From: a virus
Reading direction: 5' to 3' (one strand)
DNA length: 64,000 nt
IMG/VR virus record: IMGVR_UViG_3300024221_000009
Span: 27,387 to 91,386 of that record
A program made the position numbers and the translations under genes. Below, one piece after another: positions 1-64,000 of the stretch. Under the pieces are notes generated by a model. That model saw nothing but the letters and a program-made list of their open reading frames with translations, was not told the origin of the DNA and made no database searches. Numbering within the stretch: position 1 is the stretch's first letter; the number at the start of each line of letters is the position of its first letter.

Positions 1-1
1 A

Positions 2-2551
2 TCAATAGGAGATGTTGCATTTAAATTTAAATTTGAAAAAGACTATAATTCTAGCGAAGACGTTTTTCTATATAGCGCACAATCAGATAATGGAGAGCTT
101 ATAGTTAAAAAAGACTTATTTCAATCAGAACCTATTTTATCTTCAACAACATCTACTTCAACATCAGGAGATAAAAAAGTAGTCACTGCAAATTTACAAG
201 CAAAGCCAATTACATGTCGAGTTGCTTTAAATTCAGAAGAAGAAGGATTTCATATAAAACCTTTAAGTATTGTTGAGGTTGTTGATGGAGTTGAAACTAG
301 AGAAATAGCAAACATTAAAATATACGGTGAAGTTGAGGCTGAAGACGAAAGACTTAAGACTTTATTAACTAACATCGGAATGAATTTAGGTGATTTAGAT
401 TATTTTATATTTAGAGACTCAAACATTAGCGAGCAATCACCTGACCACATTCTACTAAACCAAAAGAGAAAAGAACTATTATTACAGGCTTCTTCTATTA
501 AACCCTTTATAGGGACTTATAAAGCTCTTTTACGTGCTATTGATTTCTTCGGATATGATAAAATTACGTTAAAAGAATATTGGTTAAATATAAACGAACA
601 GAGCGAGAATTTTGGAAAATTAAAAGCAGTAGCAGTTCCTAATCAGGAAGTTACAGGGTTTTTAGCTGACAAAAATAAAACAACGGATCTTCCTAACTCT
701 AATCAGAAGAAAACATCTAGATTTTCTTTAGTATACAGATTAAACAACGCAACTGGAGAATTAGATCAATGGGATATTCCTAAGGTTAAAGAAGCTTTAG
801 ATTATTCTCCAGATGAAGTTTTAGTAAAATTATATGGTTTAAAAAATAAACTTCAAAAAGATTATTTACCATTACAGGCTAAGATAGTCGATATCACAGG
901 AGAAGGAGATTACTTTTCTCAATTTAATCAAAACGTTTGGAATAACCAACATAATATTAAAGATCAAAACGCTGGAATTGAGTTTGTGCCTGAAAAAGTA
1001 CCAGCTCTTAGAAATGTTTACATTGAAGATTTACGTAAAGTAGATTATAGACTTACAGGATTTAATCAAGACTTTAATAGTATACCGGCTTCAGATAAAT
1101 TAGAAATATGCGAATCTATAGAAACTTTTTATAGAAATTATTATGATTTAAGCAAGGACACTTTTAATACTTTAGATGGAATCCCAATTGGAGCTCCAGT
1201 ATCTTTTCATGTTGAAAGAGGATTAGAAGATTCATGGGATTTTGCTGAATTTACATGGGAAGACGCAACGGATACTGGTAATCATCTTTTAACTTGGGAA
1301 AACTGGTGGCATAGAGGAGTTTATGAAATTGAATGGCATTTACTAGGACCTAGAGGATATGATAAATCTTTTAGAGGACCTGTTTACGAATGGAATCATT
1401 TTCCAATGACTTTACCATACGCTGGTAAATATACTGTTGAAGCACATTTACATGATTTATACAATGTACGTTCTACTAGAATTCATAAAGAATGGATTGA
1501 AGTATTGAATAAAAATGTTGAAGTATATGGATTAACTCAAAGAGCTACTAAGAAATTAAATTGGAATGAGTATACATATCAATGGAATAAAACTGGAAGT
1601 AGTTGGGATTGGTCTAGAGAAAACCTAATGCCAGTATCAGATACTATAAGTACTCTTTATTTAACAATGGATAGAGCCAATTATATGTCAGACGATAAAG
1701 ACAATGGAACTCCACATTCTACTGTTAGGAGATACATAGATCCTAATCAAGCAACTGGTTTTAACGAAACACCAGGACCATATCAATGGGGAGATTTGGA
1801 AACTCAAACATGGGAAGACGGTCCTGAAACTACTTGGAAAATGACAAGAATAGGATCAGATATAAATTCTTCATTTCAGATTAAGATAGCAAATTCAGAT
1901 GGATATTCTCAAGGAACTGATTTAGTAATTGAGCAAACTGCTGGGTTTGGGACAATAAATACAGATTCATACGCAATTCAATCAACGTATCCATCTGACG
2001 CAGCTGATGTACTAGCATGGGAAGCAGTCGCTGACGAGTTAAACAATGTAGATCCTTTAATATATCCTATAATTTCTAAATTTAATTATAATGCTATCCT
2101 AGTAGACACTGATGGTAATTTAGTAACTGGGAATGGATCTTTAGGACAGGACGTTTGTCCTTATATATTAGCAGTTGGTAAAGAACCGGCACGAACTCAT
2201 GATTTTAAAACAGTATCTTTTAGTAATCCAATCGGAGGACTTATAGATCAAAAAATTAACTTTACAAGTTACAACCCAGGGTTTGATGATACATATATAA
2301 TCAACAACTTAGCTGAGCTAAATTTATTAAATCATGTCACATTTTCATATGATTTAACCAACATGCCAGGGGTCGTAAAATCAGAATGGAAATTGGTTAA
2401 TAATACATTAAATATCGAGGATATATATTATAGTAATCAGAGATTAACTTATTTGTTAAAACATAAAGGATATTATACAATTAATTTAGATTTAACTGAT
2501 TCAAATGGCAATAAAAATTCAATAACAAAAAATATTTTAAAAATAATTTAA
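2..2551 (+). CDS. Large baseplate/tail protein, tail-protein-I-like (5' partial)
   Basis: The frame is open from the first bases of the window, so the gene starts upstream; at least 849 residues are visible, and the ATG at 380 is probably internal. After about 160 visible residues comes a segment (DHILLNQKRKELLLQAS, then GTYKALLRAIDFFGYD) that resembles the GT-x-x-x-L-x-x-A-L-x-x-F-G signature of phage tail protein I, a baseplate component. The middle is rich in Trp and aromatics and looks like Ig/PKD-type beta domains (for example TWENWWHRGVYEIEWHL). It heads a run of tightly packed structural genes, with one base between it and the next start. I infer a virion baseplate or tail protein; its exact T4 counterpart is unknown. 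Confidence 0.6.
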   Translation, partial: SIGDVAFKFKFEKDYNSSEDVFLYSAQSDNGELIVKKDLFQSEPILSSTTSTSTSGDKKVVTANLQAKPITCRVALNSEEEGFHIKPLSIVEVVDGVETREIANIKIYGEVEAEDERLKTLLTNIGMNLGDLDYFIFRDSNISEQSPDHILLNQKRKELLLQASSIKPFIGTYKALLRAIDFFGYDKITLKEYWLNINEQSENFGKLKAVAVPNQEVTGFLADKNKTTDLPNSNQKKTSRFSLVYRLNNATGELDQWDIPKVKEALDYSPDEVLVKLYGLKNKLQKDYLPLQAKIVDITGEGDYFSQFNQNVWNNQHNIKDQNAGIEFVPEKVPALRNVYIEDLRKVDYRLTGFNQDFNSIPASDKLEICESIETFYRNYYDLSKDTFNTLDGIPIGAPVSFHVERGLEDSWDFAEFTWEDATDTGNHLLTWENWWHRGVYEIEWHLLGPRGYDKSFRGPVYEWNHFPMTLPYAGKYTVEAHLHDLYNVRSTRIHKEWIEVLNKNVEVYGLTQRATKKLNWNEYTYQWNKTGSSWDWSRENLMPVSDTISTLYLTMDRANYMSDDKDNGTPHSTVRRYIDPNQATGFNETPGPYQWGDLETQTWEDGPETTWKMTRIGSDINSSFQIKIANSDGYSQGTDLVIEQTAGFGTINTDSYAIQSTYPSDAADVLAWEAVADELNNVDPLIYPIISKFNYNAILVDTDGNLVTGNGSLGQDVCPYILAVGKEPARTHDFKTVSFSNPIGGLIDQKINFTSYNPGFDDTYIINNLAELNLLNHVTFSYDLTNMPGVVKSEWKLVNNTLNIEDIYYSNQRLTYLLKHKGYYTINLDLTDSNGNKNSITKNILKII

Positions 2552-2552
2552 A

Positions 2553-3110
2553 ATGGCAAGTATCACAACAATTTTAGGAACAGACAGTTTAGCGTCTTCA
2601 AGAATCTTAATCAACGACAACTTTTCGTCTCTAGACGATAACTTAGATCAGGTTACAGGTTTATTGAACGTTCAAACTCAATCTTTAGCATTAACAGGAT
2701 CTGTTAGCGCTTCAGAACTTAACTTAACTAACGGAGGATCTAACTTATTTGTAGTTAACACATCAAATATAACAGCGTCTTTACCAGTTACTTTAGAAAA
2801 CACATTAATATTAGAAGGAGGATTAAGACACTCTGTTGCTGCAGTTTCTGCAGTACCAACAGCAGGTAACTATGAAAAATCTACGTATCTTTTAGATGCA
2901 TCTGGATTAGCACAGCCTTTAGTATTTCCAGCAGGAGATGATGGACAAGAGGTTACTATTATAGCAGACGGATCAAATGTTCAATTAGATGTTAATAACA
3001 TCGCTGGACCAACGGCTGCAACAATATTACCTAACGGTACTTTAACAATGAGATACTATAACGGATTATGGTATTTAATCTCTGATGTTAACTGTACTCT
3101 TACATTCTAA
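2553..3110 (+). CDS. Small tail-fibre-like protein with beta-rich C-terminal domain
   Basis: This 185-aa, Ser/Thr/Asn-rich protein has very few charged residues, as in virion fibre or adaptor proteins. The N-terminus (ILINDNFSSLDDNLDQV) resembles the N-NF-x-x-L segments that open the two collagen-like fibre genes at 13.3 and 15.9 kb, suggesting a shared attachment motif. The last ~75 residues (from about YLLDASG to the C-terminal LTF) match the C-terminal domain of the gp15-like protein at 56.8 kb, sharing the pattern GQE-x-x-I-I-A-x-x, then GP, then an aromatic W-Y motif. It starts one base after the upstream stop. Function is inferred from position and composition only. Confidence 0.55.
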   Translation: MASITTILGTDSLASSRILINDNFSSLDDNLDQVTGLLNVQTQSLALTGSVSASELNLTNGGSNLFVVNTSNITASLPVTLENTLILEGGLRHSVAAVSAVPTAGNYEKSTYLLDASGLAQPLVFPAGDDGQEVTIIADGSNVQLDVNNIAGPTAATILPNGTLTMRYYNGLWYLISDVNCTLTF

Positions 3111-3130
3111 TAAAAAATAATAAAAATTAA

Positions 3131-5092
3131 ATGGCTACACCATTAATAAGAATACCGCAAGAACAGGGTGGTACTATGTATGCTTTTTCTAGCGCTGCTA
3201 GAGATCTTACTCGTGCTTATTATAACCCTGATGTTGTTTTTGAGTATTCAAAATTTGCGCTTTTAGATATTCCAGTTGTTGCTGAGCCATCACCTGGTAG
3301 TACTAATAATTATATTCAATTTAGTAATCTATTTGAAGGTGGACCTGTTGGTGGAAACTCATCAGCGCCAAACTATAGTGATACACTACCCGACGATAAT
3401 GCCAATCGTCACTTTGCACAAACTTTTCAAAATTACGCGCTTAATTTAGAAAACTTTATATTAAATGATGATGATTTTGATAACACGCTATACTCTTCTG
3501 ATTCTGAAAAAATATTTTTTAAATGGTTAAATCATTTAGGAGCTTTTAGAACAAGGCCAGCAACTTCACAAGAAGCATCTACAGGATATTCTAGAGTAGT
3601 TGAAGAAGATGATTCAGTTCAAAATGGATCTGAATATAGCCAAGTAGTTAAATATTTAGGAAATGTAGACGTAACAAATGATAAAAACTATCAAGGAGAT
3701 ACGTATAATGAAGTATTTGTAAACGTACCTTCTTACGTAGGATATACACCTAAAGTTTTATTTAAATCTAGTGATTACAACACTACAGCAACTTCTTACG
3801 AGATTTTAACTAACTCTATTAACGGTAGAAGCGGTCAAGCACATCCGGACGCAAATATTAATTTAGATCCTTTAGCAGATAGCTCAAACGGTTCTATTAA
3901 TATAGACTCGAATTCAACATACAATTACGGGATTGAATGGAATTCTTCAGCATATTCTAAAATTGTAAGTGATAAAAAATTAAACAACCTTTTAGATTAT
4001 TCTAAAAGAGGTGGAGATTTTAGATTTAATGCAATTCTAGTATATTATGATGTTTATTCTAAATCTAATTCTGGAAATAGATCAACAAACTTATACGGTG
4101 TTATTTTATTAGATAATTGGAAATATGATCCAGCAAATACAGGATGGTCTTTACCAGAATTAAGTAAATATAAACCAAACGAAGTAACTGGATTAAACGG
4201 TAATGCTTTCGCTTTAAAACTTAATGTTAAATTTAATTCATCATTAGACAATGTGGGTATTGAAAAAAATATTAATGATTACTCTACGTTTTCAATGGAT
4301 ATTTTCTTTGACTCAACGTCTGCTCTTGAAAACGCAGCAAAGGTATTGTCAGATTCAAATAATAAATTTAATGAGTTAGCCGATAAAGTTAATGGTTTAG
4401 AAAACTTATTTTTAACATCAGTACAACAAGAAAATTTAAATATAAGAGTTGACGAACTCGAGGTCGCTATTGAAAATGCTTCTTTAAATTTTGAAAATTC
4501 AGGTTCTGTTTTAGATTTAATATCTGCAACAAACATTAGAATAAACCAAATTATTAACGGAGAGATACCAACTGAAGTACAGTATAATACAGATGTTATA
4601 GTACCTGGTGATGGTATTGCAGTAGATAACTCAATAGAGAATAAAGTAAAAATACATAATAAAAATTATGGATACGTATTAAATGAAGTTTATAATTACG
4701 ATATAAATACAAACGTAGTATTAGATGCGATTAATGCGGGTAATGAATATAATCCTGCTCTTGCAATTGATAAAGGTATATGGACAACTGTTAAGAAATA
4801 CACAAACCTTGTAAGAATTTATTTAAACGACCAGGATGTATTCCAAAATGATCTAAATATATATTTAGATGACAGCGTTAATTCTTTTAAAGAAGGACAA
4901 GTTATTAAATTAGTATTTAGAAAAGGTTTTTATAAATTCCATAAACAAATTAACATATATACTGACGTAAATAACGGTTGGGTTTTAAAGAAAACAATCA
5001 ATTCTTCAGATTTAATAAGTAGTAAACCATACGTTGAGCTTATTTGCGTAGACGAAACAAACAAGACATTTGAACTTGACATTATAAGATAA
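3131..5092 (+). CDS. Virion structural protein (baseplate/tail), unknown
   Basis: A 653-aa protein in the structural operon. The N-terminal third contains FILNDDDFDNTLYSSDSE followed by IFFKWLNHLGAFR, which looks like a conserved phage structural motif but which I cannot assign to a named T4 protein. Residues around 410-460 have a predicted coiled-coil character (LADKVNGLENLF, then NIRVDELEVAIENAS). The C-terminal ~150 residues look beta-rich. The leader is A-rich, with the ATG 20 bp after the previous stop. Likely a tail or baseplate component by context. Confidence 0.55.
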   Translation: MATPLIRIPQEQGGTMYAFSSAARDLTRAYYNPDVVFEYSKFALLDIPVVAEPSPGSTNNYIQFSNLFEGGPVGGNSSAPNYSDTLPDDNANRHFAQTFQNYALNLENFILNDDDFDNTLYSSDSEKIFFKWLNHLGAFRTRPATSQEASTGYSRVVEEDDSVQNGSEYSQVVKYLGNVDVTNDKNYQGDTYNEVFVNVPSYVGYTPKVLFKSSDYNTTATSYEILTNSINGRSGQAHPDANINLDPLADSSNGSINIDSNSTYNYGIEWNSSAYSKIVSDKKLNNLLDYSKRGGDFRFNAILVYYDVYSKSNSGNRSTNLYGVILLDNWKYDPANTGWSLPELSKYKPNEVTGLNGNAFALKLNVKFNSSLDNVGIEKNINDYSTFSMDIFFDSTSALENAAKVLSDSNNKFNELADKVNGLENLFLTSVQQENLNIRVDELEVAIENASLNFENSGSVLDLISATNIRINQIINGEIPTEVQYNTDVIVPGDGIAVDNSIENKVKIHNKNYGYVLNEVYNYDINTNVVLDAINAGNEYNPALAIDKGIWTTVKKYTNLVRIYLNDQDVFQNDLNIYLDDSVNSFKEGQVIKLVFRKGFYKFHKQINIYTDVNNGWVLKKTINSSDLISSKPYVELICVDETNKTFELDIIR

Positions 5093-5097
5093 TAAAT

Positions 5098-8000
5098 ATG
5101 AGTGCACAAAATTCAATATCTCAATTACTAGAACAGTTTCTAGAATTAAATACTAATTCTTTAGAAACTTTTAATCGTATTAATGAAGCGATTTCTACAG
5201 ATAAACAAACAGTTACTGTTGATTTATATGATCCATCAAATGAGGGTAGTGTAAAATCAGTACAGATACCTGCATTTGGTTATTTGAAAAGAGAAATTGA
5301 AAGACTTAATAAAAACTTAGAGTCAATTACGAATGTTGATAAAGGAGGCGCAAATGTAAGATTAAAAGATGGTACATATAGAACATTATTTACATCTAAA
5401 TTAAAAGGACCTTCGGCTCCTATTACATCATTAGCGGCACCAACTCAGTTTAATACAAAATCAAACGAATTTTTTGAAGACTTTTTAAATCCACTATTAA
5501 CTATTAAATTAGATGTTAGTGGTCAAATTCCTGTAGAAACTGAAAGAGTTTATATAGAAAGATTTATTTTTGATGGGTCAGATCCTTTAACTTTAGAAAG
5601 ATTTAAAGAAGTATATAAAGGAGAAAGCGAAATAAGTCATTCTAAACTAGAATCAGATATTGCAGAAAATAATCTAAAACACTACGTTGATTCAGAGGTT
5701 ATTGAATTACCAGTAAGATCAGTTCAATATTTTGGTAAATTTGACGTAATTAAAATAACTAATGAACAGAGATCACAGCTTGTTGATGGTATAACTCAAA
5801 CAAAAACTATTAAGTTATTCACAGTTGATAAGTTAAGTTACTCAGATGCTTCTAAATCACTTAAAGACACTGAGGTTTTAAAAGTAAATGACTCTTTAGT
5901 TGTTAACTCTGGAAAACTTAGAACAAGATATTTAATTAAATCAATAGATAATTCAACTTCTCAAATAGAACTAGAATTAATTGAAGGGTATGAGTCTATT
6001 AAAGTAGGCACTCAAATGTTAAGTGTATATAGAGATGTTGATTCAGATTTAGATATAGAAATAAACGTTGGTTTTGATGAAAGACAGATAGTTTTTATAA
6101 AACCAATAGACGCTTTATCAAACATACCATCGGATGATTATTCTCCAGGGGTTTCTTTTTATTCAAATGAATTAATTATTAACGGAGCAGACGGTAGAAA
6201 ACAAACTTTATCTTCTTATTATAGAGAAGAGGTTGCAGACTTTGGTCAATTTATTAAATCGTTAAATGTTGATTATATTCCACCATCAAGCGTTGGTGTA
6301 ATGCCAAAATCTCCTACGGTTTCTGCAGAAAATTTAAAAGTTGTACAAATTAATAAACACTTAACTAATAATACAACAACACAAAAGATTCAAAGATTAA
6401 AATCTGATAAAATAGCTGAAGAGCAAAATTTAAAGAATTTAAATGAATCTATTAAGCAAAAGAAAACTTTACTAAGTACTAAAAAGTTTAAGTCTACTGT
6501 AGAAAGAGATAAACAAAGAAATGAATTAAATTCTCAAATAGCTGTCAAAGCAGCATCTACTCAATTATATTCTTCTATTGTTTCTGAGATAAAAGCTTCT
6601 GCTGAATCTTCTGATTTGAATACAGTTAGCCCTAAATTTAGAGTTAGAGGTTTTTGGCCAGTTCCGGATCCTATTAAAATCGGAGAAGGACTTTCACAAG
6701 AAGTAGTTCAATTTAAAATAAGATATAGATACGTTTCAACTTCTGGTAAAACTAGTCAAGTTGAACAAATAGAATTTAATGACAGTAGTAGTCAAACTTC
6801 TAAAACAGCTGCTTTTTCAAACTGGGTAGAGGTTGACGGTCCTGTTAGAAAAAGAGAAAAAGGAGAAGACGGTAAATATAAATGGATTACTGAAAGTGAA
6901 GAAGACGCACAGGCGGTAAACTTTAACTCTATAGACGTTCCTATTAATTCAGGAGAATTTGTTGAGGTAATGGTTAAATCAGTTTCTGAAGCAGGTTTCC
7001 CTGCAAATCCAGTGACAAGCGATTGGTCAGATATTATAAAAGTAGAATTTCCTGAAGGAGAGCTTTCAACTGAATCTTTATCAGATTTAGTTTCTTCAAA
7101 TAATTTAGATTCTGTAAAAGTAGATATTAATGATGATTTAACATCAGCCGGTGTATTTGAACACATTAGCGATAATTTTACAGCTGGAGATAAATATTTT
7201 GCACACTCTGCAAATGCTTTAGCTTCTGGGTTTTTAACGCAAGAACAATCGCCAATATCAATATACGATAAATTACTAGAATTACAGAACGAAATTACGA
7301 GATTAAGATCTCAAATAGAAGGTGCAATTGGAGAACTCACTGTTGAAATTATAGATGAAGATGGTAACGTTACTCCAGTTACAAATAATTCTAGAGTTAA
7401 ATTATTCGCAGGATATTATACTGAAGAATTACCTGAAACTAATTACAAAGGGCATATTGTAACTAAAAACTTTAAAATTAAATTATCAAATAATCAAGGA
7501 GCAGATCTTGAATTAATCGCAAGAATACTAGGAGACACTTCTAAACCATCTTGGATTTCTTCAACAAATACTACATTTGGTCTTGGAAATGGATCAGTTG
7601 ACACGGTAACAGCATCAGATTCTTATTATACAAACGAAGGTAAATATGATTTAGTACCTATCGTTTATCAGAATCTTGAACTTGAAGATTTAGTATATGA
7701 TTACTTTAATGAAGGACCTGAACAATCAACTCAGTTAAGAGGACAATTCATATATTCAAGATTTAAAAATATTGCAAACGACAATACTTTTTATATAGAT
7801 GATCAAGCAAATGATATACCAAATAATAAAAGTGGTTTTGATCTTTTTGAATATGGTGTACAAGAAACATACGGTATAACTGGAGTGACTGATGTTGGAT
7901 CAAACGGATGTTATGATTTTTCTGGTGTAAACTGGGTACCAAATGCTACAGCTGGAAACAACACTATAGATTATATTTGGAATGGTATTTGTAGAACCTC

Positions 8001-8730
8001 TACATCAGATCCTATACTAAGTGATCCAATACCAATAGGATCAGTATATGGTTATGACGACGGTGTATTGGTACACGTAAATCACCCAGCTATTGTAGAA
8101 AATCCAGATTCTGATATTGTAGATTTACAGTCTAACGGATTCTTTAGTATTCCTAAAACAGCATCACTTAGAGCTAACGAAATTAATGGTAAAAAACAAA
8201 TACCTTTAAAATTAACAGTAGATTCTGTAACAACGGATTCATCAAATCCATATAGAACATCTATTAAAACATCGTTTGAACCTAATGATCAATATTTATT
8301 AGGTGGAAAATCATGTGGATCTTTCTTATATCTTTCGCCTCTAGATAATAAATCACATGTTGTGAATGCTAATAATAAATCTGGTAAAAAGGTTATAAGT
8401 GCAAACGGAAATAATAGTGTAATAATAGATTTAGTTTTCCAATACAGAATGACTGATTATAATGGAGTTGGAGATACAGGTACTGGTAGAATTGCAGGAG
8501 CTATTGGAACAACATACGAAAATTTAACTTATTCTAAAAATATAGGTATTGATATATTAGATTCACAAGATAAAGATTTTAAATTTGATTTAGAGGTTTT
8601 TGCAAAATACAAAACAACTGGTAAAAATATAAATTCTATTAATTCTTCAATGTTATCTAACTTTATAAATACATCTGGAGCTTCCGGTGGAGGAATTGGA
8701 GGACAACAGTACATTCAAGAACTAAGGTAA
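5098..8730 (+). CDS. Very large baseplate/tail protein with coiled coil and FN3-like region
   Basis: A 1210-aa protein starting 5 bp after the previous stop. A Lys/Glu/Leu-rich coiled-coil stretch lies near residues 425-485 (KIQRLKSDKIAEEQNLKNL and following). It is followed by a fibronectin-III-like segment around residues 515-650, containing PVPDPIKIG, VQFKIRYRYVSTSG and VEVMVKSVSEAGF. A second short coil (LLELQNEITRLRSQIEGAI) is near residue 730. The C-terminus is Gly-rich. Adhesive beta domains joined by coils fit a peripheral baseplate or fibre-network protein. I do not recognise a T4 homologue. Confidence 0.55.
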   Translation: MSAQNSISQLLEQFLELNTNSLETFNRINEAISTDKQTVTVDLYDPSNEGSVKSVQIPAFGYLKREIERLNKNLESITNVDKGGANVRLKDGTYRTLFTSKLKGPSAPITSLAAPTQFNTKSNEFFEDFLNPLLTIKLDVSGQIPVETERVYIERFIFDGSDPLTLERFKEVYKGESEISHSKLESDIAENNLKHYVDSEVIELPVRSVQYFGKFDVIKITNEQRSQLVDGITQTKTIKLFTVDKLSYSDASKSLKDTEVLKVNDSLVVNSGKLRTRYLIKSIDNSTSQIELELIEGYESIKVGTQMLSVYRDVDSDLDIEINVGFDERQIVFIKPIDALSNIPSDDYSPGVSFYSNELIINGADGRKQTLSSYYREEVADFGQFIKSLNVDYIPPSSVGVMPKSPTVSAENLKVVQINKHLTNNTTTQKIQRLKSDKIAEEQNLKNLNESIKQKKTLLSTKKFKSTVERDKQRNELNSQIAVKAASTQLYSSIVSEIKASAESSDLNTVSPKFRVRGFWPVPDPIKIGEGLSQEVVQFKIRYRYVSTSGKTSQVEQIEFNDSSSQTSKTAAFSNWVEVDGPVRKREKGEDGKYKWITESEEDAQAVNFNSIDVPINSGEFVEVMVKSVSEAGFPANPVTSDWSDIIKVEFPEGELSTESLSDLVSSNNLDSVKVDINDDLTSAGVFEHISDNFTAGDKYFAHSANALASGFLTQEQSPISIYDKLLELQNEITRLRSQIEGAIGELTVEIIDEDGNVTPVTNNSRVKLFAGYYTEELPETNYKGHIVTKNFKIKLSNNQGADLELIARILGDTSKPSWISSTNTTFGLGNGSVDTVTASDSYYTNEGKYDLVPIVYQNLELEDLVYDYFNEGPEQSTQLRGQFIYSRFKNIANDNTFYIDDQANDIPNNKSGFDLFEYGVQETYGITGVTDVGSNGCYDFSGVNWVPNATAGNNTIDYIWNGICRTSTSDPILSDPIPIGSVYGYDDGVLVHVNHPAIVENPDSDIVDLQSNGFFSIPKTASLRANEINGKKQIPLKLTVDSVTTDSSNPYRTSIKTSFEPNDQYLLGGKSCGSFLYLSPLDNKSHVVNANNKSGKKVISANGNNSVIIDLVFQYRMTDYNGVGDTGTGRIAGAIGTTYENLTYSKNIGIDILDSQDKDFKFDLEVFAKYKTTGKNINSINSSMLSNFINTSGASGGGIGGQQYIQELR

Positions 8731-8772
8731 TTTTGTTTAATAATTATCTGGTTAGACTGCGGTTAAAATACA

Positions 8773-8782
8773 GATATATAAT
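8773..8782 (+). promoter_or_regulatory. Candidate late promoter box
   Basis: GATATATAAT lies 23 bp upstream of the ATG at 8806, in a 75-bp gap between two large structural genes. The same RATATATAA core recurs ahead of the portal, core and protease genes, and it resembles the T4 gp55-dependent TATAAATA box. TTAGAC 18 bp upstream of TATAAT could alternatively act as a weak -35. Confidence 0.4.
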
Positions 8783-8805
8783 CTAACGAAAAAGAGTTCC
8801 CATAG

Positions 8806-11800
8806 ATGGCTATAAAGTTTAATATTGAAAATAATGAATTAGATAATAATTCTTTTGCATTACTTAGAACTAATCCAAAGTTTACTAGTAACATTAAGTT
8901 AATAGTAGATTCTAGTGAGGATATATTTTTAAGCTCTTTTAAAGCAAACAATACACTTTCTAAAGTAAAATTCCAAAAATTTGAAATTAAAAAGAATGGA
9001 GAATATTCAAATGATGTTGCCCAATTTTTTAAAGGAGTACCTGTTAAAGAAAGGTTTGAAACATTAAGAAAAAATTCAGATATTACTCCATATTCAGAAT
9101 ATTCATATCAATATGAAAATCAATATAATTACGGAGCTAGTTTTAATTCAACAAAGCTATATGATGAGCAATATAAAATGTTTGCTCCAATATGGTTAGA
9201 GAGAAGAGTACCTAGAAAATTTGTAGTGTATAGGGTTTTAGACGTAGATTATAAAAATAAATACGAAGAAACAACTGAAGGGCAAAATAGCAGAATTTTA
9301 AACTTATTAAAAGATGCAACTATTATAAAGACGTTTGATCTAACTAGAAATAGTAATGTTGGACAATATTTATATAATCACGTATTTAGTAAAGCAATGC
9401 CAACGTCTTCATTAGATTTTAATTTTGGAGAACAAGGAGAAATATCATATAATGGTATTGATACTTCTAAAGGAGGTTTTGCTAGCAAGCTAGGTTTGAT
9501 GAATTCTGAATATTTAAAAGAACAAACTCCAGAAATATACGCAAACGAATTAATAACATCTGGTTTTGAAAATAGTGAATTAATTTCAGCTAATTTAATC
9601 AACATGGAATTTATGTTTGATGACGTTAATGCTGAAGACTATGAAATATACAGATATTTTGGATTATACGTCGATGATATTGAAGAAGGTACTTTTAAGA
9701 TAAATACAATATCTTCATCTAATACTATAAGTGTTGCACCAAAAAGCGTTGAGACGTCGTATGATTTACAAAACACTGAATTAATACCAGAAGATTTTTT
9801 ACCAAATACAGACGATTTAAATAAGCCAACTTTAAATTATATAAAGTATAGTGATAAAGATTATATGCATATTAGAAATTTAAATTTTTCTAAAGATTTA
9901 AGAATTCCTATTTCTAAAAATTCGGATGATATCGATATAATAGAATATACTAAATCCGATAACAAAGTTAAAGCAATTGATAAATCTATTTCAAATAAAG
10001 GATTTATTAGCTTTAAAGTTACTGGTACACCTAATCACAATGATAGATTATTTATTGCAGATAAAACTGAAATTAAAATAGAAAATTATAGTTTATATGA
10101 TTTTACTTTAATAGCAGATGAAAATTTAGATGCTGGTAAATCTGTTGATAACAGGTTCTCAACAAAAGGAGGAGTTCAATCAGTCGCTATTGCGATTGGT
10201 AGAGTAATAGATCAAAAATCTAAATTATTTAAAATTATAGTTGATAAAGATACAATAACTATAGAGGATTACGCTAACGGAGATAATAGAAAAAGACTGG
10301 TGTTTGGTATTTATAATCAAAATCTTAATCAGTTTGTAAGTGTTGTACATGGAGAATCTGGAGACGCAAATCTTTCAAATACTCTTGTAAACAATCCACC
10401 AATAGATACTGACTTTAATGATTGGAGTATGTTTACTCCAGTTGGAGGTTCTAAAAAAGGAGCAGCATTCTTTGTTGATAAATCAGAGTTAGGAGACGTT
10501 AAAGTTAATCAATATTTTAAATTTAGCAACTTAAATAAATATGTTAGAATTACTGCAATAGTAAACGACTATGGTGATTCTAATTTATATAGAGTTATAT
10601 TAGAAAATAATATATCTATACCTAGCGACGGCGATATTCAATTATATGATAAATTTAGACCTAGTTTTGGAAAATTTAGTGCATACGATTTAAAAGATTT
10701 CGATTTCGATTTTTATAGTACTCAATATTCTGATTTAGGAGAACTTAAATATGAATTAAGCTCTGAAAAATTTAATAATCCTTTGATTCCTGTTTTAAAA
10801 CAAGAAGAAATTGGAAATACGGAACAAAACTCTATTAATATAAGATCAGAGTATGATAGACTTTCTGAAAATAAACTTAAGGAAACTTCTCTTTTAAGTA
10901 GAGTGGTTCCAACGTTTATGAAATTTAAACTGAAAGGAGCTACTAACGCTAGAAATAAACCATACTTATTAAATGCAAGTGAGGTTTTTGGTGCAGATAA
11001 TTTATCTCCCAATATAAAAATAGAATCAGGAAGATCTATTGATAATTTAAATATGGAACATTTCCATATAAATAAAATACCTAAAAGATTTATAACTGAA
11101 AATGGAACTTTAAATGGATTAAATTCTTATTTAGATTTTAAAACAGATGGAGATTTTACATTAGAAAAACTAAAATCAACAGACACAGATTACTTCAGTT
11201 TATATTTTAAATGGAACGGATATAAAGATTTTGAAAATGATGTATGGGTTGATGATAAGTTTAAAAATTTATTTACTAAATTTAGAGAAGGTACTGGAGA
11301 ATTAAATTCTAGCACAGTTTTTAGAGGATTAAGATATTTATACAAAAAAAGAAAGGAAACAGAAAAGGTTGAACCTACTGAATTTATTGAAACTTCTGAA
11401 ATTAACGATTTTAAGTTTGGAGTTGTCTTAACGTATAATTCAAATAGCACAATAAAATCAAATAAAGTTAATTATAAAGTTGTAAAAAACGATACTTTTA
11501 AATTTATATGTGTATTTATAGAATTAAATATAGTTTTAAACGTTGCCGGCTGGTTAGAAAGAGAGATGCTTTATAATCAAACAGATATTATAAGTGGCGA
11601 AACAACAGATCCAGTTACAGGTATTACTACTCCTATTTTGGTTGATTCAACCATACCATTTAATTTAGATTTAGCTGGAACAGATTGGAATGCCCCAACA
11701 GAGGGTTATTCCGTATTTCCTTCAAATTTATTAGGAGCTAAATTTACAGAACATGTAACACCAGATAACGAAAATAACTATTCATGGATTTATTTTGACA

Positions 11801-13281
11801 CTGGGAATGGCAATATTTATGGGATGAAAGTACTTTCTATTCCTAATGACTCGGAAATTATAGTAAACGGAAGGCCTGTTTTATTTAATCCTACTCCTGA
11901 TATAGATCCAAACACTGGTGAGGAAGGTTCTCCGGTAGAAAGTGGAGCCCAAGTATTAGGGGATGCTGCTATGGCGGCTTTAGCTAATGACGTTGAGTTT
12001 AAATATTGGAAAACTGGAAAATCTGGTTGGAAAAACGTATTAGAAGAAATTGTTTCTTATAAATTTGCTCAAAGATTTAATAAATTCGGAGACATAGAAT
12101 ATATTACAGTAAATAAAGAAAATATAAAATACAATGAATTTGTATTAGAAGTTCAAGATGGTGTAGAGTTTTTAAAACCCTCAATACTAACAAATTCATC
12201 AGATGGAGATAGACCTAAATCATATCAGCTTTTTTCTGGTGAAATAGGTAAAGTTATATCAGGAAGAAACGACAGAGGATATTTTACAATTCTTAGAAGA
12301 ATGAATGGCGGTTATGATCCTTTATTTAAGGACTGTATCAGCTTTACAGATATTAACACAGAACAGAGCTTGCTTATTCCTGAATTAGGAGAAAACACAA
12401 TAGAGCCAGATAAGGCAGATATGAGAGCTAATTTAATCTATAATAAATTTAGATACCTGGGAGTATCGTTTGCTTCTTATAAAAATGTAGACTCTTCTTA
12501 TGGTTTTATTAACAATATGCATTTTCATAAGGTTAATGATGAAAATTCTAAAAACTTATTAAAATTGTCTGAGACATCTGATAAACTACCTTTATATCCA
12601 TTAATTGGAGAAATAGCAATTGATAAAAAAGACTTTAATGTATTTAAATCTAAATATGCTAGCGATTATTTTACAAAATCATTGCCTGGTTTAAATAGAG
12701 AAAAAGCACATGGAACTTTAACACCAATTGAATTAAAATCATTTATGGTTTCAACTATAATGAAAGTAAAAGATGAGTATGACTTAACTAATTTTTCTTC
12801 AACGGAAGAAACTAGTTTAGACGCGTTAGATAGAATAAGATTTAATAAATTAGACACTGCATCAATCCACTGGGTTGAAAATAATGAAGACATTATAGCT
12901 GATTTTTATTTACCAAGATCAATTTATAACGAGTTATTAGAAGATGGCATCTATCATAAATTTAAAAAATACGTAGACTCTGAAAATTCATTTGGAGATA
13001 AAACAACAATAGAAGACGATTTAGAAAAATATGTATATCATAATATTGTTAATAGGTTTATTATAGAATCTATTAGTGTTTATGGTATTGAAGGTAAAGA
13101 TTTAGAAACATCATTTGTTTCAGTTGATAATGTACAAGAATTAAAAGAAAATAATTTTAAACTAGACACTGGATTTGAGATACAAGGAGATCAAACGGAT
13201 GGTTTAAGTTTTAGACTAATATATAATAAAAGAATAGGCTATAAATATAATTTAAAGCTTCATATTAAAATACAAGCATAA
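8806..13281 (+). CDS. Giant virion structural protein (1491 aa)
   Basis: The largest gene in the window. The protein is acidic to neutral and rich in Asn, Lys, Asp and Tyr, with no transmembrane segment. The N-terminal ~150 residues (for example NSFALLRTNPKFTSNIKLIV and VPVKERFETLRK) precede a long region with many predicted beta strands. Residues about 950-1080 contain Gly/Pro/Thr-rich linkers. No enzymatic motif is evident. Its place between baseplate and fibre genes, and the 3-bp gap to the collagen-like fibre gene, suggest a baseplate rim or fibre-connector protein. A candidate late box precedes it. Confidence 0.5.
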   Translation: MAIKFNIENNELDNNSFALLRTNPKFTSNIKLIVDSSEDIFLSSFKANNTLSKVKFQKFEIKKNGEYSNDVAQFFKGVPVKERFETLRKNSDITPYSEYSYQYENQYNYGASFNSTKLYDEQYKMFAPIWLERRVPRKFVVYRVLDVDYKNKYEETTEGQNSRILNLLKDATIIKTFDLTRNSNVGQYLYNHVFSKAMPTSSLDFNFGEQGEISYNGIDTSKGGFASKLGLMNSEYLKEQTPEIYANELITSGFENSELISANLINMEFMFDDVNAEDYEIYRYFGLYVDDIEEGTFKINTISSSNTISVAPKSVETSYDLQNTELIPEDFLPNTDDLNKPTLNYIKYSDKDYMHIRNLNFSKDLRIPISKNSDDIDIIEYTKSDNKVKAIDKSISNKGFISFKVTGTPNHNDRLFIADKTEIKIENYSLYDFTLIADENLDAGKSVDNRFSTKGGVQSVAIAIGRVIDQKSKLFKIIVDKDTITIEDYANGDNRKRLVFGIYNQNLNQFVSVVHGESGDANLSNTLVNNPPIDTDFNDWSMFTPVGGSKKGAAFFVDKSELGDVKVNQYFKFSNLNKYVRITAIVNDYGDSNLYRVILENNISIPSDGDIQLYDKFRPSFGKFSAYDLKDFDFDFYSTQYSDLGELKYELSSEKFNNPLIPVLKQEEIGNTEQNSINIRSEYDRLSENKLKETSLLSRVVPTFMKFKLKGATNARNKPYLLNASEVFGADNLSPNIKIESGRSIDNLNMEHFHINKIPKRFITENGTLNGLNSYLDFKTDGDFTLEKLKSTDTDYFSLYFKWNGYKDFENDVWVDDKFKNLFTKFREGTGELNSSTVFRGLRYLYKKRKETEKVEPTEFIETSEINDFKFGVVLTYNSNSTIKSNKVNYKVVKNDTFKFICVFIELNIVLNVAGWLEREMLYNQTDIISGETTDPVTGITTPILVDSTIPFNLDLAGTDWNAPTEGYSVFPSNLLGAKFTEHVTPDNENNYSWIYFDTGNGNIYGMKVLSIPNDSEIIVNGRPVLFNPTPDIDPNTGEEGSPVESGAQVLGDAAMAALANDVEFKYWKTGKSGWKNVLEEIVSYKFAQRFNKFGDIEYITVNKENIKYNEFVLEVQDGVEFLKPSILTNSSDGDRPKSYQLFSGEIGKVISGRNDRGYFTILRRMNGGYDPLFKDCISFTDINTEQSLLIPELGENTIEPDKADMRANLIYNKFRYLGVSFASYKNVDSSYGFINNMHFHKVNDENSKNLLKLSETSDKLPLYPLIGEIAIDKKDFNVFKSKYASDYFTKSLPGLNREKAHGTLTPIELKSFMVSTIMKVKDEYDLTNFSSTEETSLDALDRIRFNKLDTASIHWVENNEDIIADFYLPRSIYNELLEDGIYHKFKKYVDSENSFGDKTTIEDDLEKYVYHNIVNRFIIESISVYGIEGKDLETSFVSVDNVQELKENNFKLDTGFEIQGDQTDGLSFRLIYNKRIGYKYNLKLHIKIQA

Positions 13282-13284
13282 TAG

Positions 13285-15822
13285 ATGCCAATCAGAGTTC
13301 AAGAAATATTTAGAAGCGATTTAGATCCCAATAGTGATTACTGGTGGGCTAGTGATAAATTAGATAAACTTAATTATAATTTTGGTTTGCTATCATTAGG
13401 TGGTGTACCAGGTCCACTAGGACCCCAAGGTAATGATGGTTTTACTGGTGAAAGAGGTTTTCAAGGACTGGTAGGTTTTCAAGGTCCATTAGGACATCAA
13501 GGCTCTACTGGATTAGCCGGATATTCTCTATGGAAGATAATAAGCGGAGAAGATAATGATACTTTGATTCCATTATTTCAAGACAATGGATTATCAGAGT
13601 ATTCTGCAATACCTATTATTATCGGTGGAGAAGATGACTCCATATTATGGAGCTCCGGAACCCAAGGCCCGGATCCTTATGGATATGATACTCCTTTAAA
13701 TTATGAAAGTTCGGTTGCAACGTTCTATGCTAAGCAAAATAAGATTAATTTATCTTTTAGCTTAAATAATTCAGACGCTGGATATAGAATCAATGATGTA
13801 ACGTCATCAACTAATATTGTTGATTTTGGTAATTTACCAGCCGATCCAAATATCGCAGGATATTTACATGTAAATAATATTTTAGATCAAACAGAATATA
13901 ATTTACAATATTTAGATGCTCAAAATGAATTTCAAAACCTGCTTTCAATTGATGAAAATGATTTAACATCGTTTTCAACGAATTCAGTATTTAATCAACC
14001 AGTTATAGTAAATTCTTTAAAATATAATTCAAACGCAGGTATTGGAAAAGTTCTAGTATCTACAAACACTGATGGTGATGTCATTTGGAAAAATCAAGTT
14101 GAAGTTTTTAGCGCTCTTCCTGAAGGTTCTGTAATATCTCTAAGAAGAGAAGATTTTAATAATATTAATTTTCATATAAACGATGCAGGATCTTTAAGTG
14201 AAGATCAAGCTAATGAATTAAATATAATATATGGTAGAGGAAGAGAAGAAGGACCTTTTAGAGGATGGTATCTAGCTAATGGTAAAACTTGGGAATTTGA
14301 TAATGGATTAGTTGCACATGCTGTTCCTAATTTAAATAGTTTTAATTATGTTATTGATAGCGGTACAGCAGGTACTGGAGAATTAGGAGGTACTGCAGGG
14401 GATGATACTACTATTATTATAGGAGGTGGAGACACTCAAGTAAACGCCCTATATAGTAATCCAAATACGAATTATACGGTAGATCTTACTTTAAATTCTT
14501 CGGACGATACTTTAGACGTAGATAGTATTACAGGCTCTTCTGCGATTTTACATAAAAATGTAAATATAGTAAAATTAAACGAAAACAACTTATATTGGAG
14601 AACAAATCCAGGAGGAGTACCTTTAACATTAACAATAGCGCTTTCAGTACCAGGAGATAATTCTGGAGTTGCATGTAGTAATTCACAGCAGAATTATGAA
14701 ATTACTAATATTAGCGGAATAAGTGAATGGATAGATACTTCAAACGCTTTAACAGGATCTACGTTATACACTTCTGTTAATGGAGCCGCAGGATCTATCG
14801 CCGTTGCTAATAAATGGTATGCAACTGGCGGTGTTGCTAGATTTTGGAATGGAAGTTCATTTACATCAATAGTATCTTGTCCAGTTGTAAGCAATGTAAA
14901 CTTAAGATATGATCTTAGTGTTACTGCCTTAAATGGAAGTGTTACATCGACTGGTATTTTTGAAATAGACGGAACAGATTTTGCAAGTGCAACAACGCTA
15001 ATGGACTCTAATAACAATAACGCTAACGGCGGATGGTATAAAGTATCTAATGATGTTAATGGATTACGTAGGTTCTGGAATGGAAGTCAATTCTTAGGAG
15101 ATTCAATTAGTGAAGAGTATGTTTATGAAGAAACTAACTTACAGCTATCTAATCAATCCGGAACTAGTGCATGTTCAATGTATGGTAGCATCACTCCTGA
15201 TTTTATATATTATGCAACAGACAATATACCTACTGGGCCGGCTCTAAATCAATTAAGCAACATAAAAAGCGTAGACGGTGTTGTATACGTTCACTATAAT
15301 TGGATAGGATCAGTTGGCGGTCAATTTCCACTAGTTAAAGTTTATGAACAAAATATAGTTAATAGTTCATCACCTTATTCTTCTATTATTGAAGGTAGTT
15401 TTAGTGGAAACAACGTATATGTTTCAAATATACTAACAACATCTAAAGTTGGTAAAGCAATAAGGTGTAATGACAATATAACTGGAAATACTGGAATTAA
15501 TATAATAGACTGGAATAGTGGAAACCCACCTACAGTCGACGGCACTGGCGGAGTAATCGACATATATACACAAAACGGAAGAACTTTAAAATTAATAGCA
15601 ACAAATAGTAACCAAAGCCATTGGGCTATAGCAAATGTTGTTATAACTGGTTCTAACGGATTTAGTACAACTTTAAGTGTATCACTAGAAGGAGATGTTG
15701 GTTCTAGTAATCAAAGTAGAACAGATACAGATACAGTTCCATTATTGGCTGGAGAATACACATGGACTTGGGACGTACTTAACATGACAAATTCAAGTAT
15801 AATTAATTTTGTGTTTGATTAA
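13285..15822 (+). CDS. Tail fibre with collagen-like repeats and collar-type domain
   Basis: An 845-aa fibre protein. Residues ~40-79 form a Gly-X-Y collagen-like run (GVPGPLGPQGNDGFTGERG, and FQG/HQG triplets). A region around 275-350 has the phage tail-collar pattern: PEGSVISL, then GWYLANGKTW, then VPNLNSF. Two copies of a small domain follow near residues 505-530 and 570-600, each with WY and then RFWNGS. The C-terminus is Ser/Thr/Asn-rich and is probably the receptor-facing part. It is paralogous to the next gene in its N-terminus, collagen region and collar region but diverges distally, as expected of host-range determinants. Confidence 0.75.
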   Translation: MPIRVQEIFRSDLDPNSDYWWASDKLDKLNYNFGLLSLGGVPGPLGPQGNDGFTGERGFQGLVGFQGPLGHQGSTGLAGYSLWKIISGEDNDTLIPLFQDNGLSEYSAIPIIIGGEDDSILWSSGTQGPDPYGYDTPLNYESSVATFYAKQNKINLSFSLNNSDAGYRINDVTSSTNIVDFGNLPADPNIAGYLHVNNILDQTEYNLQYLDAQNEFQNLLSIDENDLTSFSTNSVFNQPVIVNSLKYNSNAGIGKVLVSTNTDGDVIWKNQVEVFSALPEGSVISLRREDFNNINFHINDAGSLSEDQANELNIIYGRGREEGPFRGWYLANGKTWEFDNGLVAHAVPNLNSFNYVIDSGTAGTGELGGTAGDDTTIIIGGGDTQVNALYSNPNTNYTVDLTLNSSDDTLDVDSITGSSAILHKNVNIVKLNENNLYWRTNPGGVPLTLTIALSVPGDNSGVACSNSQQNYEITNISGISEWIDTSNALTGSTLYTSVNGAAGSIAVANKWYATGGVARFWNGSSFTSIVSCPVVSNVNLRYDLSVTALNGSVTSTGIFEIDGTDFASATTLMDSNNNNANGGWYKVSNDVNGLRRFWNGSQFLGDSISEEYVYEETNLQLSNQSGTSACSMYGSITPDFIYYATDNIPTGPALNQLSNIKSVDGVVYVHYNWIGSVGGQFPLVKVYEQNIVNSSSPYSSIIEGSFSGNNVYVSNILTTSKVGKAIRCNDNITGNTGINIIDWNSGNPPTVDGTGGVIDIYTQNGRTLKLIATNSNQSHWAIANVVITGSNGFSTTLSVSLEGDVGSSNQSRTDTDTVPLLAGEYTWTWDVLNMTNSSIINFVFD

Positions 15823-15856
15823 TGTAATTAATTTAACTATATCTCAATAAAAAACA

Positions 15857-15866
15857 AATATATAAT
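15857..15866 (+). promoter_or_regulatory. Candidate late promoter box
   Basis: AATATATAAT ends 14 bp before the ATG of the second collagen-like fibre gene, in a 58-bp intergenic space. It matches the recurrent RATATATAA box. Confidence 0.35.
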
Positions 15867-15880
15867 AAATATACTATAAG

Positions 15881-18175
15881 ATGGCAATTAATTTAAAACA
15901 AATATTAATATCAGACACTGATAACATTAAATTAGACAAAGTTAACTATAACTTTGATCAGTTAGTTGCTAATGGTGGAGGACCCCAGGGTTCACAGGGT
16001 ACTGATGGAATTACAGGTTTTCAAGGAGTTACTGGATATCAAGGTTTTCAAGGAGAAATTGGTGATCAAGGAGTTCAAGGTGCTCAAGGTACTAATGGAC
16101 AAGATATTTGGAAAATAAATATAGGTGATCCAGGTCAACAAACAGTTGATACTATTTTACCAGCACATGATATAACTAGTATAGCTAATCCACCAGCTGT
16201 TGTTATAGGATATAAAACAGATGACTTTCAATATGATTTACCAGAGGGTAATTCACAATTTGTAATACACAGACATGATCCTTTTCAAAGTAATTTAGAA
16301 TTAAAATATAGCGGTAATACAGATACATCTTTTACGTTTGATTTAAGAGATAACGGGCAGCCAATGACAGTTGGTAGCATACTAACTCTTAAGTTTAAAG
16401 GCACTCAAAACGTAAATGATACAAATATATTTAACAGTGTTGCTGACAAATTTATTTGGAGAAAAACAGAAGGATCTCCAGAGCTAGTTTCAATAGACGA
16501 AAACTTATTTACAACAACTTTAGAAGCTGAATTTAATAATCTTACAGTAAATGATGGATTAACAATAAGTGATACAAGTGCTGATGTAGATAAAATTGCA
16601 GTATCTGTTGATTCAGATGGTGAAATTACTTTTAAAAGTGTTGATGAAATCGGAGGGGTGGTTCCAGTAGGTACTATAGTGTCTATGGTTCCTTCTTTTT
16701 TTACAGATTCAACTAAATTTATAAATCAAGAAACATTAAATTCGGTAAGTTCGCACCCTTTACAGATAAAGGTTGGTGCTGGTATAGGAGAGCATGCTGG
16801 GTGGTATTTATGTAATGGTCAAGATTGGACTAACGGTGAATCAACTTATTCAACACCTGATCTAAACTCATTTTCATACACAATAGACAATGATCCTAAT
16901 ATTAGTGATTCAACAAGCCAAGGAGATGCTAATGTATCTAACAATTCTCTTTCGATTATAGGAGGAGCAGATACTAGCTTAACAGGTACTTATAATCAAG
17001 CAAATAGCAATTATACTGTTACAGGTACTTTAGATCCTAATACAACTGAAAACTTTTATACAGCAACAGGTTCAACTTACGTTGTTAAAAAACTTCCTCA
17101 AGTAATATATTTAGGATTAGATGATTTATATTGGAGTGACGCTGGATCAAATCAAGGGTTTGTACCGAGCTCGTTTACTATACCAGATTGGACTGGAAAC
17201 GTTTCGCTCACAGTTCCTTCTTCAGGTGGACATCCAGCATTTACATTAGGTAATTCAACTGATGTTAGACCTCAAGCGAGTCAACAGCCATTCCCTGCAA
17301 ACACAACACAAACCGATAACGGGCCATACTCATATAATTATGAAGTGTTAGTTCCAAGTGGATATGCAAACTCAGGATCATATATTCAAGACACAATACA
17401 AGGTGTTATTGTAGAGACAAGCTATAATCCTTCATTTAATGCAGTATTAAACTTTCAACCAACAACCCCTAACACATCAGGAGCATTAAGCTATAGTGAT
17501 GGACATACTGGAACTCCAGGTTCTCAAGGAGCTGGTACAATTACAGTAAACGCACCTAATGATTATTATTTTGTAGATGACCCTGCAATAGTTTATGCTT
17601 CAGGACCTCAAGCAAATGCTTCAATATCACATGACGGCGATGTATACGCAGCGGACGGTACTACTAGTATTGGTAAAACATACGATACCGCTTTTACAAT
17701 AGGATCTACAGGTACTACAACAGAGTATACGTATTCTAGTAACGTTCCAAGTGTATTAACACAAGACGTTATTGAAACAGCAGTAGAAACATCTCTTGGA
17801 AGCGGTGGTATAAATTGGGAATGGGCATTTTCAAGTAGTGTTATAACAAACCAACAAGGAAATCACGTATATACTGGGAGACCAAATGAAACATATAACC
17901 TACAAGTAAGCTGTTGGTACATAGGCCCAAATTCAAACCCGGTAGGTATGCAACAATTTTCAATTCAAACAACTCAATTAAGCGGTCTAAATCTAGGATA
18001 CGACGTTGACTCTGATCCTTCTTCATCTGGAGCAGACATATATATGTCAGATACTGGTAATAATACAATGCCACCGAGTGGAGGATCGTCATCAAGAATG
18101 TATGCGGGTATGTTAACAATAACTTCAACAGGTATTGGAAGTGGAGAGTTTTTAAATAGAATGCAACACATATAA
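15881..18175 (+). CDS. Second tail fibre with collagen-like repeats and collar-type domain
   Basis: A 764-aa paralogue of the preceding fibre. It shares the N-terminal KVNYNFDQL segment, a Gly-X-Y run at residues ~33-75 in which Gln is the usual third residue (FQG, YQG, VQG), DIWKINIGD just after it, and a collar region around 265-330 (PVGTIVSM, GWYLCNGQDW, TPDLNSF). The distal half (from ~350) is Thr/Ser/Gly/Asn-rich and unlike the first fibre. A second short GTPGSQGAG stretch lies near residue 545. It is probably one of two adhesins on the same baseplate, used together or alternatively. Confidence 0.75.
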   Translation: MAINLKQILISDTDNIKLDKVNYNFDQLVANGGGPQGSQGTDGITGFQGVTGYQGFQGEIGDQGVQGAQGTNGQDIWKINIGDPGQQTVDTILPAHDITSIANPPAVVIGYKTDDFQYDLPEGNSQFVIHRHDPFQSNLELKYSGNTDTSFTFDLRDNGQPMTVGSILTLKFKGTQNVNDTNIFNSVADKFIWRKTEGSPELVSIDENLFTTTLEAEFNNLTVNDGLTISDTSADVDKIAVSVDSDGEITFKSVDEIGGVVPVGTIVSMVPSFFTDSTKFINQETLNSVSSHPLQIKVGAGIGEHAGWYLCNGQDWTNGESTYSTPDLNSFSYTIDNDPNISDSTSQGDANVSNNSLSIIGGADTSLTGTYNQANSNYTVTGTLDPNTTENFYTATGSTYVVKKLPQVIYLGLDDLYWSDAGSNQGFVPSSFTIPDWTGNVSLTVPSSGGHPAFTLGNSTDVRPQASQQPFPANTTQTDNGPYSYNYEVLVPSGYANSGSYIQDTIQGVIVETSYNPSFNAVLNFQPTTPNTSGALSYSDGHTGTPGSQGAGTITVNAPNDYYFVDDPAIVYASGPQANASISHDGDVYAADGTTSIGKTYDTAFTIGSTGTTTEYTYSSNVPSVLTQDVIETAVETSLGSGGINWEWAFSSSVITNQQGNHVYTGRPNETYNLQVSCWYIGPNSNPVGMQQFSIQTTQLSGLNLGYDVDSDPSSSGADIYMSDTGNNTMPPSGGSSSRMYAGMLTITSTGIGSGEFLNRMQHI

Positions 18176-18178
18176 AAT

Positions 18179-18991
18179 ATGATTTTTTATAAATACATAC
18201 TTGATAAAATATTAAATAAGAATACTCTAATTTTCATTGGAGTTTCTTTGTTTGTTTTGCTTTTTTTAAGACAATGTAATCAAATAGAAAACTTAAAGAT
18301 AGAAATAGATAATGCTCAAAAAATATCTAATAGAAACTTAAATAATTATAAAGCGAGTTTAGATACTATTAAATTTGAGAAAAATAAGAATGAAGAAACT
18401 ATTGCTAAGATAAGATCTTATGAATTAGAGGTTTCAGATTTAAATAAATCTAAAGCAAATCTTCTTAAAAAATATAACAATGTTTTAAGCATAAATAAAG
18501 ACGTTGAAGAGATTAATTCAGTAATTAGTGCAGATCTAGAGGTTAAAGATTCTATAATTAACGCAACATCTATTATTACAAAAGAAGCAGACACAACAAC
18601 ACTTTCAATATTTGATAATAAAGAGTGGGATAAATATAATTGGAGAAGTTTTGATGGATCATTAAGATTAAGAGTTAATGATTCTTCATTTAGCCTACTT
18701 TCATCAGAGTTTAACTTTAGTCAAGGTATTAGTTTGACAGCGGGTATTATAAAAACAACTGAAGGAAATAGCTTAAAAATAACTTCGCCATATCCTAATT
18801 TAACATTTACTAGGATTGAAAATTTAAATTTAGTAAATGATGAATTAAATAGACCTATGATAGGAAAGTCAGGATGGTCTGTAGGATTTGGAGTTGGATA
18901 TGGATTAAATTTAAATCCAAATCAAGTAATTAGTGTAGGACCTACTATTGGAATAGGACTTTATTGGTCTCCAAAATGGTTAAGATTTTAA
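18179..18991 (+). CDS. Membrane-anchored coiled-coil protein, spanin-like candidate
   Basis: A 270-aa protein starting 3 bp after the fibre stop. One transmembrane helix lies at residues ~18-34 (TLIFIGVSLFVLLFLR), with Lys-rich residues before it. A coiled coil spans ~40-130, and a beta-rich C-terminus ends with SVGFGVGYGLN and then SVGPTIGIGLYWSP, resembling outer-membrane beta-strand hairpins. An inner-membrane helix, periplasmic coil and outer-membrane-like end is the layout expected of a spanin bridging both membranes at lysis. No endolysin or holin is visible nearby, so a virion-associated or other envelope role remains possible. Confidence 0.45.
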   Translation: MIFYKYILDKILNKNTLIFIGVSLFVLLFLRQCNQIENLKIEIDNAQKISNRNLNNYKASLDTIKFEKNKNEETIAKIRSYELEVSDLNKSKANLLKKYNNVLSINKDVEEINSVISADLEVKDSIINATSIITKEADTTTLSIFDNKEWDKYNWRSFDGSLRLRVNDSSFSLLSSEFNFSQGISLTAGIIKTTEGNSLKITSPYPNLTFTRIENLNLVNDELNRPMIGKSGWSVGFGVGYGLNLNPNQVISVGPTIGIGLYWSPKWLRF

Positions 18992-19007
18992 AATATAAAA
19001 AATAACA

Positions 19008-21062
19008 ATGGCGCAATCATCTAAATTTGCAAGACTTGACGAAGACGTACTATTAGAATTTATCTATCACGATCAAAGCGCGACTGATAATGCTAAAATA
19101 GAAAATGACGAAAACGGAAGTCAACTTAAATACTTAAACACATCAAACACGAATAGTGCTGATAGAATGCTTATTCACGAGTTAGGAAGTGATGTTGTTA
19201 ATTTTACAGTAAATGTTGCAAATGGATATGTATATGTAAACAATTTCGCTTCTAGAGAGCTAATCTTAAAGAATGGAATGACATATAAATTTAATCTAAA
19301 TGATGTGTCAATAGATAATCAATCTGGGTTCTATATAAATGGAGTTGCTCAAACGCCAGTTGGTGGAATAGTAACTTATAGTCCTAATACAAATGGAAAT
19401 TACACATACTCTTATGAAAACGCATTAGGTACTTCTTTTATTGGAGGTAATTTAATGGTTGGTGACAGAGCTAATTCTTTATATGCAAGACCAGAACAGG
19501 AAACAGGTAATACAATTAAAACAGCACCGGGAGAAGTTGGAAGATACTATGCAGTACCAACTGATAATTCAAATACATTAGCACTTTTAGGAAATGATTT
19601 AGATTATTTAAATTCTCAAGAATGGGAAGGAACAAGTTCTGCTAATTTAGGAGTTGTTCAATCTTCACAAGTACAGGCAGTATGGTATGATACTATAAGA
19701 CTTCACTTAAGAACAGGATATAGTTTTAGTGGTAGAGGATACGAAGGATTTTTATTCCAAGTAAAAGCAAAAAGAAATTCAGGAGAATATGGTTATTTTA
19801 CTTCTGTTGTTTATTTAAACTCTTCAAGCTTTGAGGTTCAAAATCCTAATCCATTTACTTTAGTTGATAGTTCTTTTTCAAAATATATTGAAATTAAAGT
19901 ACCTGCACTAATACACATGTCAGACGCTAACAAAAATTTAGAGTTTTCTGAAACTTTTTTTGGGACAGGATCTGATGCAATACTTTCAACTGCAAATTAT
20001 GAAATATCTTTAGGATTAATATCTGATGTTAAAACTGTTACAGGATATGATTATATTGAAATTGCTGATGAAAAAGAAATAACACTAGCACAAGAAGACG
20101 AATTCGTAGATATAGCTGTTAATTTAAATGAAGATCCTAATGGAGACTATTTTCAAATATATGGAACTAAAGACGGCTCTCAATCAGGATTTGAAAACTA
20201 TATTAATGGTAGAATAGAAACAACATCAGATGACATTACAGTTTTTTATGATGTTGAAGTTAGTGAACAAATAGGTTTAAATTATATAAGTACATATCAA
20301 TCAACGTTCTCACAGGTTTCAAATTTTGATCAAAACTTAATATACAGACCTGTAATTTTAAATTCTTCAGTAAGTAGTAACTTTTTATTACAAGTATCTA
20401 TGAGAATTTATAATGAAACAGATAATACACAAATATTAAAAAGAGCTTCTTTAATATACAATAAGCCTAAGAAATATGGTAGAAGAATGTCTAAAATAAA
20501 TTTAAGTGGAAATTATTCTCCAACTGTAATTTACAATAAACTAGACAATACATCAGTTAATAGAGAAATTAATCAATTTGTTAACTCATCAAGACCTGTT
20601 ATAGGAGAAACTAAATATGTGCCAGTTGCTATTAATGTATATGGCGTTGTTGCAGGATCTACTAATATAACACTACAAGGAACTGAAATAGAGTCAACGA
20701 ATGAAATTGATTATTCTCAAAATGGAGAAGGAGAAATAACTTTATCTAAAGTGTCTGATAACTTTATTAAATTTAGTATTGCTAAACCAGCTGGAGATTC
20801 TTTAGAATCTATAAGTTTGGTTAATGCTGATGATATTGTTTTAATTATTAAATCAGGGGCAGTGGAACAACAAGTTAGCCACAACCCTACTTTCCCAGAT
20901 ATCGATTTAGGAAATGGAGAAGTTTTATTTAAAGTAAATAAGGCAGTCGCAACAAGATTTGATAAAGAAGATACTAATATAAATCAAGATAAGTTTTATA
21001 TTAACTTAAAGAATGGAGAAACAGAATCTCTTCTATATCACGGTAAAGTAAATATTATATAA
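19008..21062 (+). CDS. Virion structural protein (684 aa), unknown
   Basis: A Ser/Asn/Glu/Tyr-rich protein with no recognisable catalytic motif. The N-terminus (MAQSSKFARLDEDVLLEFIY) leads into repeated beta-strand-like stretches, including two similar segments around residues 340-370 and 410-460. Its stop codon overlaps the ATG of the tail-tube-like gene by one base, arguing for co-translation with a tail component. Probably a tail or baseplate protein; its identity is unknown. Confidence 0.5.
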   Translation: MAQSSKFARLDEDVLLEFIYHDQSATDNAKIENDENGSQLKYLNTSNTNSADRMLIHELGSDVVNFTVNVANGYVYVNNFASRELILKNGMTYKFNLNDVSIDNQSGFYINGVAQTPVGGIVTYSPNTNGNYTYSYENALGTSFIGGNLMVGDRANSLYARPEQETGNTIKTAPGEVGRYYAVPTDNSNTLALLGNDLDYLNSQEWEGTSSANLGVVQSSQVQAVWYDTIRLHLRTGYSFSGRGYEGFLFQVKAKRNSGEYGYFTSVVYLNSSSFEVQNPNPFTLVDSSFSKYIEIKVPALIHMSDANKNLEFSETFFGTGSDAILSTANYEISLGLISDVKTVTGYDYIEIADEKEITLAQEDEFVDIAVNLNEDPNGDYFQIYGTKDGSQSGFENYINGRIETTSDDITVFYDVEVSEQIGLNYISTYQSTFSQVSNFDQNLIYRPVILNSSVSSNFLLQVSMRIYNETDNTQILKRASLIYNKPKKYGRRMSKINLSGNYSPTVIYNKLDNTSVNREINQFVNSSRPVIGETKYVPVAINVYGVVAGSTNITLQGTEIESTNEIDYSQNGEGEITLSKVSDNFIKFSIAKPAGDSLESISLVNADDIVLIIKSGAVEQQVSHNPTFPDIDLGNGEVLFKVNKAVATRFDKEDTNINQDKFYINLKNGETESLLYHGKVNII

Positions 21063-21613
21063 TGATATTAAACAGTAGAAATAACTTATTTAACTTTAAA
21101 TTTCCTCGTAAATTTATACCGGTTGAAGTGGCTGATAAATACAGGAAGTATTTAAACAGAATGCCTGGGAATTTAATTACAGAACCTATTGATTTTATTA
21201 ACTACTCAATACAAGGTATTGCAATTCCTGGAATTGAATTTGATCCTGTAGAACAAACACCAAATGATGGTACTATTACATATCATAGAGGATCCATACC
21301 TATTCAAAACACAATTGAAAGACAATTTCAAGTAGAGTTGCAACTATTAGATGGGTATATAAATTATTGGATTTTACAAGACACTCTTTTGTATTACTAT
21401 TCTAAATCTGTTAGAGCTCCATTTATTGATGATTTAAAGCTTCAAATATTAGATGCTGAAGGAATACATGTTATGAGTGCTACATTTGAAAAACCTATTA
21501 TGAACTCAATTACCGAACTGGAATTAAACATGAGTTCTAACATAGCGGAGTTTAACACATTTACAATTAACTTTTATTATAATAAATTTAATTTAAAGTT
21601 AGAAATTGATTAA
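21062..21613 (+). CDS. Tail-tube-like protein (gp19/gp54 family candidate)
   Basis: At 183 aa it is close to the length of T4 tail tube protein gp19. The N-terminus (NLFNFKFPRKFIPVEVADKY) and the pattern of a short beta-rich protein with PIQNTIERQFQVELQLLDG in the middle fit the tube fold shared by gp19 and the baseplate tube initiator gp54. The C-terminal strands (FNTFTINFYYNKFNLKLE) are typical of a tube subunit. It overlaps the preceding structural gene by one base. Whether it is the main tube or an initiator paralogue cannot be settled here. Confidence 0.5.
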   Translation: MILNSRNNLFNFKFPRKFIPVEVADKYRKYLNRMPGNLITEPIDFINYSIQGIAIPGIEFDPVEQTPNDGTITYHRGSIPIQNTIERQFQVELQLLDGYINYWILQDTLLYYYSKSVRAPFIDDLKLQILDAEGIHVMSATFEKPIMNSITELELNMSSNIAEFNTFTINFYYNKFNLKLEID

Positions 21614-21625
21614 GATATATACTAT

Positions 21626-21994
21626 ATGAAAACATTTTTAGATTACATGACAAATGCCAATGCAACTGAAGCAGAACTTCAAATATTGCAAGAATCTTTA
21701 CAGTCGGAGTGGACTGAATCTTTAGAAGAAAAAGTAGATTCTGCTCTTGAAGAATTTGTATCAGAATACAAGCAGGAAGATGGAACATACGATGTTGAAA
21801 GACTTAATAATGAAATGACTAATGAAGGTATATTAGGTTCTATTTTTGGAGGTCTTACTGGGTTTGCTTTAGGAAAAACAATTGGTAAAGCAGTTGCTAA
21901 AGTCTTAGGTATTGAAAAAGGAATAATGTATGAAATGCTAACCTCTCGATTAGTTGGTGCCGCTCTTGGTGCTGCAATCGGTAAAAAACTATAA
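21626..21994 (+). CDS. Small glycine-zipper protein with capsid-targeting-like N-terminus
   Basis: A 122-aa protein. The N-terminus MKTFLDYM resembles the T4 capsid-targeting tag (MKTYQEFIAE). A Glu-rich middle follows. MTNE, then GILGSIFGGLTGFALGK and LVGAALGAAIGKKL form two Gly/Ala-zipper hydrophobic segments at ~71-90 and ~107-122. TNE|G before the first zipper would suit a prohead-protease cut. Glycine-zipper helices often insert into membranes, so a packaged, membrane-active ejection protein is plausible, but this is inference. It sits between tail genes and the resolvase. Confidence 0.5.
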   Translation: MKTFLDYMTNANATEAELQILQESLQSEWTESLEEKVDSALEEFVSEYKQEDGTYDVERLNNEMTNEGILGSIFGGLTGFALGKTIGKAVAKVLGIEKGIMYEMLTSRLVGAALGAAIGKKL

Positions 21995-21996
21995 GA

Positions 21997-22659
21997 ATGA
22001 TTTACGTAGCAGTAGACTTCTCTTTAAATTCACCTGGTATTTGTATTCACGATGATTCAAAGGATTCATATCACTTTGTGTCTTATATTAAAAGAGGACA
22101 AGGAACTAAAAAAGATCAAAAGAAACAAGAAGACATTTCTCTTCTAAAAGACACCACATTAATTTATCAGCCCGACTGGGATAAAAGCGATAACTATTCA
22201 AGTGCTGAAATATCTAAAGTTAGAAGATATTCAAGAACCGCTCAAGACCTTATTGATATTATATTAAAGATAACTAAAACTAAAGACAATTATATTATTG
22301 GTTTTGAAGGAACTTCTTTTGGTTCTAAGATGGGAACTAATAATATTATTGATATGGCAGCAGGTGCAGCCCTTCTAAAAGCTGAAATGCTAAACCAATT
22401 AGATGTTAAAGCTCTAGAGACTGTAGCACCTTCAACTATTAAGAAACATGCTGGTAAAGGTAATATGAATAAAACAATGCTTTGGAAAGTTTTTATTGAT
22501 AATAATATAAAAGACCAGAAACTAGCATCCTCTAAACTATTTAATTATTGTGTTGATGAGATTGGAGAAGTTTCTAAGATCCCAAAACCTTTTGATGATT
22601 TGGTCGATGCCTTCTTCTTGAACAGCTTACTTCAAACGTTATTTAACCCTCAGGCTTAA
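21997..22659 (+). CDS. RuvC-like Holliday junction resolvase (RNase H fold)
   Basis: A 220-aa protein. VAVDFSLNSPGIC at residues 4-16 supplies the first-strand catalytic Asp of the RuvC/RNase H fold. IIGFEGTSFG near 100 supplies the Glu, and KPFDDLVDAFF near 200 supplies the C-terminal acidic pair. These match the D-E-D-D arrangement of RuvC-type resolvases. It probably resolves branched replication and recombination intermediates before packaging, the role T4 gp49 plays with an unrelated fold. It is followed by gp32, primase and UvsY/W, consistent with a recombination role. Confidence 0.72.
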   Translation: MIYVAVDFSLNSPGICIHDDSKDSYHFVSYIKRGQGTKKDQKKQEDISLLKDTTLIYQPDWDKSDNYSSAEISKVRRYSRTAQDLIDIILKITKTKDNYIIGFEGTSFGSKMGTNNIIDMAAGAALLKAEMLNQLDVKALETVAPSTIKKHAGKGNMNKTMLWKVFIDNNIKDQKLASSKLFNYCVDEIGEVSKIPKPFDDLVDAFFLNSLLQTLFNPQA

Positions 22660-22724
22660 AACTCTAAGCTTATATTACATATATGATAAAAAGTTTCAAT
22701 AATAATAAATAAAATAATAAAATA

Positions 22725-22910
22725 ATGGAAAAGAAAAAGATAGCTTCGGCACACTTATTAAAATTAAAAGAGATATTGTTTGATATGATATCACAAAACA
22801 GAATATCAGAAGCAGAAGCTCTAAATATTTTAAGAAAAGCAGGATTAATAAAGCTTCCAGAGGCTGATGGATGGATGGATGAAGAAGGATCCACATATAG
22901 AAAATTATAG
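22725..22910 (+). CDS. Small hypothetical protein (61 aa)
   Basis: A short helical protein containing HLLKLKEILFDMISQNRISE and EALNILRKAGLI, resembling a helix-turn-helix-sized alpha bundle, with an acidic tail (GWMDEEGS). An A-rich leader typical of this genome precedes the ATG. It lies just upstream of the promoter of the gp32 gene. I do not recognise it. Confidence 0.45.
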   Translation: MEKKKIASAHLLKLKEILFDMISQNRISEAEALNILRKAGLIKLPEADGWMDEEGSTYRKL

Positions 22911-22934
22911 AGATATATATTTTAAGATTATATT

Positions 22935-22964
22935 TTGAAACCTTTTAAAGATTCATTGTATAAT
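22935..22964 (+). promoter_or_regulatory. Promoter ahead of gp32 (TTGAAA-18-TATAAT)
   Basis: TTGAAA at 22935-22940 and TATAAT at 22959-22964 are separated by 18 bp; TTG immediately precedes the -10. The same arrangement occurs at 37044 and 47801. It would give a leader of about 80 nt for the SSB gene. Confidence 0.6.
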
Positions 22965-22980
22965 TAATGAAAGTTTTTTA

Positions 22981-23051
22981 AAGGTACCTTAACGAACAAT
23001 CAAAGATTTAAAGATTATTAACAAAATTAACGAAATTAAAGATTTAAAGAA
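22981..23051 (+). promoter_or_regulatory. gp32 leader: palindrome and A-rich unstructured tract
   Basis: A perfect 10-bp palindrome, AAGGTACCTT (22981-22990), is followed by ~60 nt almost free of G+C, with repeated AAAGATTTAAAGA and AACGAA words, running to the ATG. T4 gp32 represses its own translation by binding an unstructured A/U-rich leader next to a folded nucleation element. This leader has the right composition for the same autogenous control, which is inferred rather than shown. Confidence 0.35.
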
Positions 23052-23960
23052 ATGGCAGAATTTGACATTTTCAACTTAAGCGTAAGCGATGTTGAAACAC
23101 ACGACACACAAAGCACTAAAACGGATGTACTATACAAGCCGAGTGCAGATCAAGGAAAAGATGGAACTTATAAAGCACTAGTACGCTTTGTTCCTAATCC
23201 AGCAAACCCAAGAAATTCACTAGTTAAAAAATACGTACACTGGTTAACAGATGCATCAGGTAATGGTCGATTAATTGACTCACCTAGTTCTGTTGGCGAA
23301 AGTTGTCCAATTGCAGAAGCTTTTTTCAAACTAAGAAATAGCGATTCAGCAGTTGACCGTAAGATGAGTGAAAAATTAAAGAGACGTGAGCAATACTACT
23401 CTCTTATTAAAGTAATTAAAGACCCTCAAAATCCAGATCTAGAAGGACAATACTTAGTGTATAAGTTTGGTTATAAGATTAAGGAAAAGATTGACGAGGA
23501 ATTAAAGCCAGCTTTTGGTGAACCAACTCAAGTATTTGACCTTTTCGAAGGTAAAAACTTTGAATTGATTATAACAAGACAAGGTGAATATAACAATTAC
23601 GATAAATCTAAATTCTCTGCAAGCACTTCAGCAATCACAGTAAATGGAGAAGCTGCTGAAAGAACAAAAGAGACAATGTCAGTTATTAAAACTGAATTAG
23701 ATGCAGCACCATCATTAGAGCCTTACGAGTATAAAGTATGGGATGGAGATGCAAGAGATTTCGTAAACGGAATTTTACGTCAATACTTAAATCCAGGAGG
23801 TTCAATTGATGCAGTGGTTTCAAAACCTAAAGCTGCGCCAAAGGCATCTAAGCCAGTTGAAGTATCTACACCAGTTGTAGAAACTACTTCAACAACAGAA
23901 TCAACAAGTGCAGATAGTAGTGATGATCTAGATTCTTTCTTGAATGACCTCGACATCTAA
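23052..23960 (+). CDS. gp32: Single-stranded DNA-binding protein, gp32-like
   Basis: A 302-aa protein aligning along its length with T4 gp32. The OB-fold core contains DGTYKALVRFVPNP, EQYYSLIKVIKDPQNPDLEG and YKFGYKIKEKI, matching the T4 VKDPAAPENEGK region. NYDKSKF matches T4 NYDESKF. A Pro/Ala/Thr linker leads to an acidic C-terminal tail, DDLDSFLNDLD, like T4 DDLLNDL, used to recruit replication partners. The T4 zinc ligands (one His, three Cys) are not retained: only one Cys, in ESCPIAEAF, is present in the whole protein. Its end overlaps the primase gene by 17 bp. It coats ssDNA during replication and recombination. Confidence 0.88.
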   Translation: MAEFDIFNLSVSDVETHDTQSTKTDVLYKPSADQGKDGTYKALVRFVPNPANPRNSLVKKYVHWLTDASGNGRLIDSPSSVGESCPIAEAFFKLRNSDSAVDRKMSEKLKRREQYYSLIKVIKDPQNPDLEGQYLVYKFGYKIKEKIDEELKPAFGEPTQVFDLFEGKNFELIITRQGEYNNYDKSKFSASTSAITVNGEAAERTKETMSVIKTELDAAPSLEPYEYKVWDGDARDFVNGILRQYLNPGGSIDAVVSKPKAAPKASKPVEVSTPVVETTSTTESTSADSSDDLDSFLNDLDI

Positions 23961-25071
23961 GATAGACGAAACATTAAAGCAAAAAATTAGAAGCTTAGTA
24001 AAGCAAGTTGTAGTAAACGAGCACACTGACCCTAATAAAAGAATGCTTAAGGAAATGCCAGGCCGTTTGAGCCTGGCATGCCCTTATTGTGGAGACTCTA
24101 CAACAGATACACATAAGAAGAGAGGTAATATATATTGGGATAGTTTACAGTTTCATTGTTTTAACTGCTCTGCCCATGGAGATGTTTATTCTTTATTAAA
24201 AGATCATCACGTAGGATTCAAAGATAGAGAAGATTCTATTGCTATTATAGATTTCATACAGGAACATAGAATACAAGCAAACACTGTAGAAGTATTAGAA
24301 CACGACATCTTTAAAAAGATATACGACTTAGCCCCTACTCGAGAAGAATTAAGTAAAACATTTGGATATAAAGAAATAGAAGTAGGAGATCCTGGTTATT
24401 TTTACTTAAGAGGGAGAATGTTATCTCATAAGCTTGAAAACTTTATGTATTCTCCTAAAGATAAAAGAATGGTTGTTCTTAATTTAGGCCCTAATAAAAA
24501 AGTTATAGGGTTTCAAACAAGAGCTCTTTCCAAATATAGAAACGCAAGATACCTAACGTATGATATTGAAAAAATATATCAAGAAATGAATAAAGATCTT
24601 GGAGTATCTGAAACTGAATTAATAAGTCTTAAAAAAATATCAACACTCTTTGGTATTTTAAGAGTTGATTTACAAAGAACAGTCACTATGTTTGAAGGTC
24701 CTATTGACGCAATGTTTATGTCAAATAGTATTGGATTAGCAACAGCAGGTAGATCAACAGAAGAGTTTGATGAAATACCAACAATACGTTATATGTTTGA
24801 TAACGACAAAACAGGTAAAGAGAAGATGATGCAAAAACTTCGAAGAGGTAAAGAAATATTTATGTGGGGTAAATTTCTTAATGATACCAAGCTAGATTTA
24901 AAATACGATAAATGGCTAGACGGAGTTAATAAAGAAAATAGAGATAAATATCCTAAAGAATTAGGTGATTTAAATGATCTAGTACGAGTAGCATACTATT
25001 TAAAAGACGATTGTCTTAAAAATCTGTCTGAATATTTTAGTAATTCTAAACTAGATGCATTTTACCTATGA
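23944..25071 (+). CDS. gp61: DNA primase, gp61-like
   Basis: A 375-aa protein. A CHC2-type zinc ribbon has Cys46, Cys49, Cys72 and Cys75 (CPYCGDS and HCFNC). A TOPRIM domain follows, with MFEGPIDAMF (T4: VLEGPIDSLF) and YMFDNDKTGKEK supplying the acidic metal-binding residues. The C-terminal MWGKF and ELGDLNDLV match the T4 primase end. It makes RNA primers with the gp41 helicase encoded at 52.2 kb. Its ATG lies inside the gp32 coding end, and its stop overlaps the next start (ATGA), implying coupled translation. Confidence 0.85.
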   Translation: MTSTSKIDETLKQKIRSLVKQVVVNEHTDPNKRMLKEMPGRLSLACPYCGDSTTDTHKKRGNIYWDSLQFHCFNCSAHGDVYSLLKDHHVGFKDREDSIAIIDFIQEHRIQANTVEVLEHDIFKKIYDLAPTREELSKTFGYKEIEVGDPGYFYLRGRMLSHKLENFMYSPKDKRMVVLNLGPNKKVIGFQTRALSKYRNARYLTYDIEKIYQEMNKDLGVSETELISLKKISTLFGILRVDLQRTVTMFEGPIDAMFMSNSIGLATAGRSTEEFDEIPTIRYMFDNDKTGKEKMMQKLRRGKEIFMWGKFLNDTKLDLKYDKWLDGVNKENRDKYPKELGDLNDLVRVAYYLKDDCLKNLSEYFSNSKLDAFYL

Positions 25072-25289
25072 CAAATAAAGAAATTAACGAAATGATAGAT
25101 CATGAGTTTGACGAATTCGAACACGATCGAAACCGTAGAAAAAATATTAAAGCTTTTTTAAAACTTAAAAGCTCTATATATGATTTTACGGAAACTAAAT
25201 TAACTATGACAGATCCTAAGTTTAAGAAAAAACTTAGCACTTCTGTTTATATTAAACACAAAAATAAAAATAATAATCAACTGTTTTAA
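25068..25289 (+). CDS. Small charged hypothetical protein (73 aa)
   Basis: A highly charged protein (INEMIDHEFDEFEHDRNRRK, Lys/Asn-rich C-terminus) translationally coupled to primase through an ATGA overlap and followed by uvsY. No family recognised. Position suggests a replication or recombination accessory, but nothing in the sequence proves it. Confidence 0.45.
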   Translation: MTNKEINEMIDHEFDEFEHDRNRRKNIKAFLKLKSSIYDFTETKLTMTDPKFKKKLSTSVYIKHKNKNNNQLF

Positions 25290-25300
25290 ACTAATAATCA

Positions 25301-25729
25301 ATGGCAGATTTAAAAGATAAAATACTTAAATTAGACGAATATCTAGGAAGACAAAGATTAGATTGGACTGATAAAATAAAAGAACTTACAGTTAATTTAA
25401 AGAAAGGTGTAAACCTTGAAGAGGTTAGTTCGTTCTCATTGAGTTATCGACAAATATTAGTAGAACAGCTTGCATCTATGTCTAATAAGATGAGAGCACA
25501 AAAAGCAACAGTTGATCAAAAGTATAAAACAAAGTGGATAGAATATTATCAATACGATTATAAACTAACCGACAAGCAACGAGAAAGATTTCTTGAAGCG
25601 GATTTAGCAGAAGATAGACAGCTGCTAGATTTATTAGAAACACAGAAGAGCTTTATTGAAGCTTCTGTAAAAACTCTTGACAATATGGGCTTTGCAATAA
25701 AGAATCGCCTCGATATGACAAGAATATAA
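25301..25729 (+). CDS. uvsY: Recombination mediator, UvsY-like
   Basis: At 142 aa it is near the 137 aa of T4 UvsY. It is strongly helical, and its C-terminus, LDNMGFAIKNRLDMTRI, matches T4 UvsY (IKSRGFAIKHIQDMR). It also resembles UvsY in the middle, with a Lys-rich YKTKWIEYY segment followed by an acidic helix. UvsY loads UvsX recombinase on gp32-coated ssDNA. It lies directly upstream of uvsW, the same pairing as in T4. Confidence 0.72.
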   Translation: MADLKDKILKLDEYLGRQRLDWTDKIKELTVNLKKGVNLEEVSSFSLSYRQILVEQLASMSNKMRAQKATVDQKYKTKWIEYYQYDYKLTDKQRERFLEADLAEDRQLLDLLETQKSFIEASVKTLDNMGFAIKNRLDMTRI

Positions 25730-25747
25730 AAAATAGTTTCATGAAAA

Positions 25748-27256
25748 TTGGTACTAACATTAACAGATGATAATCAATTTCTACGAATTGATGATGCTAC
25801 TGAACTTGAGTTAGAACAGATTACAATCTCCCTTACAAAAAGAATTGAAAGTTGGAGATTTAATCCGTTAGTAAAACGAGGAGTGTGGGATGGTTATGTC
25901 TCTTATATTAAAGATGACAAATGGATTCCAGCTGGACTATGGAGGCATGTTATACAAATTTGTAAAGATTATAAGATAGAGATTCAAATGAACGGAATAA
26001 AACGTTTAATTGATCCAGATATTAACGCAGAAGCATTTGAAGAATGGGCTCTTAATTTCTTTAAAGGTGCTGAGATAACTCCAAGAGATTATCAAATAGA
26101 AACAGCATATAACATACTTAAATTTAGAAAGTGTTTAGCGGAGTTGGCAACATCAGCTGGTAAAACTTTAATTAGTTTTATGACTGTTGCATATATGCTA
26201 GAAAAGAAAAAAGCTCAAAAAATATTATTTATAGTACCTAACGTATCTTTAGTTGTACAGGCCCATGAAGATTTTCATGAATATAATTACATGAATAAAG
26301 TTAATTTAAAGATTCAACAGATATATTCAGGTAAAAAAATTAAAAGTAATAAAAATATAATTATTGGTACATATCAATCTTTAGTAAAAAAAGATAAAGA
26401 ATATTTTAGTCAATTTGACGCTGTTTTAGTAGATGAAACTCACAAAGCAAAAAGCGCATCTATAAAAACAATATTACAAAAATGTACTAACGCAAAATAT
26501 AAATTTGGTCTTTCAGGAACAATTCCTAAAGATGGATCTCTTGATAAATTAACTCTTATGAGCCAGACTGGTCCAGTTATTAGTGAAGTCAAAGCGGCTT
26601 TTCTACAAAAACAAGGACATATTGCAAAATGTTTGGTTAAAGTAATTCAAATGAACTATGCAACAGAAAATCAAAGACAAGCGTTTCAAGAGCTTGCGCA
26701 GAACAAATATGATAGAAAGGATGTTTTCCAACTTGAACAAAATTTTATTATTAATAACGAAGCACGTCTTGATTTTATCTCAAGCGTTATTTCCAGAGTA
26801 CCCAGGAATAGCCTTGTCCTTTTTCACAGGATTGAACACGGTAAAAAATTATATGAAAAACTTAGACAAGAAAGCGATAAAAGAGTTTTTTATGTGGATG
26901 GCGGAACCAATACTGATATTAGAGAAGAATATAAAAAGAAAATGGAAGCCGGTGAAGAAGTTGTCATCGTTGCGTCCTATGGTACTTTCTCAACAGGGAT
27001 CTCGATTAAAAAAATACACAACATATTCTTTACGGAATCTTTTAAAAGTGAAGTGATTATCAGGCAATCAATAGGACGTGGTTTAAGGCAACATGAATCA
27101 AAGGACAAGGTTTTAATAATCGACTTTGTTGACGACATTAGAACGCAAGAGTGGGATAATTATCTATATAAACATGGTAAAGCTCGCCAGGCAATATATA
27201 AACAAGAAAAGTTTGATTATAATATTAAAATAGTCAATTTTGAAGGAGATATATAA
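25748..27256 (+). CDS. uvsW: Recombination helicase UvsW-like (TTG start or 1-nt frame offset)
   Basis: A 502-aa SF2 helicase. The N-terminal domain (RFNPLVKRGVWDGY, then IPAGLW) matches the T4 UvsW start (RFNPRFRYGNWDG). Motif I is LATSAGKT (~133-140), motif II VDETHK (~227), and the C-terminal RecA domain has SIGRGLRQ as motif VI. It drives branch migration and regression of recombination forks. No in-frame ATG precedes the conserved N-terminus. TTG at 25748 is the only fitting start, while an ATG at 25741 is one base out of frame (ATGAAAATTGG): removing one A would fuse it as MKLVLT. A true TTG start or a one-base indel are both possible. Confidence 0.85.
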   Translation: MVLTLTDDNQFLRIDDATELELEQITISLTKRIESWRFNPLVKRGVWDGYVSYIKDDKWIPAGLWRHVIQICKDYKIEIQMNGIKRLIDPDINAEAFEEWALNFFKGAEITPRDYQIETAYNILKFRKCLAELATSAGKTLISFMTVAYMLEKKKAQKILFIVPNVSLVVQAHEDFHEYNYMNKVNLKIQQIYSGKKIKSNKNIIIGTYQSLVKKDKEYFSQFDAVLVDETHKAKSASIKTILQKCTNAKYKFGLSGTIPKDGSLDKLTLMSQTGPVISEVKAAFLQKQGHIAKCLVKVIQMNYATENQRQAFQELAQNKYDRKDVFQLEQNFIINNEARLDFISSVISRVPRNSLVLFHRIEHGKKLYEKLRQESDKRVFYVDGGTNTDIREEYKKKMEAGEEVVIVASYGTFSTGISIKKIHNIFFTESFKSEVIIRQSIGRGLRQHESKDKVLIIDFVDDIRTQEWDNYLYKHGKARQAIYKQEKFDYNIKIVNFEGDI

Positions 27257-27257
27257 G
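27248..27257 (+). promoter_or_regulatory. Candidate late promoter box
   Basis: GATATATAAG overlaps the uvsW stop codon and lies 34 bp upstream of the ATG of the 806-aa polyprotein-like gene. It matches the recurrent RATATATAA box seen before capsid genes. Confidence 0.3.
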
Positions 27258-27291
27258 ATATACGTAAATAAAATAAATAAAATTTATAAAA

Positions 27292-29712
27292 ATGGCAAAA
27301 ATGAATAAAATCAGTTCTTTTCAAACTTTTTCTGAAGTAAGAGAGGCTGAAAATGCTGATAAACTACAACAAGAAAATCAAGCTAAAAGATTAGAGCTAA
27401 CAGAAAGAATAGGTAAAATATTAGATGAAATGGAAATAACATCTTTTGAAGACTTAGACGAAGAAGTTAGAGATCAATTAGTAGAAAAAACGTTCGGATT
27501 AGTTAAAGAAGGAGATAAAACAAAAGTTTCTAAAAAAGAAATTAAAATGCATCTGGATATGTTCCAAGCAGGAGACATCGATGGTAATGATTTATCACAA
27601 GCTATTTCTGCAATTATATTCGGAGAAGTAAAAGGACCGGGTATGGAATCTAAAGATTCTGAACAGGTTTCAGAAGCAACTGTTGTTATGGACGCAATAA
27701 ACCCTGATGATAAAGATTTCTTAAAATTCTTAAAAAAGAATAAAGTTAAAGTAATTGACACTGTAAAATCAGGCCCAAGTGGACATCCTGAAATTACAAT
27801 GCAAGGAAAAAGAAAAGATCTTGAAGCAGTATTAGCTGACGGTGAATTAGGATGGGATGATCCTGGTTTAGCAGAATTTATTGAAGAATCAATAAACATT
27901 TCAGAAGCAGTAATAGTTACTGGTAGAAGAGACGCTAAAAAAGTTTTAACAGCATACACTAAATTTTTCCAAAAATATCCAGCATTAGCTGATAGGAGAT
28001 TTGCAGGTTTACATTTAGGAGCAATCAAATCCTTAATGGTTTCTGCATTAACAGATGCTAATTTTCATAGAGAATCAGCAGCGTGCGGAAAGTCTATTAA
28101 AGGAGCAAAGCTTCAACCTGTTTTTATTAAGCCAATGGAATTAAATAAAACAGAAATTAAAATACCTGTTGGTAAAGTAGCATCTATTTTAGATGATAAT
28201 GCATCTCTTATTTCTGGTGCAGCCGGCTTTTCTGGTTTAGGTATTGCTGAAGGAACAGCATTATACTTAGATTCTCTTAAATATGTTAAAGAAGCAGAAG
28301 CAGTTATTGCATGTTTTAATTCTACGTTTGAAAGTGAAGTTACTGACGTAACAGAAGGTAATGCATTTTTAGGAGCTAGAGCTAAGGCTATTGAAGAAGA
28401 TGCTGAAGAATTTGAATTTAACGGTAAAAAATATCCAGTAATTAAAGAATCAGAAGAAGTTACTGAATCAGCCGAACCAAAGTGTAATAATAAAAAAGGA
28501 CATTTATATAAGCAAATTGATAAGGACGGAACGGTAGAATGCGTGCACTGTGGTCTAAGAAATTCATTAAGCGAATCAGAGGTTAATGAAGCTAAATCTT
28601 TTAAAAATACTGAAGATTTTGAAGCATTTTTAAAGGAAATCGATGCTATGCCAGAAAGAGCAGTTAGAAAGATAATGGGTAAAGAATATATCGATACTCC
28701 TGGTTTTTATGAAGATGAAAAGGATGATTATGATGATGTAATTGACTTCATGATTTCAAACATGGGTGCAGATATTTATCACCAATTAGAACAGTGGTGG
28801 GAAAACAATGTTCAAGAATCAGCAGTTACTGAAGCTAAATTTGTAAAAGATTTTGATAAAGATGTTTTAGATGCTGAAACCAAAGCAGATATAACAACTT
28901 ACTACCCTTCTGCTAAATTCTTTATAGGTAAATCAACCCACTTCTTCGGAGAATTAGATAAAAATTTATTTTTTAAAGCATATTATAAAGATTATGTAAA
29001 GAAGGCTGGTGGTAAAATCGATGGTGATTTTAAAATTGTAATGATATATTCTGAAAAAGGTAGAAATTTTGTACCTTTATTTACTAGAGAAGTTACTGAA
29101 TCAGTGGTTACTGAAGCTAAAATTAATTCTGACGAAGAGTTTAAAGAATATGCTACAACTGTTTTACAAAAAGCGTTTGGTGAAGATTATGACGAAGCAA
29201 AAGCAAACGAAGTTATTGATGGTATTTTAGCAAAAGTTGACGGAGATTACGGCGCTGCTGTAGGAATGTTAACATCTTCATTAGGAGAATCAGTAGTTAC
29301 TGAAAAAACATATAATAAAAAGTCTTTAATGAAAGCAATGAAAGCCGATGATGGTATGATACAATTAGGCAATGGTCAAGAATATGTTATCTACGCTTAC
29401 GGTAATGGTAATGATGATAACGACAATATGTGGGGAGATAAATCAATCTTTGCGTTAGACCAAGACGGCGAAGAGCATGAAATTGAATATTCTGATATTG
29501 TAAGTTATAATGAAGCTAACGCTGATGGAACTATTTCAGATGATGAAGACGAAAAAAGAGAAGAACTTTTAAATAGAGTTAAAGAACAAATGGAAGAGCT
29601 ATTAGCATCTGCTGAATTTGATGCTAAAGAAATTGGTGGTTCTTTTAGATCTCCTGGTATTATGTTTGATATTAGAAAACAACTTGATAAGCAAGTTAAA
29701 AAGTTTAAATAA
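27292..29712 (+). CDS. Multidomain polyprotein-like protein with repeated VTE|AK linkers
   Basis: An 806-aa acidic protein. The N-terminus KISSFQTFSEVREAE resembles a capsid-targeting tag. A linker word recurs through the chain: QVSEATVV, NISEAVIV, SEVNEAKS, SAVTEAKF, SVVTEAKI and SVVTEKTY. Each fits the (hydrophobic)-x-Glu|Ala preference of T4-type prohead proteases. Between linkers lie unrelated modules of ~40-230 residues, including a zinc-ribbon-like module (KCNNKKGH, then CVHCGL) near 405-425. I infer a precursor cut inside the prohead into several internal proteins. No enzymatic activity is recognised in any module. It begins a cluster of similarly tagged genes and ends at a strong terminator. 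Confidence 0.55.
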   Translation: MAKMNKISSFQTFSEVREAENADKLQQENQAKRLELTERIGKILDEMEITSFEDLDEEVRDQLVEKTFGLVKEGDKTKVSKKEIKMHLDMFQAGDIDGNDLSQAISAIIFGEVKGPGMESKDSEQVSEATVVMDAINPDDKDFLKFLKKNKVKVIDTVKSGPSGHPEITMQGKRKDLEAVLADGELGWDDPGLAEFIEESINISEAVIVTGRRDAKKVLTAYTKFFQKYPALADRRFAGLHLGAIKSLMVSALTDANFHRESAACGKSIKGAKLQPVFIKPMELNKTEIKIPVGKVASILDDNASLISGAAGFSGLGIAEGTALYLDSLKYVKEAEAVIACFNSTFESEVTDVTEGNAFLGARAKAIEEDAEEFEFNGKKYPVIKESEEVTESAEPKCNNKKGHLYKQIDKDGTVECVHCGLRNSLSESEVNEAKSFKNTEDFEAFLKEIDAMPERAVRKIMGKEYIDTPGFYEDEKDDYDDVIDFMISNMGADIYHQLEQWWENNVQESAVTEAKFVKDFDKDVLDAETKADITTYYPSAKFFIGKSTHFFGELDKNLFFKAYYKDYVKKAGGKIDGDFKIVMIYSEKGRNFVPLFTREVTESVVTEAKINSDEEFKEYATTVLQKAFGEDYDEAKANEVIDGILAKVDGDYGAAVGMLTSSLGESVVTEKTYNKKSLMKAMKADDGMIQLGNGQEYVIYAYGNGNDDNDNMWGDKSIFALDQDGEEHEIEYSDIVSYNEANADGTISDDEDEKREELLNRVKEQMEELLASAEFDAKEIGGSFRSPGIMFDIRKQLDKQVKKFK

Positions 29713-29728
29713 AAATAGAAAAAAAGAT

Positions 29729-29759
29729 GACCTGGATTTTTCCGGGTCAAATCTTTTTA
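29729..29759 (+). terminator. Rho-independent terminator
   Basis: GACCTGGA (29729-29736) and TCCGGGTC (29741-29748) form an 8-bp stem containing one G-T pair, with a T4 loop, followed by a T-rich tract. It closes the polyprotein-like gene unit. Confidence 0.75.
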
Positions 29760-29772
29760 TTATATTAGTAGT

Positions 29773-30075
29773 ATGAAGAAAGCAAAATTATATGAAGAGT
29801 TTATCAACGAAGAAATCTATTTAACATATAGTGAAATCGTAGGTTATCAATTTGATAAGTTTTTAGAATCATATTTTAAACTAAATAAAGATAACAAAAC
29901 AGTTTACGATAAAAAAGAAGATTTTACGTATGGTTTTAGAAAAGGATCTAAAACTGCACATTGGAAATATGATCACGATAATTTCGAATTACACCACAGT
30001 GAAAAAGAATTTCATGTCTTAGGTCTTATAAATTTTTATAAACAAGCATCAAAGGGACATCCCTGGTCTAAATAA
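29773..30075 (+). CDS. Small protein with capsid-targeting-like N-terminus
   Basis: A 100-aa protein. The N-terminus MKKAKLYEEFINEE closely resembles the T4 internal-protein tag MKTYQEFIAEA and the core protein at 61.9 kb (MKKVRLYEDFIAED). Removal after INE would leave ~87 residues, basic and aromatic, ending WSK. It directly follows a terminator and precedes the ligase-like gene by 10 bp. Probably a prohead-packaged internal protein; its activity is unknown. Confidence 0.5.
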   Translation: MKKAKLYEEFINEEIYLTYSEIVGYQFDKFLESYFKLNKDNKTVYDKKEDFTYGFRKGSKTAHWKYDHDNFELHHSEKEFHVLGLINFYKQASKGHPWSK

Positions 30076-30085
30076 AACATACGCA

Positions 30086-31369
30086 ATGAAAATATTATCA
30101 TTTAAAGATTTCTTAATAGAAAGAGAAAATAAAGAAGTATTAGACTCTAAATTAATTTTAGAAGGTGGGGCAGCAGGTCACATGTCACATCCATTTGATG
30201 AAAAAGATTTGACATTTGCAGATTTTAAAAAGATAGTAACTGCTGGTCTTCAAGGTGAATTAAACTTTGAGGAAGAAGCAACTGAAAAAACGGATGGACA
30301 AAATGTATTTGCAACAGTTCAAGATGGAGAAGTAAAATTTGCCAGAAATAAAACTGAATTAGCAAATCCAATGGACTTGGCTACTTTTAAGAATAAGTTT
30401 GAAGGACATCCAAGTAAATTAGTACAAGATACTTTTCAATTTGCTGCAGAAGATTTAGCAAACTCATTAAATAAATTATCCCCTAAAGATTTAGAAGTTT
30501 TTGATAATGGTAAAAACTGGATGAACATGGAGTTAATTTACTCTAAGAATCCAAACGTTATCTACTATGACCGCGATGTTATTCAATTTCATGGTATAAA
30601 GAAAACTGATGGTGAAGGTAATACTATTGGAGAAGATAACAAACCAGCAAGATCAATTGCGAAAGCAATGCAAGATCTTAAAATTAATGTTGGTAAAACA
30701 TTTACAGTTATCCCACCTCAAATTATTAAATTAGGTAAAGATTTAGAATTTGATAAAAATCAATCTAAATTTATAAAACAAATAGAAGCGTTAAGAGATC
30801 GTTATAAATTAACAGACGCTGATGAAGTTTCTAGATATCATGAAATGTGGTGGAGAGAAACAATAGATACAAATTTCCCTGATTTACAACAAGACTATAA
30901 AGAAGGTTTATTATTAAGATGGGCTTATGGAAATAAGAAGTCTTTAAATATGAGAAGTCTTGCAAAGGAAATAGGAAAAGATGAAGCAGCTTCTGTTAAG
31001 AAATTCGACAAAGAAGATGTTAAAAAGAAATATAAAGAAAACATTAGACCTTTTGAAGATTTATTCTTAGAACTAGGATCTATAATTCTTAAAAATGCTT
31101 CTAATTTTGTAGCAGCAAATCCAGACAAGGAAATGCAAAGATTACATAATCAAATTAGAAGTGAATCAGAAAAAATTAAAAAAGGCGGAGGAGAAGCTCA
31201 AATTGCAAAAGTAGAAGCTGAACTTGCTAGGTTAGAAAGAATTGGTGGTGTAGAATCTATTATACCAACTGAAGGAATAGTCTTTGTATATAAAGGAAAA
31301 ACAATGAAATTAACAGGTACGTTTGCAGCCATTAATCAATTAATGGGAATTATAAAGTACGGAAGATAA
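30086..31369 (+). CDS. Ligase-like nucleotidyltransferase with KTDG motif and capsid-targeting-like tag
   Basis: A 427-aa protein. The N-terminus MKILSFKDFLIERE looks like a capsid-targeting tag, and a second Glu-Gly site (LILEGGAAGHM) precedes the core. Nucleotidyltransferase motif I is EKTDGQN with Lys68, the residue adenylylated in ATP-dependent RNA/DNA ligases. WMNMELIY (~145) fits motif III, TEGIVF (~394) motif IV and KTMKLTG (~405) motif V. A helical insert with a coil (QIRSESEKIKKGGGEA) lies before motif IV. I infer nucleic-acid end joining or adenylyl transfer, but whether the substrate is RNA, DNA or something else cannot be told. The next gene also has a ligase domain. Confidence 0.65.
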   Translation: MKILSFKDFLIERENKEVLDSKLILEGGAAGHMSHPFDEKDLTFADFKKIVTAGLQGELNFEEEATEKTDGQNVFATVQDGEVKFARNKTELANPMDLATFKNKFEGHPSKLVQDTFQFAAEDLANSLNKLSPKDLEVFDNGKNWMNMELIYSKNPNVIYYDRDVIQFHGIKKTDGEGNTIGEDNKPARSIAKAMQDLKINVGKTFTVIPPQIIKLGKDLEFDKNQSKFIKQIEALRDRYKLTDADEVSRYHEMWWRETIDTNFPDLQQDYKEGLLLRWAYGNKKSLNMRSLAKEIGKDEAASVKKFDKEDVKKKYKENIRPFEDLFLELGSIILKNASNFVAANPDKEMQRLHNQIRSESEKIKKGGGEAQIAKVEAELARLERIGGVESIIPTEGIVFVYKGKTMKLTGTFAAINQLMGIIKYGR

Positions 31370-31379
31370 ATAATATAAT

Positions 31380-33263
31380 ATGGCACTTAAAAAATTAAGA
31401 GAACATTTTCAAGAAACTAATATTAATGAGTTTCATAGATTGTTAAAAAATAGAGTAATGGTTGTTGAAAAAATTTCAGCACCATCTTTTTATGTTAGAA
31501 GAAATGAAGAAAAATTTGAATTTTATAAATCTTCAAAATCTAAACCTCTAACAATAATAGATAGAACTATTATGTCTCTTTACGAAGTTGCCATTAAACA
31601 TATACAAAGTTTAAATCCTAAAAGTAAAAAACAATTACCAGATAATTATAGATTTGGTTTTGAATATTTACCAGAAGAAAAGGTTTCTGAATATGTATAC
31701 ACTAAAATACCTAAAAATACTTTAATATTAACGCACATCCACCAACTAGGTGAAAACGGAAAAGTAAAAAAGACAATTATAGATCCTTTAATTATAAAAA
31801 AATGGGCTACCGTATTAGAAGTACAACAACAAGAAGTTATATTTGACGGAACTTTAGATTCAACTCAAAAAGAAAAGCTTATTAATTTATTAGAAATGAA
31901 TGATAAAGCTTTTTCTGAGGCATTTGACTACGATATAGAAACGGATAAATTAGTTTCTTTCACAAAAGAAATATACAAGATATTTAATATTAATTCAACA
32001 TCAAGCGTTCTTCAAGAGGATTTAGAATCTGAAATAGATGGTTTAGTTTTAAATTTTGCTGAAGGTAAAAAAATACAATCTTATAAATTAGAAGATTTTA
32101 TTAGAAAACCTTTAAATGAAATTAGAGAAGGTTCTCATACATATCAAATAGCAATCGCAGATATATTAGAATATTTTGTTAATTATAATTTTTCAGAAAC
32201 AAATTTAGTTGAAGAAAATGCAGAAAAAAGATATATAGAATTAATCTCAGCAGCATTTAACAAATACGTTAATAAAAACGCAACAAGATATATTGGAGTT
32301 AATTTCCAAAATGCAGAATTTTCTTCTTCTAAATTATTTAATTTAAATACAACATTCATTAAAAACGAAAAAACATTAACACATGTTTCAAATGAAGTTT
32401 TATCAAGTTTATTTAAAATAACATTAGGTACTTTTAGAAAGCATAAAACGAAAGCAACAGATATATTAAATGATGATATGATATCTCAATTAAATAATAT
32501 AGTTGATAAAATCAATGATGTTGTTTTTCTAGAAAAAGCAGACGAAAATTCTATATATAATTATAAGAATTTTATGATGCATAACAATATAAAAAGCGAA
32601 GTAACTTTAAATGAAGCGCTAACTGTTAAGCACGCTGAGCAAGGTAAAGAATTAGTAAATATGTTCGTTGGTAGATTTCAGCCATTCACATTAGGACACG
32701 CCAAAGTTTTAGAAGCAATTCACAAACAAAATGGATATCCAGTTATTGTATTTTTAATTAAAGCAAAATCTAAAAAGAAAGGTGACGAATTTAGAAAACC
32801 TTATTCTGAAGATTTACAAATTAAAATGTTTAAACAAGTTCAAAAGCAATATAAATTCTTAAAAGAAATTATAGTTCTTGATAGAGGTGCAATTGATTAT
32901 ATGTTTAACGAATTAAGACCTAAATACGAGCCAGTACTTTGGGGAACAGGATCAGACAGAATGACTTCTTATGGATATCAAGTAAATAATGATTCTTATA
33001 GAGATCAATTAAATGTAAGATCCGATTTTGGTTTATTTGAAATACCAAGAACAGATAATAATATTTCAGCAACACAAGTAAGAAACGCAATGTTAGACGG
33101 TGATGAATCTTTATTTAAAAAGACTACCCCAAAGGCAATTCATAAAATGTATGATGTTTTAAAGTCTGAACTTGAAAAATCTATGGAGATGGTTGCAGCT
33201 TCTAAAGTTGTATCAGAATCCGTTATGACATTTCAAGAATATATGAATAAATTAAAATCATAA
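31380..33263 (+). CDS. Ligase-like domain fused to NMN adenylyltransferase-like domain
   Basis: A 627-aa fusion. The N-terminal nucleotidyltransferase domain has VVEKISAPSF (Lys31, motif I with Gly replaced by Ala), GFEYL (~90), EIDGLVLNF (~216, motif IV) and SYKLED (motif V), like RNA ligases. After a linker containing VTLNEALTV, a possible protease site, comes a NadM/NadR-type domain: FVGRFQPFTLGH (~426) and NISATQVRNAM (~562, ISxTxxR). The usual HxGH is TLGH here. The C-terminus SESVMTFQEYMNKLKS carries a tag-like motif at the end of the chain. I infer NAD+ synthesis from NMN plus ATP, and adenylyl transfer by the first domain. It starts 10 bp after the first ligase gene. Confidence 0.7.
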   Translation: MALKKLREHFQETNINEFHRLLKNRVMVVEKISAPSFYVRRNEEKFEFYKSSKSKPLTIIDRTIMSLYEVAIKHIQSLNPKSKKQLPDNYRFGFEYLPEEKVSEYVYTKIPKNTLILTHIHQLGENGKVKKTIIDPLIIKKWATVLEVQQQEVIFDGTLDSTQKEKLINLLEMNDKAFSEAFDYDIETDKLVSFTKEIYKIFNINSTSSVLQEDLESEIDGLVLNFAEGKKIQSYKLEDFIRKPLNEIREGSHTYQIAIADILEYFVNYNFSETNLVEENAEKRYIELISAAFNKYVNKNATRYIGVNFQNAEFSSSKLFNLNTTFIKNEKTLTHVSNEVLSSLFKITLGTFRKHKTKATDILNDDMISQLNNIVDKINDVVFLEKADENSIYNYKNFMMHNNIKSEVTLNEALTVKHAEQGKELVNMFVGRFQPFTLGHAKVLEAIHKQNGYPVIVFLIKAKSKKKGDEFRKPYSEDLQIKMFKQVQKQYKFLKEIIVLDRGAIDYMFNELRPKYEPVLWGTGSDRMTSYGYQVNNDSYRDQLNVRSDFGLFEIPRTDNNISATQVRNAMLDGDESLFKKTTPKAIHKMYDVLKSELEKSMEMVAASKVVSESVMTFQEYMNKLKS

Positions 33264-33273
33264 ATAAATAAAG

Positions 33274-33283
33274 AATATATAAT
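33274..33283 (+). promoter_or_regulatory. Candidate late promoter box
   Basis: AATATATAAT lies 27 bp before the ATG at 33311 and matches the recurrent RATATATAA box. A second TATAATAT word follows within 10 bp. Confidence 0.35.
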
Positions 33284-33310
33284 CTTATAATATAAAACAA
33301 AATAAAAGTC

Positions 33311-35521
33311 ATGGATAAATCACACTTTAATCAAGATGATAGAGTAGATGAAGGGAAAATAACAATAAAAAGACGTTATACTGAAAACTACCCTGCAAAA
33401 ACTGTTGGTAAATCAGCAAAAATAAGAAACAAAATGTTGGAAGCAATTTCGGACGGGGCTATTACCCAAGAAGAATTTGATTCTATCATAGCAGAATTAT
33501 CATCTGATTCAAAAAGATGGTTATCTCGTAATTCTAGGTTATTTAATATTACAGAGGCTGGAATAACATTAACAGGGTTAGGTAGAAAGATTTTATCTCA
33601 AATTACAGTAAATGAAAAAACAGAAAAGAATCCAGAAATATGGGTTCCTGGAAAATTTGATAAAGAAGTTTCTAAATTATCAGCTGATGAATTAACACTA
33701 GACAATATAAAAAAATTATCAAAAAAACATAGAGTATTTTTACAAGATGCAATAGCGTATGTTGAATATAGCTTCGATGTTGATATTGTAGAAAATAAAG
33801 AAAATAATATGAAAACAAAATTAGTATTTGAATCTTTCGGAGATTTTGTAAACTCATTAGATAAAAATAATGAAGAATTAAACGAAGGCACTAGAGGCCA
33901 ATTCGGAATGATTGATAAAAAAGGAAATATACAGTCAGTATATATGCATTATGATTCATATCCTGAAAACATTCTACCATTAATAAAAAGAGGTTACGGA
34001 AACTCTAAAAAAGTACAAGCAGTTATTGATAGAGGAGATACTTCTGGATTAGATAAAACAGTTGATACTATGAATTTCTATGAAGATGGTAGAAAGCCAA
34101 CTTCAGGTAAAAAAGCAGACATTGCACGTTATATTAAAAAAGCAGCTGATGATGGTGGAGCAGAATACATCTATTTATATGATGAGTCTGATAAAACTTG
34201 GTACATGGTTGATGTTTATGGAGACATGCAATTAGTTCCTGCATTTGAATCAGTAATTAATGAAGCTGTAAACGCAACTGCTTATATTAAAGCTGGTAAA
34301 TTAGGTTATAATGATCAATTCTTAGCAAAGAGATCTTTATCATGGACATTATCAGTTGACTTAGGTCTAAAAGCATCTGATGAATTTGTCGGACCATGGT
34401 TAGGATTCGATTATGTATCATTATATGCTATTGGTAAAAAAGGAGGAACAATTATTGATGATGCCTTAACTGGTAAATATACTTATGACGAATTAAAAGC
34501 AGCAGCAGCTGATTTTTTAGGTATTAAAGAATCAGAAGAAGCTTTAGGTGAATCAGAAGATACTGAACTTAATGAAGCATTTAAATCTTCTAAATTAAGA
34601 AATTTAGTAAATATGGATCAATCACAACGTGATGGATATGGTAAAGCAAGAAATTTAGCAGCTGCTATTTATGGATTATCAAAACTAAAATTAGATAAAA
34701 TTGAAGATTCTTCTTTAATTGATGTAGATCCTAAAGAAGCTTATAAAAAATATCAAAACAATAGAGACTATTTAGTTTTTTATATAGTAGACAACGAAAA
34801 AGAAAATGAATACAGCAAAGGTTCATTTACATCATTAATAAAACCAGGTATTTTAGCTTTAACCAGAGGAAAAGACTTTTTATCAGTTCAATATGTTCAA
34901 TCTAGAAATAGATCAGTTGATCGTACTTTAGGAAAAGATGATGGTAATGCAATTGGTGGTAATAAAAGATATTCTGGATATGATGCATCGGGTATTTCTT
35001 CAGTTGTAAGAGCTTCTAAATTAGCAGACAGAGCAATTGTAATTGATATTGTTAATGGTGGCGAAACTTCAAAAGAAGAAAGAAACGAAAGAGCAAGAGC
35101 AAAAGAAGGAGCTTTAGCTTTTAAATCTGACGCAGACTTTAAGAAAGCTAACAAGGCAAGATACCAAGAAATCTTATCAACTAAAGCTTCTAAGTTACCT
35201 CTTGATAAAATGGTTAATGACGCTATTGATGATTTAGGAAATCAAATTAAAGATGGTCTTAAGGCTAATAAAAAGACAGAATACGGAGAGCTTAAAATTG
35301 GAGAAAATTCTAAAGGTAGAGCAGTTAAAATCACAGATGCTTCAAACCACATGGGTAGAATCTTATCTGATTATCAAAGATATGTTGAATACATGGTAAA
35401 AGCAGAAGAAGAAAAAGGTAGAGATTATTCATCAGGATATTACGAAAAGAATTCAAAACAATACGCTAAAGATATTAAAGATGCAGTTAAAAAAATACCT
35501 ACGTTCGATTACGCTTGGTAA
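33311..35521 (+). CDS. Multidomain protein with internal capsid-targeting-like segment
   Basis: A 736-aa protein. Residues 1-~160 form a basic helical domain (KIRNKMLEAISDGAITQEEF). At residue 167 an in-frame ATG with an A-rich leader begins MKTKLVFESFGDFVNSL, a capsid-targeting-like tag, followed by EELNEGTRGQFG. Further Glu|Ala sites are SVINEAVNA and TELNEAFKS. The module after the tag (GQFGMIDKKGNIQSVYMHYD) resembles a small phage family I cannot name. The C-terminal ~290 residues are basic and helical. The gene may encode both a full-length product and a shorter tagged one from the internal start at 33809. Activity is unknown. Confidence 0.5.
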   Translation: MDKSHFNQDDRVDEGKITIKRRYTENYPAKTVGKSAKIRNKMLEAISDGAITQEEFDSIIAELSSDSKRWLSRNSRLFNITEAGITLTGLGRKILSQITVNEKTEKNPEIWVPGKFDKEVSKLSADELTLDNIKKLSKKHRVFLQDAIAYVEYSFDVDIVENKENNMKTKLVFESFGDFVNSLDKNNEELNEGTRGQFGMIDKKGNIQSVYMHYDSYPENILPLIKRGYGNSKKVQAVIDRGDTSGLDKTVDTMNFYEDGRKPTSGKKADIARYIKKAADDGGAEYIYLYDESDKTWYMVDVYGDMQLVPAFESVINEAVNATAYIKAGKLGYNDQFLAKRSLSWTLSVDLGLKASDEFVGPWLGFDYVSLYAIGKKGGTIIDDALTGKYTYDELKAAAADFLGIKESEEALGESEDTELNEAFKSSKLRNLVNMDQSQRDGYGKARNLAAAIYGLSKLKLDKIEDSSLIDVDPKEAYKKYQNNRDYLVFYIVDNEKENEYSKGSFTSLIKPGILALTRGKDFLSVQYVQSRNRSVDRTLGKDDGNAIGGNKRYSGYDASGISSVVRASKLADRAIVIDIVNGGETSKEERNERARAKEGALAFKSDADFKKANKARYQEILSTKASKLPLDKMVNDAIDDLGNQIKDGLKANKKTEYGELKIGENSKGRAVKITDASNHMGRILSDYQRYVEYMVKAEEEKGRDYSSGYYEKNSKQYAKDIKDAVKKIPTFDYAW
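33809..33811 (+). other. Possible internal start for a capsid-tagged product
   Basis: An in-frame ATG (codon 167 of the 736-aa gene) preceded by GAAAATAAAGAAAATAAT, as good a leader as the annotated starts. The product would begin MKTKLVFESFGDF, a capsid-targeting-like sequence. Confidence 0.4.
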
Positions 35522-35522
35522 T

Positions 35523-37004
35523 ATGAAAACAATGTATACATCATTTAGCGAATTTTCAAGAGGGATTAAAGAAAACATTTCACCAGAAAGTATTGGAGGA
35601 ATGGGAGATGTTATATTACCGAATGGTGATGAACTAGGTTCTGGCGATATTCCTTCTGAAGAAGATGATGAAAATAAAGAAAAAATAAATACAAAATCTA
35701 TGGATTTTAATAGTTTTATAAACAAATCAACGGTTAGTAAATTAGTCATTGAGAAATCAGCAACAGATACTCTAGCGGATGATGTTTCTGGAGAATTATA
35801 TATTGCAAAACTTAAAGGCAAGTCAGCTACTATTAAAGCAACGACTACGACAAAGACATGGGATGATGGAGTCCCGGTATTAAAGTATTTAGCAAGAGGT
35901 AAAAGTAAATCAATGTCTTTTGATTTATATCAAAGACCTTTTCAAGTGGTACACGACTATGCACATGGCTGGTGGTACTTCACAGATGGTGGAAAATGGT
36001 ACGGATTGCACGTAAGCGACGGTTATAGTGAAGCTGCTGATTTACCATTCGATATGCAAATTCCAGAAAACAAAATACAAGAAGGTGTTATGTCTGACAT
36101 TCACCAAATGATAGGTAATCATAAAACTTTTGATTCATTTCAAAAAGAATTCTTTAAAGAATATGGAGATAATAAAGCTATGAAAAAAACCAAAGACTTT
36201 TTAGAATGGCTAGAAGCTTTATATTCAGATTCACAATATGCAGTATCTGAGGCAAGACCAGGTACTTACACGTACCAAATGGATAGTGAAGGAAATACTA
36301 GAAAAGTATTACCGCCATATTATGGTAATTCAGAACTTCATGATAAATCAAAAGAACTATTTAAAAAACCATGGAAAAAGCTTAGTGATAAACAACAAGA
36401 TGAAGTTTTAGCAGCCTTTGAAATAGTTGAAGCAAGATCAATTGCAAAAATACAAAAAGAATATGGAAGTGTAGTAACTGATATGAAAGATCTTGTTAAA
36501 GATTATGTAAAAATGTCAGATGATAATTCTGAAAAAGCTAAGACAAGACAATTACTTATAGATTTAACTTCTAAGAAAAAATCATTAATGTCAGAATTAG
36601 ATGACGCAGTAGGTATCAAAGATTTAAATATTGAATTAGCAGAATCAGTAAATGAATCAATGAGTTCTTACTATTTCACGAGTCCTAGCGAATACGGTCA
36701 ATTTGCAAATGAAGCACCTGCAAAGGGTGAAACTAAATATTTAGTAATGGCTACTAATAAAGCAAACTTTAATGGTCAAGAAATTAGACTAGAAGGTGGA
36801 GTTAGATTTGGTTCAACCTCTAAAAAAGAAATTTTAGGAGTTTTTGATAAAGAATCAGAAGCTTTAACATTTTATAAATCAGCTATGAAAAAACCAGAAG
36901 GAACATTTGTTTCTTTCTCAATGGGAACGGTTGTCGGTGAAACTAAATTTAGATCGCAATATACTGAAATTCAAGGATATTTAGCAACTGCAAAGGTAAA
37001 ATAA
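35523..37004 (+). CDS. Multidomain protein with capsid-targeting-like N-terminus
   Basis: A 493-aa protein. I chose the ATG at 35523, 1 bp after the upstream stop, over one 42 bp earlier inside the preceding gene, because it gives the tag-like start MKTMYTSFSEFSRGIKE. A second tag-like SMDFNSFINKS lies near residue 60. Possible protease sites are KIQEGVMS, AVSEARPG, SVNESMSS and FANEAPAKG. Residues ~105-180 are Trp/Tyr-rich (HGWWYFTDGGKWYGLHV). The last ~110 residues form a compact alpha/beta module. No family is recognised. It closes the tagged block and is followed by a strong terminator. Confidence 0.5.
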   Translation: MKTMYTSFSEFSRGIKENISPESIGGMGDVILPNGDELGSGDIPSEEDDENKEKINTKSMDFNSFINKSTVSKLVIEKSATDTLADDVSGELYIAKLKGKSATIKATTTTKTWDDGVPVLKYLARGKSKSMSFDLYQRPFQVVHDYAHGWWYFTDGGKWYGLHVSDGYSEAADLPFDMQIPENKIQEGVMSDIHQMIGNHKTFDSFQKEFFKEYGDNKAMKKTKDFLEWLEALYSDSQYAVSEARPGTYTYQMDSEGNTRKVLPPYYGNSELHDKSKELFKKPWKKLSDKQQDEVLAAFEIVEARSIAKIQKEYGSVVTDMKDLVKDYVKMSDDNSEKAKTRQLLIDLTSKKKSLMSELDDAVGIKDLNIELAESVNESMSSYYFTSPSEYGQFANEAPAKGETKYLVMATNKANFNGQEIRLEGGVRFGSTSKKEILGVFDKESEALTFYKSAMKKPEGTFVSFSMGTVVGETKFRSQYTEIQGYLATAKVK

Positions 37005-37043
37005 TAATTTCGCGTATCAACGAAACACGTCAACAATATACTG

Positions 37044-37073
37044 TTGAAACAATTTTAAAAGTCTCTGTATAAT
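37044..37073 (+). promoter_or_regulatory. TTGAAA-18-TATAAT promoter overlapping a terminator
   Basis: TTGAAA (37044-37049) and TATAAT (37068-37073) are 18 bp apart with TG before the -10, the same arrangement as ahead of gp32 and the clamp. The -10 sits in the loop of the terminator hairpin at 37060-37089, so its use for the metabolic operon is uncertain. Confidence 0.4.
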
Positions 37074-37089
37074 CTACAGAGACTTTTTT
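37060..37089 (+). terminator. Strong rho-independent terminator
   Basis: AGTCTCTGTA (37060-37069) and TACAGAGACT (37075-37084) form a perfect 10-bp stem with a 5-nt loop, followed by six T. It separates the tagged-protein block from the methylglyoxal synthase operon. Confidence 0.85.
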
Positions 37090-37102
37090 ATTTAAATAGT
37101 AT

Positions 37103-37480
37103 ATGAAAATAGCTTTAATAGCGCACGACAACAAAAAAGCTGACATGGTCGCTTTTGTATCAAAAAGATTACCTTTCTTTAATAGAAAGGATATTACTAT
37201 TGTAACCACTGGAACAACGGGAAAACACGTTATGCATGCTGGGATAGAAGACGTTATTAAAGTAAATTCAGGGCCACTTGGAGGAGATGCTCAGATAGCA
37301 GCAATGGTTACTGAAGGTGAAATAGATTTAGTTATCTTTTTAAGAGATCCATTAGGCAAACATCCACATGATGTTGATATCAGTATGTTAATGCGATTAT
37401 GCGACGTTCATGATATACCTCTCGCAACAAATTATAGAACAGCAAGCTACTTAGTTAAATATTTAAAATCTTGTAAATAA
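37103..37480 (+). CDS. mgsA: Methylglyoxal synthase
   Basis: A 125-aa protein aligning with E. coli MgsA (152 aa) through the catalytic core: IALIAHDNKK (His8, Lys), TTGTTGKHV (phosphate-binding loop), SGPLGGDAQI (catalytic Asp), IFLRDPLGKHPHD (His and Asp) and PLATNYRTA. The enzyme converts dihydroxyacetone phosphate to methylglyoxal and inorganic phosphate, bypassing lower glycolysis. The E. coli C-terminal extension is missing. It is the first gene of a coupled operon: its stop overlaps the next ATG by one base. All recognisable active-site residues are present, so activity is plausible. A phage origin for this function is unusual. Confidence 0.88.
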   Translation: MKIALIAHDNKKADMVAFVSKRLPFFNRKDITIVTTGTTGKHVMHAGIEDVIKVNSGPLGGDAQIAAMVTEGEIDLVIFLRDPLGKHPHDVDISMLMRLCDVHDIPLATNYRTASYLVKYLKSCK

Positions 37481-37716
37481 TGGAAATGTTTTTATTTAAA
37501 CCGGATAATTATAAAGAATGGTCAGATAGCGCTATTAAAAAAATAATAAAAGTTGTAGATTCATGTATCAGTGATGACCATTTAGACTCTGCTAAACAAA
37601 TGATAGATCATTTTATTTTAATGCTTGCCTTAAATGAAACTTACTCAGAAGAAACTGTACAAGATATATCAAAACAATTATATTTATATTTAAATATTAA
37701 AAAATCTAATATATGA
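37480..37716 (+). CDS. Small hypothetical protein in metabolic operon
   Basis: A 78-aa helical, acidic protein (VDSCISDDHLDSAKQMIDHF and a C-terminal KQLYLYLNI). It overlaps the mgsA stop by one base and the next ATG by four (ATGA), so it is co-translated with both. No family recognised; possibly a partner of the flanking enzymes. Confidence 0.45.
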   Translation: MEMFLFKPDNYKEWSDSAIKKIIKVVDSCISDDHLDSAKQMIDHFILMLALNETYSEETVQDISKQLYLYLNIKKSNI

Positions 37717-38288
37717 GTTCTAAAACAAAAATAGGATTTACAGCAGGAAACTTTGATCTATTACACCCTGGCTATATTTATACATTTGAAACTGCAAAAC
37801 AACACTGTGATCACTTCATAGTTTTTCTACAAATTGATCCATCTGAAACAAGATTCACGAAATATAAACCAGTAATACCTTTATATGAAAGATATAAAAC
37901 TTTAATGGCAATACAATACGTTGATGAAGTTATAACATATCAAACAGAAGAAGATCTAATTAAATTAATAAAATTCTATAAACCTGATGTTAGAATATTA
38001 GGAGAAGACTATATTGGTAAAGGATTTACAGGAGATGATTTACCCCCTAAGGTAATTTATACAACGCGATCACATAACTGGTCAACTACTAAACTCAAGG
38101 ATTTAATTACAATGCAAACTATTAAGCAAAATCCTGAAATAGTAGATAGAGCTAAGAATGAAAAAGAACAAACGTCTCACCAAAGATTAATGTTAGCAAT
38201 TAGAGATCAAATTGCACAACATGCTGAAGGTAATTTAACTGAGGCACAATATAAATCAGCAATTAAAGAATTATTAGAAGAATCATGA
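37713..38288 (+). CDS. Cytidylyltransferase-like nucleotidyltransferase
   Basis: A 191-aa protein. GFTAGNFDLLHPGYIYTFE (residues 8-26) is the nucleotide-binding HxGH region of the TagD/RfaE class, with the last His replaced by Tyr (HPGY). ERYKTLMAIQYVDEVI matches the RxxxLxxLxxVDEV stretch, and NWSTTKLKDLI the ISTTxL motif. A Gln/Glu-rich C-terminal extension of ~45 residues (EKEQTSHQRLMLA onward) is extra. The family activates glycerol-3-phosphate or sugar-1-phosphates with CTP or ATP; the substrate here is unknown. It is coupled to rmlB by ATGA, suggesting nucleotide-sugar or surface-polymer chemistry. Confidence 0.68.
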   Translation: MSSKTKIGFTAGNFDLLHPGYIYTFETAKQHCDHFIVFLQIDPSETRFTKYKPVIPLYERYKTLMAIQYVDEVITYQTEEDLIKLIKFYKPDVRILGEDYIGKGFTGDDLPPKVIYTTRSHNWSTTKLKDLITMQTIKQNPEIVDRAKNEKEQTSHQRLMLAIRDQIAQHAEGNLTEAQYKSAIKELLEES

Positions 38289-39220
38289 GAATAATCGTAA
38301 CAGGAGGACTTGGATTTATTGGATCATCTTTTGTAAATTTATTAAACAGAAGAATACCAAACGCTAAGATAGTTATTTTAGATAAAATGACGTACGCTGC
38401 TAATCCTAACAATATAATTAAACCAACAAGTATCATTAAAAAAGATATATGTGATGTGACTCCTGATGATTTAGGATCTTATGACTATATTGTACATTTC
38501 GCCGCAGAAAGCCACGTTGATAACTCTATTAAAAATGGAAGGCCATTTGTTAGAACTAATGTTGAAGGTACTTTTAACTTATTAGAGTGTGCAAGACAAA
38601 ACCCTGATCTTAAAAAGTTTATTCATATTTCAACAGATGAGGTTTATGGAGATATGGCAGATATTGGATTACTAGCAGAAGCAAATGAAGCATATAGTTT
38701 ATCAGCATCTTCATATTATTCAGCAACAAAAGCTTCAAGTGATTTATTAGTTGAAGCAGCGGGTAGAACCTTTGGTTTACCATATTTAATTACAAGAACT
38801 TGCAATAACTATGGAGAACATCAAAATGAAGAAAAATTCATTCCTAAAATAATGAAGTCAATTGCCAATGATTTAACAATACCAGTATATGGAGATGGTA
38901 AGCAAGTTAGAGAGTGGATTGATTGCGAAGACAACGTACAAATTATATATGAACTTATGTTATCAGATCTAGAAGGTGAGGTTTATAACATTGGCTCTGG
39001 AGAGAGATATGAAAACATAGAAATTATAAATATGATCGGAGAAATGTTAGGAAAAACTCCTAAGTTTGAATTTGTTAAAGACAGATTAGGGCATGATCGT
39101 AGATATGCAATAAACTCAACTCGAGTTAGAGAAATATTCTCAGATTGGGAAACTCTTTCATTTCAAGAGTTTTTATTAGAACAAGTAAATACATTAAAAT
39201 TAAAACAAGAACAATTATGA
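38285..39220 (+). CDS. rmlB: dTDP-glucose 4,6-dehydratase-like (extended SDR)
   Basis: A 311-aa extended SDR enzyme. The NAD-binding GGLGFIGS is at residues 7-14. HFAAESHVDNSI is nearly diagnostic for RmlB-type enzymes. ISTDEVYGD supplies the catalytic Thr-Asp-Glu and YYSATKAS the Tyr-x-x-x-Lys pair. TRTCNNYGEHQNEEKFIP and GDGKQVREWIDCED match the RmlB substrate region. It converts an NDP-glucose to the 4-keto-6-deoxy sugar, an early step to rhamnose and related sugars. It is slightly shorter than bacterial RmlB (~350 aa). It may modify host surface sugars or make a phage-specific sugar donor. Confidence 0.82.
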   Translation: MRIIVTGGLGFIGSSFVNLLNRRIPNAKIVILDKMTYAANPNNIIKPTSIIKKDICDVTPDDLGSYDYIVHFAAESHVDNSIKNGRPFVRTNVEGTFNLLECARQNPDLKKFIHISTDEVYGDMADIGLLAEANEAYSLSASSYYSATKASSDLLVEAAGRTFGLPYLITRTCNNYGEHQNEEKFIPKIMKSIANDLTIPVYGDGKQVREWIDCEDNVQIIYELMLSDLEGEVYNIGSGERYENIEIINMIGEMLGKTPKFEFVKDRLGHDRRYAINSTRVREIFSDWETLSFQEFLLEQVNTLKLKQEQL

Positions 39221-39438
39221 ACATTAAATTAATTAAAATGCTTAAGTCATCAGCAGAAGCTGATAAAGCAAAAGCTCTTTTATCCTTAGATTTATTAGGA
39301 AATAAAGGAACAGGTATTGGAGACCACTCAACTGGAGATTTTTATACTAACGCTGAAGAAGCACTGGCAATGTTAGTTGATGCAGATGATAGATTAGGGG
39401 CTATTGAAAAATACTTCCCAGCAGTTGAACAACTTTAA
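39217..39438 (+). CDS. Small hypothetical protein, last gene of metabolic operon
   Basis: A 73-aa protein. The ATG at 39217 overlaps the rmlB stop (ATGA); an upstream start inside rmlB is rejected. It contains a Gly-rich stretch (LLGNKGTGIGDHSTGDFYTN) and a helical acidic C-terminus (EEALAMLVDADDRLGAIEKY). Not recognised. It is followed by a strong terminator. Confidence 0.5.
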   Translation: MNIKLIKMLKSSAEADKAKALLSLDLLGNKGTGIGDHSTGDFYTNAEEALAMLVDADDRLGAIEKYFPAVEQL

Positions 39439-39466
39439 AAAAGTGAATATTTTTTAAAAATAAAGG

Positions 39467-39495
39467 CCCAAACATTTTTTTGTTTGGGTTTTTTT
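39467..39495 (+). terminator. Rho-independent terminator
   Basis: CCCAAACA (39467-39474) and TGTTTGGG (39481-39488) form an 8-bp stem closed by a T6 loop, followed by seven T. It ends the mgsA-rmlB operon. Confidence 0.85.
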
Positions 39496-39516
39496 GTTTA
39501 TATTAGTAGTATAATT

Positions 39517-39657
39517 ATGGAAGAAAAAAGCAAAAAATTAAAAGAAGTAAACCTAACACTACAAGAGTGGTTAGACGCTTTACGTATGCCTACTCCCGTA
39601 AGAAATAAAAAAAAATACAGACGTACAAAGAAACATAAAAACAAAGGTGATGAGTAA
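39517..39657 (+). CDS. Very small basic protein (46 aa)
   Basis: Reading from the ATG at 39517 gives 46 codons with a helical start (LQEWLDALRMPTPVR) and a very basic C-terminus (KKKYRRTKKHKNKGD). It sits just after a terminator and a TATATTAGTAGTAT element. Its last 8 bases overlap the next gene (ATGAGTAA), which supports real translation. Function unknown; the charge would suit nucleic-acid or ribosome binding. Confidence 0.45.
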   Translation: MEEKSKKLKEVNLTLQEWLDALRMPTPVRNKKKYRRTKKHKNKGDE

Positions 39658-40246
39658 CAGAACATTTACATGGTGGAGACGCTTTCATTCTCCAATAAAG
39701 TTAAAGAAGAATCAAATGTGGAAAGGATATCCTCAATTACTACAGAGAATTGAATTTGGAGAATTTGAGTACTGTCATCTTTCTGAAGAATGTCTTTTAG
39801 AAGAAGAGCTATATAAACTTGAAGAAATAGAAATTCGTAAAGAACTTGTAAGATCTGACGAAGATGCAATACAAGAAAAATTATTTGATCGAAGAAAGCT
39901 TAAAAATAAAAGAGTAAAGCTTATGATGCAAGCTCATTTAAAAAAAGAACATGAAATATTAAAAAGTCTTAAGGAAAATCTATGTAAAGAATTTAATATG
40001 TCAAATGAATTTATAAATAACTTCTTTGATACCTTCGATGGAGACACACGTCAATTATATTACTGTTTAAGAGCAGTTGCTAATAAAAAACCTATTCCAT
40101 CTAATATCGATATAGATAAATATCCTAGAGCGTTTGTACAGCAACCTAGACACGTGTTAAAACATGAACATCGTGGATTAAATAAAATATGGAAAAAAGT
40201 AGTAAAACAAAATAAAATTTGGAATGCGTATGGAATCACAGATTAA
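39650..40246 (+). CDS. Hypothetical protein (198 aa)
   Basis: The chosen ATG overlaps the preceding small gene by 8 bp; a GTG codon immediately before it is a less likely start. The N-terminus is Trp/Arg-rich (TFTWWRRFHSPIKLKKNQMW). The centre is a long charged helix with coiled-coil character (EEELYKLEEIEIRKEL). The C-terminus is basic (HVLKHEHRGLNKIWKKVVK). No family recognised. Confidence 0.5.
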   Translation: MSNRTFTWWRRFHSPIKLKKNQMWKGYPQLLQRIEFGEFEYCHLSEECLLEEELYKLEEIEIRKELVRSDEDAIQEKLFDRRKLKNKRVKLMMQAHLKKEHEILKSLKENLCKEFNMSNEFINNFFDTFDGDTRQLYYCLRAVANKKPIPSNIDIDKYPRAFVQQPRHVLKHEHRGLNKIWKKVVKQNKIWNAYGITD

Positions 40247-40490
40247 ACCTTATTTAGTTTATTTTTATCCTTATGAGGATGATCGTTTTTTTGAAAAGTC
40301 AAAAAAGCCTCAAGACCATGTTTGTTGTGTAATGGCATCTAGTCAAAAAGAAGCCATGGCCAAAACAGAAATAATAGCCCAAAATAATGGGGTTAAGTTT
40401 GTTAAGTTTATGGGAATTGGAACAGGAAAAGAAGAGTGGGTAAACGAACATGAACCTCTTAGAGATTATGGAAGAGGACCAAGAAAATAA
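40224..40490 (+). CDS. Hypothetical protein (88 aa)
   Basis: It overlaps the preceding gene by 23 bp; a second ATG at 40230 could be the true start. It contains VYFYPYEDDRFFEKSKK and CCVMASSQKEAMAKTE, a small alpha/beta pattern. Not recognised. Confidence 0.45.
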   Translation: MRMESQIKPYLVYFYPYEDDRFFEKSKKPQDHVCCVMASSQKEAMAKTEIIAQNNGVKFVKFMGIGTGKEEWVNEHEPLRDYGRGPRK

Positions 40491-40500
40491 AATATATAAA
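40491..40500 (+). promoter_or_regulatory. Candidate late promoter box
   Basis: AATATATAAA begins directly after the preceding stop codon and lies 18 bp before the ATG at 40519. It matches the RATATATAA box. Confidence 0.25.
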
Positions 40501-40518
40501 AAAAATAAAAATTAAACA

Positions 40519-40752
40519 ATGTCAACAAAACATCCCTGGGAATATAAACAAGAAGTTATAAAAGATAAAGCTAGTAAAGAAGAATTTCAAAAACTTATAG
40601 ACAAAATTAAGAATAAAGAAGATCAACACAAGTCAGATATGTTTATAAAAAAAGGAACAAAATCCAAAACAAAAAAAACTCAATATCATTTCATTAATGG
40701 AATTCCACATAAGATGGTTGGTGGAAATTGGGTTCCTTTAACTAAAATGTAA
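40519..40752 (+). CDS. Small basic hypothetical protein (77 aa)
   Basis: A Lys-rich protein (FQKLIDKIKNKEDQHKSDMF, then KKGTKSKTKKTQ) with a C-terminal YHFINGIPHKMVGGNWVPL segment. No family recognised. It has an A-rich leader. Confidence 0.4.
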   Translation: MSTKHPWEYKQEVIKDKASKEEFQKLIDKIKNKEDQHKSDMFIKKGTKSKTKKTQYHFINGIPHKMVGGNWVPLTKM

Positions 40753-40793
40753 ACAAAACCGATTATCGAGATATAATACTTAAAATAAATTAC

Positions 40794-41078
40794 ATGAAGA
40801 GTATATTAGAAGAAGCAAATGACATTGTAAATAATAGAAGTGAAGAAGCAGATAGAAATTATGGTCCTTTTTCTGAAGGAATGGATCGAGCTGCTATGAT
40901 ATTTCAAGGAATGACCGGCCATCCCGTAACCGGCGCTGATATGTTTAAAGCATTAGTAGCACTTAAATTTTCTAGAGAAAGTTACAACCACAAAAGAGAT
41001 AATTTATTAGACGCAGTCGCGTACATTCAAGGATTAGATAACTACGTTCAGGAGAACAATTCTAAAAACAATGAATGA
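40794..41078 (+). CDS. DUF6378-like small phage protein
   Basis: A 94-aa protein with ILEEANDIVNNR, RNYGPFSEGMDRAAMIF, ADMFKALVALKFSRESYN and HKRDNLLDAVAYI. This arrangement resembles the DUF6378 family of small helical phage proteins of unknown function; the assignment is from memory. Its stop overlaps the next small gene by 8 bp. Confidence 0.55.
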   Translation: MKSILEEANDIVNNRSEEADRNYGPFSEGMDRAAMIFQGMTGHPVTGADMFKALVALKFSRESYNHKRDNLLDAVAYIQGLDNYVQENNSKNNE

Positions 41079-41238
41079 TAAAAGACCTAAAAACCCAATT
41101 AAAGTAACTCACCCTAAATATGGTACAGGAGAGGTTTACGAATATTTTGAATTTTACAATGAAGAATTTATGAATATAAAATTTGAAAAGTTAGATAAAG
41201 TAATGTACCTTAGTTCAGATTCTATAAAAAAAATATAA
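41071..41238 (+). CDS. Tudor/SH3-like mini-protein (55 aa)
   Basis: A 55-codon gene starting inside the preceding coding end and stopping immediately before the glucosyltransferase ATG. IKVTHPKYGTGEVYEYF followed by FMNIKFEKLDKVMYL resembles the V-x-H-x-x-F/Y-G-x-G-x-V small beta barrel found at the C-terminus of UvrD/PcrA helicases and in CarD-like proteins. It may bind RNA polymerase or nucleic acid. Tight packing on both sides supports its reality. Confidence 0.5.
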   Translation: MNDKRPKNPIKVTHPKYGTGEVYEYFEFYNEEFMNIKFEKLDKVMYLSSDSIKKI

Positions 41239-42279
41239 ATGAAAGTAGCAATAACGTCAGTATTTTCAAACTTAACGTACAATAGTAAAAACCACAGAGG
41301 ATTAGAGGTAACATACTTTAAAAAGCTTTTAGAAGAAAACAAATATGACGTTGATCTAATTGGTAAAAAAAATAGAAATACAGAAGAATTTGATTTCTAT
41401 AAAAACTACGCTGACACTGATTGGAATTCTTATGAAGCAGTTTTTATTCAATTAAGTACTGCTAATTTCTTTGGCGGTGTTGTTGGAGAACATACTGAAC
41501 CAATTGCAAGAGCCCTTGCAGGATATGGTGGTAAAATATATGTTTTAGTAAATGATCCTCGGATCGATTTCTTAAACCCAGTGGATAAGTTAAAAAGATT
41601 TAATCTACTTCAAGATCTTAGCTCAGAGTGGTCCGAGATCATTGAGGAAGCAACATATTTATTTCCAGGTAAAGACATTAGTAAATTCTTAGGAAGAACA
41701 CCTAAAAATTGGCAAAAACTAGATTGGTTTACATATATGTTTAAGCACAGAATGGCTGATAAGTTAAATAATACAAAAACAACAAACGCACTTTTTGATT
41801 TTGATGCTCCTAAAAAAGAATGGGATGCCATTTACTATGGAGATAATCGAGCAGCCTTTAGAGAACAACAAGTTCGAAAGTATATGCCACATAGCGAAAA
41901 GAGTTTATTAGTAGGTTATAAAACTAAAAAAGTTCCAACGACCTTTGCAAAAAAGATGGAACACTCAGTTTTATTAGATACTATTTCAAAAAGTAAAGCA
42001 AGTTTAATATTAGGAGATGATGAACATTTAAATAATGTGACAACATTCCGCTTTTATGAAACTATGGCAAGTGATTGTTTGGCAGCGATCCAAATCGAAT
42101 ACGATCCAGAAATGGAATTAATACAAGACCCTGTATTGCGTGATCAATTATATGTAAAATCGTCAAAGGATGTTGAGAAATTAGTAGCATCTTATTCGGA
42201 TGATTTAATTGCAAGACAGAAGAAAGAATTAAGAAACATATTTAACAGATTAGATATAACCTTTAAAATAAACAAGTAA
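41239..42279 (+). CDS. bgt: DNA beta-glucosyltransferase-like (T4 beta-GT family)
   Basis: At 346 aa it is close to T4 beta-GT (351 aa), with collinear matches. VAITSVFSNLTYN corresponds to IAIINMGNNVINF, AVFIQLSTANFFGG to LIVVNSSINFFGG, and KIYVLVNDPRIDF to KIYYLFTDIRLPF, keeping the Asp there. DAIYYGDNRAAFREQ corresponds to DVIYGGSFRSGQRES, keeping both Arg. LILGDDEHLNNVTTFRFYET plus MASD corresponds to the UDP-glucose-binding LIIGDKNYN...VWETMASD region. T4 beta-GT transfers glucose from UDP-glucose to 5-hydroxymethylcytosine in DNA. Here the acceptor base is inferred. It overlaps the dCTPase gene by one base. Confidence 0.82.
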   Translation: MKVAITSVFSNLTYNSKNHRGLEVTYFKKLLEENKYDVDLIGKKNRNTEEFDFYKNYADTDWNSYEAVFIQLSTANFFGGVVGEHTEPIARALAGYGGKIYVLVNDPRIDFLNPVDKLKRFNLLQDLSSEWSEIIEEATYLFPGKDISKFLGRTPKNWQKLDWFTYMFKHRMADKLNNTKTTNALFDFDAPKKEWDAIYYGDNRAAFREQQVRKYMPHSEKSLLVGYKTKKVPTTFAKKMEHSVLLDTISKSKASLILGDDEHLNNVTTFRFYETMASDCLAAIQIEYDPEMELIQDPVLRDQLYVKSSKDVEKLVASYSDDLIARQKKELRNIFNRLDITFKINK

Positions 42280-42746
42280 TGGCAAACATAGATAACGAAT
42301 GTAAAGACTTAGAAGTAAAAGACTTTTATGATCAGTCAAACACACACTTAGCAGATATCATGGAAAACCAAAAAAAGATGCAAGAGCAGACTTATGGTTT
42401 TAACTTTGATGATATGACAATTAGAGAAATTATGGATTTCTGGCACTGTAATACACATGCAGTTGTTGATGAAATTCACGAAATGACCGATGCTCTTGGT
42501 GGTATTAAAGATGGTTCTGGAAATGCAGTATGGAAATACTGGAAAAAAGACTTTACAAAATACGATACATTAAAGATTTCTGACATGTCTGAAGGAGACA
42601 AAAAAGAATTGTATATGGAATGGGTAGATATTCTACACTTCTTTATTAATTACGCCGCTTCAATCGGGCTAGATGCTAAAACAGCATATAACTATTATTT
42701 CGCAAAAGCAGAAGAAAATGTTAACCGTCAGAAAAATAACTATTAA
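42279..42746 (+). CDS. gp56: dCTP pyrophosphatase, gp56-like
   Basis: At 155 aa it is similar to T4 gp56 (~170 aa) over its C-terminal two thirds. DEIHEMTDALGGIKDGSG matches DETRELYTSLGGMSNG. VWKYWKKDF matches VWKPWKKRY. LYMEWVDILHFFINYAASIG matches FELIDQFHFFMNKFIALG. KAEENVNRQ matches KNAENFARQ. The metal-binding Glu and Asp residues of this all-alpha NTP pyrophosphatase are retained. T4 gp56 hydrolyses dCTP and dUTP so that unmodified cytosine is kept out of phage DNA. It is coupled to the beta-GT upstream and the polymerase downstream, both by one-base overlaps. Confidence 0.85.
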   Translation: MANIDNECKDLEVKDFYDQSNTHLADIMENQKKMQEQTYGFNFDDMTIREIMDFWHCNTHAVVDEIHEMTDALGGIKDGSGNAVWKYWKKDFTKYDTLKISDMSEGDKKELYMEWVDILHFFINYAASIGLDAKTAYNYYFAKAEENVNRQKNNY

Positions 42747-44143
42747 TGATATTAGATATCGAACAAAGAGATAGGGATGTCATTGTTTCCTATTACGATA
42801 CTGAAGGTAAAGTAGCATATAAACAATATCCAATTGCTCAATTCCAGAATTGGTATATATGTGATGAAAAAGAAAAAGGAGTTAGTACTGAATTTAAAAA
42901 CTGGGATGGAAGGCCTGTTAAATTAGGAAACGCTAGACAATTCAATAAATTTTCATTAAATTATTTTATAGACGGATTACCTGAAAAAGATAAAGAAGAA
43001 ATTTTAGCATATAATATGCCTAAAACCTATTTTGTCGATATTGAAACCGAAATTGTAGATGGATTTCCTAAAGCTGAAGAAGCTAAAAGTAGAATTTTAT
43101 CATTCTCAATTATTACACCAGAACGTAAAGCAATTGTATTAGGACTGGAAGATATGGCTCCTGATAAAATTAAAAAGATCAATGATGATACTAATGAGTA
43201 TTTCAAAGACTTTGATCAGGATTGGGAATTTAAGTATCATAAGTTTAATACAGAATATGATATGGTATATACTTTTTTAATGAAGTTTTTACCTAAATTT
43301 CCAATGATGACTGGCTGGAACTTCATAAACTATGACTGGCAATATATCGTAAATAGATGTAAAAGATTACAAATAGATGTTGCTGAGGTAGGTATGACTA
43401 AGAAGGTTGATAGAAACGATTCTAGACCTTTACATATTGGTATTTTAGATTACATGCAGTTATATGATAAATATGATCGTAGTGTGAAAGTAAAAGAATC
43501 TAATGCACTTGATTATGTTTCTGGTCAAGTATTAAACGTAAAGAAGATTAAATACTCAGGCTCATTACAGGATTTATATAGAGATAATTTCGTTAAATAC
43601 ATTTATTATAACGTGGTCGATTCAGTGCTGGTATACTATATTGATCAAAAGTTAAAATCAATGGAAGTTCTTTTAACTCTTGCAAATATAACAAGAATGC
43701 CGCTATATAAAGCAGCTTCTCCAGTGGCAGTCACAGAATCTTTAATGGCAAGAAAGTTAGCAGAACAAGGAATGCGAATAGGAACTGAAAGAAGAGAAGA
43801 TAGTGAAAAGAATTCTCAATACGCCGGAGCATTTGTTAAAGAACCTATTGTTGGATATTATGAAGGTGTAAGTGCATTTGACTTTGCTTCCCTATACCCA
43901 TCTATAATGAGACAATTTAATATTTCGCCAGATGCTTATATAGAGCAGGTATATAAGACTGAGGTTGCGGAAAGACGTAAAGACAAAGACGTTATTGTTT
44001 GTGATAATGGTGTAGTTTATAAAAAAGATGATAGTATTCTTAAAAAGATATTAACAGATTTATATTCTCAGAGGAAACAATATAAAAAAATGTCGTATGA
44101 TTATTTTACTAAGGCTGATCAACTTAAAAAAAGATTAAGATAA
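42746..44143 (+). CDS. gp43A: DNA polymerase, N-terminal half (3'-5' exonuclease and palm motif A)
   Basis: The 465-aa first part of a family B polymerase. Exo I is FVDIETE (Asp98, Glu100), Exo II TGWNFINYDWQYIVNR (~190) and Exo III YYNVVDSVLVYY (~288). Palm motif A DFASLYPSIMRQ lies near 378-390. It ends after SQRKQYKKMSYDYFTKADQ at the start of the fingers, where family B enzymes continue. Motifs B and C are missing here and present in the gene at 48623. Together the two halves cover a whole gp43-like enzyme of 865 aa (T4: 898). They presumably associate to form the active polymerase. Confidence 0.9.
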   Translation: MILDIEQRDRDVIVSYYDTEGKVAYKQYPIAQFQNWYICDEKEKGVSTEFKNWDGRPVKLGNARQFNKFSLNYFIDGLPEKDKEEILAYNMPKTYFVDIETEIVDGFPKAEEAKSRILSFSIITPERKAIVLGLEDMAPDKIKKINDDTNEYFKDFDQDWEFKYHKFNTEYDMVYTFLMKFLPKFPMMTGWNFINYDWQYIVNRCKRLQIDVAEVGMTKKVDRNDSRPLHIGILDYMQLYDKYDRSVKVKESNALDYVSGQVLNVKKIKYSGSLQDLYRDNFVKYIYYNVVDSVLVYYIDQKLKSMEVLLTLANITRMPLYKAASPVAVTESLMARKLAEQGMRIGTERREDSEKNSQYAGAFVKEPIVGYYEGVSAFDFASLYPSIMRQFNISPDAYIEQVYKTEVAERRKDKDVIVCDNGVVYKKDDSILKKILTDLYSQRKQYKKMSYDYFTKADQLKKRLR

Positions 44144-44210
44144 TATAATTATCAACAAGCCCTGCAGACTCTATGTAAATAGATATATAAAATCTATTAT
44201 CATAGATATG

Positions 44211-44228
44211 AAGGCCTAACAAGGCCTT
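44211..44228 (+). terminator. Hairpin, possible weak terminator
   Basis: AAGGCCT (44211-44217) and AGGCCTT (44222-44228) form a 7-bp stem with an AACA loop in the 122-bp gap between the polymerase N-half and nrdB. The tail is TATTAGT, so termination would be weak. A GATATATAAA box lies just upstream at 44182. Confidence 0.5.
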
Positions 44229-44265
44229 TATTAGTCTAAATCAGTAAGCAAAAAAAAATAAAAAA

Positions 44266-45279
44266 ATGGAAAATTCAAATTTATTTATAGAGAGAGTAGA
44301 GTTCAAACCGTTTGAATATCCTGAATATTATACGGAAGGTTGGTTAAAACAAGCGCAAGCTTTTTGGCTACACACTGAAATATCAATGCAAGGAGATGTT
44401 AAAGATTGGAACGAAAAGTTAACAAAAGGAGAAAAGAATTTAGTTGGGAATATTCTTTTAGGCTTTGCTCAAACAGAATGTGCAGTGAGCGATTATTGGA
44501 CAACAATGGTAACCAAATGGTTTCCTAAACATGAAATTAAACAAATGGCAATGATGTTTGGTTCTCAAGAAACTATTCACGCAACAGCATACTCTTATTT
44601 AAATGAAACATTAGGTTTAGAAGATTTTGCTGCGTTTTTACACGAACCTGCTATTTCAGAAAAATTTGAATTATTAACTTCTACATCAGCCGATTATACA
44701 CACACTAACTTAGCAGAAGATGATAAAGCACGTAAAGAAGTTGCTAGATCACTTGCTATTTTTTCAGCTTTCGCTGAAGGAGTTTCACTATACAGTTCTT
44801 TCGCTGTTTTATATAGTTTTCAAATGAGAAACTTATTAAAAGGTATTGGACAACAAATGAAATGGTCTGTAAGAGATGAATCTCTACATTCTAAAATGGG
44901 ATGTCAATTATTTAAACAAATGGCAACTGAATATCCTGAGTTACAGGAGGATGTAAAAGAAGATGTTCTTAAAGCAGCTAAATTAATGGTTGAAATGGAA
45001 CACAAATTCATAGACATGATATTTGAACAAGGAGATCTTGAGAATCTTAAAGCAAATGATCTAAAGCAATTTATTATAAAAAGAGCTAATGAAAAGATTG
45101 CAGAATTAGGATATACAAAAGGTCCTTTTATGGAATATGATGAAGATGCTGCAGCAGAATTAGATTGGTTCTATCACTTAACAGGTGGAACAACACATAC
45201 TGATTTCTTTGCAACAAGATCTACAGATTATTCTAAAGCAGGTGAAGATGAAAACTGGGACGAAGACGAATTATTTTAA
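44266..45279 (+). CDS. nrdB: Ribonucleotide reductase class Ia, beta subunit
   Basis: A 337-aa protein with the full diiron-tyrosyl set: LHTEI (Glu38), QTECAV (Glu71), QETIHATAY (Glu102, His105 and radical Tyr109), FAEGVSLYSSF, and VRDESLHSKMG supplying the last Glu and His. The acidic C-terminus DENWDEDELF fits the tail that docks on the alpha subunit. It makes the radical used to reduce ribonucleotides to deoxyribonucleotides. The gene precedes nrdA by 21 bp, and the pair is inserted between the two polymerase halves. Confidence 0.93.
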   Translation: MENSNLFIERVEFKPFEYPEYYTEGWLKQAQAFWLHTEISMQGDVKDWNEKLTKGEKNLVGNILLGFAQTECAVSDYWTTMVTKWFPKHEIKQMAMMFGSQETIHATAYSYLNETLGLEDFAAFLHEPAISEKFELLTSTSADYTHTNLAEDDKARKEVARSLAIFSAFAEGVSLYSSFAVLYSFQMRNLLKGIGQQMKWSVRDESLHSKMGCQLFKQMATEYPELQEDVKEDVLKAAKLMVEMEHKFIDMIFEQGDLENLKANDLKQFIIKRANEKIAELGYTKGPFMEYDEDAAAELDWFYHLTGGTTHTDFFATRSTDYSKAGEDENWDEDELF

Positions 45280-45300
45280 AAAGACTAAAACAATATAAAA

Positions 45301-47130
45301 ATGAGTAGCGAAAAAACAAATTATGGAGAATCACAAGGTTGGGAACTTGGTGTTGATTTTCCAACATGGGCAAACACAGAAATTTACGTAAAAACAATAA
45401 GCAACGGATATTTATTAGAAGGAGAAACGCCTAAAGACGCATATTGGAGAGTTGCAACAACAGTTGCTAAAAGGTTACAAAAACCTGAAATGGCTTCTAA
45501 ATTTTATGATTATATTTGGAGAGGTTGGTTAAATTTAGCTAGCCCAGTATTATCAAATACTGGAACTGAAAGAGGATTACCAATATCTTGTTTTGGTATC
45601 GATGTTGCCGATTCAATTCATGACATTGGTGCAAAGAATCTAGAGATGATGTTGTTAGCAAAACACGGAGGTGGAGTTGGTATTGGTATAAATCAAATTA
45701 GACCAGCAGGTGCAACTATACGAGGAAATGGAACATCAGACGGTGTAGTTCCTTTTTGTAAAGTATATGACTCAACTATTCTCGCAACTAACCAAGGTTC
45801 AGTTAGAAGAGGAGCTGCATCAGTTAATATAGATATTGAACATAAAGATTTTTGGGAATGGTTAGAAATTAGAGAACCTAAGGGAGATGTTAATAGACAA
45901 TCTTTAAATCTTCATCAATGCGTTGTTGTTTCTGATGGTTTCATGCAAAAAGTAAAAGAAGGAGATAAAGAAGCAAGAAAAAGATGGACGGCAGTTATTA
46001 GAAAAAGAAGAGCAACTGGAGAACCATATATAATGTTTAAAGGAAATATTAACAGAATGAATCCAGACGCATATAAGCAAAATGGATTAAAAGTTTACAT
46101 GACTAATATTTGTTCTGAAATTACACTACACACGGACGAAAACCATTCTTTTGTATGTTGCCTTTCATCTGTTAATTTATCAAGATATGATGAATGGAAA
46201 GATACTGATTTAATATACACTGCAACTTGGTTTTTAGATGGAGTATTAGAAGAATTTATTCAAAAAGCAAAATATATGCGTGGATTTGAAAACTCAATTC
46301 GTTCCGCTGAAAAAGGTAGAGCATTAGGATTAGGAGTTCTTGGATGGCATACATATTTACAAGATAGAAATATTCCATTTGAAGGTTTAACTGCACAATT
46401 TGAAACTCGTAAGATTTTTTCACAAATCAAGATTGAATCTGAAAGAGCATCAAGAGATATGGCAACTGAAATGGGAGAACCTCTATGGTGTGTTGGGACT
46501 GGAATGAGAAACACACACTTAAGGGCTATTGCACCTACAGTTTCTAATTCTAAATTAGCTGGAAACGTTTCCCCAGGTATTGAACCTTGGGCAGCAAATG
46601 TATTCACAGAACAAACTGCTAAAGGAACTTTTATTAGAAAGAATCAAACTTTAGAAAAATGCCTTGATAGTATTGGTAAAAATACAAAAAAGACATGGGA
46701 TCAAATTTTAAAAGATGGAGGATCAGTTCAAGGACTTGATTGGATAGATAATTACTCAGTACATATTGGTTCAAAAATAAATTTAGAATCAGGTTTAGGA
46801 AAACCTTTAACTAAAAAAGAAATTGAAAAAGAACCTCTTGAAAAACAAGGAGATTATATCCCTATGAAAGATGTTTTTAAAACATTTAAAGAAATTAATC
46901 AATTAGAGCTTGTAAGACAAGGTGGAATAAGACAACAATATGTCGATCAGGCTGTTTCATTAAATTTAGCATTTCCTACGGAAGCAGAACCTAAGTTTAT
47001 TAATCAAGTTCATTTAGAAGCATACGAACAGGGTATTAAAACTTTGTATTATATGAGAACTGAATCAGTATTAAGAGGAGATATTGCGCAATCAGCAATA
47101 GACCCAGATTGTTTAAGCTGTGACGGATAA
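45301..47130 (+). CDS. nrdA: Ribonucleotide reductase class Ia, alpha subunit
   Basis: A 609-aa protein, shorter than E. coli NrdA (761 aa). It begins near the barrel and lacks the N-terminal ATP-cone, so dATP inhibition through that domain is not expected. Catalytic residues are present: Cys97 in PISCFG, TNICSEI near 270 (Asn, thiyl Cys, Glu), CCLSSVNL for the second redox Cys, and TLYYMRTES for the Tyr pair of the radical path. The C-terminus DCLSCDG carries the swinging thiol pair. It reduces NDPs together with NrdB. The 143-bp gap that follows contains several hairpins. Confidence 0.93.
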   Translation: MSSEKTNYGESQGWELGVDFPTWANTEIYVKTISNGYLLEGETPKDAYWRVATTVAKRLQKPEMASKFYDYIWRGWLNLASPVLSNTGTERGLPISCFGIDVADSIHDIGAKNLEMMLLAKHGGGVGIGINQIRPAGATIRGNGTSDGVVPFCKVYDSTILATNQGSVRRGAASVNIDIEHKDFWEWLEIREPKGDVNRQSLNLHQCVVVSDGFMQKVKEGDKEARKRWTAVIRKRRATGEPYIMFKGNINRMNPDAYKQNGLKVYMTNICSEITLHTDENHSFVCCLSSVNLSRYDEWKDTDLIYTATWFLDGVLEEFIQKAKYMRGFENSIRSAEKGRALGLGVLGWHTYLQDRNIPFEGLTAQFETRKIFSQIKIESERASRDMATEMGEPLWCVGTGMRNTHLRAIAPTVSNSKLAGNVSPGIEPWAANVFTEQTAKGTFIRKNQTLEKCLDSIGKNTKKTWDQILKDGGSVQGLDWIDNYSVHIGSKINLESGLGKPLTKKEIEKEPLEKQGDYIPMKDVFKTFKEINQLELVRQGGIRQQYVDQAVSLNLAFPTEAEPKFINQVHLEAYEQGIKTLYYMRTESVLRGDIAQSAIDPDCLSCDG

Positions 47131-47143
47131 AAAACTGAAATAG

Positions 47144-47163
47144 CCAACCTGAAATATGGTTGG
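47144..47163 (+). other. Stem-loop downstream of nrdA
   Basis: CCAACC (47144-47149) pairs with GGTTGG (47158-47163) around an 8-nt loop and is followed by ATTTTAGG. A second short stem, CCGTT/AACGG, follows, and then the terminator at 47192. Either a bipartite terminator or a small structured RNA. Confidence 0.45.
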
Positions 47164-47191
47164 ATTTTAGGACCGTTTTAGTTAACGGCAC

Positions 47192-47229
47192 GGGGTAAGA
47201 AAAAGTTCGCTACTATTCTTACCCCATTT
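47192..47229 (+). terminator. Rho-independent terminator after nrdA
   Basis: GGGGTAAGAA (47192-47201) and TTCTTACCCC (47216-47225) form a 10-bp stem with a 14-nt loop, followed by ATTTTTATT. Confidence 0.75.
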
Positions 47230-47273
47230 TTATTAGATATATAGATTAACAAATTAATAAAAACAATTTAAAA

Positions 47274-47726
47274 ATGGCAAAAGTATTTTACGTGATTAAT
47301 CACAACGAAGGCGAAGGAGGAGTAGATTTCTTCAAAACAGAAAAAGAAGCATTAGCTTATGGAAAAGAACAATTCGAACAATTCGAAATGGGTAAAGAAG
47401 TAGAAGATGAAGATGGATGGGTATACATTGGAGACGCATTAACATTTAAAAAAGGAATCTTATTTTCATATGAAGAAGACGGTACTAAGTTACAAGCAAT
47501 TGAAGATGCTGATGCAAGACAATATGCTGAAGATCTAGAAGAAATGGGTTCTGCTGTATTCTTTGAAGGTTTTGTAAAAGGAATGTATTGTTTATTAGGT
47601 TACGATGTTAAAGGTAAAGGTATAAAATGGAGTTATACAGGTGATGGTATTAATGAAAATGAAGTTAAGAGTTCATTCAAATACGTGCACACCTTTGAAT
47701 CATTTACTAACACCTATAAAAAATAA
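47274..47726 (+). CDS. Hypothetical acidic protein (150 aa)
   Basis: An acidic, aromatic protein starting AKVFYVINHNEGEGG and containing FFKTEKEALAYGKEQFEQF, EDEDGWVYIGDALTF and a conserved-looking GYDVKGKGIKWSYTGDG. No family recognised. It has its own terminators on both sides and an AGATATATAG element upstream at about 47235, so it is a single-gene unit between RNR and the clamp. Confidence 0.5.
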   Translation: MAKVFYVINHNEGEGGVDFFKTEKEALAYGKEQFEQFEMGKEVEDEDGWVYIGDALTFKKGILFSYEEDGTKLQAIEDADARQYAEDLEEMGSAVFFEGFVKGMYCLLGYDVKGKGIKWSYTGDGINENEVKSSFKYVHTFESFTNTYKK

Positions 47727-47770
47727 ATAAAATTATTAAATTTTAATATTTTACCGCCAAACTACACTAA

Positions 47771-47797
47771 ACCAGGACTTCAATCCTGGTTTTTTTA
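47771..47797 (+). terminator. Rho-independent terminator
   Basis: ACCAGGA (47771-47777) and TCCTGGT (47784-47790) form a 7-bp stem with a CTTCAA loop, followed by a run of T. It directly precedes the clamp promoter. Confidence 0.8.
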
Positions 47798-47800
47798 TTT

Positions 47801-47830
47801 TTGAAACTTTTTACTTATTTTGCTTATAAT
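47801..47830 (+). promoter_or_regulatory. Promoter ahead of sliding clamp (TTGAAA-18-TATAAT)
   Basis: TTGAAA (47801-47806) and TATAAT (47825-47830) have an 18-bp spacer and lie just after a terminator and ~30 bp before the clamp ATG. It is the same class as at 22935 and 37044. Confidence 0.6.
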
Positions 47831-47860
47831 ACTCAAATAAGTTACTAAAAAATAAATATC

Positions 47861-48616
47861 ATGAAAATTACAATTAACAAAGTTGATCAAACTAATTTTA
47901 TCAACTTCATCAATAGACTTAAAGTTATCGATACTTTCGTTTATTTCAAGATTAAAAATGGTGTAGTTCAGGCTTCGGCTTATTTACCTCAAAGAGATGC
48001 GGTAAAACACCACAGATTACCAATCGGTCAAGTTTTTCAAGTTGAAGAAGATTCAATATCAACAGATAAAGAACTTAAAGTTGCTTTCTTTGATGCTCAA
48101 AAATTAACAGATGCTTTTAAGCAATTTGAGTATGATTCTATTCAAGGTGAATTAGAGTTTATTGAAAATGAAGATGACTTTGTTGCAACTAGCTTTAGAA
48201 TCTATAATGATGAGCTTGAAATTACTTTAGCATGTTCAGAGCCTTCTTTAGGATATAAAGATCTTACAGATGCTCAGATTCAAACTATCTTTAACGTAGA
48301 AGATGCAAATTATAAATTTGACATGGATTACACTACGTTAAATAAAGTAAGATCTCTATTTGGATTAGATAAAGAAGAAACTTTTTCTATTGAAGCGAAT
48401 GGAAAAGGTGTTAAGCTAACTGGAAACACATACAATATGCTAGTGACTCCTGATTATGATGGAGATTCTTCAGGTAAAGTTACATTATTCAAAAAATATT
48501 TAAATCTTTTAGACAAAGAAGATTATACAGCAAACGTATTAGATAATAGAGTTGTTTTAAAATCTAACGATTCTGAAACATTATTAACTATTGCAACATG
48601 TTCAACTGCTGAATAA
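47861..48616 (+). CDS. gp45: DNA polymerase sliding clamp, gp45-like
   Basis: A 251-aa protein (T4 gp45: 228 aa) with two-domain clamp-like alternation of strands and helices: SFRIYNDELEITLACSE in the first half and TFSIEANGKGVKLTGNTYN in the second. Similarity to T4 gp45 is distant and the call leans on length, fold pattern and position next to the polymerase C-half, which begins 6 bp after its stop. It would tether the polymerase to DNA and, as in T4, activate late transcription through gp55 and gp33. It has its own promoter. Confidence 0.65.
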   Translation: MKITINKVDQTNFINFINRLKVIDTFVYFKIKNGVVQASAYLPQRDAVKHHRLPIGQVFQVEEDSISTDKELKVAFFDAQKLTDAFKQFEYDSIQGELEFIENEDDFVATSFRIYNDELEITLACSEPSLGYKDLTDAQIQTIFNVEDANYKFDMDYTTLNKVRSLFGLDKEETFSIEANGKGVKLTGNTYNMLVTPDYDGDSSGKVTLFKKYLNLLDKEDYTANVLDNRVVLKSNDSETLLTIATCSTAE

Positions 48617-48622
48617 TATTAA

Positions 48623-49825
48623 ATGATAGAGATACAGGAACTTATTGATAAACCAGAAAGCGAGCTTAGTGTTCAAGAAACTGAAACATTGATTGATCAT
48701 TATCAAACAATGTCTGCAAAATACACAGCGTACGAACAGGCAGTTAAAGTAACACTAAACTCGATTTATGGTGCCTTTGGTAATAAATGGTTTCACTTTT
48801 TCGATATTGAAATAGCAGAATCAATTACATTACAAGGCCAAAGTGCCATTCTATATTCTGAAAAAATATTAAATAAATATTTTCAAGAATTTTGGCCAAA
48901 AGATACAGTAGTTCATGAACACTTTAATATTAGTATTAAAAATAAATTAGTAAGACCATCCGTAGTTTATATTGACACAGATTCTTGCTATGTTCAGTTT
49001 GAAGAAATGTATGAGTCTATTGAATGGTTAGGAGAATCAAAACCTCCTATTGATAAGTTTATTATGGATTTATATACGTTTAGACTTAGAGATTATATTA
49101 CAAAATGTATGCAAAAATATGCAGATGTTACTAATACAAAAAACTTTTTATTCTTTGAATTAGAATCAATTGCATATTCAGGTATATGGTTAGCAAAAAA
49201 GAAATATTTACAAAATATTGCATGGGAAGATCGATTAGACGTTTCTGATAGATATGATTCTCTTAAAAAAATTAAAACAATTGGTTTTGATACAATCCAA
49301 TCTTCAACACCGGCACTTGCACGTAAACATCTAACTGATGCTTTAAAAATAGTTCTTTCTGAAAAACCAACAGCAGATCTTCTTAAAAAGCTAGTAGATT
49401 ATTTAAAGAAAGGTAAGAAAGAATTTAAATTAGCAGATATAGACCAAATAGCATTTAATAAAAGAACAAATAATATTGAAAAATATATCGTAGATGATAC
49501 TATTGAATTTCAAATAGGTTTAAAGTGTCCACCTAATGTTAAAGCAGCAGGATTTTATAATTTCTTAATGAATCAATCTCCTAAATATAAAAACAAATAT
49601 AAAATGATAGGTAATGGTGAGAAATTAAAGTTATATCACTGTAAGCATTTATCGTGCGATATGTTTGCTTATTTACCAGGAGATCATCCTTATGAAATTG
49701 CGCCTGAGGTTGATTATGAACTACAATTTGAAAAAAGCGTAATAGACCCTTTAAATAGAGTATTGAAGGCAGTAGGTCTTCAGACTTTAAACAGAAATTT
49801 AATTTATTCAACATCATTATTTTAA
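48623..49825 (+). CDS. gp43B: DNA polymerase, C-terminal half (fingers, palm motifs B and C, thumb)
   Basis: A 400-aa protein completing the family B polymerase begun at 42746. Residues 1-35 are a helical start that would continue the fingers. Motif B is KVTLNSIYGAFGN (Lys42 to Asn54). Motif C YIDTDSCYVQF near 116-126 holds the catalytic Asp pair with motif A on the other polypeptide. The KKKYLQNIAW region fits the KxY motif. The C-terminal SLF may be the clamp-binding end. It is separated from the N-half by nrdB, nrdA, an unknown gene and the clamp. No sequence appears lost at the split. Confidence 0.9.
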   Translation: MIEIQELIDKPESELSVQETETLIDHYQTMSAKYTAYEQAVKVTLNSIYGAFGNKWFHFFDIEIAESITLQGQSAILYSEKILNKYFQEFWPKDTVVHEHFNISIKNKLVRPSVVYIDTDSCYVQFEEMYESIEWLGESKPPIDKFIMDLYTFRLRDYITKCMQKYADVTNTKNFLFFELESIAYSGIWLAKKKYLQNIAWEDRLDVSDRYDSLKKIKTIGFDTIQSSTPALARKHLTDALKIVLSEKPTADLLKKLVDYLKKGKKEFKLADIDQIAFNKRTNNIEKYIVDDTIEFQIGLKCPPNVKAAGFYNFLMNQSPKYKNKYKMIGNGEKLKLYHCKHLSCDMFAYLPGDHPYEIAPEVDYELQFEKSVIDPLNRVLKAVGLQTLNRNLIYSTSLF

Positions 49826-49826
49826 T

Positions 49827-50012
49827 ATGAAACATCAAGCAAACTTTTACGAGACTATCGCTAGCATTACGAAAAACACTCCAAACAATATGGAGTTGGG
49901 TACTTCTATAAGATCTTTAATTAATAAAATTGAAGACTCAAAAAAGAAAGAAGCGATTAAAGACCCTAATCAAGTAACAATATTTCAAGATTTAGAAAAT
50001 TATGGATCCTAA
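49827..50012 (+). CDS. Small hypothetical protein (61 aa)
   Basis: It starts 1 bp after the polymerase C-half stop and overlaps the next small gene by 11 bp. It contains NMELGTSIRSLINKIEDSKK. Not recognised; packed in the replication operon between gp43B and uvsX. Confidence 0.45.
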   Translation: MKHQANFYETIASITKNTPNNMELGTSIRSLINKIEDSKKKEAIKDPNQVTIFQDLENYGS

Positions 50013-50193
50013 AAAATTAACAGAAAATTTAACGACAGAACAGTTAAAACAAGTACAAGAGTATCAGAAACTCCACATGAGGCTTAAAATTTTAAAAGCT
50101 CAAATGGCAGAAATTCAAGATGAAACGCATGACTTAATTGAAACTCTTGATAAAATGCGTATAAAAGATAATAAAAATAAAAACAATGGCTAA
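50002..50193 (+). CDS. Small coiled-coil hypothetical protein (63 aa)
   Basis: Almost entirely helical with coiled-coil periodicity (QLKQVQEYQKLHMRLKILKA, then QMAEIQDETHDLIETLDKM). It overlaps its neighbours on both sides, including 8 bp with uvsX. Not recognised. Confidence 0.45.
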   Translation: MDPKKLTENLTTEQLKQVQEYQKLHMRLKILKAQMAEIQDETHDLIETLDKMRIKDNKNKNNG

Positions 50194-51286
50194 AAAAGAT
50201 TTTACATTCGATGATTTAAATAAAGAACTAGCGGAATTAAATCCACTAGGTTCTGTTATGGATCAATCTAATTTTAGTGAAGTTACTGAATGGATTCATA
50301 CAGGAAACTATCACCTAAATGCATGTGTTAGTGGTTCTCTATTTGGAGGATGGCCTAACAATAGATCAAGTTCAGTTGCAGGTCCTTCAGGAACTGGTAA
50401 AACATTCCTTACATTAAACTCAGTTAGAGAAGCAATTAACATGGGATATAATGTAATATACTATGATAGTGAAGCAGCTGTAGATAAAGAACAAATGATT
50501 AAATTTGGTATTGATATTACTAAAGTAAATTATCAACCAATGAATACTGTTCAAGATTTTAGAACTTCTATTACAACAATTACTCAAAAGATGCAAGAAA
50601 TCAAAAGAAAAGGTGGAGAAATACCTAAGCTTATGATTATTCTTGATTCTGCCGGTAATTTAGCAACAGCTAAAGAAATCGCAGATGCTGCATCAGGTAG
50701 TGAAAAATCAGATATGACACGTTCTAAAATTCTTAAGTCTATCTTTAGAATTATTATGACACCATTAGCTGATTTAAAGATTCCATTTATATTTACAAAC
50801 CACACATATCAATCTCAATCTTTTATTCCAATGCAAATCGCAGGAGGAGGAACAGGTCCAGAGTATGCTGCATCTATTGTATTGATGTTGAACAAAGCAC
50901 AGTTAAAAGACGGAGCAGATAAAGTAGGTATTATTGTAACTGCAAAACCTTCAAAAAATAGATTTGCAAAACCAACACCTATTAAATTTCATCTAAACTT
51001 TAGTGAAGGTATGAATCCATACGTTGGATTAGAGCAATATGCAACTTGGGATATTTGTGGAATAACAAGAGGAACTATTGAGAAAGGAAAGAAAGTTCCT
51101 AAAGCAACTGCAAGAGGCTGGATTTGTGAGCACTTAGATTATGCAGTTCCTAACAAAGAATTCTTCACAGAAAAAGTATTTACTCAAGAAGTTCTTGAAA
51201 GAATTGAAGAACATATCCAACCTATATTTAACTATAACTCAGAAGCGGCAAGTTTAGATGTAGAAGAAATGTTACAAGAGGATTAA
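50186..51286 (+). CDS. uvsX: Recombinase UvsX-like (RecA family)
   Basis: At 366 aa it is near T4 UvsX (391 aa). Walker A is GPSGTGKTF (~67-75), Walker B LMIILDSAG (~150), and FTNHTYQS with GGGTGPEYAAS matches the T4 UvsX L2-flanking region. It forms filaments on ssDNA and promotes strand invasion, which in T4 primes replication. Cofactors UvsY, gp32 and UvsW are encoded at 23-27 kb and gp41 helicase just downstream. Its stop overlaps the next ATG by one base. Confidence 0.88.
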   Translation: MAKKDFTFDDLNKELAELNPLGSVMDQSNFSEVTEWIHTGNYHLNACVSGSLFGGWPNNRSSSVAGPSGTGKTFLTLNSVREAINMGYNVIYYDSEAAVDKEQMIKFGIDITKVNYQPMNTVQDFRTSITTITQKMQEIKRKGGEIPKLMIILDSAGNLATAKEIADAASGSEKSDMTRSKILKSIFRIIMTPLADLKIPFIFTNHTYQSQSFIPMQIAGGGTGPEYAASIVLMLNKAQLKDGADKVGIIVTAKPSKNRFAKPTPIKFHLNFSEGMNPYVGLEQYATWDICGITRGTIEKGKKVPKATARGWICEHLDYAVPNKEFFTEKVFTQEVLERIEEHIQPIFNYNSEAASLDVEEMLQED

Positions 51287-51597
51287 TGAAAGCTAACGTT
51301 CATAAAATATTAGAAGATAAATTGCCTATAAAATATATTTTAGGCATTCAGGATAAACTCGAAGCGTTTCCTGATGCTTTCGATATTTTATACATATTTA
51401 TTAACGAAGCGGTTAGACGTCCCGATAGACAAAAGGAAACATTCACGAAGCATGCTTTGATGAAATACCATTCTAAAGGTAATCATGAGAACGCAGAAGA
51501 AGGTCTTAAAAGAGGAATTCAATTAGGACTTTTAGAGCAAATTAAATTTGAAAAAGGAAAAGAAACTTACGAAATAAAAATAAACCCATATATATGA
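51286..51597 (+). CDS. Hypothetical protein (103 aa) coupled to uvsX
   Basis: A helical N-terminal half (KYILGIQDKLEAFPDAFDIL) is followed by a basic winged-helix-like segment (TKHALMKYHSKGNHENAEEG, then LKRGIQLGLLEQIKFEKG). It overlaps uvsX by one base and the oxygenase by four. The position between recombinase and helicase would suit a loader or mediator, but I cannot identify it. Confidence 0.45.
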   Translation: MKANVHKILEDKLPIKYILGIQDKLEAFPDAFDILYIFINEAVRRPDRQKETFTKHALMKYHSKGNHENAEEGLKRGIQLGLLEQIKFEKGKETYEIKINPYI

Positions 51598-52166
51598 TAG
51601 CAGTATTTGACGATTTTATACAAGATCAAGATTTATTAAACACAATAGCAAGAGAAGGAGAATCATTTTTTGTACCTACTGGAGACTATAAATACTGGAA
51701 AGGATGGTGGTCTAAAGACGCCGTTAATACAAAACAAAGATTAGCCCAATATATTTGGGGTGATAACTTTCCGCTTAAACTAAACTTAGAGGTTGACGGT
51801 TTTGAATATTGGACTGGTCTACAAACAGCCCTTGAAGATGGTAGAAGAAATTATTTAGAAATGCATTACGATGATGATGTTCATTTAAGAGAAAAAACAG
51901 GAGAAAGAATGTTTCCAATACTAGGATGTGTATATTACCCTCCAGGATTTGATTTTAAAGGAGGAGATCTATTGGTATATACTGATGGAGAAAGCAACAC
52001 ACCTGATCGTATTAAAACAAGACCAAATAGATTAGTAATTTTTAATCCAGGTGAGGTAGCACATTGTGTTGATACTGTAACTGAAGGAGTAAGAGGAGCA
52101 ATTGCGATTAATATATGGGGACAAGAGCCGTGGTCAGTAGGTCAAGGATTTATTGGTGTAGAATAA
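51594..52166 (+). CDS. 2-oxoglutarate/Fe(II)-dependent oxygenase
   Basis: A 190-aa protein with the double-stranded beta-helix facial triad: His91-Tyr-Asp93 in LEMHYDDD and His157 in NPGEVAHCVD, plus Arg167 in EGVRGAIAINIW for 2-oxoglutarate binding. FKGGDLLVY matches the strand before the distal His in prolyl-hydroxylase-type enzymes. The substrate is unknown: protein side chains or DNA bases are both possible. It is coupled by ATGA to the gene after uvsX and precedes the replicative helicase. Confidence 0.75.
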   Translation: MIAVFDDFIQDQDLLNTIAREGESFFVPTGDYKYWKGWWSKDAVNTKQRLAQYIWGDNFPLKLNLEVDGFEYWTGLQTALEDGRRNYLEMHYDDDVHLREKTGERMFPILGCVYYPPGFDFKGGDLLVYTDGESNTPDRIKTRPNRLVIFNPGEVAHCVDTVTEGVRGAIAINIWGQEPWSVGQGFIGVE

Positions 52167-52216
52167 AAGAAACAAATCAGTAAATTACACTATAACCTAT
52201 ATAAAAATAAACACGT

Positions 52217-53530
52217 ATGAAATTCGGCGAAAATTTTGAAAAAATATTCTTTAAATTATCACTTTCTAAACCAAAATATTTAGATAAAATACAAAAGGGA
52301 TTTTATGAATCTGATGAAATAGATATTTTACACGCTATAGCTAAGAAATTTCATAATAAATTCCACGAGTGTCCATCATTAGATCAGATGACATTACTTA
52401 TATCTGATTCTAAATTTAAAAATAGAGTTGATGTTGATTTAATAGAAATAATATACTCTGTTGATTTAGCAGAATACGACGAAGAATGGTTAACATCAAC
52501 TGCAGAATCTTGGATTAAATGGCGTAATTTTGATAATACTCTTATTGATACTATCGAATACGTTAAAACAACTGAAGTTACTCCTGAAAATGTAGACAGT
52601 ATAGTTTCTAAAGTAAAAGGACTTATAAACGATAGAAATGCTATTGTATTTAATTCTGATTTAGGATTAGATTTCTTTAATCCGGATGATCACTGGGATG
52701 AAGAAAGACAGAAAGTAAGTAGCGGTTATCACTTCTTAGATAGAGTTTTAAACGGTGGTTATGATAAAGATGGTTCTTTAGTTGTTTATGTTGGAGAACA
52801 AAATATCGGTAAATCTATATTCCTAGCGAATGATGCTGCGAGTTTTGTAAAGATGGGAGTAAATACCGCGTTTGTTTCAGCGGAAATGGCAGCTCATAAA
52901 GTAATGAAACGTATTGGAGCTAATCTTCTTACTATTGAAATGAATGATTACGATGAGAAAGCTAAAAATAGAGATCTCATGAAGCGTAAGATTGAAACAG
53001 TTGGTGATGGTTTAACTCCACCTGGTCAATTATTTGTAAGACAATTTCCAACGTCACAGGCAACAGTACCAGATATTGAAGCATATTTAAAACAAATAGA
53101 AGAAGAAAGAAAAATAAAATTAGGCTGTGTTGTTATTGATTACATTAACATCTTAGCAAATTACAGAAATCTAAATTCAGAAAACATGTACTTAAAGATT
53201 AAGCAAATCGCTGAAGATTTAAGAGCAATGGGAGTACGTAATGGATGGTTAATTGTAACAGCGACTCAGATTAATAGAAATAATTATAATTCCAGTGATA
53301 TTGGAATGGGAGACGTTGCAGAATCTGCAGGTCTTTCACACACTGCTGATATGATGCTTGGTATTATCCAAGACGATTTAATGCGAGCAAGCCAAGAATA
53401 TTGGCTTAAAATCCTGAAAATCAGGGACGGTGAAGGTAAAGGAACTAAATGTAAACTTCATATTAATTATGGTTATATGAGACTTACTGAAACCGACGAG
53501 GTAACTAATTCAAACATACACAGTTTATAA
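52217..53530 (+). CDS. gp41: Replicative DNA helicase, gp41-like (DnaB family)
   Basis: A 437-aa protein. The N-terminal helical domain (~1-150) is followed by a RecA-like core: Walker A YVGEQNIGKSIF (~190-201), FVSAEMAAHKVMKRIGANLL (motif H1a region), Walker B LGCVVIDYINIL (~305), and WLIVTATQINR with a downstream KIRDGEGKG for the arginine finger region. It unwinds the fork 5'-3' and pairs with the gp61 primase encoded at 23.9 kb. The Walker A is QNIGKS, as in T4-type helicases, rather than GxxGxGKT. Its stop overlaps the next gene by one base. Confidence 0.9.
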   Translation: MKFGENFEKIFFKLSLSKPKYLDKIQKGFYESDEIDILHAIAKKFHNKFHECPSLDQMTLLISDSKFKNRVDVDLIEIIYSVDLAEYDEEWLTSTAESWIKWRNFDNTLIDTIEYVKTTEVTPENVDSIVSKVKGLINDRNAIVFNSDLGLDFFNPDDHWDEERQKVSSGYHFLDRVLNGGYDKDGSLVVYVGEQNIGKSIFLANDAASFVKMGVNTAFVSAEMAAHKVMKRIGANLLTIEMNDYDEKAKNRDLMKRKIETVGDGLTPPGQLFVRQFPTSQATVPDIEAYLKQIEEERKIKLGCVVIDYINILANYRNLNSENMYLKIKQIAEDLRAMGVRNGWLIVTATQINRNNYNSSDIGMGDVAESAGLSHTADMMLGIIQDDLMRASQEYWLKILKIRDGEGKGTKCKLHINYGYMRLTETDEVTNSNIHSL

Positions 53531-53976
53531 TGGGAAGAACTAAAAGAGATAAAATATTCGACAATACGTTTGAAGAAACGGAATATGAATTTGACACTTC
53601 AATGACTTTTAATCTAGCACCACACATGGTAGATAATAGATCAGAGGAAGATAAAATTGAAACTAGAATTATTGCCGATACTATTCATGAGTTAATAATC
53701 AAATCTAGATTTAAACACTTTAACAATATTGATGAATTTCAACAAACAGTTAAATTAAAAAAGATAGACATCAACGAAGTATATGGATATATTAGTGATG
53801 AAACAAGAGATACACACTCTTTAATAGAGGTTTTCTCAGAGCTATGCGATTATTTTAACATTAATCCTAATAGATTTTACCAATCTCTTGGTAATAAATT
53901 TAAAGAAGAACTAATTGAACAATTAGACGAAAGAACTAATATTTTACAAAGAAAAAACATAAATAGATTATTCTAA
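53530..53976 (+). CDS. Possible late-transcription co-activator (gp33-like)
   Basis: A 148-aa protein. The C-terminal half (LIEVFSELCDYFNINPNRFY, then LGNKFKEELIEQLDERTNIL) has the order of T4 gp33: a short helix-loop with a MSYLEATTAFLEENSI-like stretch, a charged helix, then a C-terminal aromatic end. T4 gp33 ends TNTLDFLL and binds the sliding clamp; this protein ends INRLF. The N-terminal ~60 residues are acidic. The resemblance is faint and the identification tentative. It lies between gp41 and gp47, sharing one base with gp41. Confidence 0.4.
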   Translation: MGRTKRDKIFDNTFEETEYEFDTSMTFNLAPHMVDNRSEEDKIETRIIADTIHELIIKSRFKHFNNIDEFQQTVKLKKIDINEVYGYISDETRDTHSLIEVFSELCDYFNINPNRFYQSLGNKFKEELIEQLDERTNILQRKNINRLF

Positions 53977-53977
53977 T

Positions 53978-55093
53978 ATGATTGACCCTAAAATCTTAAA
54001 CAAACCCGTTAAAAGGATTTGGATATTAGGAGATATGCACTTAGGTGTTCGCTCTAATTCTATGGAGTGGCTCGATATTCAAAAAGACTTTTATGAAAAT
54101 GTATTTATACCTACTTTAAAAGAAAATGTAAAGGAAGGAGATATATTAGTTCAAGTTGGAGACGCGTTTGACAATCGTCAAAGTATAAATTTAAAGGTAT
54201 TAAATTATGCTGTTGATTTTTTTGAAAGAGTTGGAGAAATTCTACCAACCCATGTGATATGTGGAAATCATGATATATGGGCAAAGAAGAGCAATGAAGT
54301 AACTTCAATTGATAGTTTAAAATGGATTCCAAATGTAGCAATATATAAAGAACCTAAAGAGTTTAAATGGGCTAATAAAAAAGTTTTATTAATGCCATGG
54401 AGAAGAGACACAGAACATGAAGTAGAAACTCTAGCAAAATATCCACATACAAATATAGTTTTTTGTCACTCTGAAGTTAGAGGTATTAAATTAAATTCTA
54501 AAGTAACAAATCATCACGGAGTTGAAGCAAATTCTTATGATAATTATGAAGCGGTTTTTTCAGGTCATATACACTATAGACAACGTAAAGGTAAATTAAG
54601 AATGGTTGGCGTTCCATATCAATTAACTAGATCTGATGCAAACAACGAAAAAGGATTTGACCTCGTTGATTTAAGTGACATGAGCGAGACTTTCTTTGAA
54701 AATACTAGATCACCTAAATTTATTAAGAAGTATCTTACAAGTCTATATAATGTACCTTTAGGTGAATTTAAAAATGAGATTGAAAATAATTTTGTAGATC
54801 TATTTGTTCCATCTTATATCGCAGCATCTAATTCTTTATCTAAATTAATTAATAAAATACAAGAAGGTGCTCGTAAAATAGAACCAAACATATATGAACA
54901 AGATACGTTTATAGATAAAGACATGTATGACATGGATGAGATCGAAGATATGTATAAAAATTACAACATTTTACATTTGTGTAATATGTATATCGACGGA
55001 ATGACTCATGATGATGAAACAAAATTACAGATCAAAGATAGAATAAAGAAGCTGCATGATTTATGTGCGTATAATTACGATAACGACAAATGA
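53978..55093 (+). CDS. gp47: Recombination nuclease, gp47-like (Mre11 family)
   Basis: At 371 aa it is near T4 gp47 (339 aa). Calcineurin-type phosphoesterase motifs appear in order: LGDMHLG (~20), VQVGDAFDNRQ, ICGNHDIW, FCHSEVRG and FSGHIHYRQ. It forms an ATP-stimulated nuclease with gp46, processing ends for recombination-dependent replication and degrading host DNA. The gene overlaps gp46 by ATGA, in the T4 order 47-46. Confidence 0.92.
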   Translation: MIDPKILNKPVKRIWILGDMHLGVRSNSMEWLDIQKDFYENVFIPTLKENVKEGDILVQVGDAFDNRQSINLKVLNYAVDFFERVGEILPTHVICGNHDIWAKKSNEVTSIDSLKWIPNVAIYKEPKEFKWANKKVLLMPWRRDTEHEVETLAKYPHTNIVFCHSEVRGIKLNSKVTNHHGVEANSYDNYEAVFSGHIHYRQRKGKLRMVGVPYQLTRSDANNEKGFDLVDLSDMSETFFENTRSPKFIKKYLTSLYNVPLGEFKNEIENNFVDLFVPSYIAASNSLSKLINKIQEGARKIEPNIYEQDTFIDKDMYDMDEIEDMYKNYNILHLCNMYIDGMTHDDETKLQIKDRIKKLHDLCAYNYDNDK

Positions 55094-56763
55094 GAATCCA
55101 ATCTATAGAATTTAAGAATTTTGCAAGTTATGGAAATTCAATTCAACGTTTAGAATTTGAAGATGAATCTTCAGAGTTATTTTTAACACTAGGTAAAAAT
55201 GGCCACGGTAAAACTACTATTGCGAATGCGATTGTTTTTGCGTTATATGGTAAAGTCGAAGGAGTTAAAATGGCAGATCTGCCAAATAGAATTAATAAAG
55301 AACTTTGGGTAAAGGTTAATTTATTATGTGGAACTAATGAAGTTTCAATAGAAAGAGGATTAGCTCCTAATAAATTTGAAGTTAAATTAAATGGAGTTGA
55401 ATTTGATAAAGCTGGTAAAAGATCAGTTCAAGAATATTTAGAAGAAGAAATATTTGGAATTCCATACCATGTATTTAAAAATATTATCATATTGTCAGTT
55501 AATGATTTTAAATCTTTTTTAACAATGACAAATAATGATAAAAAGCAAATCATAGATAGAATGTTTGGATTTTCTATTCTTAATGATATGCAACGTCAAA
55601 TCAAAGAACAGCGTAAAAGTTTAAAAGTTGAATTAGATGTTTATGATAGAGAATTAAAACAATTAACTGAAAATATTACTTCAGTTAATATGAAACTTAA
55701 TGAAATGCTAGCTGAATCTAATAAAAAAGATAAAGCTAAAATTCAAGAATTAAAAAATACTCTAAAAAAATATGGAGATAATAAAGATAAATTAGTTGAT
55801 GCACAAACTAAAATATCAAACTCTATTAAGGATTTAAATTTAGTAAATCAAAGCGCTACTCAAGATAAATCAGATCTTGAATATGAATTAAAAGAACTTA
55901 AAAAGAAATTAAGCCTTTATGAAAGTAATTCATGTCCAACTTGTACGGCTCCTTTAACTTCTGATTTTCATGAAGATAGAAAAAAAGAATTAGAAGCTTT
56001 AATATCAGATTTACCTAATAAAATTGCAGATGCCAATAAAGATGTTTTAGATATTAAAGATAAAATATTTTTAATGAATCAAAAAAACGATCAGGTTCGA
56101 GAAAAAGTTGCTTCAATAAATACAAATATATTAAATCTCAAAAAAGAGTTAATTACTATTAAAGATTCTATTGACAGTGAGGGTAATTTTCCACACATGA
56201 AAGAATTAATTAAAGGGTTTGAATCTCAAGAATCTGAAAAAACAACATCACAGTCTAAAGTTAATAGTGATTATTATTTTTTAGAAAATATAGAAGAAAT
56301 ATTAGGTGAAGATGGTGTAAAAAACTTGGCAATTCAAACAATATTACCAGGGCTAAATACAAACATAGCGGCAATGGCCCAAACAATGCACCTTCCGTTT
56401 CATATTAGATTCAACGATAAGTTTGATTGTATTATAAATCACTTAGGAGAAGACATCAACCCACTAACATTATCGACAGGCGAGCGTAAAAAAGCAGACT
56501 TTATTGTTATTATTGCAATCATTAAAATATTAAAATTAAGATTTCCACAATTAAATCTGTTATTCTTAGATGAATTATTAAGTTCAGTAGATGCAGATGG
56601 GGTTCATAATATTCTTAAAATATTAAGTCAAGTAATCAAAGAGAGCAAGATTAATACATTTGTAATTAATCACTCAGTTCTTCCACATGAATTATTTGAT
56701 AAAAAAATACAAATATATAGAGAAAATGGCTTCTCTAAATTTGAGATAGAAGCTATAGAATAA
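55090..56763 (+). CDS. gp46: Recombination nuclease ATPase, gp46-like (Rad50 family)
   Basis: At 557 aa it equals T4 gp46 (560 aa). Walker A is LGKNGHGKTTIAN (~34-46). Two long coiled coils flank a zinc hook, SCPTCTAPL, near 280. The ABC signature is LSTGERKKADF (~460) and Walker B LNLLFLDELLSSVDADG (~490). It is the ATPase partner of gp47. Its ATG overlaps the gp47 stop. Confidence 0.93.
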   Translation: MRIQSIEFKNFASYGNSIQRLEFEDESSELFLTLGKNGHGKTTIANAIVFALYGKVEGVKMADLPNRINKELWVKVNLLCGTNEVSIERGLAPNKFEVKLNGVEFDKAGKRSVQEYLEEEIFGIPYHVFKNIIILSVNDFKSFLTMTNNDKKQIIDRMFGFSILNDMQRQIKEQRKSLKVELDVYDRELKQLTENITSVNMKLNEMLAESNKKDKAKIQELKNTLKKYGDNKDKLVDAQTKISNSIKDLNLVNQSATQDKSDLEYELKELKKKLSLYESNSCPTCTAPLTSDFHEDRKKELEALISDLPNKIADANKDVLDIKDKIFLMNQKNDQVREKVASINTNILNLKKELITIKDSIDSEGNFPHMKELIKGFESQESEKTTSQSKVNSDYYFLENIEEILGEDGVKNLAIQTILPGLNTNIAAMAQTMHLPFHIRFNDKFDCIINHLGEDINPLTLSTGERKKADFIVIIAIIKILKLRFPQLNLLFLDELLSSVDADGVHNILKILSQVIKESKINTFVINHSVLPHELFDKKIQIYRENGFSKFEIEAIE

Positions 56764-56771
56764 AAATTAAT

Positions 56772-57899
56772 ATGGCTTCATACAATTTAAAATACAATTC
56801 AGACGACAGTGTCGTTAGACATTTAATCATAGGCTTATTAGCAGACTTAAATAATAAGCTATATTTCTACAGACAAGTAGATTCAAATACCCGTAAGGCA
56901 ATTGATGTTCCTTTTTATTATTCAATAACAGGGGATGATCAATTTTTAAGAGATAATTTTTTATTTTCTACAGCGTCTGGACCTGATTGTCACCCTGATG
57001 TAGGGTTTGCCGATGGTAATTATGATGTTGTTCCAAGAGGAGTTGCAAGAGTAACGGGAATGGCTATTGATTCAGGCAGTTTAGTAAATAAACGTAATGT
57101 TGGAAGCTATACTAAAATGAATAGCGAAGGCGCTATGGAAGGTTATCAATCTGAATTTGAAATGATTCCTATAGAGCTTTCATTTGATATTGAGATTTTA
57201 GTTAGCTCTACATTAGATGCTTTTAAAATAACTGAAATGATGGTTAAGACTTTATATAAGTCTAATACCTTTAATGTTGAGGTTGGTCATTTAGACGAGG
57301 CAACATATAGATTAAATTCATATTATGCAATTCCTGAAGATTTTGAAATACAAAATCCAATTGATTTTACTTTTGATGATAAAGATAAATATAAAATAAC
57401 ATTTCCAATCGTAGTAAATTCATTTATACCTGCTTTTGAATTTGATTCAGAAACGCATGTTGGTAATAGAATGTTTGAAATTGTATCTTCGGTAGTTTCA
57501 AAAGGAAGTTTAGAAGATGAAACAATAGCAACAAACAGAGGAGATACTACAATGGTTATAGATTCTACATTAACATCTAAGCCATCTCAAAATAATAGCA
57601 ATTTTGCAGCAGACACTTCGTTTAACGCAAGTGATAGATACATTCCAAACGCTGGAAGTTCTAATTCAACACCATTGATTATTGACGCAAATCAACAACA
57701 ATCACCGCTTGTTCTTTCCCCTGGAACAATAGGACAAGAATCGGTTATTATAGCAGCAAACGGTACTATTCAAATAGATACTTCTAATTTTGAAGGACCT
57801 CAGTCAATTGAGATTTTAGCAGGAGGAGCAATAAGTATTAAATATTATCAAGACTCTTGGTATGTTGTAGGGCATTCTAATAGTAATGTCACTTATTAA
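56772..57899 (+). CDS. gp15: Tail sheath terminator, gp15-like, with extra C-terminal beta domain
   Basis: A 375-aa protein (T4 gp15: 272 aa). RHLIIGLLADLNNKLYFYRQ and AIDVPFYYS match T4 gp15 RYATLMGDLFSNIQIKRQ and IRVPITYAS. MIPIELSFDIEILVSSTLDA with the following KITEMMVKTL matches the T4 segment around MIYELSIFTRYEDDMFQIVE. gp15 caps the contracted-sheath end of the tail at the head joint. After a Ser/Asn/Thr linker (~255-300), the last ~75 residues are an added beta domain similar to the C-terminus of the 185-aa fibre-like protein at 2.6 kb. That domain is not part of T4 gp15. Confidence 0.7.
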   Translation: MASYNLKYNSDDSVVRHLIIGLLADLNNKLYFYRQVDSNTRKAIDVPFYYSITGDDQFLRDNFLFSTASGPDCHPDVGFADGNYDVVPRGVARVTGMAIDSGSLVNKRNVGSYTKMNSEGAMEGYQSEFEMIPIELSFDIEILVSSTLDAFKITEMMVKTLYKSNTFNVEVGHLDEATYRLNSYYAIPEDFEIQNPIDFTFDDKDKYKITFPIVVNSFIPAFEFDSETHVGNRMFEIVSSVVSKGSLEDETIATNRGDTTMVIDSTLTSKPSQNNSNFAADTSFNASDRYIPNAGSSNSTPLIIDANQQQSPLVLSPGTIGQESVIIAANGTIQIDTSNFEGPQSIEILAGGAISIKYYQDSWYVVGHSNSNVTY

Positions 57900-57913
57900 A
57901 AAACAAACAAGCG

Positions 57914-58669
57914 ATGAAAACAAATATATTATCTCCATTTTTTAAAGACAAAAATTCTTCAACATTTTATATTAATGGTAGAACTTTTGAATTAAATAAT
58001 AATATTCTAACAGAAACTGAACACATAAGTAATACTTTAAAAAATGCGATTAATGCATTTGAGTCGTTTGAATTTTTAACTAATAAAATAAACTGGTATA
58101 ATGGATCTTCTCAATTTGAATATCTGATTAAAGAAAACATCTTTAAGGTCAATGGAATTGAAATAAATGGTTCTTTCACAAACCACGTTCTACAAGCAGG
58201 TTTAGTAAGGTATAATAATAAGAATAAATCTGATTTATTTGAATCTTTACCAAATTTAATTGAAAACTTTATAGTTTTAGATTTTGTAGCTTCATTTAAT
58301 AATAAAAATATAAATGTTGATTTATTTAAAATAAACGAAAGTGTATATGTTTCTAGATTTAATTCAGAAACAAAAATTGCAAGATTTTTTAAAGCAGATT
58401 CTGCAAATACAGCACTTAATATAGTCTCTGAAGAAACTAAATTAGACGCATCTTCTTTTTTATTAGATTTATTAGAAGGAGAATCTAAAACAATAGCAGA
58501 CATAAACGCAAAAATAGAATCATACGAAGATATAGTATCATTTTTAAAAGATCAAAGAGGTTTATTAGCAGAGGCTGATAAATCAATTTCTGAAATAAAA
58601 GCAGCTGATATACTTATTACAAAAGAAATATTAGATTGGAAAAATAAAATTGCAGAGTTAAAGAAGTAA
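57914..58669 (+). CDS. Hypothetical protein (251 aa) between gp15 and gp55
   Basis: It starts MKTNILSPFFKDKN and has a beta-rich first two thirds (STFYINGRTFELNNNILT, then ENIFKVNGIEINGSF), ending in a coiled coil (SYEDIVSFLKDQRG, then ISEIKAADILITKE). No family recognised. It ends its transcription unit just before a strong terminator. Position suggests a virion or assembly protein. Confidence 0.5.
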   Translation: MKTNILSPFFKDKNSSTFYINGRTFELNNNILTETEHISNTLKNAINAFESFEFLTNKINWYNGSSQFEYLIKENIFKVNGIEINGSFTNHVLQAGLVRYNNKNKSDLFESLPNLIENFIVLDFVASFNNKNINVDLFKINESVYVSRFNSETKIARFFKADSANTALNIVSEETKLDASSFLLDLLEGESKTIADINAKIESYEDIVSFLKDQRGLLAEADKSISEIKAADILITKEILDWKNKIAELKK

Positions 58670-58696
58670 TTAAGAATTACATATTACTCTAATTAA

Positions 58697-58720
58697 GGGA
58701 ACGAAAGTTCCCTTTTTTTA
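58697..58720 (+). terminator. Strong rho-independent terminator
   Basis: GGGAAC (58697-58702), a GAAA tetraloop and GTTCCC (58707-58712), followed by seven T. Confidence 0.9.
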
Positions 58721-58722
58721 TT

Positions 58723-58752
58723 AATAAACAAATTGCATTTTTACTGTATAAC
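58723..58752 (+). promoter_or_regulatory. Weak promoter ahead of gp55
   Basis: TGTATAAC (-10 at 58747-58752) follows an AATAAA word 18 bp upstream, matching the spacing and TG-extended -10 of the TTGAAA class although the -35 is poor. It sits between the terminator and the gp55 GTG start. Confidence 0.3.
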
Positions 58753-58777
58753 CTTTAAATAAATTAAATTATAAACA

Positions 58778-59155
58778 GTGCCACGTAAAAAGAACTACCT
58801 TAACAATAAAGATTTTCATGCAGAAATGAGTCTTTCAAAAGAACAAGACACACTTACTCCAACAGCAGAGAAGATGTTACTTCTACTTGCTGAAAAGGCA
58901 ATAAATAAGATGCGATATGTTAACGAAGATGATAGACATGACTGTCTTCAATTTGCTATTTTAGACCTTCTTAAATATTGGAGAAACTTTAACCCTAAAT
59001 ATCCTAATGCATTTGCGTATTTTACAGAAATTGCAAAAAGAGGATACGCTAAAGGATGGAATAAAATTCATCCACAAAAATATAAAGGAACTATATCAAT
59101 TGATGGATATGGATCTGATAAAGGAGGAGAACAGTCTGGAATCTATACAATATAA
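58778..59155 (+). CDS. gp55: Late sigma factor, gp55-like (GTG start)
   Basis: A 125-aa protein (T4 gp55: 185 aa). KKNYLNNKDFHAEM matches the T4 N-terminus KYNYVNNKELLQAI, which fixes GTG at 58778 as the start. EDDRHDCLQFAILDLLKYWRN and PNAFAYFTEIAKRGYAKGWN match T4 (QEMIADGIEASIKGLHNF, NPHAYITQACFNAFVQRI), the region-2-like core that binds RNA polymerase core and the late -10 box. It stops soon after that core, so the T4 C-terminal extension with its clamp-binding end is shortened. It would direct late transcription of virion genes. Confidence 0.78.
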   Translation: MPRKKNYLNNKDFHAEMSLSKEQDTLTPTAEKMLLLLAEKAINKMRYVNEDDRHDCLQFAILDLLKYWRNFNPKYPNAFAYFTEIAKRGYAKGWNKIHPQKYKGTISIDGYGSDKGGEQSGIYTI

Positions 59156-59156
59156 C

Positions 59157-59645
59157 ATGTCAATAAAGAATGTTAAACCAACTAAAAACTCAGGATTTAA
59201 TCAAGGTTATTTTATCCCTAACTTTCCTGAGAAATATATCGGACCAACTCCGATTATATACAGAAGCTCATGGGAGCGCAAATTCTGTATTTGGTGTGAC
59301 ATGAATGATAAAGTATTAAATTGGTCAAGTGAGCCTGTTGAAATTAAATATTGGTCGAGACAAGATAATAAGGCACGTAAATATTATCCTGATTTTTATT
59401 TTAAACAAAAACAACAGGATAATTCTAATAAAGAATATTTAGTTGAAATTAAACCAAAGGCACAAATTCAAAAACCAGAACCTCCTAAGAAAAATTCAAA
59501 AAAAGCTATAAAATCTTATAAATTTCTGGCAGAGCAGTATGTTAAAAACATGGATAAATACAATGCTGCTAAAGAATATTGTGAAGGTCGTAACTGGAAC
59601 TTTATAGTATTAACAGAAGACACTATATTAAATGGGCTACGTTAA
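59157..59645 (+). CDS. gp4: Head completion protein, gp4-like
   Basis: A 162-aa protein from the ATG at 59157, 1 bp after the gp55 stop. Upstream in-frame ATGs lie inside gp55 and are rejected. EKYIGPTPIIYRSSWERKFC, WCDMNDKVLNWSSEPVEIKY and RKYYPDFYF match T4 gp4 (KYVGTDVPFARSSWEMAFM, VLQWASEPVKIPY, YVPDFLV). VEIKPKAQ and the later EYCEGRNWNFIVLTED complete an endonuclease-like fold. T4 gp4 (with gp50/65 naming) finishes filled heads before tail joining. Its end overlaps the next gene by 14 bp. Confidence 0.82.
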   Translation: MSIKNVKPTKNSGFNQGYFIPNFPEKYIGPTPIIYRSSWERKFCIWCDMNDKVLNWSSEPVEIKYWSRQDNKARKYYPDFYFKQKQQDNSNKEYLVEIKPKAQIQKPEPPKKNSKKAIKSYKFLAEQYVKNMDKYNAAKEYCEGRNWNFIVLTEDTILNGLR

Positions 59646-60222
59646 AAAACAAATAAGAGAATTAACAAAAAGCGCTGGTAGTAAAAGAGCTGCCAGAAAG
59701 GCTGCTGAGAAATGGTTTAATGATGGTGTTAGTAATAAAAGTGTAAAAGAAGCAGCTTATGTTAGAAATAGATTTGAACCTGGAAAAATATACATATTTG
59801 AATATGACCCTATTACACCAGATCTCGAATTTTTCGACAAAAACCCAGTAGTACTCGCTTTAGAACAATTAGATAATAACAACGATTTAGGAGTTAATTT
59901 AAATTTATTACCAATTAGAGTTAAAGAAGATTTATTAGATGATCTATATAGCAGGGTACAAGGTCAAATAAAAAGTAATTCAACAGGTGTAAAATATTAT
60001 AACGCAAAAACACAAGGAGGATTAAGAATAACGTACGACGGTATGAAATCGTATTTACAAAGATCCGGATGTGATTTTGCAATCAGACAATATAAACCAA
60101 GTAGAAAACAAAAACAAGCAGTTGTTAGTTATTCTAAATGGCCAGAGATAGCACTATGTGATTTTATTGATTTAAATGGTGTTACAATGAAACAAATTAG
60201 AAGATTGTTTTCTAAGAAATAA
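59632..60222 (+). CDS. Conserved-looking hypothetical protein (196 aa) upstream of portal
   Basis: A basic, helical N-terminus (KQIRELTKSAGSKRAARKAA) is followed by an alpha/beta core with FEPGKIYIFEYDP, NPVVLALEQLDNNNDLGVNL and LLPIRVKEDLLDDLYSRV. I recall similar Y-x-Y-D-P...GxNLxxLP proteins in T4-like marine phages, without a firm function. It overlaps gp4 by 14 bp and precedes the portal gene, so a head or packaging role is likely. Confidence 0.55.
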   Translation: MGYVKKQIRELTKSAGSKRAARKAAEKWFNDGVSNKSVKEAAYVRNRFEPGKIYIFEYDPITPDLEFFDKNPVVLALEQLDNNNDLGVNLNLLPIRVKEDLLDDLYSRVQGQIKSNSTGVKYYNAKTQGGLRITYDGMKSYLQRSGCDFAIRQYKPSRKQKQAVVSYSKWPEIALCDFIDLNGVTMKQIRRLFSKK

Positions 60223-60228
60223 AAAAAG

Positions 60229-60238
60229 AATATATAAA
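60229..60238 (+). promoter_or_regulatory. Candidate late promoter box ahead of portal gene
   Basis: AATATATAAA ends 21 bp before the portal ATG at 60260 and matches the RATATATAA box. Confidence 0.45.
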
Positions 60239-60259
60239 CAAAATTAATATTATATTATA

Positions 60260-61855
60260 ATGGCAGGATTCGTAGATAGAAATGGACCATTAAGCTACAA
60301 CAAGAAATCATTTACACTGAGAGATCAGCTAAAAAAGCTAAGCTCTTTTGGTATGTATTATGATGATTTAGTACTTAGGCAATCACAGGCAATAGGTCCG
60401 ATTGAAGACGCAATAGGTTTTGGTCAAATAAACCAAATGGGAGTAGACTCAGATGATATGTATGGAGCGTTTGCAGCTCTTTCAATGTCTGATACAACAA
60501 TGCGTAAGAATATACCGTTCTTCGATCAAAATTACGAAAGTAAGCGTAATGAATTAAGAGCATTTTCAACGTATGATGAAATCGAAGATATTTTAGATAT
60601 TCTTTGTGATGAATCAGTTGTTTATGATAATAAAAACTTTTTTGCAACTCCTGAACTTATAGGAATGGATGTTAGTGAAGAAGTTGAAAAATATTTACAA
60701 AAAGCATATCGAGATATTTATCAATATTTTGGATTTAATCAAGACCAATCGGCATGGTACTTTTATAGAAAGTTCTTAGTTGATGGTTATCTTTCTTTTG
60801 AAATAGTTTATAACCCTGAGCAAACTCAAATTATTGGATTTAAAGAAATTGATCCTATAACATTAATTCCAGGATATAATAAAACGGATGGTAAGAAAGT
60901 ATGGACTCAATTTAAAGACGATCCAGTTAAAGAGAGAGTTCTATATGACTCTCAGATCATTTATATTTCTTATTCATCAATTACCACAGCCTCGAGAGTA
61001 AGTTACTTAGAGAGACTTATAAGGTCATTTAATTTAATGAGAATTATGGAACACACTAGAGTAATCTGGGCTGTTACTAATTCTTCTTATAGAATGAAAT
61101 TTATAATCCCAGTTGGTGGTAAATCTAAAACAAGAGCAAAACAATCACTTGCTCAGTTAATGAATAACTATAAAGAAGTTGTAGATTTTGATTGGGAATC
61201 TGGAAGTATGCATACTGACGGTAAACCAATGTTACAATTTAATAAAGAATATTGGTTACCTTCGAAAGATGGAGAACAGCCGGAGATTGAAACACTAGGA
61301 GGAGAAGGTCCTGAATTATCAGATACAGAGGCTCTTAAATATTTCTCAGATAAATTAAAAATGGTTTCTAAAATACCATTTAATAGATTCATGTATGAAG
61401 ATGGTGGTGGAGATTTCAATTTAGCTGCCGATGGTATGATTAGAGATGAGATCAAGTTTGGTAAATTTATTAAACGTTTAAGATCTACATTCCAAGAAAT
61501 TTTAGTTAAACCATTATACATTCAAATGTGTTTAAAATTTCCTGAATTTGAAAATGATGCATCGTTTAAAACACAAATATCTCTACAATTCCTTGAAGAG
61601 AATATGTTTGCTGAATTAAAACAAATGGAAATCATGGAACGTAGAGTAGAATTTATTAGTTCTGTAAAAGATTCTCTAGTTGAAACAAACCCAGAAACAA
61701 TGGAAGAAGATTACTACTTTGATTCAGACTTCTTAGTTGATAGATATTTAAAACTAAGTCCAGATGATAAAGCAGCTAATGCAGCTTATAAAGCAAGAAA
61801 GGCTGCTAAAGATGCAGAAGAACCTGAAGTTGACCCAATGGACGCTGGAATGTAA
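60260..61855 (+). CDS. gp20: Portal protein, gp20-like
   Basis: At 531 aa it matches T4 gp20 in length (524 aa) and in sequence. Recognisable stretches are TYDEIEDILDILCDESVVYD, WYFYRKFLVDGYLSFEIVY, IIYISYSSITTASRVSYLER, KEYWLPSKDG, and IRDEIKFGKFIKRLRSTFQE followed by ILVKPL. The C-terminus is acidic (AKDAEEPEVDPMDAGM). It forms the dodecameric ring at the head vertex through which DNA is packaged and ejected and where proheads initiate. A candidate late box precedes it. The order 20-core-21 follows T4. Confidence 0.92.
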   Translation: MAGFVDRNGPLSYNKKSFTLRDQLKKLSSFGMYYDDLVLRQSQAIGPIEDAIGFGQINQMGVDSDDMYGAFAALSMSDTTMRKNIPFFDQNYESKRNELRAFSTYDEIEDILDILCDESVVYDNKNFFATPELIGMDVSEEVEKYLQKAYRDIYQYFGFNQDQSAWYFYRKFLVDGYLSFEIVYNPEQTQIIGFKEIDPITLIPGYNKTDGKKVWTQFKDDPVKERVLYDSQIIYISYSSITTASRVSYLERLIRSFNLMRIMEHTRVIWAVTNSSYRMKFIIPVGGKSKTRAKQSLAQLMNNYKEVVDFDWESGSMHTDGKPMLQFNKEYWLPSKDGEQPEIETLGGEGPELSDTEALKYFSDKLKMVSKIPFNRFMYEDGGGDFNLAADGMIRDEIKFGKFIKRLRSTFQEILVKPLYIQMCLKFPEFENDASFKTQISLQFLEENMFAELKQMEIMERRVEFISSVKDSLVETNPETMEEDYYFDSDFLVDRYLKLSPDDKAANAAYKARKAAKDAEEPEVDPMDAGM

Positions 61856-61859
61856 AGAG

Positions 61860-61869
61860 GATATATAAT
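61860..61869 (+). promoter_or_regulatory. Candidate late promoter box
   Basis: GATATATAAT ends 17 bp before the ATG of the prohead core gene and matches the RATATATAA box. Confidence 0.45.
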
Positions 61870-61886
61870 AAAAATAAATTAATAAA

Positions 61887-62228
61887 ATGAAAAAAGTAAG
61901 ATTATACGAAGATTTTATAGCCGAAGACGCAAAAACGGTTACACCTGATTCTGATATTAAAATTGATGATTTTTCAACAGACGATGGGATTGAACTTAAA
62001 TCTCAAGAAATTATCGGAGCAATAGTTAGTTCTGAGACTGAAAAGGAATTTAAAGAATATTTTTTCGATCAGTATGGTAATACAGCTTTTACTGAAGCAG
62101 ATATGCAAAATTTAGTTGTAATGTATAACGAATATTTAGAAGAAATTACAGCGAAAGAAACTGAAGAGGAAGAAGAAGAGAAAAAAGAAGAAGAAGGTGG
62201 AGAGGAAGATCCTTTAGCAGATATTTAA
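61887..62228 (+). CDS. Prohead core protein with capsid-targeting tag (gp67/68 position)
   Basis: A 113-aa acidic protein. The N-terminus MKKVRLYEDFIAEDAK matches the T4 internal-protein tag MKTYQEFIAEA almost position by position, with the cut expected after IAE. The C-terminus is a Glu-rich tract (TEEEEEEKKEEEGGEEDP), like the acidic tail of T4 gp67. It lies between portal and protease genes, exactly where T4 has the core genes 67 and 68. Likely a scaffold-core component cleaved during maturation. Confidence 0.65.
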   Translation: MKKVRLYEDFIAEDAKTVTPDSDIKIDDFSTDDGIELKSQEIIGAIVSSETEKEFKEYFFDQYGNTAFTEADMQNLVVMYNEYLEEITAKETEEEEEEKKEEEGGEEDPLADI

Positions 62229-62265
62229 AAAAATTAATTTTTTAAAAATCACACTTTTTAATAAA

Positions 62266-62275
62266 GATATATAAT
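62266..62275 (+). promoter_or_regulatory. Candidate late promoter box ahead of prohead protease
   Basis: GATATATAAT ends 22 bp before the ATG at 62298 and matches the RATATATAA box. Confidence 0.45.
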
Positions 62276-62297
62276 ACAAATATAATAAAATAATAAA

Positions 62298-64000
62298 ATG
62301 AGCAAAACTGACTTATTAATCTTAGAAAGATCTGCTTCGGGTTTAGAATTTAAAGAAGAAAACGGAGTATATGTATTAGAAGGAGTTTTTGGCGAATTAG
62401 ATACGAAGAATAGAAACAACCGTATTTACACTGCTGAAGAGTATCTACCACAGATCGAATCATTACAAGATAAAATCAAAGCATCTAAACTTTTAGGTGA
62501 ATTAGATCATCCACAAAATTTTGACGTTTCTTTAAAGAATGTATCACACATTATTGAAGAAATAACATACGATGAAGCAAATAAGCAAATTAAAGGACGT
62601 ATTAGATTATTAGATACTGACGCTGGTCGTCAAGCTAAAGCACTTGTTGATGCTGGAGTACCACTTCAAATTTCTTCAAGAGCCGCTGGTGCTGTAGAAT
62701 CTAATGGTAAAGTAAAGATCAAACAACTATTCACTTATGATTTAGTTGCAGATCCTGGATTTGAAAACGCAGAATTAAAGAGAGTTAACGAATCTTTTGG
62801 ATTTGAAAACAACTCTGATATTTTAATCTATGAAATCGGTGGAAGCTCAAATTTAAACGAAGAAACAACAAAAATCGAAAATAAACAAACAGAAACAATG
62901 GCAGAATCTAAATTTATCACTGTTGAAGATTTTAATAAATACTCACAATATCTTTCTGAAGAAATGAAAAGTATTAAAGAATCTATGGCAGCTGCTAAAG
63001 AAAATGGCAATGATACAGAAATAGAAAATCTAAAAGAATATGCTGGATATTTAGCAGAAAAATTAGATCAGTCTATTAATACAGCCGAAGAATTAGCAAC
63101 AAAAACGGATCAATCAATCCAATACACAGAAAGTATTGCAGAAAAATTAGATCAATCAATTCAATACTCTGAGCATATCGCTGAAGGTGTTGATTCAATT
63201 AAAGAGTACACTAACTACTTAGCAGAATCTTATAACGAAGGAGCAACAACTCACGAAGGTTTATTAAAGTATATCGACTATTTAAAAGAAAACTTAGAAA
63301 AAGTTACAGAATACGCAGAATACGTTGCTGAAACTGTAAATACCAATTTAATTTTAGAAGATGAAGCTGGTAAAGAAGTTGAAGAAATCGAAGATGAAAA
63401 CGATGCAAAGGATGTTACTGAACCTACAGTTGATGCTGAAGAAAATGAATTAGAACATGGAGCTGAAGTTAAAGATGTTGAAAAAGATCTAGAACTTGAA
63501 GGTGAAGGAGACGCTGAAGGAGAGGAAATCTCAGAAGAAGCTGAAGCTGGTAAAGAAGTTGAAGAAATCGAAGACGAAAACGACGCTAAAGAAGTAGCAA
63601 ACGACGTTGAAGAGCCAGAAAACGTAGAAGCTGATTTAGAGCTTGACGGTGAAGGAGATGCTGAAGGAGAAGAAATCTCAGAAGAAACTGAAGCAGTTGA
63701 AGAAACTGAAGCAGTTGAAGAAACTGAAGAAGTTGAAGAAACTAAAGCAGTTGAAGAAACTGAAGAAGTTGAAGAAACTGAAGAAGTTGAAGAAACTAAA
63801 GCGGTTGAAGAAACTGAAGAGGTAGAAGCAGTTGAAGAAACTGAAGAAGAAGATCAAGAATTCCATGAATCTACAGAAACTGAAGCAGTTAAAGAGGAAG
63901 AAGTTGAAGAGACTGAAGAAGTTGAAGAATCTAACGAGCTTCAAACTTACAAAAATGAAATAACTGAAAAGTTACAATCTTTAATTAATAAAACAACTGA
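62298..64000 (+). CDS. gp21: Prohead protease gp21-like fused to acidic gp22-like scaffold (3' partial)
   Basis: The frame is open from the ATG at 62298 to the window end (567 codons visible). Residues 1-~165 are a T4 gp21-type serine protease: LGELDHPQNF (His71), VSHIIEEI and LQISSRAAG (Ser126/127). From ~200 comes a scaffold-like region with repeated helical units (YLAEKLDQSIN, SIAEKLDQSIQ, HIAEGVDSIKE). From ~355 to the window end it is an extremely Glu-rich tail with two long repeats and eight 6-residue AVEETE-type repeats. T4 has separate adjacent genes 21 and 22. An in-frame ATG at 62898 (MAESKFITVEDF) with an A-rich leader could give free scaffold. Confidence 0.8.
   Translation, partial: MSKTDLLILERSASGLEFKEENGVYVLEGVFGELDTKNRNNRIYTAEEYLPQIESLQDKIKASKLLGELDHPQNFDVSLKNVSHIIEEITYDEANKQIKGRIRLLDTDAGRQAKALVDAGVPLQISSRAAGAVESNGKVKIKQLFTYDLVADPGFENAELKRVNESFGFENNSDILIYEIGGSSNLNEETTKIENKQTETMAESKFITVEDFNKYSQYLSEEMKSIKESMAAAKENGNDTEIENLKEYAGYLAEKLDQSINTAEELATKTDQSIQYTESIAEKLDQSIQYSEHIAEGVDSIKEYTNYLAESYNEGATTHEGLLKYIDYLKENLEKVTEYAEYVAETVNTNLILEDEAGKEVEEIEDENDAKDVTEPTVDAEENELEHGAEVKDVEKDLELEGEGDAEGEEISEEAEAGKEVEEIEDENDAKEVANDVEEPENVEADLELDGEGDAEGEEISEETEAVEETEAVEETEEVEETKAVEETEEVEETEEVEETKAVEETEEVEAVEETEEEDQEFHESTETEAVKEEEVEETEEVEESNELQTYKNEITEKLQSLINKTT
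62898..62900 (+). other. Possible internal start for free scaffold
   Basis: An in-frame ATG (codon 201 of the protease gene) preceded by AACAAACAGAAACA and followed by GCAGAA, like the real starts in this genome (A-rich, ATGGC). Initiation here would make scaffold without protease, as lambda Nu3 is made inside gene C. Confidence 0.4.
63693..63845 (+). repeat. 18-bp tandem repeat encoding (A/E)VEET(E/K)
   Basis: Eight in-frame copies of an 18-bp unit (GCAGTTGAAGAAACTGAA and variants), with a 9-bp partial copy before the last, lie in the acidic scaffold tail. Upstream, two longer repeats (DEAGKEVEEIEDENDAK-type) start near 63358 and 63541. Confidence 0.85.

Follow-up and report, generated by a model that had tools for sequence, protein, structure and literature searches.

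The window, a stretch of 64,000 nucleotides that spans bases 27387-91386 in a virus record 91,386 bases long, contains a marine T4-like phage gene, an open reading frame (ORF) in which a degenerate ligase-fold half, here called LigB, is joined to a HIGH-superfamily adenylyltransferase half, and which directly follows the gene for a second ligase-fold protein, LigA (Table 1). Computational analysis revealed the two folds, active-site motifs that are conserved in the adenylyltransferase and LigA, a conserved protease-like site between the two halves, a C-terminal signal and tight linkage to LigA. The combined reading, to which we give an even chance, is that the fusion protein is a head-borne precursor that would be cut, ejected and put to work with LigA on nucleic-acid ends or nucleotides.

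Table 1. Features of the fusion gene, the LigA gene and the head-gene region in window coordinates (a slash marks a predicted cut)
Feature	Position	Strand	Description or evidence
LigA, ligase-fold protein	30086..31369	+	427 aa; 10-base gap to fusion ORF; motifs EKTDGQN, NMELIY, EGIVF, KLTG
LigA leader MKILSFKDFLIE...LILE/GG	30086..30163	+	capsid-targeting-like, protease-like site after E26; sequence
Fusion ORF (LigB + HIGH-superfamily adenylyltransferase)	31380..33263	+	627 aa, ATG start
LigB domain, degenerate RNA-ligase fold (residues 1-382)	31380..32525	+	Foldseek
Motif-I-like EKISAPSF (E30-F37; K31)	31467..31490	+	within VVEKISAPSF; K31 in 47/47 fusions
Motif-IV-like EIDGLVL (218-224; D220)	32031..32051	+	D/E in 33/47, A/S in 14/47
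Motif-V-like YKLED (235-239; K236)	32082..32096	+	Lys in 42/47; second Lys absent
Predicted prohead-protease site L410-N-E412/A413 (VTLNE/A)	32607..32618	+	inter-domain linker; [LIVM]xE[AG]L in 47/47
NadM/CoaD-like adenylyltransferase domain (about residues 426-598)	32655..33173	+	PF01467, 1.6e-10; Foldseek
TLGH (T437-H440), HxGH position	32688..32699	+	within GRFQPFTLGH; 50/50 sequences
ISATQVR (562-568), ISxTxxR motif	33063..33083	+	S563, A564, T565, V567, R568 invariant
C-terminal capsid-targeting-like helix MTFQEYMNKLKS (616-627)	33225..33260	+	T[FY]xx[FY] in 47/47
Portal-like protein (putative)	60260..61855	+	reading of sequence and position beside protease
Small acidic protein, putatively prohead-core-like	61887..62228	+	leader MKKVRLYEDFIAE; adjoins protease ORF
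Prohead protease (Peptidase_S77)	62298..64000	+	PF03420, E 1.3e-13, over cut-off; runs past window end

Two ligase-fold proteins encoded side by side

A profile scan of IMG/VR yielded at least 175 tblastn-confirmed relatives of the fusion ORF, the best 80 of which were retained, and 50 distinct full fusion sequences with the same layout were collected at identities down to about 46-47%; a more distant fusion (37% identity) is encoded by the 462-kb phage LR756500. Given these numbers the ORF is not a chance product, and the fusion first noticed in the letters alone is real. Its C-terminal part matched PF01467 (CTP_transf_like; residues 428-569, E 1.6e-10) in Pfam as well as PHROG 3041 (2.2e-16) and PHROG 395 ('cytidyltransferase'), and Pfam and PHROG searches with the N-terminal ~385 residues gave no significant match. 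An AlphaFold2 model built from a 41-sequence alignment (mean pLDDT 83, pTM 0.58) contained two confident domains separated by a disordered linker, with residues 386-397 and 402-411 below a pLDDT of 50. Foldseek against the PDB ranked T4 RNA ligase 2 first and fungal tRNA ligase next; the LigB half, which has the ligase adenylylation-domain fold, matched T4 Rnl2 (2hvr, E 2e-7; 2hvq, 6.7e-7) and Trl1 (3.3e-6), and the C-terminal half matched CoaD (4nah, E 7.1e-6) and NadM (2qjo, 2.6e-5). The fold assignments of the first-pass annotation, an RNA-ligase-like domain fused to an adenylyltransferase, therefore stand, and structure prediction of residues 1-400, which it had proposed as the check, returned a nucleotidyltransferase fold.

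The annotation had also read ligase motifs I, IV and V in the first half, which held only in part. Motif-like segments are present, and K31 and K50 are invariant among 47 full-length fusions, although these sequences are related and the counts are not independent. The window protein has Ala where the canonical KxDG of motif I has Gly, only 18 of the 47 fusions retain the KxxG Gly, the motif IV acid at position 220 is missing in 14, and Glu occupies the position of the second motif V Lys across the 47, leaving the family without the full RNA-ligase set of I (KxxG), IV (E) and V (KxK). Standalone LigB homologues of about 430-455 aa are present in giant phages, and in 27 of them Asp or Asn replaces the motif I Lys (EDIQGSK); the LR756500 protein likewise has Asn there. 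On the degenerate motifs, together with the loss of the Lys in giant phages, an intact ligase within the fusion ORF was rejected. Judged by these residues, LigB of the fusion clade may still bind nucleotides, and its catalysis is doubtful. LigA did not co-occur with giant-phage LigB in ten giant-phage records, in a search run without a positive control.

Of the 47 loci that could be tested, 46 had the LigA gene upstream of the fusion, some of them with a single small gene intervening. Across 36 aligned sequences, LigA keeps EKxDG, the motif III Glu, EGxVF and the motif V Lys (K408), with only one Lys in motif V; with motifs that look intact, it is to all appearances the complete ligase-like protein of the pair. 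The best Foldseek match of its AlphaFold2 model (pLDDT 84) was T4 Rnl1 (E 1.8e-3, prob 0.91), followed by Trl1, archaeal RNA ligases and a list made up almost wholly of ligases, the modest E-values being due perhaps to a large extra helical region. T4 RNA ligases 1 and 2 are thus the best solved fold matches of LigA and LigB, respectively, but both phage proteins fall below the PF09414 cut-off and carry extra helical regions, and in LigB the acid of motif IV is not conserved and motif V has no second Lys. Window LigA had no PF09414 match in Pfam, its fused relatives scored 14-15 bits against a cut-off of 27, and a PDB search with a LigA profile HMM returned chance matches only. Profile-profile comparison of LigA with LigB, CP220, DUF6267 and Ps15_148 was not significant, so the kinship of LigA, LigB and the S-PM2 protein rests on motifs and the fold search, and that of LigA with the ligase-like proteins of CP220, DUF6267 and Ps15_148 is suggested by motifs. 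LigA was absent from the cellular genomes searched except for six short MAG contigs, which are probably viral. A conventional RNA ligase (PF09414) and KptA (PF01885) were absent from the T4-like relatives; one giant phage has the two separately, and another has PF09414.

A shared covalent nucleotidyltransferase fold, and a UvsW-like helicase gene just upstream of the pair, would also suit packaged ligases that seal nicks in the entering genome, with the adenylyltransferase supplying an activated cofactor. However, Foldseek placed RNA ligases over DNA ligases for both LigA and LigB, and no OB-fold or DNA-binding domain was identified; we regard such maintenance of DNA ends or nicks as very unlikely.

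The adenylyltransferase half and its acceptor

The GRFQPFTLGH and ISATQVR segments of the second half, noticed at first pass, carry conserved motifs: TLGH of the ADENYLYLTRANSFERASE half was found in 50 of 50 sequences, the S-A-T-x-V-R residues are invariant, and a conserved G-x-G-x-D-R segment lies at residues 522-527 (GTGSDR). Both (H/T)xGH and ISxTxxR are therefore present. A concern had been raised that Thr in place of the first His of HxGH might compromise catalysis, but TLGH never varies in this family, and CoaD normally has TxGH, the E. coli enzyme (1b6t) having TNGH. The Thr is an established functional variant and no sign of a broken active site. Within the same phage-domain clade the motif reads HxGH in Xanthomonas X1 and Stenotrophomonas Ps15, TIGH or TVGH in cyanophages and TKAH in Campylobacter CP220.

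Mean column entropy was 0.66 bits for the adenylyltransferase half and 1.27 bits for LigB, the much better conservation of the former being as expected of an active enzyme. This bears on a structural alternative, in which the ligase fold has been taken over as a scaffold for the prohead core or for ejection and catalysis is required of neither half. The loss of the Lys in giant-phage LigB and the decay of motif IV in the fusion family fit such a role, and in one giant phage (G010) the prohead protease and an MCP-like gene lie near LigB; a structural LigB is on these grounds a serious rival. For the protein as a whole we consider a purely structural role unlikely, with the adenylyltransferase half the best conserved, TLGH and SATxVR invariant, and EKxDG, EGxVF and the Lys kept in all 36 aligned LigA sequences.

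NMN had been named as the substrate, and this was not supported. Scores against the NCBIfam NMNAT models were 28.4 bits for TIGR01527 (cut-off 181.2) and 31.3 for NF003791 (cut-off 409), only the domain-level TIGR00125 being passed, and the N-x-x-W of MJ0541 (FNSIW), which we take to contact NMN, aligns to [GA]-x-I-D in the fusion family. A nicotinamide phosphoribosyltransferase elsewhere in the genome, which the first-pass annotation had proposed to search for, was likewise not found: NadV-type PF04095 was absent from the window's own 91-kb record, which is incomplete, and from ten related or giant-phage records, in a search in which control genomes gave a positive signal. NMN specificity was rejected on these three grounds, and CoaD/NadM-like adenylyltransferase is the safe description of the C-terminal half. 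A route in which it would rebuild NAD+ as a true NMN adenylyltransferase after host NADase defences, while the ligase half repaired cleaved tRNA, is accordingly improbable, even though NMNATs are the nearest curated models, NadM is among the top solved folds and phages are known to rebuild NAD+ (PMC9503650). Every NadM-containing phage surveyed had NadV (PMC9503650), and the window protein is similar to PHROG 3041/395 rather than to the phage NadM family 3462. The HIGH-superfamily fold is shared with the NadM/NadR enzymes that work with NadV in phage NAD+ salvage, but the fusion has neither NadV nor a Nudix or kinase domain, and its NMN pocket residues are replaced.

Elsewhere in the window, positions 37713-38288 encode a second HIGH-superfamily nucleotidyltransferase with LLHPGY for HxGH (PF01467, 2.2e-13; PHROG 7878, RfaE-like), adjoined by an NAD-dependent epimerase (38285-39220). 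A beta-glucosyltransferase (41239-42279; PHROG 7922, 1.5e-20) is encoded near the DNA polymerase, which suggests glucosylated DNA.

Recurrence of the pairing in other phages

The pairing of a ligase fold with an adenylyltransferase recurs in hundreds of phages in several arrangements. In Microcystis phage Mel-JY01 and in LR756508, the same LigA domain (33-34% identity to window LigA) is likewise joined to a HIGH-superfamily adenylyltransferase, but the latter is N-terminal and of a separate, NMNAT-like clade with mostly GxHH, and LigB is missing; a query with such a fusion retrieved at least 563 related IMG/VR stretches, many with the same fusion. NMNAT-LigA genes at L189:4998-7703 and L200 carry an in-frame segment resembling an HNH-type endonuclease or a zinc finger just before the GGxAGHMxHPF start of LigA, with junctions unlike a standard intein.

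In cyanophages, DUF6267 (T4-GC71) adjoins the T4-GC190 'cytitidyltransferase' (for the pair, PHROG 395/3041/455 and PF19782). The adenylyltransferase domain of T4-GC190 is homologous to that of the fusion and has TxGH. The partner carries KWDG/EGFV ligase-like motifs (KWDG, HEGFV and VKLV by eye in S-SM1). DUF6267 was found in 470 phage records, and at the DNA level 211 records had 80% or more of the gene pair. In S-PM2, DUF6267 and the adenylyltransferase share one 597-aa open frame, and although DUF6267 and LigA have no detectable sequence relation, the S-PM2 cytidyltransferase-like protein matched the LigA model structurally (E 3.5e-4, prob 1.00). The arrangement differs from the fusion in its N-terminal leader and the lack of LigB: the S-SM1 T4-GC190 protein, which has TVGH, starts MKKFSAFLNEAE, with the leader MKKFSAFLNE/AE. 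Purified S-SM1 virions were found to contain T4-GC190, which belongs to the core genes of cyanophages (PMC3037559).

Campylobacter phage CP220 gp26 (PHROG 27149) has a ligase-like N-terminus (EEKYDG; weak PF09414) followed by an adenylyltransferase homologous to that of the fusion (97% probability, E 1.3e-11), but its HxGH reads TKAH and the ligase half has no detectable sequence similarity to LigA. Ps15 and X1 encode the pair as separate neighbouring genes, the ligase-like call resting there on motif I. In both loci (L019:1393-4510, Stenotrophomonas Ps15; L021:1128-4477, Xanthomonas X1) the pair follows two other proteins, in which Pol-beta-like G-D-x-D motifs and PD-(D/E)xK-like motifs were seen by eye; neither had Pfam matches.

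Putative packaging signals and a possible role at infection

The prohead-protease-type site VTLNEA reported between the two halves held up as a predicted site: E412 and L414 are invariant (47/47) although the flanking linker is variable and disordered, and [LIVM]xE[AG] occurs by chance in 13% of 40-aa stretches of these proteins. At the other end, T[FY]xx[FY] was found within the last 16 residues of all 47 fusions compared with 0.13% of internal 16-mers, and AlphaFold2 predicted a helix (618-626) after a disordered stretch. The C-terminal pattern was defined after inspecting the sequences, which are themselves related, and the two counts are therefore strong hints, not proof. A position-specific scoring matrix (PSSM) of LFExF leaders gave a mixed result, which may reflect its training on a single type of leader: the C-terminus ranked first in only 18 of 48 sequences, and the window protein's own C-terminus was not favoured (p 0.155). 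The fusion C-terminus resembles the LigA leaders (LLTYQEFLIE, LYTFKEFLSE) and the MKHVKLFEQFVNE leaders of neighbouring genes, a type that starts many small neighbouring genes in the relatives.

Capsid-targeting signals are N-terminal in T4. LigA has an N-terminal element of this kind, and that of the fusion is C-terminal; a targeting role for the latter is extrapolated from the processing of T4 Alt, whose two ends are both cleaved by gp21. Short targeting sequences bring the internal proteins of T4 into heads (PMC9026906, PMC5694885). The prohead proteases of T4 and giant phages cut after Glu following a short motif (PMC9026906, PMC5694885). The window encodes such a protease (S77 match at 62331-62705), so that a prohead protease and a gp21-type xxE/ site, the marks of a T4-type packaged protein, occur together. 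T4 Alt and the internal proteins IPI-IPIII are head-carried enzymes or inhibitors with short targeting peptides and gp21-type E/ sites, but none has a ligase fold, and cleavage of the fusion would part two folded domains from each other. Taking the conserved linker site with the C-terminal signal, we consider it likely that the fusion protein is packaged and cleaved, as the first-pass annotation had thought possible.

The large ORFs around the pair (27292-29712, 33311-35521 and 35481-37004) contain several internal VTEA/ELNEG-like sites and capsid-leader-like pieces, and their lengths change from relative to relative. They resemble precursors of internal proteins in which protease sites are repeated. 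A PF22133 match in 33311-35521 (E 6e-4, 19.8 bits, cut-off 52.2) was taken as chance. Small-gene cassettes in related loci (L004, L005, L006 and L008) mostly place the same MKHVKLFEQFVNE-type leader before unrelated bodies, and may represent an exchangeable store of head-delivered proteins. The T4-like late promoter TATAAATA was found 18 times against 18.2 expected by chance, and never just upstream of the LigA and fusion genes.

An ordinary early bifunctional enzyme that stays in the cytoplasm, its E/A site and C-terminal motif being coincidental, would draw on the 13% background of the site pattern. This is extremely improbable given a site kept in 47 of 47 fusions within a variable, disordered linker, an equally constant C-terminal motif, a neighbourhood of genes with capsid leaders and a cyanophage relative detected in virions (PMC3037559).

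In the packaged reading that we prefer, the ORF would encode a precursor that a T4-like phage incorporates in its prohead core, and the S77 protease would cut L410-N-E412/A413 to give a ~47-kDa LigB half and a ~24-kDa adenylyltransferase half, both carried in the head together with LigA. Delivered to the host along with the DNA, these pieces would be at work ahead of phage gene expression, as a module for nucleotidyl transfer that acts on 5'-phosphate ends or nucleotides. RNA-end repair is the most plausible task: LigA would be the catalytic ligase, LigB would be its ligase-like partner in substrate binding or regulation, and the HIGH domain would adenylylate an acceptor that bears a phosphate. 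We infer that the protein is packaged and cleaved in this phage and then ejected, as well as the catalytic activities and the substrate, and enzymatic end repair is put forward tentatively, at somewhat below even chances. A broader proposal would have two ligase-fold proteins and a HIGH adenylyltransferase form one virion-delivered module, built in several arrangements and shared by marine T4-like phages as part of their core genome. Its components would be packaged as precursors, freed from one another by the protease and injected, and the adenylyltransferase and ligase would share substrates, for instance if the former adenylylated the 5' ends of RNA or renewed the adenylyl donor that the latter uses up; in this full form the proposal is speculative and probably wrong in some part. 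Enzymes carried in virions are already known, as are RNA ligases and phage adenylyltransferases, and no paper describing their combination was found in the open-licence literature searched.

T4-like cyanophages widely carry the pairing, which is also common among viral contigs of marine origin; it is annotated only as 'cytidyltransferase' and DUF6267. The findings suggest a fold for DUF6267. If packaged, an RNA-repair or nucleotide-activating module would act before phage expression, when the nuclease and NADase defences of the host matter most.
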